A stretch of 45,039 nt of DNA. Origin: Lachnospiraceae bacterium (GTDB lineage Bacteria > Bacillota > Clostridia > Lachnospirales > Lachnospiraceae). Location of the stretch: positions 1 to 45,039 of the forward strand of contig JAFSHK010000026.1 in NCBI GenBank assembly GCA_017440375.1, read 5' to 3'. Positions within the stretch are counted from its first letter, which is position 1, and each line of letters opens with the position of its first letter. Under the pieces are notes generated by a model, which saw only the letters and a list, made by a program, of their open reading frames with translations, was not told the DNA's origin and searched no databases. The position numbers and the translations under genes were made by a program. Shown here in pieces: positions 1 to 45,039 of the stretch.

Positions 1-252
1 GACAAGTCCCATTGCGATGAAGGGCCGAATCAGTAGGAGTCTTTAGTATGACCGAGAAAGGAGGAATGACCAATAATGACAGAAAACATAAATAATGGCT
101 GTTTGCAAAGGGATAGTGCGGAACATGAAGAGCATGCGAAAGCGTCTAGGTCATTCAATCGGATATGGAAAGAAAGAGACAGTGCACGGCCGAAACTCTT
201 GGAGGCGATACTGTATAAAGACAACTTTAACAGAGCATATAAAAGAGTAAAC
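1..252 (+). pseudogene. Group II intron reverse transcriptase/maturase, N-terminal remnant
   Basis: An open frame from ATG 76 (AGGAGG-like site at 60-66) runs 60 codons and stops at 256-258. Its last third, RPKLLEAILYKDNFNRAYKRV, matches the well-known start of bacterial group II intron-encoded proteins, where a KLLE-x-IL-x-x-x-N-x-NRAYK-x-V segment precedes the reverse transcriptase palm. Everything after that point (RT motifs, maturase domain, HNH) is missing: the frame runs straight into an unrelated membrane-protein gene. Bases 1-75 would be intron RNA (domain IV region), but I cannot fold enough of it to prove this. I read it as a dead 5' fragment of a mobile intron left by a deletion. 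The rest of the intron may lie upstream, outside the window. Confidence 0.7.
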
Positions 253-1187
253 TTGTAAAGAAACATTTAGAAAATTGTGATATTTGCAGAAACATGGAAA
301 AAGAATTAGAAAATAATCAAAGTATATTGTCCATTTCTGCGGAGGCGGAAATGGTTTTGGAAAGGCATGCCAAAAATCAAAGGAGAAAATCTGTAACAAT
401 AGGAACCGTGGTTGCGGGAATTCTGATGATTCCGGTTATTGTATGTTTGATTTGCAACTTAGCAGTAGGTCATGCTCTTGATTGGTTTTTTATTGTGCTT
501 GCATCATTGCTTGTCACGGCGTCTTTGACGGTGGTGCCTTTTATAGCCATTGAGAAGAAATTTTTATGGACATTAGGGACTTTTACCGCATCATTAGTAC
601 TATTGCTTGGTGTAATTAACGTTTATGTGGGTGGAAATTGGTTCTTTTTAGCAACAGTTCCGGTTTTGTTAGGGCTTTCGGTAATCTTTGCTCCATATGT
701 AATCGCAAACATACCTCTTACGGATAAACTTTCGGATAAGAAAGGTATCTTGGTAATGTTATGGGATACTTTTTGGCTGTATGGGGTAATTGTTGTTTGC
801 GGGTTACAGACAACTTATCCGGGGTATTGGAAAATGGCTCTTGTCATTACTACATTTTGTGCCCTGTTTGCATGGATAGTATTTGGAATTGTCAGATATG
901 CAAAGATGTCATTTGCAAGACATCCTCAATTGATGAAGGCAGGTATTGTTACCATTTTATCTGGTATTTCCGTCATTCTGATAAAGGATATAGTGGATTT
1001 CATTTTGTATGGATATTATCGTTGTTCTTTAACAGGGCTGAACTGGGGTGTGTGGAATGAATCGACGATTAATGCCAATGTTTATATGATTATTCTTATT
1101 GTGTGTGTCATGGTAGGCGGAATGCTTATGACACTAGGAATGTGTTTGAAAAAAAGAGATGGAGATGAAATAAATGTGGAAAAGTAA
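243..1187 (+). pseudogene. 5'-truncated zf-HC2 (anti-sigma-like) multi-pass membrane protein
   Basis: The usual start would be ATG 294 (297 aa), but that ATG has no ribosome binding site, and the frame stays open upstream to 243. This upstream part reads KLVKKHLENCDICRNMEKEL, carrying the H-x3-C-x2-C core of zf-HC2 zinc fingers, found at the N-terminus of many anti-sigma factors (H at 264, C at 276 and 285). The normal N-terminal 20-40 residues are absent and replaced by the intron remnant. Downstream are a charged linker and about seven or eight hydrophobic segments, the first near residues 40-60 counted from Met294. The stop overlaps the next gene by 14 bases, so the two were probably co-translated. 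Function unknown; a membrane-bound regulator is inferred. It may still be expressed from an internal start, hence only moderate confidence in the pseudogene call. Confidence 0.55.
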
Positions 1188-1983
1188 AGAAAAAGCACCA
1201 ATCAAAGAATTTCTGTTATGGGTCATTTTGATTTCAATTTTTTCAGAGGGAATTTGCATGTTGCTTGAGCGTTTTTCACTTCAATATGCAGAAGAAGGAG
1301 TAATTACGTTTGGGTACATAGCATATGCCCTTGTAGGTATCTTATTTTCGACGCCGGGACCGATGATAGCGATGTACATAGTTTTGAAAAGGAAAGAAAA
1401 ATGTTCTATTAAGGAATTTATGAAACGAATTGTTGCAACAGATAATGTAGCGAAAAGTATGGTTGTTTTAAGTATGTTTTGTATTCCGGCATTGTTGCTG
1501 GCGGTATTTTGCGGAACAGCAACCGGTGCACCATGGTATTTGATGGTGCTTGCCCTGCCGCTTATGATTATCGGCGGAGGCGTAGAAGAAGTTGGTTGGC
1601 GTGGATTTTTGCAACCGGAAATGGAAAGAAGATTGTCTTATCCGTTTGCGACAATAGTAGTTGCTATTATTTGGGATTTATGGCATTTGCCATTATGGAT
1701 CATGCCATCATCCAATCATTACGGTGACAGTTTCATAGGTTTTTCTATCAATATTTTTGTCTGGTCGTTTGCCTTGGCAGCTATTTATAAAGCAACGAAA
1801 TCAGTTCTTACTTGTGTCTTGTATCATGCGTTTATCAATTCGATTGGTGCAATCTATGATTGGAATAGTTTGTTTGATGCATTTCCGGGAACAGTATGGA
1901 TTAATTTGTATCGAATTATAATCTTGTTGGTATCCATATTGCTGTGGAGATGGAGTGACAGAAAAGAAAAAGCAAAAGAATGA
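1174..1983 (+). CDS. CPBP family intramembrane glutamic endopeptidase (Abi/CAAX-like)
   Basis: This 269-aa multi-pass protein carries the CPBP/Abi signature in order: motif 1 EEVGWRGFLQPEMERR (tandem Glu plus Arg), motif 2 with His in WDLWHLPLW, and motif 3 HAFINSIG near the C-terminus. These residues form the glutamate-based active site of the Rce1-like membrane proteases. About seven or eight hydrophobic helices are visible. The start ATG lies inside the end of the preceding gene (14-base overlap) behind the purine-rich AGATGGAGATG. Family members do prenyl-protein processing, bacteriocin self-immunity or cleavage of membrane anti-sigma factors. Coupling to a zf-HC2 membrane protein makes the last an attractive guess, but the substrate is not shown by sequence. 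A terminator follows at once. Confidence 0.88.
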   Translation: MWKSKEKAPIKEFLLWVILISIFSEGICMLLERFSLQYAEEGVITFGYIAYALVGILFSTPGPMIAMYIVLKRKEKCSIKEFMKRIVATDNVAKSMVVLSMFCIPALLLAVFCGTATGAPWYLMVLALPLMIIGGGVEEVGWRGFLQPEMERRLSYPFATIVVAIIWDLWHLPLWIMPSSNHYGDSFIGFSINIFVWSFALAAIYKATKSVLTCVLYHAFINSIGAIYDWNSLFDAFPGTVWINLYRIIILLVSILLWRWSDRKEKAKE

Positions 1984-2007
1984 AAGGAGACCGGAGTCTC
2001 CTTTTTT
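1984..2007 (+). terminator. Rho-independent terminator after the CPBP gene
   Basis: AAGGAGAC (1984-1991), loop CGGA, GTCTCCTT (1996-2003), then a run of T. The 8-bp stem begins one base after the stop codon, and its T-run overlaps the last codons of the convergent acetyltransferase gene. Confidence 0.85.
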
Positions 2008-3253
2008 AAAAATAATCTGAAAAATATGGTTTCTCAACCGGTATCAAACGCTCTAACCATGTGAGCATGTAATACTCCGTCTGGAGTTTCTCATGCTCAT
2101 AAAGGTAGGTAGGTCTTTTATATCCCATCAGCATCGTTGTCAATGTATTGATGGATAATTCTACTACATTGATAGACTGGTTCTTGTCTACTTTTTCACA
2201 GATGGTTTTGCCATCGTGCCAGGATACCATGTAATCCCCTTCGTTCCAAGGCGCAATTTCATCATGTACTAAGAAATGCAGCTTGAAATCTTCCGGTTGT
2301 ACCTGGAACGGATATTCGGAAAGAAATTCTTTCACATCAATAATACGTGCCATAATGTAGGGTGAAATCGTTTCCGTAATTTCACTGTCTTCGAATAAAT
2401 ATGCCATCGGTTCACCGGAATAGTTATCACCCTGCACCTGTGTAATCATAGAAAAGTGAGCACTGATATAATTCCAGAGTCCGTAGTTGGCTTCGATGTT
2501 CAGATATACCATTTCTTTGATGTGGAAAATTTCATTGGCAATGTAATAAACAACATAGCCAAGTGGTTTGTGTTCTTTGCTGTAATAAACAGCCGCAATC
2601 ATATCTTCGTTATCCCAGCGCCAGTATTCTTCCCAGGACAGAGCATCACGAATGAGTGCACCATGTCGTTGCAAAGCGAAATAGGAGTGTACGTTATGAT
2701 AATCCTCCGAATCCAGACTGACACGTTCCACCATGCCGCTTACCGGACGTGGTTTCGGGAGCTGTGTATCTTTTACGGTAAAAGATAGCTTATCCGATAC
2801 AATTTCCCAACCCATTTTGCGGTAAAAAGGAATGGAATACGGATAAAGGAAAGAGATTAACATTTCTTTTTTATGGATGTAATCCAAAGCATGCTTCATC
2901 AGAGAATGAATCAGACCTCTTCCTGTATATTCCGGATAGGTAGCAACGCCGGTAATGCCACCCATATCCATAATCGTGTCCTGAATATTGACTTTCATCG
3001 AGTATACAACAATCATCGAAGCCAATTTTTCTTGATAAAACCAACCAAGCACATAGGCTTCTTCTAAGATAGGACGTTTCGCATATTTGATTTCATCCTG
3101 CTGCCATCCGGTTTTAAATAAATCGTAGGACGTAACCTGAAAAGCGTACTGCAAAAGCGAGTTGAATTGCTCCAAATCGCCTTTGTCCAGTTCACGCATT
3201 TTAAATGGTCCGTTTACTTCGAGATAAGTATGTTCCTTTTGATATTCTTCCAT
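2006..3253 (-). CDS. GNAT family N-acetyltransferase, Eis-like with SCP2-type C-terminus
   Basis: This is a 415-aa cytoplasmic protein with the layout of Eis-type acetyltransferases: an N-terminal GNAT fold with the acetyl-CoA loop region GGITGVATYPEYTGRGLIHSLM (residues about 95-117) and the second GNAT motif LYPYSIPFYRKMGWE, then a second GNAT-like middle domain and a C-terminal sterol-carrier-like part. Family members acetylate amines of aminoglycosides, polyamines or peptides; the substrate here is unknown. The start ATG follows the modest site AGAGGC. A shorter start at the MRELDKGD methionine is possible but has no better site. It lies downstream of the nicotinate phosphoribosyltransferase gene on the same strand with a 30-base gap, so the two are probably co-transcribed. 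Confidence 0.85.
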   Translation of the reverse strand: MEEYQKEHTYLEVNGPFKMRELDKGDLEQFNSLLQYAFQVTSYDLFKTGWQQDEIKYAKRPILEEAYVLGWFYQEKLASMIVVYSMKVNIQDTIMDMGGITGVATYPEYTGRGLIHSLMKHALDYIHKKEMLISFLYPYSIPFYRKMGWEIVSDKLSFTVKDTQLPKPRPVSGMVERVSLDSEDYHNVHSYFALQRHGALIRDALSWEEYWRWDNEDMIAAVYYSKEHKPLGYVVYYIANEIFHIKEMVYLNIEANYGLWNYISAHFSMITQVQGDNYSGEPMAYLFEDSEITETISPYIMARIIDVKEFLSEYPFQVQPEDFKLHFLVHDEIAPWNEGDYMVSWHDGKTICEKVDKNQSINVVELSINTLTTMLMGYKRPTYLYEHEKLQTEYYMLTWLERLIPVEKPYFSDYF

Positions 3254-3283
3254 AAATTTTGCCTCTTTTGGGAAATTTTCTGT

Positions 3284-4738
3284 TTAAGCCTGTCCCATTT
3301 GGTCTAAAAGTTCAATTTTAATATCGTACAATTTGCTGGACAAATCCACATAAACCTTGTGGGGATTTACGAGTCGTCTTGTTTCATCCCAAAGTGTATC
3401 CTGCTCTTTCTGACAGTAAGCACGAATATCCATTACCTTCGGAGATGTATAGCAACATTCGCCATTTCTAAATACCGGAACCATAAGTTCACGAAGCGTA
3501 TAGCTGCCTCCTGCAAGTTTTGTTTTTTTCCAAGGTTCGATTGGGTCAAAAAGAAGCATTGGTTCGTTTTCGTCGAAGGTTTCATCGGCCAGACAAATCA
3601 AATCGGCTTTAATCTTACCGGATTCTTTTTCATATATACGATAAATAGTTTTGTTGCCCGGATTTGTCACTTTTTCTGAGTTTTCGGATAATTTAATCTT
3701 TGGAACAAATTTACCGTCTTTTCCCATAATGGCAGCCAGTTTATAAACACCACCGAAGGAGGGGCAATCTTTGGAAGTAATCAGGTGTGTACCGACACCC
3801 CAGGAGGTGATAGCAGCACCCTGCTCCTTCAAACTTTGAATCAAAAACTCGTCTAAATCATTAGATGCGGAAATAACGGCATCGGTAAATCCGGCGTTGT
3901 CTAACATTTTTCTGGCTTTTTTGGACAGATATGCCAAGTCGCCACTGTCTAAGCGAATGCCATAGAATGTAAGAGGAATTCCGGCTTCACGCATTTCGGT
4001 AAAAACACGGATGGCATTTGGTACACCGGACTTCAAAGTGTCATAAGTATCTACTAAGAGGATGCAAGCAGAAGGATACAAGTTTGCATAGGTTTTAAAT
4101 GCGGTATATTCATCCGGAAAACTCATGATCCAGCTATGGGCATGAGTACCTTTCACCGGAACATCAAAAAGCTGTCCGCAAAGTACGTTGGAAGTTCCCA
4201 CACAACCGCCAATCATGGCAGCTCTGGCACCGTAAGTACCTGCATCCGGTCCCTGCGCACGGCGTAAACCAAACTCCATAATACCGTCACCGTGAGCAGC
4301 ATAACATACTCTTGCGGCTTTGGTTGCGATTAAGCTCTGGTGGTTAATAATATTCAAAATAGCCGTTTCCACTAACTGAGCCTGCATAATCGGTGCGATA
4401 ACTTTTATCAACGGTTCACGTGGGAATACAACAGTTCCTTCCGGAATTGCATAAATATCCCCCGTAAATTTGAAGTCACGCAAATAATCCAGAAAATCCT
4501 TATCGAAGATACCGAGACTTGAAAGATACTCAATGTCTTCGTTATCAAAGCGAAGTTCCTTGATATATTGAATCAATTGTTCTAATCCTGCCGCGATAGC
4601 AAATCCACCGCCACAAGGATTGCTGCGGTAAAATGCATCGAAAACAACGGTTTCGTTCTGGTCTTTGTTTTTGAAATAACCCTGCATCATGGTTAATTCA
4701 TAAAGGTCTGTGAGTAAGGTCAGGTTTTGTCTGTCCAT
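3284..4738 (-). CDS. pncB: Nicotinate phosphoribosyltransferase
   Basis: It converts nicotinate plus PRPP to nicotinate mononucleotide in NAD salvage (Preiss-Handler pathway), in the cytoplasm. The N-terminus LTLLTDLYELTMMQGYF is the family signature. Further conserved pieces are TKAARVCYAA, EFGLRRAQGPDAG and the phosphoribosyl-binding GIRLDSGDLAYLS. At 484 aa it has the usual length of the Gram-positive form. The open frame extends 12 bases further upstream, but that first ATG has no ribosome binding site. The second ATG (4738) sits 5 bases after GGAGGAA, so I take it as the start. The acetyltransferase gene follows on the same strand. Confidence 0.95.
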   Translation of the reverse strand: MDRQNLTLLTDLYELTMMQGYFKNKDQNETVVFDAFYRSNPCGGGFAIAAGLEQLIQYIKELRFDNEDIEYLSSLGIFDKDFLDYLRDFKFTGDIYAIPEGTVVFPREPLIKVIAPIMQAQLVETAILNIINHQSLIATKAARVCYAAHGDGIMEFGLRRAQGPDAGTYGARAAMIGGCVGTSNVLCGQLFDVPVKGTHAHSWIMSFPDEYTAFKTYANLYPSACILLVDTYDTLKSGVPNAIRVFTEMREAGIPLTFYGIRLDSGDLAYLSKKARKMLDNAGFTDAVISASNDLDEFLIQSLKEQGAAITSWGVGTHLITSKDCPSFGGVYKLAAIMGKDGKFVPKIKLSENSEKVTNPGNKTIYRIYEKESGKIKADLICLADETFDENEPMLLFDPIEPWKKTKLAGGSYTLRELMVPVFRNGECCYTSPKVMDIRAYCQKEQDTLWDETRRLVNPHKVYVDLSSKLYDIKIELLDQMGQA

Positions 4739-4789
4739 GATTTCCTCCATTCCGAATAAGAAATATTATTCAAATGTTTTCTGTTTAAA

Positions 4790-4795
4790 ATTATA
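4790..4795 (-). promoter_or_regulatory. Candidate -10 box for pncB
   Basis: The minus strand reads TATAAT here, about 50 bases before the pncB start. The -35 region (TTCCAA about 18 bases further up) is poor, so this is a weak call. Confidence 0.35.
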
Positions 4796-4831
4796 GCTAT
4801 TTTACACCCATTTTGGAAAATAGGGAAGTTT

Positions 4832-4888
4832 TTAATTTTCTTTTGCTTCTTCATATTCGGAAACAGAAATATCAAGAATTTTATCCAT
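4832..4888 (-). CDS. Possible 18-codon small ORF upstream of pncB
   Basis: The minus strand encodes MDKILDISVSEYEEAKEN, preceded by AAGGTGAT 5 bases before the ATG, a usable ribosome binding site. The composition is protein-like (amphipathic, acidic). It could be a leader peptide, a free small protein or the 5' stub of a lost gene. It overlaps no other gene but abuts the ileS promoter. I recognise no family. Confidence 0.25.
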   Translation of the reverse strand: MDKILDISVSEYEEAKEN

Positions 4889-4897
4889 AAAATCACC

Positions 4898-4927
4898 TTG
4901 ACAACCGCTTTTTTTTAATACTATAAT
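4898..4927 (+). promoter_or_regulatory. Consensus SigmaA promoter for the ileS T-box transcript
   Basis: TTGACA (4898-4903), an 18-base spacer and TATAAT (4922-4927), both hexamers perfect. Predicted transcription start near 4934, just before the T-box stem I. Confidence 0.9.
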
Positions 4928-4933
4928 ATGCTC

Positions 4934-5250
4934 AGTATAAAATAAGCAAAGACATTGAAGAAGACAGTACCTTATTTTTCAAAGTAACAGCGAGCTGGTG
5001 ATGGTGCAAGACCGGTACGAGTAGAGAATTTGGGAAAATCACTTCTGAGTTTCAGACTGAACGTTTACTTCTATTAAAAGAAGAAGGAAACCAGTAGGAA
5101 CTGACGGCATTCCTCCGTTATTGGAAACCGTATTAATCATAGCAAAAGTTCTATGCGAGATGTAACGTAGACGGCAGCTACGATTCGTACGTTGTAACAG
5201 GTGGTATCACGAGAATTTTGACCTCGTCCTTTTACGGGACGGGGTCTTTT
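4934..5250 (+). promoter_or_regulatory. T-box riboswitch (isoleucine) controlling ileS
   Basis: The leader shows T-box landmarks in order: stem I with the AGAAGA-type K-turn sequence (about 4957), the distal AGCGAGCTGGTGATGGTGC region (4989-5007), the specifier loop with ATC, an isoleucine codon, at 5038-5040 followed by the usual purine, and the T-box core AGGTGGTATCACGAG (5199-5213). It ends in a terminator: GACCTCGTCC (5220-5229), a short loop, GGGACGGGGTC (5236-5246) and T residues. By established T-box logic, uncharged tRNA-Ile pairs with the specifier and the T-box bulge and favours the antiterminator, so ileS is expressed when isoleucine charging falls. The specifier assignment matches the downstream gene. 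Confidence 0.93.
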
Positions 5251-5276
5251 TAGTGAATAAAAGGAAGGAGAACACT

Positions 5277-8200
5277 ATGTATCAAAAAGTTGACACCAAC
5301 TTAAATTTTGTGGACAGAGAAAAAGTAACCTGTCAGTTCTGGAAAGACAATGATATTTTCCAGAAAAGTATGGATTCCCGTAAGGAAGGCCCAACTTATA
5401 CGTTCTATGACGGACCGCCGACAGCAAACGGCAAGCCTCATATCGGACACGTACTTACCCGTGTAATCAAGGACATGATTCCAAGATACCGTACGATGAA
5501 AGGCTATATGGTTCCTCGTAAAGCAGGATGGGACACTCATGGTCTTCCGGTAGAATTGGAAGTAGAGAAATTATTAGGCTTAGATGGCAAAGAGCAGATT
5601 GAAGAATACGGCTTGGATCCATTCATCAGCAAATGTAAAGAATCTGTTTGGAAATATAAAGGTATGTGGGAAGATTTCTCCGGTACAGTTGGTTTCTGGG
5701 CAGATATGGATGACCCATATGTAACATATCATGATGATTTTATCGAGTCAGAGTGGTGGGCACTCAAACAGATTTGGGATAAAGGTCTTTTATACAAAGG
5801 ATTTAAAATTGTACCTTATTGCCCTCGTTGTGGAACTCCTCTTTCTTCTCACGAAGTAGCGCAGGGTTACAAAGCAGTCAAAGAACGTTCAGCAGTAGTG
5901 CGTTTCAAAGTAGTTGGTGAAGATGCTTATTTCCTTGCATGGACAACAACACCGTGGACACTTCCATCTAACGTAGCACTTTGCGTAAACCCGAATGAAA
6001 CTTATGTAAAAGTAAAAGCTGCTGACGGCTATACTTACTATATGGCACAGGCGCTTCTTGATAATGTACTTGGCAAGCTCTCTGAGGAAGATAAGCCTGC
6101 TTACGAAATCTTAGAGACTTATGTTGGAACTGATTTAGAATACAAAGAATATGAACCGTTATTTGCATGTGCAGGTGAAGCAGCAACCAAACAGCGTAAG
6201 AAAGCACACTTCGTAACATGTGATAACTATGTAACCATGACAGATGGTACCGGTATCGTTCATATCGCTCCGGCATTTGGTGAAGACGATGCGCAGGTAG
6301 GACGTAAATATGACCTTCCTTTTGTACAGTTTGTAGACGGCAAAGGTGAAATGACAGAAGAAACACCTTATGCAGGTTTGTTCGTGAAAAAAGCAGATCC
6401 GGAAGTATTAAAGGATTTGGATAAAGAAGGCAAATTATTTGATGCGCCTAAGTTTGAACATGACTATCCATTCTGCTGGAGATGTGATACACCACTTATT
6501 TACTATGCGCGTGAATCTTGGTTTATCAAAATGACAGCAGTCAGAGATGACCTTGTTCGTAATAATAAAACAGTTAACTGGATTCCGGAATCTATCGGTG
6601 AAGGACGTTTCGGTAACTGGCTTGAAAATATTCAGGACTGGGGTATTTCCCGTAACCGTTACTGGGGTACACCACTCAACGTATGGGAATGTGAAGGCTG
6701 TGGACATATGGAATCCATCGGTTCCCGTGAAGAGTTGGCAAAATTAAGCGGTAATCCGGATGCGAAAAATGTAGAACTTCATAGACCGTATATTGATGCA
6801 GTTACTTTTACTTGCCCGGATTGTGGTAAAACCATGAAACGTGTACCGGAAGTAATTGACTGTTGGTTTGACTCCGGTGCGATGCCTTTTGCACAGCATC
6901 ATTATCCATTTGAAAATAAAGACCTGTTTGAACAGCAGTTCCCGGCTCAGTTTATTTCTGAGGCAGTTGACCAGACCCGTGGATGGTTCTACTCTTTGAT
7001 GGCAGAATCTACTTTGCTGTTTAACAAAGCACCTTTTGAAAATGTTATTGTTTTGGGACACGTACAGGATGAGAACGGTCAGAAGATGAGTAAGTCCAAA
7101 GGAAATGCAGTAGATCCGTTTGAAGCATTAGAGACATACGGCGCAGATGCAATCCGTTGGTATTTTTACATTAACTCTGCACCATGGCTTCCAAACAGAT
7201 TCCATGGTAAGGCAGTACAGGAAGGACAGCGTAAATTCTTAGGTACTTTATGGAATACTTATGCATTTTTTGTACTGTATGCAAATATTGATAATTTTGA
7301 TGCAACAAAATATACATTGGATTATGAAAAACTTCCGGTTATGGATAAGTGGTTATTGTCCAAATTAAATACAGCAATTACACAGGTAGATGATAATTTA
7401 AATAACTATCGTATTCCGGAAGCAGCTCGTGTACTTGATAATTTCGTGGATGAGATGAGTAACTGGTATGTTAGAAGAAGCCGTGAACGTTTCTGGGCAA
7501 AAGGCATGGAGCAGGATAAGGTTAACGCTTACATGACGCTTTATACAGCACTTGTTACAATCTCTAAATGTGCGGCACCGATGATTCCGTTTATGACAGA
7601 AGAAATTTATCAGAATCTGGTAAGAAGCATCGATAAGAATGCTCCGGAAAGTATCCATTTGTGTGACTTCCCGGTTGCAGATGAGAAGATGGTAGACAAG
7701 AAACTGGAAGAAGATATGGAAGCAGTTCTGAAAATCGTTGTTATGGGACGTGCAGCACGTAACGCAGCAAATATCAAGAACCGTCAGCCTATCGGAACCA
7801 TGTTTGTAAAAGCAGAAAATGCACTTGGTGAGTTCTATCAGGAAATCATCGAGGATGAATTAAATGTGAAGAAAGTTGCTTTCACAGATGATGTAAGAGA
7901 CTTCACAAGCTACAGCTTCAAACCACAGCTTCGTACCGTTGGACCCAAATACGGCAAACAGCTTGGTGGCATCCAGAAGTTCTTAGGCGGTGTAGACGGC
8001 AATCAGGCAATGGATGAACTGAATGCGAACGGCGTGCTGAAATTCGATGTGGATGGCGTAGAAGTAGCTTTGTCAAAAGAAGACCTCCTGATTGAAATGG
8101 CACAGAAAGAAGGCTATGTTTCTGAGGCAGATAATACCGTTACTGTTGTACTTGATACAAACTTGTCCAAAGAACTGATTGAAGAAGGTTTCGTATACGA

Positions 8201-8432
8201 AGTTATCAGCAAAATCCAGACAATGCGTAAGGATGCTGATTTCGAAGTTATGGATCATATCAAGGTTTCTATTTGCGAGAATGACAAGGTGGCAGCAATT
8301 GTATCAAAGAACGAAGAAATGATTGCGGGCAAAGTGTTGGCAGATAGCATTGTAACAGGTGAAGCACTGGCTGTTTCCAAGGAATGGAACGTAAATGGTG
8401 AAAAAGTTGTTATTTCTATCGAAAAACAGTAA
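5277..8432 (+). CDS. ileS: Isoleucine--tRNA ligase (IleS2-like long form)
   Basis: It charges tRNA-Ile with isoleucine in the cytoplasm. The class I signatures are present: the PPTANGKPHIGH HIGH motif (His55 region) and KMSKS at residues 603-607. The Rossmann core is split by the large editing domain (containing AWTTTPWTLPSN), and zinc-type Cys pairs occur around CPRCG, CEGCG and CPDCG. Length 1051 aa and the C-terminal segment GRAARNAANIKNRQPIG (DUF5915-type) place it with the longer IleS2/eukaryote-like branch rather than the E. coli IleS1 branch. The frame opens at GTG 5253, but ATG 5277 follows AAGGAGAAC and is the proper start. Expression is governed by the T-box upstream. Confidence 0.96.
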   Translation: MYQKVDTNLNFVDREKVTCQFWKDNDIFQKSMDSRKEGPTYTFYDGPPTANGKPHIGHVLTRVIKDMIPRYRTMKGYMVPRKAGWDTHGLPVELEVEKLLGLDGKEQIEEYGLDPFISKCKESVWKYKGMWEDFSGTVGFWADMDDPYVTYHDDFIESEWWALKQIWDKGLLYKGFKIVPYCPRCGTPLSSHEVAQGYKAVKERSAVVRFKVVGEDAYFLAWTTTPWTLPSNVALCVNPNETYVKVKAADGYTYYMAQALLDNVLGKLSEEDKPAYEILETYVGTDLEYKEYEPLFACAGEAATKQRKKAHFVTCDNYVTMTDGTGIVHIAPAFGEDDAQVGRKYDLPFVQFVDGKGEMTEETPYAGLFVKKADPEVLKDLDKEGKLFDAPKFEHDYPFCWRCDTPLIYYARESWFIKMTAVRDDLVRNNKTVNWIPESIGEGRFGNWLENIQDWGISRNRYWGTPLNVWECEGCGHMESIGSREELAKLSGNPDAKNVELHRPYIDAVTFTCPDCGKTMKRVPEVIDCWFDSGAMPFAQHHYPFENKDLFEQQFPAQFISEAVDQTRGWFYSLMAESTLLFNKAPFENVIVLGHVQDENGQKMSKSKGNAVDPFEALETYGADAIRWYFYINSAPWLPNRFHGKAVQEGQRKFLGTLWNTYAFFVLYANIDNFDATKYTLDYEKLPVMDKWLLSKLNTAITQVDDNLNNYRIPEAARVLDNFVDEMSNWYVRRSRERFWAKGMEQDKVNAYMTLYTALVTISKCAAPMIPFMTEEIYQNLVRSIDKNAPESIHLCDFPVADEKMVDKKLEEDMEAVLKIVVMGRAARNAANIKNRQPIGTMFVKAENALGEFYQEIIEDELNVKKVAFTDDVRDFTSYSFKPQLRTVGPKYGKQLGGIQKFLGGVDGNQAMDELNANGVLKFDVDGVEVALSKEDLLIEMAQKEGYVSEADNTVTVVLDTNLSKELIEEGFVYEVISKIQTMRKDADFEVMDHIKVSICENDKVAAIVSKNEEMIAGKVLADSIVTGEALAVSKEWNVNGEKVVISIEKQ

Positions 8433-8438
8433 AAAGAG

Positions 8439-8447
8439 TGCTATAAT
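8439..8447 (+). promoter_or_regulatory. Extended -10 promoter for glgP
   Basis: TGC-TATAAT, an extended -10 element with a perfect hexamer, starts 6 bases after the ileS stop and about 82 bases before the glgP start. No convincing -35, as is usual for extended -10 promoters. Confidence 0.6.
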
Positions 8448-8528
8448 AGTCTGGATAGTGTAATGCTGTCCAGACAAAAGTTAAGGATATTGGCTTTTAC
8501 AGATAACTCAAAGCGGGGAGGAAAATAT

Positions 8529-11021
8529 ATGTCTAAAAAAGTATCAACATTCGATACGGAGCTTTTTAAGAGAAGTGTGCTTTACAACGTAAAGACTCTT
8601 TATCGTAAAACATTAGAAGAAGCAACGGATCAGCAGATTTTTCAAGCAGTATCTTATGCAATCAAAGATGCTATTGTAGACCAGTGGTTAGATACACAGA
8701 AAGAATACGACAAACAGGATCCGAAGATGGTTTACTATCTGTCCATGGAATTTTTGATGGGGCGTGCTCTTGGTAATAATATTATTAACTTACAGGCTTA
8801 CAAAGATGTAGAGAAAGCGTTGAAAGAACTTGGTATTGATATCAATGTAGTAGAAGACCAGGAACCGGATGCAGCACTTGGTAACGGTGGTCTGGGAAGA
8901 CTTGCAGCTTGTTTCTTAGATTCTCTTGCAACACTTGGATATGCAGCATATGGCTGTGGTATTCGTTATCGTTATGGTATGTTCAAACAGGAAATCAGAG
9001 ATGGTTATCAGGTAGAAGCACCGGATAACTGGTTGCAGGATGGAAATCCCTTTGAACTTCGTAGACCGGAATATGCAAAGGAAGTGAAATTCGGTGGATA
9101 CGTTAATGTATATGTAGATGAGAACGGAAGAAATAACTTCAAACAGGAAGGTTATCAGTCTGTTCGTGCGATTCCTTATGATATGCCGGTAGTTGGTTAT
9201 GGCAATGGTATCGTAAATACACTTCGTATCTGGGATGCTGAACCGGTTGAGTGTTTCCAGCTTGATTCTTTTGATAAAGGTGATTATCAGAAAGCCGTAG
9301 AGCAGGAAAACCTTGCAAGAAACATTGTAGAAGTACTTTATCCGAACGATAATCATTATGCAGGTAAAGAATTACGTTTAAAACAGCAGTATTTCTTTAT
9401 TTCGGCATCCGTACAGGAAGCAGTTGCAAAATATATGCGTAAGCATGATGATATTCGTAAATTCTATGAAAAAGTTACTTTCCAGTTGAACGATACGCAT
9501 CCGACAGTAGCAATCGCTGAATTAATGCGTATTTTGATGGATGAATATTACTTGACATGGGATGAAGCATGGGAAGTTACAACCAAGACCTGTGCTTATA
9601 CAAACCACACAATTATGGCAGAAGCATTGGAAAAATGGCCAATTGAGTTGTTCTCCAGACTGCTTCCTCGTGTATACCAGATTGTAGAAGAAATCAACCG
9701 CAGATTTGTGGCTCAGATTGAGAGAAAATATCCTGGCGATCAGGAGAAAATCCGTAAGATGGCAATTATCTATGACGGACAGGTTAAGATGGCACACCTT
9801 GCGATTGCAGCAGGCTATTCTGTAAATGGTGTTGCAAGATTACATACAGAAATCTTAAAGAATCAGGAATTAAAAGATTTCTACGAAATGATGCCGGAGA
9901 AATTCAACAACAAAACAAACGGTATCACACAGAGACGTTTCTTACTACATGCAAACCCATTGCTTGCTGACTGGGTAACAGCACATGTAGGAAATGACTG
10001 GATTACAGATCTTCCGAAGATTAATAAGTTAAAAGTTTATGCGGAGGATGAAAAAGCACAGCAGGAATTCATGAATATCAAATATCAGAACAAAGTACGT
10101 CTGGCTCAGTACATCTTAGAGCACAACGGAATCGAAGTAGATCCTCGTTCCATTTTCGACGTACAGGTTAAGCGATTGCATGAATACAAACGTCAGTTAT
10201 TGAACATACTTCATGTTATGTATCTGTATAATGAATTAAAAGAGCATCCGGATATGAATTTCTACCCAAGAACATTTATCTTCGGTGCCAAAGCGGCAGC
10301 TGGCTACCGCAATGCGAAATTAACTATTAAGTTAATCAATGCTGTTGCAGACGTTATCAACAACGATGCAAGCATCAATGGTAAGATTAAAGTGGTATTT
10401 ATTGAAAACTATCGTGTATCCAATGCAGAGATTATCTTTGCAGCATCCGATGTGTCTGAGCAGATTTCTACTGCAAGTAAGGAAGCATCCGGAACAGGTA
10501 ATATGAAGTTTATGTTAAACGGTGCGCTTACTATCGGTACAATGGATGGTGCTAACGTAGAAATCGTAGAAGAGGTTGGAGAAGAGAACGCATTTATTTT
10601 CGGTTTAAGTTCTGATGAAGTTATTCGTTATGAGAATTACGGCGGATATGCTCCGATGGAAATTTTCAACAATGATCCAGATGTCAGAAAAGTTTTGATG
10701 CAGTTAATCAACGGAACTTATTCACCAAATGATCCTGATTTATTCAGACCATTATACAACTCTCTGTTAAATACACAGAGTACATCCAAAGCAGATACTT
10801 ACTTCATCCTGAAAGACTTCAAGTCTTATGCAGAAGCACAGAAGAAGGTAGAACAGGCTTACAGAGATGAAAAAGGATGGGCAAGAAGTGCTATCCTCAA
10901 TGTAGCTTGCTCCGGTAAATTTACTTCTGACAGAACCATTCAGGAGTATGTAGACGATATCTGGAAACTGGATAAGGTTGTCATTCCGAAGAAGGTAGTA
11001 CCGGCAAAACCTACAAAATAG
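8529..11021 (+). CDS. glgP: Glycogen/starch alpha-glucan phosphorylase
   Basis: This is a GT35 cytoplasmic enzyme releasing glucose 1-phosphate from alpha-1,4-glucans. The 830-aa length, the EFLMGRALGNNIINL segment, the NDTHPTVAIAELMR motif and the pyridoxal-phosphate site EASGTGNMKFMLNGA (Schiff-base Lys660) are standard for the family. The frame is open from 8463, but ATG 8529 is preceded by GGGGAGGAAA at good spacing and by normal family sequence, so the first 22 codons are discarded. It has its own promoter after ileS and is closed by a terminator before hflX, so it is probably monocistronic. No other glycogen genes are in the window. Confidence 0.96.
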   Translation: MSKKVSTFDTELFKRSVLYNVKTLYRKTLEEATDQQIFQAVSYAIKDAIVDQWLDTQKEYDKQDPKMVYYLSMEFLMGRALGNNIINLQAYKDVEKALKELGIDINVVEDQEPDAALGNGGLGRLAACFLDSLATLGYAAYGCGIRYRYGMFKQEIRDGYQVEAPDNWLQDGNPFELRRPEYAKEVKFGGYVNVYVDENGRNNFKQEGYQSVRAIPYDMPVVGYGNGIVNTLRIWDAEPVECFQLDSFDKGDYQKAVEQENLARNIVEVLYPNDNHYAGKELRLKQQYFFISASVQEAVAKYMRKHDDIRKFYEKVTFQLNDTHPTVAIAELMRILMDEYYLTWDEAWEVTTKTCAYTNHTIMAEALEKWPIELFSRLLPRVYQIVEEINRRFVAQIERKYPGDQEKIRKMAIIYDGQVKMAHLAIAAGYSVNGVARLHTEILKNQELKDFYEMMPEKFNNKTNGITQRRFLLHANPLLADWVTAHVGNDWITDLPKINKLKVYAEDEKAQQEFMNIKYQNKVRLAQYILEHNGIEVDPRSIFDVQVKRLHEYKRQLLNILHVMYLYNELKEHPDMNFYPRTFIFGAKAAAGYRNAKLTIKLINAVADVINNDASINGKIKVVFIENYRVSNAEIIFAASDVSEQISTASKEASGTGNMKFMLNGALTIGTMDGANVEIVEEVGEENAFIFGLSSDEVIRYENYGGYAPMEIFNNDPDVRKVLMQLINGTYSPNDPDLFRPLYNSLLNTQSTSKADTYFILKDFKSYAEAQKKVEQAYRDEKGWARSAILNVACSGKFTSDRTIQEYVDDIWKLDKVVIPKKVVPAKPTK

Positions 11022-11077
11022 TAGTATGCAGTCAAGAGATTGAAGCAATTGTAATGAAACAATAACAAAGCAACAAT

Positions 11078-11113
11078 AGAGGTCTGGACACAAAGGTGTG
11101 TAGACCTCTTTTT
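11078..11113 (+). terminator. Terminator after glgP
   Basis: AGAGGTCT-GGACAC, loop AAAG, GTGTGT-AGACCTCT, then TTTTT. This strong stem ends only 14 bases before the hflX start, so hflX transcription must come from read-through or from a promoter inside this region. Confidence 0.85.
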
Positions 11114-11126
11114 GCACAAGGAGAAT

Positions 11127-12404
11127 ATGGAAAGAGCATTATTAGTAGGAGTCAACTTAAATAACGGTGAGGACTATAAATTATCCTTAGATGAACTGGG
11201 CAGTCTGGCAGAGGCTTGTGAGATGGAAGTAGTAGGTTCTGTGGAGCAGAACTTAATTGATGTACACAAGGCTTTCTATATCGGAACCGGTAAAGTGGAA
11301 GAGGTCAAAGAAATCGCAGAGGAAAAAGAGGCCGATGTGGTGATTTTTGATAACTCTTTGTCGCCGATGCAGATGCGAAATCTGCAGGATAAAATCGGAA
11401 AGCCGATTTTGGACAGAAGTACTCTGATTCTGGATATTTTTGCAAGCAGAGCACGTTCCAGAGAAGCGAAACTGCAGGTGGAAGTAGCAAGATTACAGTA
11501 TATGCTTCCACGACTGGTTGGTTTGCATGCAGCACTCAGCCGCCAGGGTGGTGGTAGTGGTTCCATGAGTAATAAAGGTGCCGGTGAGAAAAAGCTGGAG
11601 TTAGACAGACGAGTGTTAGAGCATCGTCTTGCAGAATACCGCAGGGAGTTAAAAGAAGTGGGAGCAGAAAGGCAGACACAGCGCAAGAAACGCGCCGCTT
11701 CGGGAATGCCGCGAGTGGCATTAGTTGGTTATACCAATGCCGGAAAATCCACTTTGATGAATACCATGCTAGATTTGTTTGGTGTAGACGAAATTGATGT
11801 GGAAGAGAAGAAGGTCATGGAAAAGGATATGCTTTTTGCCACATTGGATACAACCGTTCGCAAGATTGCACCGGAGAACCATCACGCTTTTTTATTATCT
11901 GATACGGTTGGTTTCATTCATAAGCTGCCACACAATTTAGTCGAAGCTTTTCATTCCACATTGGAAGAGGCAAAAGAAGCCGATATTTTGTTGCAGATAG
12001 TGGATTATAGTGATGAACATTATAAAGAGCAGATTGCGGTAACGAATCAAACATTGAAGGAACTGGGTGCAGAAGGTATTCCGATGGTCTATGTTTATAA
12101 CAAGGCCGATAAGGTAGCACCGGAGAATTTGCCGGGGAAAATTCCGACAGTAACAGAAGACAGCATTTATCTGTCGGCAAAACAGAAAATCGGCATGGAA
12201 GAGCTGATTTGTCTGATTGAGAAGAAATTAGCCGGTGGTTATCGGGAATGCGAACTTATGATTCCTTATACGGATGGAAGGGCGGTTTCCTATCTGAATG
12301 AGAATGCCATAGTTGCCATGATGGAATATCAGGAAAATGGTGTCTACATGAAGGTAAATTGTAAGACAGAAGATTATAATTATTATGAGAAATATATTCT
12401 TTAA
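11127..12404 (+). CDS. hflX: GTPase HflX
   Basis: It is a ribosome-associated GTPase that splits stalled or heat-damaged 70S ribosomes. The N-terminal HflX domain contains the characteristic GTGKVEE and PMQMRNLQDKIG segments, followed by the basic coiled region with the Gly-rich SRQGGGSGSMSNKGAGEKKLE signature. The G domain follows with G1 GYTNAGKST (from residue 201), G3 DTVGF and G4 NKAD. Length is 425 aa. The frame is open 15 bases earlier through a TTG, but ATG 11127 sits directly behind AAGGAGAAT. It begins right after the glgP terminator. Confidence 0.95.
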   Translation: MERALLVGVNLNNGEDYKLSLDELGSLAEACEMEVVGSVEQNLIDVHKAFYIGTGKVEEVKEIAEEKEADVVIFDNSLSPMQMRNLQDKIGKPILDRSTLILDIFASRARSREAKLQVEVARLQYMLPRLVGLHAALSRQGGGSGSMSNKGAGEKKLELDRRVLEHRLAEYRRELKEVGAERQTQRKKRAASGMPRVALVGYTNAGKSTLMNTMLDLFGVDEIDVEEKKVMEKDMLFATLDTTVRKIAPENHHAFLLSDTVGFIHKLPHNLVEAFHSTLEEAKEADILLQIVDYSDEHYKEQIAVTNQTLKELGAEGIPMVYVYNKADKVAPENLPGKIPTVTEDSIYLSAKQKIGMEELICLIEKKLAGGYRECELMIPYTDGRAVSYLNENAIVAMMEYQENGVYMKVNCKTEDYNYYEKYIL

Positions 12405-12410
12405 AATTCA

Positions 12411-12439
12411 TTGCATACCTTGATTTTATCCTATATAAT
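12411..12439 (+). promoter_or_regulatory. SigmaA promoter for the hydratase gene
   Basis: TTGCAT (12411-12416), a 17-base spacer and TATAAT (12434-12439), starting 7 bases after the hflX stop. The remaining 110-base leader to the ATG shows no riboswitch I recognise. Confidence 0.7.
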
Positions 12440-12555
12440 AAATAATTAGGTGTAGTATGTTTTACACTGGATAAATTTGGTTTCAATTGTTAGAAATCAG
12501 TTATTATGACTGACATATAAAGTAAATATGAATTTAACATACAGGAGGAGTCAAC

Positions 12556-14853
12556 ATGATTAAGTTAATGGACAGTGGTGCATATCTCATTAACGGTACA
12601 GAAATTGTTCCGGATCAGGAAGATGCCGCTGCATTGATTAAAAGCAAAACAGGAAAGGAAATTTCCAAACAGGAGGCAGCTCAAAATACAATGGCGTATG
12701 GTATTTTGAAAGAGCACAATACCTCCGGTAACATGGATAAGCTGAAAATCAAGTTTGATAAACTTACCTCTCACGATATTACATTCGTAGGAATTATTCA
12801 GACAGCAAGAGCTTCAGGACTGACCAAGTTCCCGATTCCTTACGTTTTAACAAACTGCCACAACTCTTTATGTGCGGTTGGTGGTACGATTAATGAAGAT
12901 GATCACATGTTTGGTTTGACATGTGCGAAAAAATATGGTGGTGTATACGTTCCACCTCATCAGGCAGTTATTCATCAGTTTGCAAGAGAAATGCTTGCAG
13001 GCGGCGGAAAGATGATTCTTGGTTCCGACTCTCATACACGTTATGGTGCACTTGGTACTATGGCAATGGGTGAAGGAGGACCAGAGCTTGTAAAACAGCT
13101 TCTTTCTCAGACTTATGATATCAATATGCCGGGTGTTGTTGGTGTTTATTTAAAAGGTGCACCGATGAAGGGTGTAGGTCCTCAGGACGTTGCACTTGCG
13201 ATTATCGGCGCTGTTTTCGGAAATGGTTATGTAAAGAATAAAGTCATGGAATTCGTTGGACCGGGTGTAGCATCTTTAAGTGCTGATTTTCGTATTGGCA
13301 TTGATGTTATGACAACAGAGACAACTTGCCTTTCTTCTATCTGGACGACGGATGAACAGATTAAAGAGTTCTATGATATTCATGGAAGAAGTGAAGAATA
13401 CAAAGAATTAAATCCGGGTGAAGTAGCATATTATGATGGTATGATAGAAGTAGATTTAACTGCTATCAAACCAATGATTGCTATGCCGTTCCATCCAAGT
13501 AATACTTATACAATCGAAGAATTAAATGCAAATCTGGCAGACATTCTTCATGATGTAGAAGAGAGAGCAAAAGTCAGCTTAGACGGTGCCGTTCCTTACT
13601 CTTTACAGGATAAGGTGGTAAACGGTAAGTTTATGGTAGATCAGGGTATTATCGCAGGTTGTGCCGGCGGTGGATTTGAAAATATTTGTGCGGCAGCCGA
13701 TATTTTGAAAGGCTCCTACATAGGTTCTGACGGCTTTACTTTAAGCGTATACCCGGCTTCTATGCCTGTATATATGGAACTCATTAAGAATGGCTGTGCA
13801 GCAACTATCTTAGAGACAGGTGCCGTTATGAAAACAGCCTTCTGTGGACCTTGCTTTGGTGCAGGTGATACACCGGCTAATAACGCATTCAGTATCCGTC
13901 ATTCCACAAGAAACTTCCCGAACAGAGAAGGTTCTAAGTTACAGAGTGGACAGATTTCTTCCGTTGCACTTATGGATGCACGCTCTATTGCAGCAACAGC
14001 AGCCAATAAAGGTGTGCTTACGGCAGCAACAGATTTTGATGGAGAAATCAATAAATATAAATATCATTATGATGCAAATATTTATGCGAACCGCGTATTC
14101 GATTCTAAGGGTGTTGCAGATGAAAGCGTAGAAATCCAGTTTGGTCCGAATATCAAAGACTGGCCGGCAATGGGAGCTTTACCGGAGAATATGGTGCTTC
14201 GTGTAGTATCTGAAATTCATGACCCTGTTACAACAACAGACGAATTGATTCCTTCCGGTGAAACATCTTCCTATCGTTCTAATCCGCTTGGACTCGCTGA
14301 ATTTACGTTATCCAGAAAAGATCCGGAGTACGTTGGTCGTGCCAAAGATATTCAGAAAGCAGAAAAAGCGAGAATGGCAGGTGAAAACCCAGCAGATGTA
14401 CACGCAGATGTAAAACCGGTTATGGATGTCATTCAGAAGACATTCGAAAATGCTGCTTATGAAAATACAGGATTCGGTTCTACCATTTTTGCAGTAAAAC
14501 CGGGCGATGGTTCTGCTCGCGAGCAGGCTGCAAGCTGCCAGAAGGTACTTGGAGGATGGGCAAACATTGCGAATGAATATGCAACGAAGAGATATCGTTC
14601 TAATTTGATTAACTGGGGTATGCTTCCATTCATCATTGAAGAAGGCGATCTTCCATTCAAGAATCTGAATTATCTGTTTATTCCGGATATTAAGAAGGCG
14701 GTGGAAGAAAAATGGGATGTAATTAAGGCATATACAGTATCTTTAGAAAAAAATACATTAAGTGAATTTGATTTGAAGTTAGGGGAACTGACGGACGAAG
14801 AACGTCAGATTATTTTGAAAGGATGTCTGATCAATTATAACAGAGTAGATTAA
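12556..14853 (+). CDS. Aconitase-family hydratase (aconitate hydratase-like)
   Basis: This 765-aa [4Fe-4S] hydro-lyase of the aconitase superfamily starts behind AGGAGGAGTCAAC. The three cluster cysteines can be placed: Cys369 in [13 protein letters not shown] and Cys430/Cys433 in FCGPCFGAG. The substrate-binding [22 protein letters not shown] segment is typical. The C-terminal swivel domain carries [20 protein letters not shown] and ends with KGCLINYNR. It resembles the clostridial group usually called hydratase rather than classic AcnA/AcnB, so the exact substrate (citrate/isocitrate or another 2-hydroxy acid) is uncertain. No citrate synthase or isocitrate dehydrogenase is nearby. It has its own promoter. 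Confidence 0.88.
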
Positions 14854-14873
14854 AACTCTGAAATCAGAGACTT

Positions 14874-15866
14874 ATGGGCGATTGGTATAGTGGTAAAAAA
14901 AGAAAATTAATAAAGACAGCTTTTTATTCTGTATTTCTGGCAGGTGTAGTGGGTGTTTGTGTGTTTGCAATGCAGGAAGGCGAAGAACAAACGGAACTGG
15001 CAGCAGTCAAGGCGGCCAGAAAACCGGTGGAAGTAGAGTTAGAAGATGTGCAAACCAATATACTGCTTGGGGAACAGGAAATTGAAGAACCTACAGAATG
15101 CACGATGGAAATTGTAAATGATACAATCTTAAGTAATGTGCCGGTGGCAGATTATTCCTATTCCTTTAATAAGCATATAAATGGTGCGAAACTGGTAACC
15201 AGAGAAGGCGATTACGGTGGTTTTAATGATGGAACGTATCCAACAGAAAATACGGAGAAGACCCCACTTTATACAGAAGGTATGGAAGGGGAAGCGATTT
15301 ATCTGGATGGAACATACGGTTTGGAATTGTGTGATATGAAACCTCTGGCTGACTCTTATACCATTTCCTTCTGGATGAAAGCAGAGGAGTTGTATAACTG
15401 GTCTCCGTTTCTTATGATTGGTTCGAATCTGATGGATGTAAATGTGACGCAGAATTATATTGCATTTAACCAGAAGACAACCGAAGAAGGAGAAGTGGTA
15501 GTTCCGATTTTCAATACCATTAATGCGGTATTGCAGAATTCCTGTGAAGTGCGTCCGATTATTGAAGACAAACAGTGTATTGACTTAAATGAGTGGAACT
15601 ATATTACGATTTGTGTGGATGCGACACAACCGACGGAAGCTGATCCGAACAAAGTGGCGGCATTTTTGTATGTAAACAGCGAATTGGTTGGACAGAGTGA
15701 AGTTTCTAAGATGAACTTTGATGAAACCAATATGAAAGCATATGTTGGAATAAGCTGTTATGACAAGATGTTCTGTGCGTGTTATGATGAAATCCACATC
15801 TGGAACAGATTGCTTAATGAGAGTCAGATTAGTTCTATGTATGTAGCATATTTGGAACAAGTATAA
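14874..15866 (+). CDS. Membrane-anchored LamG/concanavalin-like domain protein
   Basis: This is a 330-aa protein with a short basic N-terminus (GKKRKLIK), one transmembrane or uncleaved signal segment at about residues 14-32, an acidic linker, and an extracellular domain from about residue 90. The domain contains EGMEGEAIYLDGTYGLEL, SYTISFWMKAEELYNWSPFLMIG and, near the end, FCACYDEIHIWNRLLNESQI. This pattern (GxAxxLDG, SxSFWxK, DExxIWNRxL) is the jelly-roll LamG/laminin-G-like fold used for carbohydrate or surface binding. The start has only a weak site (CAGAGA). It lies 20 bases after the hydratase gene, so it may be read through from that promoter. The ligand is unknown. Confidence 0.75.
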   Translation: MGDWYSGKKRKLIKTAFYSVFLAGVVGVCVFAMQEGEEQTELAAVKAARKPVEVELEDVQTNILLGEQEIEEPTECTMEIVNDTILSNVPVADYSYSFNKHINGAKLVTREGDYGGFNDGTYPTENTEKTPLYTEGMEGEAIYLDGTYGLELCDMKPLADSYTISFWMKAEELYNWSPFLMIGSNLMDVNVTQNYIAFNQKTTEEGEVVVPIFNTINAVLQNSCEVRPIIEDKQCIDLNEWNYITICVDATQPTEADPNKVAAFLYVNSELVGQSEVSKMNFDETNMKAYVGISCYDKMFCACYDEIHIWNRLLNESQISSMYVAYLEQV

Positions 15867-16009
15867 GTAATTCTGCTTTTATGTTTTTGCAGAAGGAAAA
15901 CTTTATAAGAAAAGTAAAGAAAAAACCAAAACGTCCGATATATAAAGAGTAAGACAGATTGTATGGCCAAACAGTTTTATCTTAAATTTATATATGTGTT
16001 TAACCAAGG

Positions 16010-16058
16010 ATGGTGCTTTTATGGAGATAGGATATCTCAATAGAAGTGCCATTTTTTG
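16010..16058 (+). terminator. Long hairpin with T-run between the LamG and EF-hand genes
   Basis: TGGTGCTT pairs with AAGTGCCA (two G-U pairs), enclosing TAT/ATA and GAGATA-GGA-TATCTC, then TTTTTTG. It has the form of an intrinsic terminator and ends only about 25 bases before the next start codon. The rest of the 217-base gap is AT-rich, and I see no convincing promoter after the hairpin. It either terminates the LamG transcript or attenuates entry into the EF-hand gene. Confidence 0.7.
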
Positions 16059-16083
16059 TTAAGCGCGCAAAGGAGGTTGTTAA

Positions 16084-17166
16084 TTGCGAATTGATTCCAG
16101 CAGTATAGGAATGGAATCCGCCAGAAGTTATTCTTCTGCAATATTAAAATCTGCCTTCTCCTTTCGAGGCAGAACAGGAAGCTTGACGGCTGATGAGGGA
16201 AATGGATTTCTAGGAGGCTTTCTGGGAATGGGAGACGAAGCACAGGATATGAAAGAAAGCAGTAATGCGCAGACTACATTAGAAGATATTACGCTTCATT
16301 TTCAGAATCTGGCAAATACGACAAGAGTCACAGCAAGTAGTGAAGAACAAAGTGCCAAAGAAACAATCAGACAGCAATGTGTGAAATCTTTGATGTATCT
16401 GTTGTTTGGAGAGCACCAAAAGGTAACACTGGATGAATTATGGGAAGATGAATATTATAAGTCAGGATTTAAAACAAATTTGGGGAATCTCGTTCCACAG
16501 ACTTTTAACATGAAACATTTTGTTTATCACAGCGAAACAGAGACGACAACTTTTTCAACAGCCGGTGTGGTAAAGACTGCAGATGGAAGAGAGATTAACT
16601 TTAATCTGGATTTGGAAATGAGTAGAAGCTTCACGAAATATTATGAAGAAAATTATACTTATACCATAGTAGATTATACGGATCCATTGGTGATTAATCT
16701 GGATACTAACATTGCAGAATTATCGGATCAGAAGTTTTTCTTTGATTTAGACTGTGATGGAGAGAAGGAAGAGATTTCTTCTTTGAAATCAGGAAGTGGT
16801 TATCTGGCACTGGATTTAAATGAAGATGGTGTGATTAATGATGGTGGTGAATTGTTTGGAGCAAGATCAGGCAATGGATTTGCAGACTTGGCACAATACG
16901 ATGCAGATGGCAATGGATGGATTGATGAAAATGATTCTATCTGGAAGAAATTACTTATCTGGACCAAAGATGAAAATGGTAATGATAAGAAGTATCATTT
17001 GTCAGAAGCAGGAGTTGGTGCTATTTGCTTGAATAGTACCCAAACGGAATTTGCGTTGAATTCCATGAAAGATAATCACAACAATGGTGTTATCCGAAGA
17101 ACAGGTATTTTTCTTTACGAAAACGGAAATGTCGGAACGGTGCAGCATTTAGATTTAGCACAATAG
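16084..17166 (+). CDS. EF-hand-like calcium-binding protein, function unknown
   Basis: The 360-aa frame starts at TTG 16084, which is 7 bases behind a perfect AAGGAGG; no in-frame ATG competes. There is no signal peptide or membrane segment. The C-terminal half holds acidic, dockerin/EF-hand-like loops: FDLDCDGEKEEISS, LDLNEDGVINDGGELFGA and YDADGNGWIDENDSIWKKLL, each with the D-x-D/N-x-D-G pattern of calcium ligands. These precede a conserved-looking tail (LNSMKDNHNNGVIRRTGIF). The N-terminus MRIDSSSIGMESARSY is Ser-rich. I know similar proteins only as uncharacterised Firmicutes sequences. It stands just upstream of spoIID; whether it has a spore role is not shown. Confidence 0.7.
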   Translation: MRIDSSSIGMESARSYSSAILKSAFSFRGRTGSLTADEGNGFLGGFLGMGDEAQDMKESSNAQTTLEDITLHFQNLANTTRVTASSEEQSAKETIRQQCVKSLMYLLFGEHQKVTLDELWEDEYYKSGFKTNLGNLVPQTFNMKHFVYHSETETTTFSTAGVVKTADGREINFNLDLEMSRSFTKYYEENYTYTIVDYTDPLVINLDTNIAELSDQKFFFDLDCDGEKEEISSLKSGSGYLALDLNEDGVINDGGELFGARSGNGFADLAQYDADGNGWIDENDSIWKKLLIWTKDENGNDKKYHLSEAGVGAICLNSTQTEFALNSMKDNHNNGVIRRTGIFLYENGNVGTVQHLDLAQ

Positions 17167-17194
17167 AATGAAATGGGACCCTTTTACATACAAT
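17166..17194 (+). promoter_or_regulatory. Candidate SigmaE promoter for spoIID
   Basis: CATACAAT (17187-17194) is an exact match to the SigmaE -10 consensus. GAATGAA lies 14 bases upstream (17166-17172) as an imperfect -35. The predicted start near 17201 gives a very short leader beginning at AGGTG, just before ATG 17210. The position rules out ATG 17168 as the spoIID start. Confidence 0.55.
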
Positions 17195-17209
17195 GAAAAG
17201 AGGTGTCCT

Positions 17210-18193
17210 ATGAACTTATTTAAAATTGTCCAAAATAGAACAAACAAAAGGAAACAGAATGACAATCCTTATCAGGATGTCGGTGCGGTACTTTTGTTTG
17301 TTTTTTTATTGCCTTATGTTATTTCCTGTTTGTGGGGACATATTGGGGAAGAAACAGAAGTGTTGATGGTAAATATGCAGAAGGAAACAAAATATCTTGA
17401 TGATCAGTATGAGATTATACTTTCCGAAGAATGGGGAATGCGAACATTAACAATGGAAGAGTATTTGACACAGAAGTTGGCGCTTGTTATGCCACAGGCG
17501 GAAAACGGTACTTTATATGAGCAAGAGGCATTGAAGGCGCAGGCAATTTTACTTCGTACGGAACTTTGGACAATGATAGAAGATGATGAAACAATTTATT
17601 GTAATATAACCCAAAAAGCTGATACGAAAATACAAGAGGAGTATGAAACAGCGGTCCACGAAACGGACGGCATTATTTTGACCTATCAGGGAGAACCGAT
17701 GAAAGCAGCATATTTTGCGGTCAGTAACGGACAGACAAGAGATGCAGGGCAAGTTTGGGGGAGTGACAGTTATCCTTATCTGAAAAAGGTGGAGTGCAAA
17801 CAGGATATTCTGGCAAAGGATTATCAGAGTCGGGTGGAAGTAGAAAAGGAGAAATTCTATCATTTGGCAGGTGAAATACTTGAAATAGAAGGGGTAGAAG
17901 GAGGCGATTGGCAGGAGTTAGAATTTATTTATGATGAAAGCGGATATGTAACAAAAGTAGTGTTGAAGGAAGCTTCCTGCAGCGGAGAAGCCTTTCGATA
18001 TGCTTTTGGATTAAACTCTGCCTGTTTTGAAATGGAGTGGGAGGATAGCAAAGTCATTTTTCAGGTGAAAGGCGTAGGGCATGGTTTTGGTATGAGCCAG
18101 TACGGTGCCAATCAGAGAGCGCTTTCAGGAGAGAACTTTGCTGAAATTTTGGAAAATTACTTTTTTCAGGCAGAATTAGTAAAAATTGAATAA
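17210..18193 (+). CDS. spoIID: SpoIID/LytB domain sporulation protein (stage II engulfment)
   Basis: SpoIID is the mother-cell lytic transglycosylase that, with SpoIIP and SpoIIM, thins septal peptidoglycan and drives engulfment. The 327-aa protein has an N-terminal membrane anchor (about residues 25-45) and a SpoIID domain: the EEYLTQKLALVMPQ..EALKAQAILLRT region, an AYFAVSNGQTRDAGQVWGS segment and the hallmark GVGHGFGMSQYGANQRAL near residues 288-305. Catalytic Glu candidates are the conserved Glu in MPQAENGTLYEQEALKAQA. The frame is open from ATG 17168, but ATG 17210 has AGAGGTG behind it and a SigmaE-like -10 in between. It is followed by a SpoIIQ-like gene, the order seen in other Clostridia. 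Confidence 0.9.
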   Translation: MNLFKIVQNRTNKRKQNDNPYQDVGAVLLFVFLLPYVISCLWGHIGEETEVLMVNMQKETKYLDDQYEIILSEEWGMRTLTMEEYLTQKLALVMPQAENGTLYEQEALKAQAILLRTELWTMIEDDETIYCNITQKADTKIQEEYETAVHETDGIILTYQGEPMKAAYFAVSNGQTRDAGQVWGSDSYPYLKKVECKQDILAKDYQSRVEVEKEKFYHLAGEILEIEGVEGGDWQELEFIYDESGYVTKVVLKEASCSGEAFRYAFGLNSACFEMEWEDSKVIFQVKGVGHGFGMSQYGANQRALSGENFAEILENYFFQAELVKIE

Positions 18194-18277
18194 TGTGTCA
18201 GATTCGGGAAAGACTAAGCATCAGAATAATAATTTCTCAAAAAAGTCCGAATGGATATAGGAGGTAAAGTTTGAATT

Positions 18278-19231
18278 ATGAGTATGAGAAGAAATAGAAA
18301 TGGTGCAAGGAAAGAACGAATCATCATGCTGGCATCATCAGCTTTAGTATTAACAGCACTTACTGTTACCGGTGTTTTTGTCAGAAGTAATCGTACCAAG
18401 GAAGAAGAAAACAATGTGGTGGATTTCAGTGTTATTGAGGCGGAAACAGAAGAAAATGCAGAAATAAATGCAGAAGCTATTTCAGGAGAAGAAATGGGGA
18501 CGCTTTTTACAGAAGTAGGAACCGATGATTTAGATTATGACCCATATTTTCAGGAAGCCAATTCCGGGCACGTTGAGAATACGGATTTAGCAAAAAAAGA
18601 TACAGAAACAAATGCGGAAGAAAATGAGAAGGATTCAGAGGAACCACAGGAAGGTATGTTTGATGAAGACAAAGACGTGATGACAGAGGAAGAAATCGAA
18701 GAATCACTCGAGGAAACAATGACGGAAGAAGAAAGGGAAGATTTCGTAGAAGATGTTGTAGCCGAAGACGAGGAAGATACAGAAGCAATTGCAACTTCTG
18801 TTCAGCCGGTACTTGATTTTACAGAGGACGACACGCTGGTATGGCCGATTGTAGGAGATGTATTAATCAATTACAGTATGGACAAGACAGTTTATTTTCC
18901 TACTTTACAGCAGTATAAATATAATCCGGCAATTGTAATTTCTGCAACACAGGGAGAAACCATTACCGCAGCAGCCGATGGAAAAGTTATTTCAGTTGCA
19001 TATGATCCACAGCTTGGAAATACGGTCGTAATGGATTTGGGTAATCAGTATGAAATCACTTACGGTCAACTTGAAAATGTTGTAGTATCCGAAGGTAGTT
19101 ATGTTGCAACCGGTGATATTCTCGGTAATGTAGCAGCACCAACGAAATATTACAGTACAGAAGGTGCTAATGTTTATTTCAAGCTTACCAAAGATGGTGA
19201 GCCGGTTAATCCAATGAGCAAGTTAAATTAG
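18278..19231 (+). CDS. spoIIQ: SpoIIQ-like forespore protein with degenerate LytM (M23) domain
   Basis: In B. subtilis and C. difficile, SpoIIQ sits in the forespore membrane and pairs with SpoIIIAH across the septum. This 317-aa protein has an N-terminal anchor (residues about 13-33), a long acidic, Glu-rich linker (about 45-180) and a C-terminal LytM fold from residue 187 (LVWPIVGDVLINYSMDKTVYFPTL). The metal site is lost: where active M23 enzymes have H-x3-D there is Asn216 and Val220, and the final H-x-H is replaced by N-V-Y in ANVYFKL. It should therefore be structural rather than hydrolytic, as in B. subtilis. AGGAGG at 18259 is rather far (13 bases) from the ATG. Position directly after spoIID supports the assignment. 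Confidence 0.85.
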   Translation: MSMRRNRNGARKERIIMLASSALVLTALTVTGVFVRSNRTKEEENNVVDFSVIEAETEENAEINAEAISGEEMGTLFTEVGTDDLDYDPYFQEANSGHVENTDLAKKDTETNAEENEKDSEEPQEGMFDEDKDVMTEEEIEESLEETMTEEEREDFVEDVVAEDEEDTEAIATSVQPVLDFTEDDTLVWPIVGDVLINYSMDKTVYFPTLQQYKYNPAIVISATQGETITAAADGKVISVAYDPQLGNTVVMDLGNQYEITYGQLENVVVSEGSYVATGDILGNVAAPTKYYSTEGANVYFKLTKDGEPVNPMSKLN

Positions 19232-19233
19232 GT

Positions 19234-20409
19234 ATGTCGATGTTAACAATTATTCATGGAAAAATAAAAACAATGACAGGTACAGACTATGATGATGGTT
19301 TTGTGCAAATAGAAAACGGAAAAATAAAGGCACTCGGTAATATGCAAGATTGTCCTCATGAAAAGCGAGGCACAAAAGTAATTAATGCCAAAGGAAATCT
19401 GGTTATGCCGGGCATCATTGAAGCACATTGTCATATGGGCATTACTGAGGAGAAGAAGGGAATGGAAGGGGATGACTGCAATGAAAATGTCAATCCCATA
19501 ACCCCTTACTTGCGGGCAATTGATGCTATTAATCCAATGGATGCAGCATTTGATGATGCTTTGCGTGCCGGAATCACTTCAGCAATGATTGGACCGGGCA
19601 GCTCGAATGTGGTTGGCGGACAGTTTGCATTTGTGAAAACGCATGGCAGATGTATAGACCAAATGATTGTAAAAGCACCCGCTGCCATGAAGGTTGCATT
19701 TGGTGAAAATCCTAAGGTGAATTTTTCGGGACAGAATACCTCACCGGCTACCAGAATGGCAATTGCGTCTATGCTTCGGGAAGAGCTTTTTAAGGCAAAA
19801 GAATATCAGCGAAAACGGCAAGAGGATGAAGAGCAGGAAGTGGATTTTCAGTATGAATGTTGGCTTCCTGTTCTGGAAGGAAAAATACCGTTAAAAGCAC
19901 ATGCACATCGAGCGGATGATATTCTGACTGCAATAAGAATTGCAAAGGAATTCGGGCTTTCTATGACGATAGACCATTGCAGTGAAGGACATTTGATTGC
20001 AGAGGAAATCAAAGAAAGCGGATTTCCCGCAATCGTAGGGCCGGATATGGCGAGTCGAAATAAAATCGAAGTGCAAAACATGGCATTTAAAACGGTAGGT
20101 ATTCTAAACAAAGCAGGTATTCCTACGGCAATTACAACAGATCATCCGGTTTCTATGATACAATTTCTACCTATCTGCGCAGGACTGGCTGTAAAATCCG
20201 GATTACCGGAGGAAGAAGGTCTCCGTTCCATTACCATTCATGCGGCCAGAATTTGTGGTGTGGAAGAGCGAGTAGGAAGTCTGGAAGTCGGAAAAGACGG
20301 AGACATAGTAATTTTCGATGGAAATCCCATGGAAGTATTTACCAGAGTATTGTGTACAATTATTGAAGGAAAAATAGTATATCATGATGAACAAACGGAT
20401 ATTTTGTGA
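19234..20409 (+). CDS. Amidohydrolase family metal-dependent hydrolase
   Basis: This 391-aa protein of the imidazolonepropionase/dihydroorotase-like amidohydrolase superfamily is cytoplasmic. It shows the beta-strand-1 metal motif EAHCHMG (HxH), further metal or substrate residues in KAHAHRADDI and IDHCSEGH, and the late Asp in TTDHPVSM. The C-terminal composite sandwich ends in the usual VGSLEVGKDGDIVIFDGNPM. The start ATG lies only 2 bases after the spoIIQ stop, with no strong ribosome binding site, suggesting translational coupling. The substrate is not predictable from sequence. Confidence 0.88.
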   Translation: MSMLTIIHGKIKTMTGTDYDDGFVQIENGKIKALGNMQDCPHEKRGTKVINAKGNLVMPGIIEAHCHMGITEEKKGMEGDDCNENVNPITPYLRAIDAINPMDAAFDDALRAGITSAMIGPGSSNVVGGQFAFVKTHGRCIDQMIVKAPAAMKVAFGENPKVNFSGQNTSPATRMAIASMLREELFKAKEYQRKRQEDEEQEVDFQYECWLPVLEGKIPLKAHAHRADDILTAIRIAKEFGLSMTIDHCSEGHLIAEEIKESGFPAIVGPDMASRNKIEVQNMAFKTVGILNKAGIPTAITTDHPVSMIQFLPICAGLAVKSGLPEEEGLRSITIHAARICGVEERVGSLEVGKDGDIVIFDGNPMEVFTRVLCTIIEGKIVYHDEQTDIL

Positions 20410-20448
20410 TAATATATATGTATTATGGTAAAACACAAGGGAGAAAAC

Positions 20449-22017
20449 ATGAACAAACGATGTGTGTACAGCATCCTTGCAGTCTTGTTATGTAGCTGTA
20501 TGTTATTTGGCTGTAGTTTACCTGATACGTTGCCGGTCAGCATGAATCAGAAGGATACCAAAGAAAATGAAATGACAACGTTAGGGCTGACACCTGAATT
20601 TAATTATGAAGTGCCGATAAGCCTGCCGAGTATTATGGTGGATCAGGTCGGCTACGCAGTAGACAGCAGTAAAGTAGCAGTGTTTCATGGAGAAATGCTG
20701 CCTCATACATATGACATTATTGATGCAGAGACAGAGAAAATTGTATATAAAGGAACCATTAAGGGAAAGAATAACGGAGAAATTGCAGACAACGAGTTTC
20801 GATATGGGGATTTTACGGATTTTGTAACACCGGGAACTTATTATATTCAGGCGGACATTATTGGACAATCCTATCCGTTTGTGATTGCACAAAATCCGTA
20901 TGAGGATATTTTTAAAGCGGCTATTAAACAGTATTATTATAGTCGTTGTGGCTTTACCCTATCCACGGAATTGGCGGGGGACGCGGCGCACAATGCTTGT
21001 CATACGAATTTGGCACAGCTAAAGGAAGATGCGGCGATGCAATTGGATGTTTCCGGTGGCTGGCATATAGATGAAAACGGAAATCGTGATGTGATAGAAG
21101 GTTGTCAGGCTGTCAATAATTTGCTTCTTGCCTATGAATTGTATGGAAATGTTTTTACAGATGATGTTGGCATTCCGGAGAGTGGAAATGGGATTCCGGA
21201 TTTAATGGATGAAGTGAAATATGAAGTTGATTGGTTATTAAAGATGCAGGATGTGACAAGCGGAGCTGTGTACGCGACGGTCAGCGTTATTGATAATCAA
21301 ATGCCTTCCTACATTCTTTATACGGAAAATATTACGATGGATGCTACGATTCAATTTGCGGCTACGATGGCGAAATTCAGTTATCTTTATCAAGGATACG
21401 ACAGAACTTTTGCAACCAAGTGTCTGCAAGCTGCCGATAGAGCCTATCGTTATGCCGGTCAGTATTTGAATGATGTATCGGAAGAAGCATATTTTTATGC
21501 AGCGGCAGAATTATATCGTGCTACCGGAAATTATGGATATCGTACAGTCGTACATGATTATTTGAATACAACGAAACAATTAGATATGGAAAATGATTCG
21601 ATTTTTCTAGGGTGCATTACCTATCTGGATACAAAGCAGAGAGTAGACGTAGTCTTATGTGAGAAAGTGATTAAAATCTTGATGAAGGAAGTAGAAGAAA
21701 TTGCCTATGGGGCAAAGTCATCAAATTTTCTTACCGAGGGAGATGAGGAGCAAAGTAATAACGATGAGTTGTTGCAGAAGATGGCAAGACTGACCGTAGT
21801 AGACCATATTATTATGAATCATGAATATGCGACGGTATTAGAAAACCATTTGCATTTTTTTCTTGGTAGAAATGAACAGTCCATTAGCTATATTGATGGA
21901 ACCGGAAGTCGTAATTATGAGGAAATAGATAAGAAGCTTGGTATCATGAAACAGATTGATTTGAATGCGGAACTAATTCTGATTATGAGCGCAATTCAAG
22001 ATGAGTTTATGACATAA
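20449..22017 (+). CDS. GH9-like lipoprotein with degenerate catalytic site
   Basis: The frame opens at 20425, but ATG 20449 follows AAGGGAG and gives a clean lipoprotein signal (MNKRCVYSILAVLLC..LFGCS, lipobox Cys). The mature part begins with a cellulase N-terminal Ig-like domain (PSIMVDQVGYAVDSSKVAVF), then an (alpha/alpha)6-like region: QYYYSRCGFTLS, AHNACHTNL, GIPESGNGIPDLMDEVKYEVDWLLKMQD. All are recognisable GH9 landmarks. The catalytic block normally reading GWYDAGD is GWHIDEN here, so the two Asp become Ile207 and Asn210, and the late His-His-Arg block after LGRN is absent. It should not act as a normal endoglucanase; a binding or structural role is inferred. 522 aa. Confidence 0.75.
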   Translation: MNKRCVYSILAVLLCSCMLFGCSLPDTLPVSMNQKDTKENEMTTLGLTPEFNYEVPISLPSIMVDQVGYAVDSSKVAVFHGEMLPHTYDIIDAETEKIVYKGTIKGKNNGEIADNEFRYGDFTDFVTPGTYYIQADIIGQSYPFVIAQNPYEDIFKAAIKQYYYSRCGFTLSTELAGDAAHNACHTNLAQLKEDAAMQLDVSGGWHIDENGNRDVIEGCQAVNNLLLAYELYGNVFTDDVGIPESGNGIPDLMDEVKYEVDWLLKMQDVTSGAVYATVSVIDNQMPSYILYTENITMDATIQFAATMAKFSYLYQGYDRTFATKCLQAADRAYRYAGQYLNDVSEEAYFYAAAELYRATGNYGYRTVVHDYLNTTKQLDMENDSIFLGCITYLDTKQRVDVVLCEKVIKILMKEVEEIAYGAKSSNFLTEGDEEQSNNDELLQKMARLTVVDHIIMNHEYATVLENHLHFFLGRNEQSISYIDGTGSRNYEEIDKKLGIMKQIDLNAELILIMSAIQDEFMT

Positions 22018-22035
22018 AAAGTTTGACTTGGCAGA

Positions 22036-22069
22036 AAAGAACTGGTGCACGATTACACCAGTTCTTTGT
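22036..22069. terminator. Bidirectional terminator between the GH9-like and acyltransferase genes
   Basis: AAAGAACTGGTG (22036-22047), an 8-base loop, CACCAGTTCTTT (22056-22067), then TGTTTTT on the plus strand and TTTT on the minus strand. The loop contains the stop codon of the minus-strand acyltransferase gene. Confidence 0.85.
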
Positions 22070-22787
22070 TTTTGAAATATGTTTCCTTAATAATTTCCTG
22101 TACTTTGGAGCTAACACCTTTTTTCTCTTCACGAGTCATTTCATTCATGTAAATCGGTTTACCGTATTCCAGTACGACATGGGCTTTCTTGATTTTCGGA
22201 AGATGGTCTTCGAAAACACCTGCCGTATTATTTAACGTCATAGGAACAATAGCACATCCGGCTTTGTCTGCAATTTTAAAGCTGCCATCGTGGAAAGGAA
22301 GGAAAGTATCATTTATTTTGTTACGTGTTCCTTCCGGAAAAATACAAATGGAAATACCGGATTTCACTTTCTCAATACCTTCCATTATTGTTTTCATACC
22401 CTGTTTCAAATCGCTTCGGTCAAGAAACAGACAGTGCAGATAGCGCATCCAATCACGCAGGAGCGGATAGCGAAGCATTTCTTTTTTGGCAACATAGCCG
22501 GTAGGGCGCGGAACCCTGACATAAGTAATTAAAATATCAAAATAGCTTCTGTGATTGCCTACATATAAGACCGCTTCATCTTTTGGAACATTTTCCTCAC
22601 CGATGACAGTTACTTTGACTCCCGATATAAAAAGACATACACGGAATGCCCAATTTACTATTGCAAGAGAACTGCGATTCTTAACATCCATATTCACTTT
22701 ACCGATAAAATACTCCACAATCAAAATGGGAATGCTGCATATTAAAAAAATAAATACAAAAAGTGCCACCAGAATAAATCGAATCAT
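22053..22787 (-). CDS. plsC: Lysophospholipid acyltransferase (1-acyl-sn-glycerol-3-phosphate acyltransferase)
   Basis: It transfers an acyl chain to lysophosphatidate in phospholipid synthesis at the membrane. Both core LPLAT motifs are present: VGNHRSYFDILI (the NH-x4-D catalytic pair) and IFPEGTRNK (glycerophosphate binding). A hydrophobic N-terminus (MIRFILVALFVFIFLICSIPILI) anchors it. The frame is open 22 codons further upstream, but Met at 22787 directly follows CGGAGGCTCAT, a good ribosome binding site, so this is the start (244 aa). It stands alone on the minus strand, diverging from the PrcB-like lipoprotein gene. Confidence 0.92.
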   Translation of the reverse strand: MIRFILVALFVFIFLICSIPILIVEYFIGKVNMDVKNRSSLAIVNWAFRVCLFISGVKVTVIGEENVPKDEAVLYVGNHRSYFDILITYVRVPRPTGYVAKKEMLRYPLLRDWMRYLHCLFLDRSDLKQGMKTIMEGIEKVKSGISICIFPEGTRNKINDTFLPFHDGSFKIADKAGCAIVPMTLNNTAGVFEDHLPKIKKAHVVLEYGKPIYMNEMTREEKKGVSSKVQEIIKETYFKNKELV

Positions 22788-22867
22788 ATGAGCCTCCGAA
22801 AAATCTTTATTCTCGAATAGATTTATTATAGCCAAATTCTCTTTTTTAATCAATAGGAATCCCCCTT

Positions 22868-22896
22868 TTGATGAATAGACTTTAGGATTTCATAAT
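22868..22896 (+). promoter_or_regulatory. Candidate promoter for the PrcB-like lipoprotein gene
   Basis: TTGATG (22868-22873), a 17-base spacer and CATAAT (22891-22896), each close to the SigmaA consensus, 45 bases before the ATG. Confidence 0.45.
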
Positions 22897-22940
22897 AAAT
22901 TAGTAACAATAGAAGTTTGCAAAGAAAAGGGGAAATTGCA

Positions 22941-23363
22941 ATGAGCGAGTGGGAAAAGAGAGTATTGAGTGTTATGATGGTGTGTCTGCTTTGTATGAGT
23001 GTAGCTGCGTGTGGAATCAAACAGCAGGACCCGATGAAAAAAATCAAAGATTTGGAATTCTCGGTGATTGCAGAAGATAAATTGCCGGAGGAGCTTTTGA
23101 CAGCCATTGAGGAGAAAAAGGGAAGTCCTTTTAAAGTAACCTTTCAGGATCAGGGCTTTCTCTATATTTGTATCGGATATGGACAGCAGGAAACGGGTGG
23201 TTACAGCATAGCAGTCAATGACTTGTATGAAACGGCCAATGCAATCTATGTGGATACAAACCTGATTGGACCGGGACCGGAAGAAAAGGGGAATTTGTCA
23301 CCAAGCTATCCGTATGTAGTAATTAAGACGGAATATATTGAAAAGTCGGTAGTGTTTGATTAA
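22941..23363 (+). CDS. Lipoprotein with PrcB-like C-terminal domain
   Basis: This 140-aa predicted lipoprotein has the signal segment SVMMVCLLCMSVAACG with the lipobox Cys. After a short linker comes a small beta-rich domain with GGYSIAVNDLYETANAIYVDTNLIGP and SYPYVVIKT. That GGY-x-I...IYVxT.LxGP.....SYPYVxI.. pattern is the PrcB_C domain, named after the spirochaete protease-complex inhibitor PrcB. Many Firmicutes homologues have no known role. The frame opens 24 bases earlier through a TTG, but ATG 22941 follows AAAGGGGAAA and is preferred. The gene lies between the acyltransferase and pyrC. Confidence 0.78.
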   Translation: MSEWEKRVLSVMMVCLLCMSVAACGIKQQDPMKKIKDLEFSVIAEDKLPEELLTAIEEKKGSPFKVTFQDQGFLYICIGYGQQETGGYSIAVNDLYETANAIYVDTNLIGPGPEEKGNLSPSYPYVVIKTEYIEKSVVFD

Positions 23364-23369
23364 AATTTG

Positions 23370-23378
23370 TGGTACACT
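23370..23378 (+). promoter_or_regulatory. Candidate extended -10 promoter for pyrC
   Basis: TGG-TACACT, an extended -10-like element about 77 bases before pyrC with a poor -35. The leader to pyrC shows no PyrR-type attenuator that I can recognise. Confidence 0.35.
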
Positions 23379-23454
23379 ATGTAGGAAAGTGAGTAATGCA
23401 GCCGATTTCAGGAATAGAAAGTTGGTTGTGAAAAAACATTAGAAGGAAGCGAAT

Positions 23455-24774
23455 ATGTTATATATTACTAACGGATATCTGATTGATCCAAAATCCGGTA
23501 TGGAAGGATATTATGATATTCTGATAAAAGAAAATAAAATTCTGAGTATTGTAGAAAAAGGAATGCCGCTTGCAGATGTGTTGAAGCAAAAGGGGTTGGA
23601 ACAAGAGAGTTTGCAATTAGGCGGCACGCGGATGCAGCAGATTGATGCGATTGGCAAAACAATTGTACCGGGACTTGTGGATGTGCATGTACATTTCCGT
23701 GACCCCGGGTTTACACATAAGGAAGATATTGAAACAGGTGCAGCAGCGGCAGCAAAAGGCGGTTTTACAACCGTGGTTTTAATGGCAAATACGAAGCCTG
23801 CAGTAGATACGGTAGAAACCTTGAATTATGTGTTAGAAAAAGGAAAGAAAACAGGAATTCATATTCATACCTGCGCCAATGTAACGATGGGGTTGCAGGG
23901 AAAGAACTTGGTTGAAATGGAAGCTTTGAGCGAGGCAGGAGCAGTTGGCTTCACAGATGATGGAATTCCACTTATGGATGAAGAACTTTTGCGAGAAGCA
24001 TTGCGCAGAGCAGCTAAGCTAGGTAAGCCAATTAGTCTGCATGAAGAAAATCCAACATGGATTACCAACAATGGTGTTAATGCAGGTGCAGCAGCGAAAT
24101 ATTATGGAATTGGTGGTTCTCCGCGAGAAGCAGAAATCAGTATGGTAGAGCGGGATATCCAAATTGCTTTGACACAAGAAGCAGATATGTCCATTCAGCA
24201 TATCAGTACCAAAGAGGCAGTAGAACTGGTGCGGCAGGCGAAGAAGCAGAGTTCACATATTTTTGCGGAAGCCACACCACATCATTTTACCTTAACAGAA
24301 GAAGCGGTTATCGAGCATGGAACTCTTGCCAAAATGAACCCACCGCTTCGCGAAGAAGCTGATAGAATGGCGATTATTATGGGCTTGCAGGATGGAACGA
24401 TTGATATGATTGCGACTGACCATGCACCGCATAGTGTAGAGGAGAAAGCGAAACCGATTACCGAAGCACCAAGCGGTATTATCGGATTGGAAACATCCCT
24501 ATCTTTGGGAATTCGGGAACTGGTAGAACCGGGCTATCTCACCATGAAACAGCTTGTGGAAAGAATGAGTCTTGCGCCGGCAAAGCTATATCATATAGAT
24601 GCCGGTTATCTGGCAGAGAATGGTCCGGCAGATTTGGTGATTTTCGATGAAAAGGCACAGTGGATTGCAGGAGATTATGCTTCCAAAGCATCCAATACAC
24701 CTTTTACCGGAGAAAAGATGCCAGGCGTAATTGCCTATACAATATGTGATGGAAAAATTGTTTATCAGGCATAA
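23455..24774 (+). CDS. pyrC: Dihydroorotase (class I)
   Basis: It catalyses the reversible cyclisation of carbamoyl-aspartate to dihydroorotate in de novo pyrimidine synthesis. The 439-aa protein has the class I signature VDVHVHFRDPGFTHKEDIETG with metal His78 and His80, later metal and catalytic residues in SLHEEN, SIQHISTKEAV and the IATDHAPHS active-site loop, and a C-terminal sandwich ending GPADLVIFDEKAQW. The start follows GAAGGAAGCGAAT. It is the first gene of pyrC-pyrK-pyrD; pyrB, pyrE and pyrF are not in the window. Confidence 0.95.
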   Translation: MLYITNGYLIDPKSGMEGYYDILIKENKILSIVEKGMPLADVLKQKGLEQESLQLGGTRMQQIDAIGKTIVPGLVDVHVHFRDPGFTHKEDIETGAAAAAKGGFTTVVLMANTKPAVDTVETLNYVLEKGKKTGIHIHTCANVTMGLQGKNLVEMEALSEAGAVGFTDDGIPLMDEELLREALRRAAKLGKPISLHEENPTWITNNGVNAGAAAKYYGIGGSPREAEISMVERDIQIALTQEADMSIQHISTKEAVELVRQAKKQSSHIFAEATPHHFTLTEEAVIEHGTLAKMNPPLREEADRMAIIMGLQDGTIDMIATDHAPHSVEEKAKPITEAPSGIIGLETSLSLGIRELVEPGYLTMKQLVERMSLAPAKLYHIDAGYLAENGPADLVIFDEKAQWIAGDYASKASNTPFTGEKMPGVIAYTICDGKIVYQA

Positions 24775-24801
24775 AATAAGCATTTCATTATGGAGGAGAA
24801 C

Positions 24802-25578
24802 ATGGCACAGAAGAAGAAAGTAACAGCGACCGTTGTGTCACAAAAAGAGATTGCAGAACAGATTTATGATTTGTGGTTGGAAACGGATTTGGCGAAGGAT
24901 GCCAAACCGGGACAGTTTGTAGCGGTTTATCCGCAGGATGCCAGCACATTACTTCCGCGACCAATCAGCATTTGCGAAGCGGATAAGGAGAAGGGCAGAC
25001 TTCGTCTGGTCTATCGAATTGCCGGAAAAGGAACGAAAGAATTCTCATCCTATCAGTCGGGTGACAAGGTTTCTGTTCTGGGGGTACTTGGAAATGGATT
25101 TCCATTGGAGAAAGCAGAAGGAAAGAAAGTTTTTCTGATGGGTGGCGGTATCGGTATTCCACCGATGTTACAGTTAGCCAAAGAGTTAAATGCGCAGAAA
25201 CAGATTGTGGTAGGATATCGTAATCAGGATTTGTTTTTACGGGAAGATTTGAGTCGCAATGGTGAAGTTTATGTTGCAACCGAAGACGGCAGTGTAGGCA
25301 GCAAAGGAAATGTTATGGATGCCATTTTCGAAAACGACTTGCAGGCAGATGTGATTATGGCTTGTGGACCAATGCCGATGCTTCGTGCGATTAAGAAATA
25401 TGCAGAGGAAAATGGAATCGAAGCTTACATTTCTCTGGAAGAAAGAATGGCATGTGGTGTGGGAGCCTGTCTTGGCTGTGTATGCAAAACAAAAGAAGTG
25501 GATCATCATTCCCATGTAAACAATGCTCGTATCTGTACGGATGGTCCGGTATTTGAAGCAAAAGAGGTGGATATCTAA
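24802..25578 (+). CDS. pyrK: Dihydroorotate dehydrogenase B, electron-transfer subunit
   Basis: PyrK carries FAD and a [2Fe-2S] cluster and passes electrons from the PyrDB catalytic subunit to NAD+. The 258-aa protein has the ferredoxin-reductase-like FAD region LLPRPISICEAD, the NAD-binding LMGGGIGIPPMLQLAKEL and the cluster cysteines 218, 223, 226 and 245 in MACGVGACLGCVC...RICTDG. The frame is open from ATG 24790, but that ATG is followed by GGAGGAGAAC, which is the ribosome binding site for ATG 24802. The stop codon shares one base with the pyrD start, so the two subunits are translationally coupled. Confidence 0.95.
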   Translation: MAQKKKVTATVVSQKEIAEQIYDLWLETDLAKDAKPGQFVAVYPQDASTLLPRPISICEADKEKGRLRLVYRIAGKGTKEFSSYQSGDKVSVLGVLGNGFPLEKAEGKKVFLMGGGIGIPPMLQLAKELNAQKQIVVGYRNQDLFLREDLSRNGEVYVATEDGSVGSKGNVMDAIFENDLQADVIMACGPMPMLRAIKKYAEENGIEAYISLEERMACGVGACLGCVCKTKEVDHHSHVNNARICTDGPVFEAKEVDI

Positions 25579-26483
25579 TGAATACAAAAGTAACAATCGC
25601 AGGTGTAACATTCAAAAACCCCGTTATGACAGCATCAGGAACTTTTGGTTCTGGTATGGAATATGGTGAATTTGTTGATTTGAATAAACTGGGTGCAGTC
25701 GTAGCCAAAGGTGTTGCAAATGTGCCGTGGCCGGGAAATCAGACTCCTCGCGTGGCAGAAGTTTACGGAGGTATGCTAAATGCTATCGGCTTACAGAATC
25801 CGGGTATCGATGTGTTTGCAAAGAGAGACATTCCATTCCTGAAGAAGTACGATACAAAAATCATCGTTAATGTATGTGGCAAAACAGTGGAAGATTACTT
25901 GGAGGTAGTGGAGAGACTTGGTGATGAGCCGGTGGATATGTTAGAGATTAACGTATCTTGTCCGAATGTAAAAGAAGGAGCCATTGCTTTTGGGCAGAAA
26001 GCAGATTGTCTGTATGACATTACATCCCAGATTAAGAAAAAGGCAAAACAGCCGATTATCATGAAACTCAGTCCGAACGTAACAGATATTACAGAGATGG
26101 CAAAAGCTGCAGAGGCAGCAGGCGCCGATGCGCTTTCCATGATTAACACACTTACCGGAATGAAGATTGATATTAACCGAAGAAAATTTGTGCTTGCAAA
26201 CAAAACCGGGGGGATGTCCGGACCAGCGATTAAACCGGTGGCAGTACGTATGGTATATCAAGCAGCACAGGCAGTTAAAATTCCGATTATCGGTATGGGC
26301 GGTATTGCCACAGCCGATGATGCGATTGAATTTTTACTAGCAGGTGCAACAGCAGTAGCAGTTGGTGCCATGAACTTCGTCAATCCATACGCAACCGTAG
26401 AGGTGGTAGAGGGTATCGAAGCTTATATGAAGAAATACGGAGTGGAAGATATCAATGAATTGATTGGAGCAGTAGAAGCTTAG
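25578..26483 (+). CDS. pyrD: Dihydroorotate dehydrogenase B (NAD+), catalytic subunit
   Basis: This class 1B enzyme oxidises dihydroorotate to orotate using FMN and works as a heterotetramer with PyrK. The 301-aa barrel begins with the typical VTIAGVTFKNPVMTASGTFGSG; the catalytic base Cys128 lies in LEINVSCPNVKEG; the FMN phosphate site is IPIIGMGGIATADDAIEFLLAGA. Its start overlaps the pyrK stop by one base. It is the last gene of the pyr group; a terminator-like hairpin begins 20 bases after its stop and reaches into the next gene's start region. Confidence 0.96.
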   Translation: MNTKVTIAGVTFKNPVMTASGTFGSGMEYGEFVDLNKLGAVVAKGVANVPWPGNQTPRVAEVYGGMLNAIGLQNPGIDVFAKRDIPFLKKYDTKIIVNVCGKTVEDYLEVVERLGDEPVDMLEINVSCPNVKEGAIAFGQKADCLYDITSQIKKKAKQPIIMKLSPNVTDITEMAKAAEAAGADALSMINTLTGMKIDINRRKFVLANKTGGMSGPAIKPVAVRMVYQAAQAVKIPIIGMGGIATADDAIEFLLAGATAVAVGAMNFVNPYATVEVVEGIEAYMKKYGVEDINELIGAVEA

Positions 26484-26497
26484 GAAATATTTAATAT

Positions 26498-26526
26498 GAA
26501 TATAATACCTCCACGCGGCATACAAT
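26498..26526 (+). promoter_or_regulatory. Candidate SigmaE promoter for the SipL-like gene
   Basis: GAATATA (26498-26504), a 14-base spacer and CATACAAT (26519-26526). Both elements and the spacing match the SigmaE consensus. The predicted start is near 26533, inside the hairpin that spans 26504-26552 and downstream of its left arm. Confidence 0.7.
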
Positions 26527-26555
26527 ACAGTAAGTATACGCATGGAGGTATTTTT
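26504..26555 (+). terminator. Hairpin with T-run carrying the SipL-like ribosome binding site in its 3' arm
   Basis: AATACCTCCA (26504-26513) pairs perfectly with TGGAGGTATT (26543-26552), with additional inner pairing (GCG/CGC and ATAC/GTAT), and is followed by TTT and the GTG start codon. The GGAGGT ribosome binding site lies in the 3' arm. In transcripts reading through from pyrD this would act as a terminator or hide the site; transcripts from the SigmaE promoter lack the left arm. Confidence 0.65.
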
Positions 26556-28112
26556 GTGGAATTAGTTAAGAAAAAAATACATATGGATCGTATTGCGAAC
26601 AAAGCCGGAACCCAGATGGTGTTGGAAGAGGATGTAAATATATCGGATAACAGACCGGATGCAAGTCATCTGATTGGTGCCAAAGGGAATGTGGTTTTAG
26701 AAGAAGTCCGTGTCGGTGAGGATCGTGTTAATTTAAAAGGTAAGCTACAAGTACAGATGCTATATCTGACAGAAGAGGAAGGCTTGTGTGCCAGCATGAA
26801 CGCGTCGATTCCGTTTGAGGAAAAAATCAATATGGAAGGGGTAAAAAACGGGGACACCGTAATTCCGGCGTGGACAGTAGAAGATTTGAGCGTTGGTTTA
26901 ATAAACTCCAGAAAATTGAGTGTACAGGCGATGATTTCTTTTGTTCTGGAATTGGAAGAAAGAATGGAGCAGGAAGCTGCGGTTGATATTTACCATGAAG
27001 AACCCGTAGAATATCGGAAGCAAACCTATCCGGTTTTACAAGTGGCTGTCAATATTAAAGATATTTTCCGAATTAAGGAAGAAATGGAATTGCCGAGTCA
27101 TTTGCCGAATGCTTTTCAGCTTGTATGGGACAGCATTACGCTAAATAATGTGGAATTCAAAGCATTGGATGAAAAAATTGTCTTACAGGGTGAAATGAAA
27201 GCTTTTTTCTTATATGAAGGCGAGGGGGATAATGATAAAACGCTTTGGTATGAGAATACAGTACCTTTTAACGGAATGATAGAATGTCACGGTTGTCGGG
27301 AAAATATGATACCGGATATTCGGTATACGGTTTCTCAGTGTAATGTGGAAATCCGACAAGACTTAGATGGGGAAGAAAGAGTATTCTGCATTGAAAATGT
27401 ATTGGATTTAGACATTCGACTTTATGAAGAGGAAAATTTGGAAGTGCTGTCAGATATTTATGGTGTAGCCAAAGAAATTGAAGCTGTGACAACAGAAGTA
27501 CCGTTAAAGCGTTTGCTTTTTCATAACAGTGGAAAATGTAAAGTGGCAGATCATGCGAAAATTCAGAATACAGAAATGCATATGTATCAGCTAATTCATA
27601 GTGAAGGTGAGGTTCAGATAGCGGAGCAGACGATTGTGGAAAATGGTATTTCAGTGACAGGAACTTTGTGCGTAACTACACTTTATCTTTGTACAAACGG
27701 AAAGAATACATTGTATGCCACAAAATCCACCCTGCCATTTCAACAAGTAATTGAGGTACCGGGAATTAGTGAAAACGGTATTTATCGTATTCAGTGGAAT
27801 CTGGAACAATTGGTTGTTACGATGTTAGATAGTGATGAATTGGATATTAAGGCGGTATTAAGTTATCAAGTAATGGCTTTTACCTCGGATGAAGCGGACT
27901 TAATTACAGACATTAAAGTCAGCGATTTGGATATGAATAAAATCAGCGAATTGCCGGGAATGGTGATTTATATTGCGAGAGCGGGTGATACCCTTTGGGA
28001 CATCGGCAAGCGATACTATGTGCCGATTGCACAACTGAAAGCAGTGAATGAACTAGCAGGCGAAGAAATAAAAATGGGTGATAAAATTCTTGTAATTAAA
28101 GGAATGAGTTAA
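26556..28112 (+). CDS. sipL: SipL-like spore coat morphogenesis protein (DUF3794 repeats plus LysM)
   Basis: SipL in C. difficile binds SpoIVA through its LysM domain and anchors the coat to the forespore surface. This 518-aa protein has that architecture: DUF3794 (SPOCS) modules, visible from the repeated pattern KIVLQGEMKAFFLYEGE / NLKGKLQVQMLYLTEEEG / SVTGTLCVTTLYLCTNG followed by TLPFQ/ASIPFEE strands, and a single C-terminal LysM (VIYIARAGDTLWDIGKRYYV, residues about 470-515). The frame is open from 26496, but the real start is GTG 26556, placed 7 bases after GGAGGT and downstream of a SigmaE-like promoter. It is cytoplasmic in the mother cell, with no signal peptide. A terminator follows, so it is probably a single-gene unit. 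Confidence 0.87.
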   Translation: MELVKKKIHMDRIANKAGTQMVLEEDVNISDNRPDASHLIGAKGNVVLEEVRVGEDRVNLKGKLQVQMLYLTEEEGLCASMNASIPFEEKINMEGVKNGDTVIPAWTVEDLSVGLINSRKLSVQAMISFVLELEERMEQEAAVDIYHEEPVEYRKQTYPVLQVAVNIKDIFRIKEEMELPSHLPNAFQLVWDSITLNNVEFKALDEKIVLQGEMKAFFLYEGEGDNDKTLWYENTVPFNGMIECHGCRENMIPDIRYTVSQCNVEIRQDLDGEERVFCIENVLDLDIRLYEEENLEVLSDIYGVAKEIEAVTTEVPLKRLLFHNSGKCKVADHAKIQNTEMHMYQLIHSEGEVQIAEQTIVENGISVTGTLCVTTLYLCTNGKNTLYATKSTLPFQQVIEVPGISENGIYRIQWNLEQLVVTMLDSDELDIKAVLSYQVMAFTSDEADLITDIKVSDLDMNKISELPGMVIYIARAGDTLWDIGKRYYVPIAQLKAVNELAGEEIKMGDKILVIKGMS

Positions 28113-28120
28113 GTTTGAGA

Positions 28121-28154
28121 AGAGATGTCGGAGTAGAAAACGGCATCTCTTTTT
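28121..28154 (+). terminator. Terminator after the SipL-like gene
   Basis: AGAGATGTCG, a 10-base loop, CGGCATCTCT, then TTTT. The stem is 10 bp with one G-U pair. Confidence 0.88.
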
Positions 28155-28255
28155 GAATTATGTGCAATTCAAGAGAACACTTGATGAGTTTTGTAAATAG
28201 ATAAGGTTGTGGTATAATGACGAAGAGGTGTGAGAAATTTTTAAAGGAGAAAACA

Positions 28256-28672
28256 ATGGACAAAATAGAGAAACTAGTTCATAAATTTTATTGGGAAAAA
28301 GATATAAACTGTGCCAGAACCATGTTGTTATGTTTAAGTGAACAGTTTGGTATTAAATTAGAAAAGCAGACAATTCATGCAGCAATAGGATTGCATGGTG
28401 CAGGCGGTTTTCGTGCACAATGTGGTTTGGTGGAAGGTGCATTAATGTTTATTGGCATATATTATAGTACACTTGGAAAGTCAGAAGAAGAAACAGTAGC
28501 TGCATGTTATCATTATGCAGATGCTTTTACTCAAAAGTTTAGTTCTTTAAGATGCTATGATTTGAGACCGAATGGTTTTACTGCACAAGACCCGCCTCAT
28601 ATGTGTGAAAAACTAACGTGCGAAGCGGTGAAATTTGCAATTCAATTTATAAAAGATAAAACAGCTCAATGA
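28256..28672 (+). CDS. C_GCAxxG_C_C family protein (putative redox protein)
   Basis: This 138-aa protein starts at ATG 28256 behind AAAGGAGAAAAC (the frame is open from 28217, which has no site). It shows the family's spaced cysteines: INCARTM near the N-terminus, the central GLHGAGGFRAQCGLVEGALMFIG (here the usual Gly-Cys-Ala-x-x-Gly appears as RAQCGLVEGA), and C-terminal RCYD and MCEKLTCEAV. Families of this type are small, often helical proteins thought to bind a metal or haem or act in redox; none of the reaction is shown by sequence. It is preceded by the terminator of the coat gene and followed by a palindromic element. Confidence 0.8.
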   Translation: MDKIEKLVHKFYWEKDINCARTMLLCLSEQFGIKLEKQTIHAAIGLHGAGGFRAQCGLVEGALMFIGIYYSTLGKSEEETVAACYHYADAFTQKFSSLRCYDLRPNGFTAQDPPHMCEKLTCEAVKFAIQFIKDKTAQ

Positions 28673-28677
28673 AGTTA

Positions 28678-28914
28678 AAGGGAATAAGTATAGACGTTTG
28701 CGAAACTCATATTTACTTTGTAGAAATTGTGCATAATTAACAAACCACCGCAGGCACGCTCCCGCTGCGTTCGTTTCGTAGCGGTACATAAGACGCTAAA
28801 AGACAGCGTCTAAGTACCGACGAACTCACAGCACCTGCTTATGGTAATTGTTAGTCATGCACAATATAATCATAGTAGTTTGCAGTTTCGCAATTGCCTA
28901 AGGGAATAAGTATA
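28678..28914. repeat. MITE-like palindromic element flanked by 15-bp direct repeats
   Basis: AAGGGAATAAGTATA occurs at 28678-28692 and again at 28900-28914. The 207 bases between them form a nested imperfect palindrome: TTGCGAAACT (28698-28707) with AGTTTCGCAA (28884-28893), ATTGTGCAT (28726-28734) with ATGCACAAT (28857-28865), TAACAA with TTGTTA, CGGTAC (28782-28787) with GTACCG (28814-28819), and a central AGACGCT (28791-28797) with AGCGTCT (28805-28811). It contains no ORF of note. It fills the whole gap between the C_GCAxxG_C_C gene and the next CDS. Long inverted repeats plus flanking direct repeats suggest insertion of a non-autonomous element; the 15-bp duplication is longer than most transposase target sites. 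Confidence 0.75.
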
Positions 28915-28928
28915 TAATAGAGGAAAGT

Positions 28929-29552
28929 ATGAAAAAGAATACCAAAATAATTATCATTGTTATCATTGCTGCGGTTGCAGTGTCTAATGTAGCTTTATTT
29001 TTAGGAGCATTTGGATTGTTAATATGGAGCTCTATGACTGCGGAAATAGAGGTTTATGAAGATGCCAGTGATTACAACCGCTATATGGGTGAAAATGCAG
29101 ACGAGGAGTATCAAAATAAATGGGGCATGGATGAAAGCATTTTCCCACAGGCGCTTACAGAGGATATGAATGTGTTGGAATATAAGATGGTTTATTATAA
29201 TCCGTGGGATGCTCAATATTTAAGCTATCTTACGGTAGAGTATGACGAAGCAGATTATGAGCAGGAAATGTTGCGTCTGAGTGAATATGAATCCACAGAA
29301 TATGAAGGCTATTATGGTGCAACGGGATTTGACGCAAATTATGAGCTGGCAGCTATGAATGCGGATTCTTACCAAGGTTTCGTATATGCATTGACAGATG
29401 GAGAGGACACGATTACTTATGTAGAAATTATTTTCTGCAATTATTTTATGGACATTGCATATGAAGAGTATATTCCTAATGAATATTTACCGATTGGCTT
29501 TGATGCGACGAATGGTAACCCGTATGGAGAGCGAATTCGAGAAGAGCAATAA
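28929..29552 (+). CDS. Membrane-anchored protein of unknown function, Tyr/Glu/Asp-rich ectodomain
   Basis: This 207-aa protein has an N-terminal anchor at about residues 6-34 (IIIIVIIAAVAVSNVALFLGAFGLLIW) after a short basic head, then an acidic outside domain unusually rich in Tyr, Glu and Asp (for example YESTEYEGYYGATGFDANYE). It starts 8 bases after an AGAGGAAA site that lies just outside the right direct repeat of the palindromic element. I recognise no domain. Predicted topology is cytoplasmic N-terminus with the bulk outside. The element inserted close upstream may supply or have displaced its promoter; TATAAT at 28913-28918 is too near the start codon to serve comfortably. Confidence 0.7.
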   Translation: MKKNTKIIIIVIIAAVAVSNVALFLGAFGLLIWSSMTAEIEVYEDASDYNRYMGENADEEYQNKWGMDESIFPQALTEDMNVLEYKMVYYNPWDAQYLSYLTVEYDEADYEQEMLRLSEYESTEYEGYYGATGFDANYELAAMNADSYQGFVYALTDGEDTITYVEIIFCNYFMDIAYEEYIPNEYLPIGFDATNGNPYGERIREEQ

Positions 29553-29596
29553 AAATGCACAATACAAGATGTTGTGGTTCGTTTTGATAAATCCGA

Positions 29597-29634
29597 TTAA
29601 GTAATGTCTTATTTTGAGAATTGACATTGCTTAA
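29597..29634. repeat. Inverted repeat in the intergenic region
   Basis: TTAAGTAATGTC (29597-29608), a 14-base loop, GACATTGCTTAA (29623-29634): a 12-bp stem with one G-U pair and no following T-run. It may be a weak terminator or an operator. The rest of the 255-base gap 29553-29807 holds the promoter and dyad listed separately. Confidence 0.5.
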
Positions 29635-29681
29635 CGATTTTGCGTTTATTATTTTTCTACGTTAATAAATCTAGAAAAAAG

Positions 29682-29711
29682 TTTACACAGTATATGGTTT
29701 TATGTTATAAG
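29682..29711 (+). promoter_or_regulatory. Candidate promoter for the PD-(D/E)XK gene
   Basis: TTTACA (29682-29687), an 18-base spacer and TATAAG (29706-29711). The predicted start near 29718 leaves a 90-base leader that contains the LexA-like dyad. Confidence 0.5.
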
Positions 29712-29766
29712 TTCATCATAGCGATTAAATTCTACAGGAATCGGAGATTTCTGTCTTTAAATCTAT

Positions 29767-29782
29767 TAGAACAAAAGTTCTA
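29767..29782. promoter_or_regulatory. LexA-like dyad (GAAC-N4-GTTC)
   Basis: TAGAAC-AAAA-GTTCTA is a perfect 6-bp dyad with a 4-base spacer. Its core is the GAAC-N4-GTTC half-site arrangement of the Gram-positive LexA (SOS) box. It lies 26 bases before the ATG and downstream of the candidate promoter. Confidence 0.45.
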
Positions 29783-29807
29783 TCTTGACATATGAAAGGC
29801 AATTTCT

Positions 29808-30677
29808 ATGATGAACATAATTCATGCTTCCAATTCACACACAAAAAGGGTGAAGAAGAAAAAATCGCGTGTCAACTGGCACGAAGCAGCAACTTGTGCA
29901 ATACAGATAGATTTACGTGATTATAAGCATATGCTGGATTTTCAATCCGAATATATATTAGGAAAAAATAATTATCGTATCGATTTGCTTGTATTAAGGA
30001 AATTATCGAAACAATCAATTCCCAAAAAGATTGCAAATATTTTCAGAACATATAATTTGTTTGAAATAAAAGGAAGTGGTTCCTCTGTTGGAACGGATTC
30101 CTATTATAAAACGGTTGGTTATGCAGGGCTTCTTATCAATCAGACAGGAGCCAAAAATCAATATACAAGTCTGGATATCAGTCTAACATTCTTAAGTTTA
30201 CATTATCCGAGAAAATTAATTCACCATTTACAAAAAGAAAGAAAATTAGTAGTTGAAAAATATGCTCCGGGGATATATTATATCAATAAAGAGATATTTG
30301 ATGCACAAATTATCGTTACAAAAGAATTGCTTCCAGATGAAAATCTGTATTTACGTTGCTTAACGGATACCTTGACAGAAAGGGAGCTTGTGAACCGGTT
30401 AGCAAATGATTGTGAGCAATATCAAGGACAGGAACTTTATACAAGGTATCTGGATCAGATTATGAAAGCCAATACAAAGAAGAAAGGAGAAACTGCTATG
30501 GTATGTGAAGGACTTTTAAATTATTTCGGAACCAGTTCCGAAGAAATTATTGAACGAACCAAGAAGGAACAGGAAGAATTTTATCTTCCGAAAATTGAGA
30601 ATCTGACATCGCAAGTTGCTTATTTACAAGATTTGCTTACACAAAACAACATTGCATTTAATTTGGATTCCAAATAA
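29808..30677 (+). CDS. PD-(D/E)XK nuclease-like protein (Rpn/transposase-nuclease type)
   Basis: This 289-aa soluble protein has a core consistent with a PD-(D/E)XK nuclease fold: YRIDLLVLRKLSKQ provides the Asp, and about 25 residues later LFEIKGSG gives the E-x-K. The helix YKTVGYAGLLI follows, as in Rpn-like recombination-promoting nucleases. A C-terminal region holds a predicted helix pair and a short coiled coil (FYLPKIENLTSQVAYLQDLLTQNN). Such genes are common in multiple copies in Lachnospiraceae and are often mislabelled in databases. A second Met directly follows the first, so the start is uncertain by one codon; the site AAAGG is modest. Its own promoter and a LexA-like dyad lie upstream. 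Function is inferred from the fold only. Confidence 0.6.
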   Translation: MMNIIHASNSHTKRVKKKKSRVNWHEAATCAIQIDLRDYKHMLDFQSEYILGKNNYRIDLLVLRKLSKQSIPKKIANIFRTYNLFEIKGSGSSVGTDSYYKTVGYAGLLINQTGAKNQYTSLDISLTFLSLHYPRKLIHHLQKERKLVVEKYAPGIYYINKEIFDAQIIVTKELLPDENLYLRCLTDTLTERELVNRLANDCEQYQGQELYTRYLDQIMKANTKKKGETAMVCEGLLNYFGTSSEEIIERTKKEQEEFYLPKIENLTSQVAYLQDLLTQNNIAFNLDSK

Positions 30678-30681
30678 ATAA

Positions 30682-30733
30682 AAACAACCATACCCAAAGG
30701 AGTGAAATGGAAAGGCGGGTATGGTTGTTTTTT
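30682..30733. terminator. Bidirectional terminator between the nuclease-like and GH31 genes
   Basis: AAACAACCATACCC (30682-30695), a 21-base loop, GGGTATGGTTGTTT (30717-30730), then more T. The 14-bp perfect stem has T-runs on both strands, so it can end both converging transcripts. A second small stem, GTGCGC-N6-GCGCAC (30738-30755), stands beside it. Confidence 0.9.
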
Positions 30734-30784
30734 GGAGGTGCGCCTAGCAGCGCACATTTCTAAAGAGAATATAGAGATAACAAT

Positions 30785-33124
30785 TTACAATTCTACTGTA
30801 ATGGTATTAGCAGAAGGCGTAAGCACTGTATCGTTTCCGTCTATCTCCATGGTTGCGCCGGAAACAGAAGTTGCTTTTACATTGACAAGGCGGATGGTAT
30901 ATGCTTTGTCTGCTTTTGTGTTAATAGCAATCCGAGAACCATTTTTTTCGGCGGAAATGGTCAACTCTGCTTTCTGGTCCATACCATAAACAGTAGTGGA
31001 TACTTCTTTTCCATCTACTAAAGCGTAGATACGAAGCTGAGCGTTGTCTGCATAATCGTAATCCGGTCTGTCATCTTGTGCTCCGAGAGCAACAATACTG
31101 TTTTCTTTTACCATCAAAGGCAGGTGCAGGTAGTCGTATTCTTTCTCAACCCAGCTTGCGCCTTCCATCACTTCACCTGTCAAGAAATCTGTCCAGGTTC
31201 CTTTTGGCAGATAGAAAATACCTTTGCTTTCATCGTTAAAGATTGGAGCAACCAAAAGATTGTCACCCAACATGTACTGTTTGTCTAAGTGAGAACAGCT
31301 TCTGTCTTCGGTAAATTCAAGTACCATACTGCGCATTGTCGGTACACCGGATTTGGATGTATCGATAGATGTCTTGTATAAATACGGCATCAAAGAAGCC
31401 TTCAATCTTGTGAAGGTTCTTACTACATCAACCGCTTCGTCATCGTAAACCCACGGAACACGATAAGAGCTGCTTCCGTGCAAACGACTGTGAGAAGATA
31501 ACAAACCGAAGGCTACCCAACGTTTGTAAACATCAGCAGTGGAAGTGTTTTCAAAACCACCGATATCATGTGCCCAGAAACCGAAACCGGACATTAACAG
31601 GGATAAACCGCCACGCAAGCTTTCTTCCATAGATTCGTAGTCAGACCAGCAATCGCCGCCCCAGTGTACCGGGAATTTCTGACCGCCCACCGTAGCAGAA
31701 CGTGCGAATAATACGGCTTCACCTTTGCCACGCCTTTTCTCTAATAATTCAAATACAACTTTGTTATAGACGTAAGTATAGTAGTTGTGCATTTTCTTCG
31801 GGTCGGAACCATCATGGTAAACACAATTTACCGGAATTCTTTCGCCAAAGTCTGTCTTGAAGCAGTCAACACCCATATCCAACAACACTTCTAATTTATC
31901 TTGGAACCATTTGCAGGCATCCGGATTGGTGAAGTCTACCAGAGCCATGCCCGGCTGCCACATATCCCACTGCCAAACATCGCCATTTGTTCGTTTGATG
32001 AAATAACCTTTTTCCATACCTTCTGCAAAAAGGGCGGATTCCTGACCAATGTAAGGGTTAATCCATACACAGATGTTTAAGCCTTTTGCCTTAATTCTCT
32101 GTAATAATCCTGCCGGATCCGGGAAAACATCTTCGTCCCAGATAAAGTCAGACCAGTGGAAGCCTTTCATCCAGAAGCAGTCAAAATGGAAAGTACGAAG
32201 CGGAATACCACGGTCTAACATTCCATCAATGAAACTCATAACAGTTGCTTCATCATAGTTGGTGGTAAAGGAAGTGGATAACCACAAACCAAATGTCCAT
32301 GGAGCCGGAAGAGTAGGTTTACCGGACAAATCCGTATATCTGGTAAGAACTTCTTTCATGGTAGGACCATTGAAAAAGAAATAATCCAGACTGCCGCCTT
32401 CTACGCTGAATGCTGTTTTGGTAACATTTTCTGTTGCAAATTCAAAGGAAACGCGTTCCGGATGATTTACCAAAACACCATAGCCTTTGTTGGATACAAA
32501 GAACGGAATATTTTTATAAGATTGTTCGGTACTGGTGCCGCCGTCTTCGTTGTAAATTTCTACAGACTGTCCATTCTTTACAAAAGGAGTGAAGCGTTCA
32601 CCTGTGCCGTATAAAAGTTCGCCGACACCGATGCTTAACTGTTCGCGCATATATGTATTCTCAAGGTCGCCGTTTAAATCATAGCAATCACCTTTCCAGT
32701 CTGTTTTCATCATAGCAAGATCTCTGTTGCCGCTCTGAGTAATGACTTTTCCATCACGCATATAGCGCATAGACCAGCTTTTCTTGTTAATTTCCAGAGA
32801 AAGAGAACCGCTTGTAATTGTCAGTGTTTCTTCGCAATCCGCTACCTGTAAGCTTTGCGGATTATCTAAATTTAATTCAAATGACGGTCTTTTGGGTAGA
32901 ACGCCCATATAATGGTCAGTCTGCACACGAATGACGTCAGGCATCGGAGAGCTGATTCGGATTGTTAAGTTTGCACCGCCGAGGGTATCACCGCGGTGGT
33001 TGATTTTGTGTGTCGGTGCACACAAAGTAACCAATTTGTCTTCAATTTTTGTGTAATAAACTTCCTGTGGTGAGAAACATGCTGTTCCTTCTTTGAGTAA
33101 CCAGCAGCCATTACTGAATTTCAT
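30785..33124 (-). CDS. yicI: GH31 alpha-xylosidase, YicI type
   Basis: It hydrolyses alpha-xylosyl residues, such as the isoprimeverose side chains of xyloglucan oligosaccharides. The 779-aa length and order match E. coli YicI: an N-terminal beta-sandwich starting MKFSNGCWLLKEG, a (beta/alpha)8 barrel with nucleophile Asp425 in CFKTDFGERIP, acid/base Asp491 in HWGGDCWSDY, then proximal and distal C-terminal beta-domains. The KTDFGE rather than WxDMNE form of the nucleophile block is specific to the YicI-type xylosidases. There is no signal peptide, so it is cytoplasmic. The start follows TGGAGGACAATT. It is divergent from the GH74-GH31 operon and shares its intergenic control region. Confidence 0.93.
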   Translation of the reverse strand: MKFSNGCWLLKEGTACFSPQEVYYTKIEDKLVTLCAPTHKINHRGDTLGGANLTIRISSPMPDVIRVQTDHYMGVLPKRPSFELNLDNPQSLQVADCEETLTITSGSLSLEINKKSWSMRYMRDGKVITQSGNRDLAMMKTDWKGDCYDLNGDLENTYMREQLSIGVGELLYGTGERFTPFVKNGQSVEIYNEDGGTSTEQSYKNIPFFVSNKGYGVLVNHPERVSFEFATENVTKTAFSVEGGSLDYFFFNGPTMKEVLTRYTDLSGKPTLPAPWTFGLWLSTSFTTNYDEATVMSFIDGMLDRGIPLRTFHFDCFWMKGFHWSDFIWDEDVFPDPAGLLQRIKAKGLNICVWINPYIGQESALFAEGMEKGYFIKRTNGDVWQWDMWQPGMALVDFTNPDACKWFQDKLEVLLDMGVDCFKTDFGERIPVNCVYHDGSDPKKMHNYYTYVYNKVVFELLEKRRGKGEAVLFARSATVGGQKFPVHWGGDCWSDYESMEESLRGGLSLLMSGFGFWAHDIGGFENTSTADVYKRWVAFGLLSSHSRLHGSSSYRVPWVYDDEAVDVVRTFTRLKASLMPYLYKTSIDTSKSGVPTMRSMVLEFTEDRSCSHLDKQYMLGDNLLVAPIFNDESKGIFYLPKGTWTDFLTGEVMEGASWVEKEYDYLHLPLMVKENSIVALGAQDDRPDYDYADNAQLRIYALVDGKEVSTTVYGMDQKAELTISAEKNGSRIAINTKADKAYTIRLVNVKATSVSGATMEIDGNDTVLTPSANTITVEL

Positions 33125-33165
33125 AATTGTCCTCCATTCTTTTTAATAAATAATAAAAAAGTAAT

Positions 33166-33197
33166 TAGTAACTGCATAGAAAGTCAAAAAGTTACTA
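33166..33197. promoter_or_regulatory. Candidate operator: inverted repeat in the divergent GH31/GH74 region
   Basis: TAGTAACT (33166-33173) and AGTTACTA (33190-33197) are perfect inverted arms 16 bases apart, in the 206-base gap between the two divergent glycosidase genes. A regulator dimer could bind here and control both directions. Beyond this the gap is AT-rich; the -10-like TATACT near 33217 is the only promoter-like box I see for the plus strand. Confidence 0.4.
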
Positions 33198-33330
33198 TAT
33201 TAAATTCTTGAATTCTATACTATTATAAAAATTAAATCGAGGAAAGTATACCACTATTTTTGGAGTTGAAATACTGTAATTTGTAGTGATGCTAAAGTAG
33301 AGGGTAATGCATTAATAGTAGGAGGATAGT

Positions 33331-35718
33331 ATGATGCAGGAAAAATATACATATCGTAATTTGCCGATTCCGGGTGGCGGTTATGTAACAGGATTTATTT
33401 TTCATAAGAAAAAAGAGGGAGTCTTTTATATTCGAACTGATATCGGTGGCGTATATCGATTTGCGCCGGAAAGTAAGCGATGGATAAGTTTGATTGACCA
33501 TGTAACAATGGAAGATTTGAGCGAGACATTTCCGATTGCATTGGCGTTAGATGATAAGTATCCGGAACGGTTGTATATTGCGTGTGGTGTGAACAAAGAA
33601 GGGGCAGGTGTCATTGCGGTATCGGACGATTACGGAGAACATTTTTCTTATTATAAAATACCGATTCTGATTCACGGAAATTTAAACGGCAGAGGAACCG
33701 GTTATCGTTTGATTGTAGATAAAAAAGACAGTAACCGCCTGTTTTATGCAAGTCAACAGGAAGGATTATGGATTAGCAAGGACAGAGGTGCGCATTGGGA
33801 GAAAAAAGAAGCGTTTCCGGAGGACTATCTTACAATGGTTGGTCAGAGTGAGGACGGAACTGTATTATTTGTAGGATGTGCGGGTGTCACAGCAAAACGT
33901 GGTAAAAATTTGCGTGGACATAGCATGTATGTGTCCTATGACAACGGAGAAAGCTTTGAAAAATTATGGCAGCCACAAGATGGTGAAATGGAAGGTGTTA
34001 AGTTAGCCGGACTGGTAGCACAGCGTTATGCGCTGGATGAACAATATTTATATGTGACTTTTTCTGTTATGGGTAGGAATGCTTATGTTTTGGAAAATGG
34101 TTATAGCTGTGATGGAGGTAGCGTAATTGGTGGAAAAGTTGTTCGTTATCCGCTTCTGAAAACCGAGGAAGGAACTCGCTTCGGACAAGGCGAAGAAATT
34201 ACACCGGATGGCAAGCAAAAGCGAACAGATTTGGCAGAACAGGAGAAGAATGCTGAACAAAGAGATACAGCAGAACAGAATACAGATATATTGGAGCATG
34301 GTTTTGGCGGTATTGATACAACGCCTTCCATCCCCGGACTTGTTATCTGCTCTACGATTAGCAAAGAAGATGGCGATTGCATTTTCCGTTCGCTTGATTA
34401 TGGACAGACATGGAAACAGATTTTATATGATATGGAAGTAGGAAAACTGGATTTCCGTGCTTCTTATATGAAACCTTGTTACAATGGCGGGCATTCTTTG
34501 ATTCACTGGATGACGGATGTAAAAATCAATCCGTTTAATGAAAATGAGGCATGGTTTAATACCGGAACAGGTGTATTTCGTACCAAGAATCTGTTGGATG
34601 CAAGGGAAGTTATTTTCAGTGATTGGTGTGATGGTCTGGAAGAAACGGTGCATTTGAATTTATATAGTCCGCCCAAAGGAGATGTTAAGTTAATTGATAT
34701 ATTAGGAGATTTGGGCGGCTTTGCTTTTCGGGATTTGAATATACCTTGTGATAATTCTTTTGCCGATGCAGAAGGAAATCGTTACATAACCTGTATCAAT
34801 GCAGATTATTCCGATGAGAATCCCAATTTTGTAGTAGTGACACCAAGAGGAAACTGGAAAGGTAAGACGAAGGGCGGTTTGATTGTTTCCAAAGACCAGT
34901 GTCGGACGTTTGAAAGATTACCGATGCCTTTCGGAATTAGTGTCAGATTAGACGAAGCGTTACGTAGAATTGAGCAGCCGAATGTGAATAGTGGTTGGGT
35001 AGCGGTTGCACCGGATTGTCAGAAAATAGTCTGGTCAGTGGCAGAGAATATCAATCTTCCTATAGACATGGTGATTGTCAGTCAGAATGGTGGTGAAAGC
35101 TTTGAATCGGTACAGGCTTATGATTTGAACGGGATCAGAAAAGAGCAAGGAGGTTTCAAAGTTTTTTCAGACCGAATGAACAGTAATATTTTCTATGGTT
35201 TTGGAGACCATTCGGATTTTTATATCAGTTTAGATGGAGGTAAAATTTTCCGACAGAGAGCGTTGCCGATAGAAGCAAACTTCCCAGAAGTAGAGTTTTC
35301 CTTAATCGACTGTGCAAATAAGACAGAAGTACGTGGCGAAACCGGAAAGCAGGGCGTGTTCTATATGGCACTGAAGGAACACGGCCTATGGAAATTAAAG
35401 TATGATGTAGAAAAAGATGATATATGTGTTACAAAATTGAGCAGGAAAAAAGATATTTTCTATCGCTTGGGATTGGGAGTACTTCGACCGGATGGCAATT
35501 ATTACAAAGAAGACAAAGCCATCTACACTTCGGCAGTGATTGATGGAGTTTATGGTTTTTATCGTTCTGTGGATGAGGGGAAAACATTTGTCCGTTTGAA
35601 TGGAGAAAATCAGATGTTTGGGGAAATTAACAGCATGGAAGGTGATAGTCAGGTGTATGGGAGATTTTATGTGGCAACCGGAAGTCGAGGCGTGCTGTAT
35701 GGAGAACAGGAGGATTAG
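33331..35718 (+). CDS. GH74-family xyloglucanase-like protein, cytoplasmic
   Basis: This 795-aa protein is built of beta-propeller, BNR-type repeats (SDDYGEHFSYYKI, SKDRGAHWEKKE, SYDNGESFEKLW, SLDYGQTWKQIL, SQNGGESFESV, SVDEGKTFVRLN), the two seven-bladed propeller layout of GH74. The family's N-terminal GGGYVTGFIFHKKKEG..YIRTDIGGVYR holds candidate catalytic Asp37. The second catalytic block WMTDVKINPFNENEAWFNTGTGVF holds Asp396 and is the standard GH74 D-x-x-IDPFN-x-x-x-x-Y-x-TGxGI motif in slightly changed form. There is no signal peptide, so it should act on imported oligosaccharides. The ribosome binding site is AGGAGGATAGT. It is the first gene of an operon with a GH31 and a histidine kinase. 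Confidence 0.82.
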   Translation: MMQEKYTYRNLPIPGGGYVTGFIFHKKKEGVFYIRTDIGGVYRFAPESKRWISLIDHVTMEDLSETFPIALALDDKYPERLYIACGVNKEGAGVIAVSDDYGEHFSYYKIPILIHGNLNGRGTGYRLIVDKKDSNRLFYASQQEGLWISKDRGAHWEKKEAFPEDYLTMVGQSEDGTVLFVGCAGVTAKRGKNLRGHSMYVSYDNGESFEKLWQPQDGEMEGVKLAGLVAQRYALDEQYLYVTFSVMGRNAYVLENGYSCDGGSVIGGKVVRYPLLKTEEGTRFGQGEEITPDGKQKRTDLAEQEKNAEQRDTAEQNTDILEHGFGGIDTTPSIPGLVICSTISKEDGDCIFRSLDYGQTWKQILYDMEVGKLDFRASYMKPCYNGGHSLIHWMTDVKINPFNENEAWFNTGTGVFRTKNLLDAREVIFSDWCDGLEETVHLNLYSPPKGDVKLIDILGDLGGFAFRDLNIPCDNSFADAEGNRYITCINADYSDENPNFVVVTPRGNWKGKTKGGLIVSKDQCRTFERLPMPFGISVRLDEALRRIEQPNVNSGWVAVAPDCQKIVWSVAENINLPIDMVIVSQNGGESFESVQAYDLNGIRKEQGGFKVFSDRMNSNIFYGFGDHSDFYISLDGGKIFRQRALPIEANFPEVEFSLIDCANKTEVRGETGKQGVFYMALKEHGLWKLKYDVEKDDICVTKLSRKKDIFYRLGLGVLRPDGNYYKEDKAIYTSAVIDGVYGFYRSVDEGKTFVRLNGENQMFGEINSMEGDSQVYGRFYVATGSRGVLYGEQED

Positions 35719-35720
35719 CG

Positions 35721-37790
35721 ATGCATTTGGAGCAGGATGGAAAGAGATTGTTAATAAAAGAAGGTATGGCGCAGGTGTGGATTGAGCCGTGGGGGCCGAA
35801 TTCTTTGCGTGTGCGTATGACAAAAGAGGCACAGATGGATGCCAATGATTGGGCACTTACAGAGAAGATGCCGGAAACAGATGTGCAGATTTCTTTTGAG
35901 GAACTGGATGTTACAGACCCATGGTATAAGACTGAAGAATATGCGAAATATCATCAGAAGGGTATACAGGCAACCCTTGTAAATGGTAAAATTACAGCAA
36001 AGGTTTCCCATGAAGGTTGGATAAGTTTCTATAATCAGAAGGGGGAACTTCTGACAGAAGAATATTGGCGAAACCGCAATCGTATTAATCGTTACTGTGT
36101 ACCGCTTCGCATCGATGGTAGAGAGTTAAAACCGATTCAGGGAAGTACTGATTATACATTAACAGCGCGTTTTGAGGCTTTTGATGACGAGAAAATCTTT
36201 GGTATGGGACAATATCAGGAGAAAAATATGAATAAGAAAGGCGCAATTCTGGAACTGGCACATCGCAACAGTCAGGCGAGCGTTCCTTTTATGGTATCGA
36301 GCAGAGGCTATGGTTTCTTGTGGAATAATCCGGCTATCGGTACAGCTATTTTCGGTGCGAACAAAACGGAATGGTATGCGCAGAGTACCAAGAAACTGGA
36401 TTATTTCATTACCGCAGGCGATACACCGGCAGAAATTGAGGAACAGTATTCCCTTGCAACGGGAAGAACACCGATGATGCCGGAATATGGTATGGGTTAT
36501 TGGCAGTGCAAATTACGTTATCGCAATCAGGAAGAACTTCTTACAGTTGCAAGAGAACATAAAAGAAGAGGTCTTCCGATGGATGCCATTGTAGTTGATT
36601 TCTTCCATTGGACCAGACAGGGTGATTTCAAATTTGAGCCAAGAGATTGGCCGGATCCGGATGCTATGGTTCAAGAGTTAAAAGAAATGGGAATTGAAAC
36701 GGTTGTTTCGGTCTGGCCAACGATTGATGAACAGAGCGAAAACTTTGGCAAGATGGCAGAAAATGGTTATTTAGTAAATTGTGATAGAGGTAATTCCAAT
36801 CATATGACTTGGATGGGCAATACGATTTTCTATGATGCAACGCATCCGGGAGCGCAGAAATTTGTGTGGGAGCGTTGCAAAGAAAATTATTATAAAAAAG
36901 GTATCCGTTGCTTTTGGTTAGATGAGGCGGAACCGGAATACGGACCGTATGATTTTGACAATTACCGTTATTATGAAGGAACGGCGTTGCAGTGTACAAA
37001 TCGCTATCCGGTAGGCTATGCGAAAGGTTTCTATGAAGGCTTGCAAGCAGAAGGCGAAACGGAGATTATGAGTCTGGTACGTTGTGCATGGGCAGGTAGT
37101 CAGAAATATGGTGTATTGACCTGGTCCGGTGATATATATTCTTCTTTCCGTTCTATGCGTGAGCAGTTACAGGCAGGACTGAATATGGGAATGGCAGGAA
37201 TACCGTGGTGGACTTCCGACATTGGTGGTTTCTTAGGCGGTGATATTTCTGATGAGCATTTCAAAGAACTTTTGGTGCGTTGGTTTGCATGGGGTGCTTT
37301 CTGTCCGGTCTTCCGTATGCATGGAGAGCGTTCGCCCTGGTATGAAAGAGAACAGGAATACATAAATGGTGTCAGACAGCTTACCAGTGGACAGGACAAC
37401 GAAGTATGGAGTTTCGGTGAGGATAACTACCAGATTTTGTCGAAGTATTTGTTCATTCGTGAAAGACTTCGCCCGTACATTCGCGAGTGCATGAAAGCTG
37501 CCAGTGAAAAAGGTGCGCCGGTGATGCGCCCGATGTTCTATGACTTCCCAGAAGACAAGAAGGCATGGGAAATAGAAGATGCTTATATGTTTGGACCGGA
37601 TTTACTGGTAGCTCCGGTGATGGAAGAAGGCCTTCGGGAAAGAACGATTTATTTGCCGATGGGCTGTAAATGGACCGATGCTTATACAAAGAAGGTATAT
37701 GAAGGTGGACAGCAGGTAGTTGTTCCGGCGCCGCTTGATGTTATTCCGGTTATGATAAGAGAAGGAAAACAATACGAAATTTATGAGTAA
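35721..37790 (+). CDS. GH31 alpha-glucosidase/alpha-xylosidase
   Basis: This 689-aa GH31 enzyme is of a different subgroup from the YicI-type gene nearby. The barrel carries nucleophile Asp401 in CFWLDEAEPEYG, acid/base Asp471 in LTWSGDIYSSF, and the substrate-binding RMHGERSPW block; a C-terminal beta-sandwich (KWTDAYTKKVYEGGQQVVV) follows. The WLDEAEPE form is common among XylS-like alpha-xylosidases and alpha-glucosidases, so xylosidase activity is likely but not certain. It is cytoplasmic. It starts 2 bases after the GH74 stop behind AGGAGGATT and overlaps the histidine kinase by 8 bases, so all three are co-expressed. Confidence 0.92.
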   Translation: MHLEQDGKRLLIKEGMAQVWIEPWGPNSLRVRMTKEAQMDANDWALTEKMPETDVQISFEELDVTDPWYKTEEYAKYHQKGIQATLVNGKITAKVSHEGWISFYNQKGELLTEEYWRNRNRINRYCVPLRIDGRELKPIQGSTDYTLTARFEAFDDEKIFGMGQYQEKNMNKKGAILELAHRNSQASVPFMVSSRGYGFLWNNPAIGTAIFGANKTEWYAQSTKKLDYFITAGDTPAEIEEQYSLATGRTPMMPEYGMGYWQCKLRYRNQEELLTVAREHKRRGLPMDAIVVDFFHWTRQGDFKFEPRDWPDPDAMVQELKEMGIETVVSVWPTIDEQSENFGKMAENGYLVNCDRGNSNHMTWMGNTIFYDATHPGAQKFVWERCKENYYKKGIRCFWLDEAEPEYGPYDFDNYRYYEGTALQCTNRYPVGYAKGFYEGLQAEGETEIMSLVRCAWAGSQKYGVLTWSGDIYSSFRSMREQLQAGLNMGMAGIPWWTSDIGGFLGGDISDEHFKELLVRWFAWGAFCPVFRMHGERSPWYEREQEYINGVRQLTSGQDNEVWSFGEDNYQILSKYLFIRERLRPYIRECMKAASEKGAPVMRPMFYDFPEDKKAWEIEDAYMFGPDLLVAPVMEEGLRERTIYLPMGCKWTDAYTKKVYEGGQQVVVPAPLDVIPVMIREGKQYEIYE

Positions 37791-39594
37791 AAAAGCAAAA
37801 TTGACGAAGATATTTAATAAGGCAACTATTAAACAACAGCTATACACGGTATATGCTGTTGTTGTAGTTGTGCCGATTATTTTGATTGGTATGTTTCTAT
37901 TAATCAATAACTATCGACTGATGACAGATTATCATAGAGATTTGCTGGAATCGGATAATCTTCGCGTACGTAATATTTTGTTTGAAATAACAACTCAGAT
38001 TTATAATATTTCAGAGAATATTTCATTCGAACCAGATTTGCAGGGACTATTAATAGAGGATTTTGTAAGAGAGGAAGACTATCAGGAGACTGTTAATAAT
38101 ATTAGTGTTTTGGATGCTTTCGAGGGAAATTATACGGAAATCAGTGAGATTTCTATTTATACAGATAATCCGTCCCTTAATAATTATAAGCAGTTTGTGA
38201 AAGTGACGGATGAAGTTGCAAAGGAAGCATGGTATCAGAAGGCTATTTCGCAGTCAGGTGTTTTCTGGGAAGGTATGTCATGGAAGGATGAGCATGAAAA
38301 TGAATATTGGAATTTATGTTTGATAAGAAAAATTCCGCTTGTAAATTCGCCTTATCATGCAGTGCTTGTGATTCGCATTAGCGATAACTATTTAAGAACC
38401 CGTATAGATAGTAGTGAATATATTAATATGGCTTCGGTAGATGAGGGAGTATTTTTTTACAGCTCGGACAGAAAACAATATGGTGCAAAACAAATGTTGC
38501 CGATTAATTACGATGAACCTTATTATCAATATATGGGAAATACAGATTGGGAAGGAAGCAGGTGCTTTGTAAATGTTTCTACCTTGCATACATATCAGTC
38601 GGATTCTAAAATTTATATTTGTACTTTAAACGAACAGGGCTATCAGAGTATAAAGCACATTTTGAGTATTTGTGTTACCATTATTCTGGTTGCGATTTTG
38701 GTACCCGGTATTATGATTCATATTTTTACCAACTATTTTACCGGTAGAGTGAATGTACTTCGTCAGGAAATGCACAAGGCCAGTAAACAGGATTATGAAT
38801 TGATTCCTACTTTTCAAGGAAATGATGAACTTTCGGAAGCTTTTGCAGATTTACAGATTATGGTGCAGAATATCAAAGAACAGGAAGCGAAAGTATATGA
38901 AGCACAGATTAATGAAAAAGAGTTGATGATTCAGCAACAGGATATGGAATTTAAAATGTTGGCAAATCAGATTAATCCGCATTTCTTATATAACACTTTG
39001 GAAACAATTCGTATGAAAGCTTTTACGGCAGGGGATAAACAAGTTGCGACTGCAATTAAGTTGCTTGGTAAATCAATGCGCTATGTTTTGGAGAATACAG
39101 GAACAACGTTTACAACAATGGAAGAAGAGTTGAATCATGTAGAAATCTATATGAAGATACAAGAACTTCGTTTTGGTGACAGAATCCATTATGAGAAACA
39201 AGTAGAAGAAGGATTAGATTTGACACGGTATAAAATTTTACCACTTTTGCTTCAACCGGTTGCTGAGAACGCTATTGTGCATGGTTTGGATGAAATGGAG
39301 ACAGGTGGAAAAATCGTATTATCTGTCTATAAAAAGAAGATGGATGAAAGAGAATTGTTATTTGTAGATGTAACAGACAATGGTTGTGGAATGGAAGAGG
39401 AGGAGCTTGAAAAGCTTCGTAAAGATATTGAGATCAAAGATATGAGTCGAAGTAAGAGTATTGGTATGTACAATATCAATCAGAGAATTAAGCTGAATTT
39501 TGGGGAGAATTACCGTATTCATGTTTATTCTGAACCAAGGAAAGGAACGACGGTACGATTGATATTTCCGATAGAAATGATGATGCAAGGATAA
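37783..39594 (+). CDS. YesM-family sensor histidine kinase
   Basis: This 603-aa membrane kinase has a transmembrane segment near residues 22-45, a large extracellular dCache-like sensor (about 46-285), a second transmembrane segment near 288-312, and a HAMP-type linker. The His_kinase motif LANQINPHFLYNTLETIRMKA carries phospho-acceptor His400, and a HATPase_c domain (PLLLQPVAENAIVHGL, DNGCGM, GIGMYNINQRI) follows. This type pairs with AraC-family YesN response regulators and senses extracellular sugars. The start overlaps the GH31 stop (ATGAGTAA). Unusually, no response regulator lies next to it on either side in the window. Confidence 0.93.
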   Translation: MSKKAKLTKIFNKATIKQQLYTVYAVVVVVPIILIGMFLLINNYRLMTDYHRDLLESDNLRVRNILFEITTQIYNISENISFEPDLQGLLIEDFVREEDYQETVNNISVLDAFEGNYTEISEISIYTDNPSLNNYKQFVKVTDEVAKEAWYQKAISQSGVFWEGMSWKDEHENEYWNLCLIRKIPLVNSPYHAVLVIRISDNYLRTRIDSSEYINMASVDEGVFFYSSDRKQYGAKQMLPINYDEPYYQYMGNTDWEGSRCFVNVSTLHTYQSDSKIYICTLNEQGYQSIKHILSICVTIILVAILVPGIMIHIFTNYFTGRVNVLRQEMHKASKQDYELIPTFQGNDELSEAFADLQIMVQNIKEQEAKVYEAQINEKELMIQQQDMEFKMLANQINPHFLYNTLETIRMKAFTAGDKQVATAIKLLGKSMRYVLENTGTTFTTMEEELNHVEIYMKIQELRFGDRIHYEKQVEEGLDLTRYKILPLLLQPVAENAIVHGLDEMETGGKIVLSVYKKKMDERELLFVDVTDNGCGMEEEELEKLRKDIEIKDMSRSKSIGMYNINQRIKLNFGENYRIHVYSEPRKGTTVRLIFPIEMMMQG

Positions 39595-39661
39595 AAAAAT
39601 GACTGTATTTTTAATCCATTATTTAAGGTATTTTAATTTTTTTCATTAAATTATAATAAGT

Positions 39662-39709
39662 ACATCATAGGAAATATGAAATTTCCTGTGGTGTATTTTT
39701 CTTTATGGC
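39662..39709 (+). terminator. Terminator after the histidine kinase gene
   Basis: ACATCATAGGAAAT, loop ATGA, ATTTCCTGTGGTGT, then ATTTTTCTTT: a 14-bp stem with a few G-U pairs. TATAAT at 39652-39657 stands just before it, so an attenuated leader for the transporter operon is also possible. Confidence 0.72.
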
Positions 39710-39774
39710 GGATTAAGAAAGTGCTCGCAGGGATATTTTTTATTTCTGGTAGATTTGAGAAAGGATGAAATGAT

Positions 39775-41226
39775 ATGAGTGAAAGTAAAACTGCAAGAGA
39801 AAAAGTAGCGGATAAACTTTATATAATTATCCGAATTGCCATTCTCGTTTCCGTGGTATTCCTTTTCATTCCGGGGCTGAACCCGGCCAGAATCAGTGGA
39901 CTGATTAACAGAAACCTGTCCTTATTTACATCAGGTCTTTCTTATTCCACATTGGTTGACGGTTTTGGTAGAGCTTTCAAAAAGGAATGGGTAGATCCGG
40001 CAACGATGAAATTGGTATATGCTTCTGCACTTTGTATGTGTCTTGGTATTGCGGCACAGGTAGCAGGTGGTTGTATGTCACTTGGTAACAGAAAATTTAA
40101 ATGTCTTGGTAATTGGATTACACTAATCGGAAGTGCGATAGAAGTTGTTTGTATGAGTGGTATCTATATCGCATACGGACAGATTGCACAGACTCCGAAA
40201 CCGAAAAAAGTGGAACCGATTTTTCCGGATGGTTTCTGGGTAATCTTTGCAGTTGGTATTACACTTTTAGTTCTTTCGTTAGTGCAGAGTTTTCTATTGC
40301 CGAAAGCAGCGAAAGAAGATAAATATGAAATGGAGTCAAAATATAAGTTGTTCTTGATGTTTATGCCATTCCTCGCATTGGTAGGAGTGTTCTCCTACCT
40401 TCCGTTGTGGGGATGGAGATATGCCTTCTTTGATTACAAAGTAGGTGATACCTTGAGCATGGATAACTTCGTAGGTTTTAAATGGTTTACAGAGTTGATT
40501 AAAAATCCGGCAACTGTCAGAGATATTGTTCGAGTATTAAAAAATACGCTGGCAATGAGTGGTTTGGGAATTTTAACAAGCTGGCTTCCAATGGCATTTG
40601 CAATTTTCTTATCTGAAATGAAGAATTTGCGTTTTAGAAGATTCGTACAGACCTTTACAACGGTACCGAACTTCATTAGCTGGGTACTTGTGTATGCGAT
40701 TGCATTTTGTATTTTCTCTACTGATGGTTTTATTAGTAGCATTATGGTAAATCTTGGTATATGGGATCAAGGTGTCAATATGCTCATGAACGGTGACCAT
40801 ACATGGATTAAGATGCTTGCATGGGGATTATGGAAAGGAATCGGTTGGAGTGCCATTATTTACATAGCAGCAATTTCCGGCATTGATAAACAGCTTTATG
40901 AAGCGGCTACGGTAGATGGTGCAGGAAGATTTCAGAGAATGTGGCACATTACTGTACCGGGACTTATCCCGACCTTCTGTGTATTGCTTCTGATGTCGGT
41001 TGCAAATATTTTGAGTAATGGTATGGATCAGTACTTAGTATTTGAAAATGCAACCAATACAGATGCCATCATGGTATTGGATTTATATGTATACAAACTA
41101 GGTATTGGTAAAGGTTCTATTTCTCTTACAACTGTTATCAGTATGCTGAAGTCAATTATCAGTGTTGTATTGTTGTTCCTTGCTAACGGAGTTTCTAAAG
41201 CAGTCCGTGGCGAGAGTATTGTATAG
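39775..41226 (+). CDS. Carbohydrate ABC transporter permease (LplB-like) with extra N-terminal membrane region
   Basis: The C-terminal part (residues about 190-483) is a standard sugar-importer permease of the LplB/YteP family: six hydrophobic helices and the ATPase-contact EAA loop in YEAATVDGAGRFQRMWHITVPGLI. The first about 180 residues are an added region with roughly four hydrophobic segments (IIRIAILVSVVFLFIPGLN; CMCLGIAAQVAGG; LIGSAIEVVCMSGIYI; FWVIFAVGITLLVLSLV). Normal family length is near 300 aa, so this is a real extension and no obvious frameshift fusion. The start follows AGAAAGGATGAAATGAT. It is the first gene of a permease-permease-binding protein group; no ATPase is encoded nearby, as is usual where a shared MsmK-type ATPase is used. 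Confidence 0.9.
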   Translation: MSESKTAREKVADKLYIIIRIAILVSVVFLFIPGLNPARISGLINRNLSLFTSGLSYSTLVDGFGRAFKKEWVDPATMKLVYASALCMCLGIAAQVAGGCMSLGNRKFKCLGNWITLIGSAIEVVCMSGIYIAYGQIAQTPKPKKVEPIFPDGFWVIFAVGITLLVLSLVQSFLLPKAAKEDKYEMESKYKLFLMFMPFLALVGVFSYLPLWGWRYAFFDYKVGDTLSMDNFVGFKWFTELIKNPATVRDIVRVLKNTLAMSGLGILTSWLPMAFAIFLSEMKNLRFRRFVQTFTTVPNFISWVLVYAIAFCIFSTDGFISSIMVNLGIWDQGVNMLMNGDHTWIKMLAWGLWKGIGWSAIIYIAAISGIDKQLYEAATVDGAGRFQRMWHITVPGLIPTFCVLLLMSVANILSNGMDQYLVFENATNTDAIMVLDLYVYKLGIGKGSISLTTVISMLKSIISVVLLFLANGVSKAVRGESIV

Positions 41227-41237
41227 GAGGTGGAAGT

Positions 41238-42203
41238 ATGGCAAAGACAGCGCAGGAAAAAGCGGACTTAAAAGCAGAGAAGCTTTATAAAAAGGCGCAT
41301 AAGCAAAAATTTAAAGCGACACCGGGCGATATTGTATTTAATGTCATTAATTATCTGGTGTTTGGATTGTTTACTTTAGCTTGTATTTTCCCTTTCTACT
41401 ATTTGTTTATCAATACAATTAGTGATAATGATTTGGTAATTAAAGGTTTGATTAACTTTGTACCAAGAGGAATTAATCTGGATAATTACAAAGCATTATT
41501 GAATGTAAGTGATTTGTCCAATGCCTTCATTGTATCTGTCAGCAGAACTATTATTGGTACTGCACTGATGGTATTAGCATCCGGATTTGTGGGTTATCTG
41601 GTAACGAAACATGAGATGTGGGGCAGAAAGTTCTGGTATCGTTTTTTGGTTATTACCATGTACTTCAATGCAGGTCTTATTCCTTGGTTTATGAATATGC
41701 AGATGTTAGGTTTGACCAATACATTTATGGCATATATCATTCCCGGTATTGTAGCACCTTATAATATTATTCTTGTAAAAACGTACATTGAGTCCATTCC
41801 GGCTGAGTTGGAAGAAAGTGCTCAGATGGACGGAGCAACTTACATGACAGTATTTCGTAAGATTATCTGGCCGCTTAGTAAACCGATTTTGGCAACCATT
41901 GCTATCTTTGGTGCGGTAGCTAACTGGAACTCCTTTACAGATTCTTTGATGCTGATGCAGTCAGCACCAGAGCTGTACACTTTACAGCATCGATTGTATA
42001 TCTATTTGAATCAGTCATCTAATTTAAGTGCTCTTATGGAATCTGGCGGACAGGTCAGCGATGCGGCTCTTAAGTCAGCACTGAGTGGCAAGGTAATTAA
42101 ATACACTATTTCGATGGTAACGGTTATTCCTATTTTAGTAGTATATCCGTTTATGCAGCGGTATTTTGAAGAAGGTATTATGTTAGGCGCAGTGAAAGGT
42201 TAG
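41238..42203 (+). CDS. Carbohydrate ABC transporter permease (LplC/YtcP-like)
   Basis: This is the second permease subunit, 321 aa, six predicted membrane helices after a basic head (KAEKLYKKAHKQKFKATPGD). The EAA loop reads ELEESAQMDGATYMTVFRKI, and the C-terminus YPFMQRYFEEGIMLGAVKG is the family's typical tail. It starts 11 bases after the first permease behind TAGGAGGTGGAAGT. With the upstream permease and downstream lipoprotein it makes the membrane and capture parts of an oligosaccharide importer of the LplABC type. Confidence 0.94.
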   Translation: MAKTAQEKADLKAEKLYKKAHKQKFKATPGDIVFNVINYLVFGLFTLACIFPFYYLFINTISDNDLVIKGLINFVPRGINLDNYKALLNVSDLSNAFIVSVSRTIIGTALMVLASGFVGYLVTKHEMWGRKFWYRFLVITMYFNAGLIPWFMNMQMLGLTNTFMAYIIPGIVAPYNIILVKTYIESIPAELEESAQMDGATYMTVFRKIIWPLSKPILATIAIFGAVANWNSFTDSLMLMQSAPELYTLQHRLYIYLNQSSNLSALMESGGQVSDAALKSALSGKVIKYTISMVTVIPILVVYPFMQRYFEEGIMLGAVKG

Positions 42204-42261
42204 GTGTTAATCCGCAGAGCGGTTTTTATTAAACACAATGATTAAGGAGGAAGAAAAAGGT

Positions 42262-44076
42262 ATGAAAGCAAAGAAAATTGTTGCATTGTTAATGGCAGCC
42301 ACTATGGTTGCATCTTTAACAGGTTGTGGCGGTAGCGATTCTGCTGCAACAAATGCTTCTACAGACACAGCAGAAGAGGCTGTAGAGGAAGCGGAAGATG
42401 ATGCAGAGGCGGCAGATGCAGAAGGAGAAACTGAAGCAGAAGCATCCGATGAGGAGTATGAGGAATTATTGGAAGAAATTATTCCGGAAGAGACAGTAAC
42501 TCTGGACGTATTTTCTCAGTTAGCAAACTACTCTGGTGAGCAGATTGGTTGGTTTGGTCAGATTATGTTAGAGAAATTCAACGTTAAGTTGAATATCATT
42601 CCGGATCCAGATGGTGTATATGAAACACGTATGGAATCAGGAGACCTTGGTGATATCGTTATCTGGGGTAGTGATGGAGATGAGTATCTTCAGGCAGTAG
42701 AGAAAGGTATGCTTTATGACTGGAATGAAGATGATCTGCTTGTTGATTATGGTCCATATATTGCAGAAAATATGGGGGCAGCATTACAGAAAAATACGGA
42801 TCTTTCCGGTGGTGTAACATATGGTGTTGGTCATGATGTAGCAGTTGATGCAAGCGCACGTCAGGATATCATGTATACATGGGATCTTCGTTGGGATCTT
42901 TACAAAGAATTAGGTTATCCGGAAATCAAAAACTTAGATGACATGGTAACAGTATTAGAGCAGATGAAAGAAATCTGCCCAACAGATGACAATGGTAAAA
43001 CAACATATGGTGTATCCCTTTTCAACGACTGGGACGGTGATATGGTTATGTTCGTTAAATCTACAGCTTCTGCTTACTACGGATATGATGAATTCGGTTT
43101 CGGTTTATATGATTCCGTAGAACAGAAATATTATCCTTGTCTTGAGAAAGACGGTCCTTACCTTGAATGTTTGAAATTCTACAACACATTATATCAGAAA
43201 GGTTTATTAGATCCAGACTCTCAGACCCAGAAATATGATGGTATGGTAGAAGATTACCAGAATGGTACAGCATTCTTAAATGTATTCAACTTCTTAGGTT
43301 CTGCTATGTACAATTCTGAAGCACATGCAGCAGAAGGCAAAGCTATGTATCCTTGCCCACCTGCAGAAGCACAGCCAATCGCATATGGTCAGAACATCTA
43401 TGGTGGTAACAGACCTTGGACAATTGGTGCAAAAACAGAATATCCGGAACTTTGTATGGCAATTATCAACTGGCTTGCAACTCCGGAAGGACGTATGACA
43501 ATAGAATATGGTCCGAAAGATGTATGTTGGTACTATGATGAAAATGGTAAAACATGCTTCACAGAACTTGGTAAGACAGTTAAACTTGACATGACAGCAG
43601 AAATGTCAGACGGTTATACAGGAACATTTGAAGATGGTTCCTTCAAGATTAACAACACTACATGGGGAATTGATGCTCTTAATCCAGATTCTAACGGTGA
43701 TTCTTATAACTACAAGAAATGGGAAAGTTACAATGCAGAACCGGGTTCTGATATCGAAGCTGACTGGAGAGAGGTAACAGGATGTAATACACCGGATGAT
43801 CGTCTTGGTCAGACTGATTATAGACTTGCTCCTGGTACAACATATACTGCAGGTGTTCGTTCTGACGAATTACAGGTTGTATGGAATCAGGTTGCTGAAT
43901 GTATTAAGATGAATTCATGGGCAGCTATCTATGCTGAAACAGATGAGGAATTTGAGCAGATTGTTGATGCAATGATTTCTGAAGCTGTGTCTTATGGCTA
44001 TGCTGATTGTGTTGCATTCCAGGAGAACGAAGTTAAAATCAGAATTGAAAAAGAAAATGCAGCTATGAATCAGTAA
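42262..44076 (+). CDS. Extracellular sugar-binding lipoprotein of the ABC importer
   Basis: This 604-aa family 1-type (LplA-like) solute-binding protein is exported as a lipoprotein: signal KIVALLMAATMVASLTGCGG with lipobox Cys, then an acidic Ala/Glu/Asp-rich linker (about residues 30-75) lifting the domain off the membrane. The binding domain includes GDIVIWGSDGDEYLQAVEKGMLYDW, the hinge RPWTIGAKTEYPELCMAIINWLATPEG and an aromatic-rich C-terminus. The frame opens at ATG 42238, but ATG 42262 is in front of the signal peptide with AAGGAGGAAG upstream. It follows the two permeases. The ligand is probably the oligosaccharide attacked by the GH31 and GH74 enzymes, which is inference from position. 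Confidence 0.93.
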   Translation: MKAKKIVALLMAATMVASLTGCGGSDSAATNASTDTAEEAVEEAEDDAEAADAEGETEAEASDEEYEELLEEIIPEETVTLDVFSQLANYSGEQIGWFGQIMLEKFNVKLNIIPDPDGVYETRMESGDLGDIVIWGSDGDEYLQAVEKGMLYDWNEDDLLVDYGPYIAENMGAALQKNTDLSGGVTYGVGHDVAVDASARQDIMYTWDLRWDLYKELGYPEIKNLDDMVTVLEQMKEICPTDDNGKTTYGVSLFNDWDGDMVMFVKSTASAYYGYDEFGFGLYDSVEQKYYPCLEKDGPYLECLKFYNTLYQKGLLDPDSQTQKYDGMVEDYQNGTAFLNVFNFLGSAMYNSEAHAAEGKAMYPCPPAEAQPIAYGQNIYGGNRPWTIGAKTEYPELCMAIINWLATPEGRMTIEYGPKDVCWYYDENGKTCFTELGKTVKLDMTAEMSDGYTGTFEDGSFKINNTTWGIDALNPDSNGDSYNYKKWESYNAEPGSDIEADWREVTGCNTPDDRLGQTDYRLAPGTTYTAGVRSDELQVVWNQVAECIKMNSWAAIYAETDEEFEQIVDAMISEAVSYGYADCVAFQENEVKIRIEKENAAMNQ

Positions 44077-44082
44077 AAAATA

Positions 44083-44091
44083 TGCTATAAT
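44083..44091 (+). promoter_or_regulatory. Extended -10 promoter before the YesL-like gene
   Basis: TGC-TATAAT, the same extended -10 nonamer as before glgP, 72 bases before the start. The hairpin at 44093-44121 follows directly. Confidence 0.5.
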
Positions 44092-44092
44092 A

Positions 44093-44124
44093 ATGGGGCT
44101 GTTCCTTGCGAGCAGCCTCATTCT
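44093..44124 (+). terminator. Hairpin after the binding-protein gene
   Basis: ATGGGGCTG, an 11-base loop, CAGCCTCAT, then TTCT. The 9-bp stem with one G-U pair has a poor T-run, so it may be a weak terminator or an mRNA-stabilising 3' end that keeps binding-protein transcript high. Confidence 0.5.
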
Positions 44125-44162
44125 ACTAACAGACAATGTGATTCGTTTATCAGGAGGCAAAA

Positions 44163-44810
44163 ATGAAATTTTTTAGTGTTGATAGCTCGCTTTACCGTTT
44201 TTTAACTCGATTATGGGATATAATACAGGTGAATTTTTTCTGGTTGGTATGTTGTGTTCCGATTGTTACAATAGGAGCATCTACCGCAGCGGCATTTCAT
44301 GTTTGTATGAAAATGGTGGATGATGAAGAAGGGTATATTGGCAGAGAGTTTCTGAAAGGTTTTAAAGAAAATTGGAAACAGGGAACAATTGTTGGCATTA
44401 TAACGATTGTTTGTACATATGCTGTTTATTTGGATATTCAGATTTTTGAAGCAGTAGAAGGAAATCCGATTGTTTTTTTAATTGTTGCGATGGTCTCCGG
44501 ATTTTTATTTTTCTTATGCTTGATTTATGCGTATCCATTACTGGTAAGATATCGCAACAGCCTGAAAGGGACATTGAAAAATTCCTTTACCATTGCCAGA
44601 AGATATTTTCTTAGAACATTGTTGTTAGCTTTTATTATTATGATAGAGTTTGTGGTGTGGAGATTTAATTCTACTACGCTATTTATTGGTTTCTTAATTG
44701 GACCGGCATGTATTATGTTTACGGTTGCAGGTATGGCGCTTCGTATATTCCAGATGATTGAAAAAGAACCGAATACAACTGTTATCAGAGAAGAGCAAGA
44801 TTTTGAGTAA
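44163..44810 (+). CDS. yesL: DUF624 (YesL-like) membrane protein
   Basis: This 215-aa protein has about five hydrophobic helices. The N-terminal pattern SLYRFLTRLWDIIQVNFFWLVCCVPIVTIGASTAAA is the DUF624/YesL signature. YesL-type genes accompany YesM/YesN sensors and LplABC-like importers for plant polysaccharide breakdown; their job is unknown, possibly assisting transport or sensing. The ribosome binding site is AGGAGGCAAAA. It continues the sugar locus and is followed 13 bases later by a hydrolase gene, so the two are probably co-transcribed. Confidence 0.88.
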   Translation: MKFFSVDSSLYRFLTRLWDIIQVNFFWLVCCVPIVTIGASTAAAFHVCMKMVDDEEGYIGREFLKGFKENWKQGTIVGIITIVCTYAVYLDIQIFEAVEGNPIVFLIVAMVSGFLFFLCLIYAYPLLVRYRNSLKGTLKNSFTIARRYFLRTLLLAFIIMIEFVVWRFNSTTLFIGFLIGPACIMFTVAGMALRIFQMIEKEPNTTVIREEQDFE

Positions 44811-44823
44811 AGGAGTTAGAGTA

Positions 44824-45039
44824 ATGATTTATAAGGAATATCCAATTCGTGTAGAGGGGTCTACTGATAGAGCAAAATTAACGACTTACTTGATTTCACA
44901 TTCAGAAGAAATCGGAATTAACGAGAGACCAATTATTATTATTTGTCCGGGTGGTGGCTATTGTTTTGTTTCGGACAGAGAAGCCGAAATGTTTGCACTG
45001 CAATGGAATGCGTATGGTTATCATGCAGCGGTACTTCGC
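44824..45039 (+). CDS. Alpha/beta hydrolase (acetyl-xylan-esterase-like), partial
   Basis: Only the first 72 codons are in the window; the gene runs off the right end. The start ATG follows AAAGGAGTTAGAGTA. The segment PIIIICPGGGYCFVSDREAE is the oxyanion-hole strand and Gly-rich loop (HGGG-like, PGGGY form) of alpha/beta hydrolases of the BD-FAE/AXE type, and EMFALQWNAYGYHAAVLR is the following helix and strand. Such esterases remove acetyl or feruloyl groups from plant glycans, which would suit the sugar locus. The catalytic Ser, Asp and His lie beyond the window. Confidence 0.75.
   Translation, partial: MIYKEYPIRVEGSTDRAKLTTYLISHSEEIGINERPIIIICPGGGYCFVSDREAEMFALQWNAYGYHAAVLR

Follow-up and report, generated by a model that had tools for sequence, protein, structure and literature searches.

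The stretch of DNA analysed here (the window; 45,039 nucleotides from a Lachnospiraceae bacterium) places sipL, a gene for spore coat morphogenesis, on the same strand as pyrD and directly behind it, with 72 nt between the pyrD stop and the sipL GTG. How might a sporulation gene in this position be held off in growth, when pyrD is the presumed source of read-through into it, and still be turned on in sporulation? We consider it very probable that the sipL leader is self-insulating, terminating or locking read-through RNA while the RNA made from its own SigmaE promoter escapes.

Overlapping elements in the sipL leader

The downstream ORF matches Pfam SipL (PF12673; E 4.4e-53) and LysM (PF01476; E 1.8e-8), both over the cut-off, and these SipL/SPOCS and LysM domains bear out the SipL-like gene call of a preliminary description of the window. 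No viral relatives of the SipL protein were found. The window's own genome (G000) is a draft, 68% complete, whose nearest named relatives are uncultured Lachnospiraceae; it contains a SigmaE gene. Ahead of the pyr genes lies a lipoprotein-like ORF with a PrcB_C domain (22917–23363), and lipoprotein ORFs of similar look, judged by eye, occur near sipL elsewhere (for example, L168, L180 and L183).

Table 1. Features of the pyrD–sipL region, in window coordinates
Feature	Position	Strand	Description and basis
pyrD (dihydroorotate dehydrogenase)	25578–26483	+	Last upstream pyr gene; Pfam DHO_dh, NCBIfam PRK07259
SigmaE-type -35, GAATATA	26498–26504	+	Direct reading; CATAT-like motif at equal spacing in most relatives
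Hairpin left arm	26504–26517	+	AATACCTCCA, mismatch, GCG; within promoter spacer; sequence, fold and relatives
SigmaE-type -10, CATACAAT	26519–26526	+	In hairpin loop, N14 after GAATATA
Expected transcript start	26532–26534	+	Placed from promoter spacing; within conserved AAG/AAC stretch
Hairpin right arm	26539–26552	+	CGC, mismatch, TGGAGGTATT; sequence, fold and relatives
Shine-Dalgarno, GGAGG	26544–26548	+	Inside right arm; direct reading
T-run, TTTTT	26551–26555	+	Joins right arm to start codon; resembles the U-tract of a terminator, first two bases also stem-paired
sipL	26556–28112	+	SPOCS repeats and LysM; spore coat morphogenesis; GTG start conserved in relatives

Direct reading places the sipL start codon at 26556–26558 and identifies positions 26504–26513 and 26543–26552 as perfect 10-bp reverse complements. 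This is the stem of the preliminary description, but the full stem is longer than was noted there: beyond a C-A mismatch (26514/26542), folding pairs GCG (26515–26517) with CGC (26539–26541). A further upper helix between the -10 element and the start region is possible (ATAC, 26520–26523, with GTAT, 26534–26537), and even with it about 10 nt of the loop are unpaired. The ribosome binding site was indeed found in the right arm just before the GTG, and the SigmaE-like promoter, GAATATA-N14-CATACAAT, lies across the left arm and loop as had been proposed (Table 1). An energy calculation on the two sides gives -20.8 kcal/mol for the arm duplex, where shuffled sequences average -7.5 kcal/mol (p 0.002). 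Because this energy beats that of shuffles, and because the pairing is conserved amid sequence turnover (below), the pairing is not a product of chance. A search of Rfam with positions 26000–27000 returned no family above its gathering score, the only hit being mir-1175 at 18 bits against 51, and a known RNA family was rejected on this basis as the identity of the hairpin.

The aligned leaders combine an ATA-type -35 with a CATA-type -10 at fixed spacing, as expected of SigmaE promoters. A study of Clostridioides difficile reports a mapped SigmaE promoter for sipL in that organism and names the ATA motif in the SigmaE consensus (PMC3789822). From its sequence, the promoter in the window would be used by SigmaE, with transcription starting near 26533.

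RNAs that do and do not carry the left arm are predicted to fold differently. In the window leader, the predicted probability that the Shine-Dalgarno sequence is unpaired rises from 0.00 in read-through RNA to 0.65 in RNA started at the promoter. Among 65 folded leaders that keep the arm, the predicted value in read-through RNA is below 0.1 in 64, the sole leader not closed being L098 (0.46), so the closed start envisaged in the preliminary description holds in predicted folding. Its complement, an open ribosome binding site in SigmaE RNA, fared less well: it is predicted for the window, but the median over the 65 leaders is only 0.50, with 33 above 0.5, so that the site is about half open. 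These folding models suggest that translation of read-through RNA would be blocked.

Compensatory change in the arms and the direction of the upstream gene

The leader stretch was present in 35 of 61 genomes searched (the window's own and 60 others). Scanning named genomes yielded 73 loci, 72 of them usable; L109, which is 34% identical and has a different leader, was left out of every leader count. With the window this makes 73 leaders, all of which keep the GTG start and 72 of which have CATA as the -10, the exception being L081 (AATA). At L081 the SipL protein groups with one clade and the leader reads like that of another group, a pattern that recombination between leader and gene, or a mixed draft, would produce.

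Arm pairing was compared as the energy of the 20 nt preceding the -10 against the right arm, in 72 of the 73 leaders (60 distinct), L070 having no left side. N was treated as A, here and in the energy calculations for ribosome-site opening, arm re-pairing, control genes, enolase, the GerA-family gene and the set of 40 distant sipL loci. The preliminary description had held that its switch would be refuted if the arms were neither conserved nor covarying in relatives. This condition did not arise: strong pairing was kept in 55 of the 60 distinct leaders, with duplexes of -15.2 to -29.9 kcal/mol, and absent in five, and 48 of the 60 reach a shuffle p <= 0.01. When the arms of the 53 distinct arm-keeping leaders were re-paired at random, none of 5000 totals was as low as the real one. 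In an alignment of 47 leaders, 88.7% of cells are paired, against 28–51% when the alignment is slid, and 33 cells carry a double change, against a shuffled mean of 12.8 (0/500 shuffles). The number of pairs with a double change in these leaders is not above that in shuffles (253/500), nor are pair types (31/500). A second group of 13 distinct leaders has its pairing shifted by one base with promoter spacing unchanged; here 90.0% of cells are paired against 32–60% in slid alignments, and neither double-change pairs (415/500) nor pair types (375/500) exceed shuffles. At one stem pair A-U, G-C, C-G, G-U and U-G all occur, and G-U pairs are frequent (UG in 14 of 47 leaders at one pair). No conserved part was seen in the aligned leaders beyond the arms and promoter elements.

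The direction of the upstream neighbour was read from ORFs for 70 sipL leaders, L050, L061 and L070 being excluded as they have no upstream DNA. The neighbour is co-directional in 61 (in 44 it is pyrD, at most 300 nt away, and in 17 another ORF) and divergent in nine. The left arm is lost at none of the 61 co-directional loci and at five of the nine divergent ones. Since these five leaders form one clade (support 100/97), the five losses are a single event. Upstream of them a LytTR response regulator gene (Pfam, L071 copy) points away from sipL. All five retain the promoter and Shine-Dalgarno sequence; none has a T-run of five or more, as opposed to 60 of 67 leaders that keep the arm, although the gap is still T-rich (TTTTCTT). 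This pattern of loss is consistent with release from read-through. Four divergent loci keep the hairpin (L046, L111, L099 and L110). Weaker arms are found at three loci where a small, co-directional helix-turn-helix gene precedes sipL (L093, p 0.048; L097, 0.016; L098, 0.032).

Proposed termination and translational locking, and their precedents

In the mechanism that we favour, polymerase arriving from pyrD or another upstream gene would copy both arms, so that read-through RNA would fold into a GC-rich hairpin followed by U residues, and most transcription would end right before the sipL start codon. In any RNA that passed this terminator the Shine-Dalgarno sequence would be paired. In the mother cell, SigmaE polymerase would bind a promoter that has the left arm as its spacer and start within the loop. 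Because such an RNA has the right arm only, it would contain no terminator, and its ribosome site would be usable. Some 50 bp would in this way end the pyr unit, hold sipL off in growth and turn it on in sporulation.

The main rivals to self-insulation divide over which half of this scheme matters. The hairpin might chiefly be an intrinsic terminator of the upstream unit, its overlap with sipL an economy of space and the translational lock a by-product; we see this as a real possibility, though not the probable one. T-runs of five or more occur in 58 of 70 sipL leaders and in none of 117 control genes taken from the same loci, and the T fraction between the Shine-Dalgarno sequence and the start is at least 0.7 in 63 of the 70 and again in no control; strong leader pairing distinguishes the two sets as well (65/70 in sipL leaders, 4/117 in controls, one of the latter four being the antisense strand of a sipL hairpin). 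Where the arm is lost, hairpin and T-run of five are missing together, throughout the sipL clade concerned and at three of the four such loci of a GerA-family gene described below. A scan for terminators with loops of 3–8 nt, moreover, lists nothing else resembling a terminator between pyrD and sipL. A terminator could, however, sit anywhere in the gap behind pyrD, and in arm-keeping leaders the pairing takes in the Shine-Dalgarno sequence; in seven of the 67 arm-keeping leaders the T-run is also shorter than five. The opposite view, a pure lock on translation of read-through RNA as in phage T4 gene e, with no real termination and a T-run that serves to keep the start unstructured, strikes us as rather unlikely. 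It would account for the predicted closure of nearly all read-through leaders, and the architecture is close to that of the T4 genes e, soc, 49 and I-TevI as two reports describe them (PMC3014915, PMC2988022). What it leaves aside is a T-run far beyond the range of control genes, which recurs in GerA-type (22/27) and enolase (28/30) leaders. Because the T-run is so exceptional, the hairpin is probably both terminator and closed start, and termination would occur at the T-run.

Two further readings were weighed. The inverted repeat could be a DNA operator for a dimeric regulator, spanning promoter spacer and start region: it is palindromic and its position suits a repressor. The letters of the arms turn over while pairing stays, G-U pairs are common, one group pairs a single base out of register, and other families and genes realise the layout with unrelated sequences. 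On arm turnover, G-U pairs and register shift we rejected the operator, which we regard as scarcely credible. A ligand- or protein-regulated leader on the main sipL mRNA, of the attenuator or riboswitch kind, would sit well with the same layout at enolase, a gene needed in growth, but the leader matches no Rfam family, has no conserved part outside arms and promoter elements, and has its loop already taken by the promoter; we think such regulation very improbable.

The self-insulation proposed for the sipL leader is known in kind, a variant of the mechanism described for T4 gene e and proposed for Bacillus subtilis sigG. The T4 reports describe upstream transcripts of e, soc, 49 and I-TevI in which a hairpin sequesters the Shine-Dalgarno sequence and, for e and I-TevI, a late promoter so near that its RNA starts beyond the 5' strand and can be translated (PMC3014915, PMC2988022). 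The sipL leader resembles gene e in the predicted sequestration of its Shine-Dalgarno sequence in upstream-derived RNA, in the position of its own promoter, which overlaps the 5' strand and loop of the hairpin, and in the expected escape of that promoter's RNA. It differs in being a cellular sporulation gene with a SigmaE-type promoter rather than a phage gene timed by a late sigma factor, in its terminator-like tail (no U-tract terminator within the same element is mentioned in the T4 passages on e, soc, 49 and I-TevI) and in the loss of its arm in a clade with a divergent neighbour. For sigG, likewise a sporulation gene downstream of an active unit, a large leader hairpin has been proposed to act as a translational lock on read-through (PMC5942855). 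Gene, sigma factor and lineage differ from those of sipL, for which there is in addition comparative evidence, a T-run and the same layout at other genes.

Like intrinsic (Rho-independent) terminators, the sipL hairpin has a GC-rich stem with a T-run directly behind it. Unlike them, the sipL hairpin has a ribosome binding site as its 3' half and a promoter as its loop; the loop is long, and the hairpin is missing from the list of our terminator scan, which covered loops of 3–8 nt only. In fold-back inhibition of the IS10 transposase, too, folding covers the start site in read-through RNA and leaves it free in transcripts begun at the element's own promoter; IS10 differs from sipL in being a mobile element without a sporulation sigma factor. 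The open-licence literature on sipL hairpins and on read-through into sporulation genes yielded no report of the sipL element. Within the reach of these searches, three points are new: terminator, promoter and ribosome site overlap in one element, this overlap recurs, and it has disappeared from a clade whose upstream neighbour is divergent.

The layout at other loci and other genes

Outside the genus, 24 of 68 sipL loci within the order pass p <= 0.01 (17/28 and 7/40 in two sets), with arm letters quite different from those of the window. L166, in the 28-locus set, was missed by the energy test since its arms are further apart; they are seen in the fold. Outside the order none of 25 loci passes, and two further loci of the order in that set of 27 also fail. 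The layout is therefore not universal at sipL. Start codons of distant loci were picked by script, and some (for example, L189) are possibly wrong. A veg-like gene lies upstream at several loci of the order outside the genus (the one tested matches Pfam VEG), where two have pyrD, and at many of the 25 loci outside the order (four tested, all Pfam VEG).

Pattern scans for the same nested arrangement led to enolase (first scan, 77 genomes) and to a GerA-family germination gene (second scan). Reversed control patterns match nearly as often in many genomes, so matches are mostly chance, and among the matches listed only those recurring across genomes were followed. Both cases came out of a search for the layout, which biases their discovery, but conservation played no part in selecting them.

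The GerA-family gene (Pfam; 30 loci, L271–L300) has 27 scorable leaders, of which 22 reach p <= 0.01 and one more 0.017. CATACTA, which we take to be a SigmaG-type -10, is present in 17 of the 27. A dUTPase gene (Pfam, one copy) lies upstream on the same strand at 20 of these loci, up to 483 nt away; the hairpin is kept at 19 of them and lost at one (L284), and it is kept at the three loci behind another co-directional ORF. Loss thus affects one of 23 co-directional and three of four divergent loci, the latter three having just three consecutive T behind the Shine-Dalgarno sequence. The fourth divergent locus, L296, keeps the hairpin. Together with the divergent sipL loci that do so, it leads us to reject the rule that every divergent neighbour frees the arm.

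Among the matches listed, enolase has one pattern match per genome in 74 of 77 genomes. Its leaders (30 loci, L134–L163, for example L134, L136 and L138; all from the same genus) are strongly paired in 23 cases, with CATACT in 23 and the Shine-Dalgarno sequence closed in 27 by predicted folding. Enolase must be made in growth. Its layout does not fit a pure sporulation lock and is unexplained by the reading we favour.

On balance we lean towards a recurrent class of self-insulating leaders in the order, comprising sipL (SigmaE) and the GerA-family gene (SigmaG-type), to which enolase and a small Cys-rich gene may also belong. Sporulation promoters would be nested in a hairpin that serves as terminator of an upstream housekeeping unit and as ribosome-site lock, with selection keeping the pairing behind a co-directional neighbour and decay setting in once the neighbour turns away. 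With such a short element doing three jobs, a sporulation gene could follow housekeeping genes at a distance of tens of bases and still not leak. If general, the arrangement would give developmental genes in little-studied gut bacteria a signature by which to search for them, let the cost of read-through be gauged from natural cases and supply a compact insulated promoter design for laboratory use.

Some minor observations concern single loci. The enolase of the window's own genome (G000:C13:23735-24304) is of a different type, 63% identical to the enolase of the genus. At L264 (near base 880) and L267 (near base 834), a small Cys-rich, coat-like ORF is preceded by CATAGGATATGG in a hairpin over the Shine-Dalgarno sequence; the L264 copy has no Pfam match. 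At L270 (near base 846), a gene whose product begins MAIGYLTIQ and has a weak carboxypeptidase-regulatory-like domain is preceded by a hairpin containing CATATAAT and by a T-run before its ATG.
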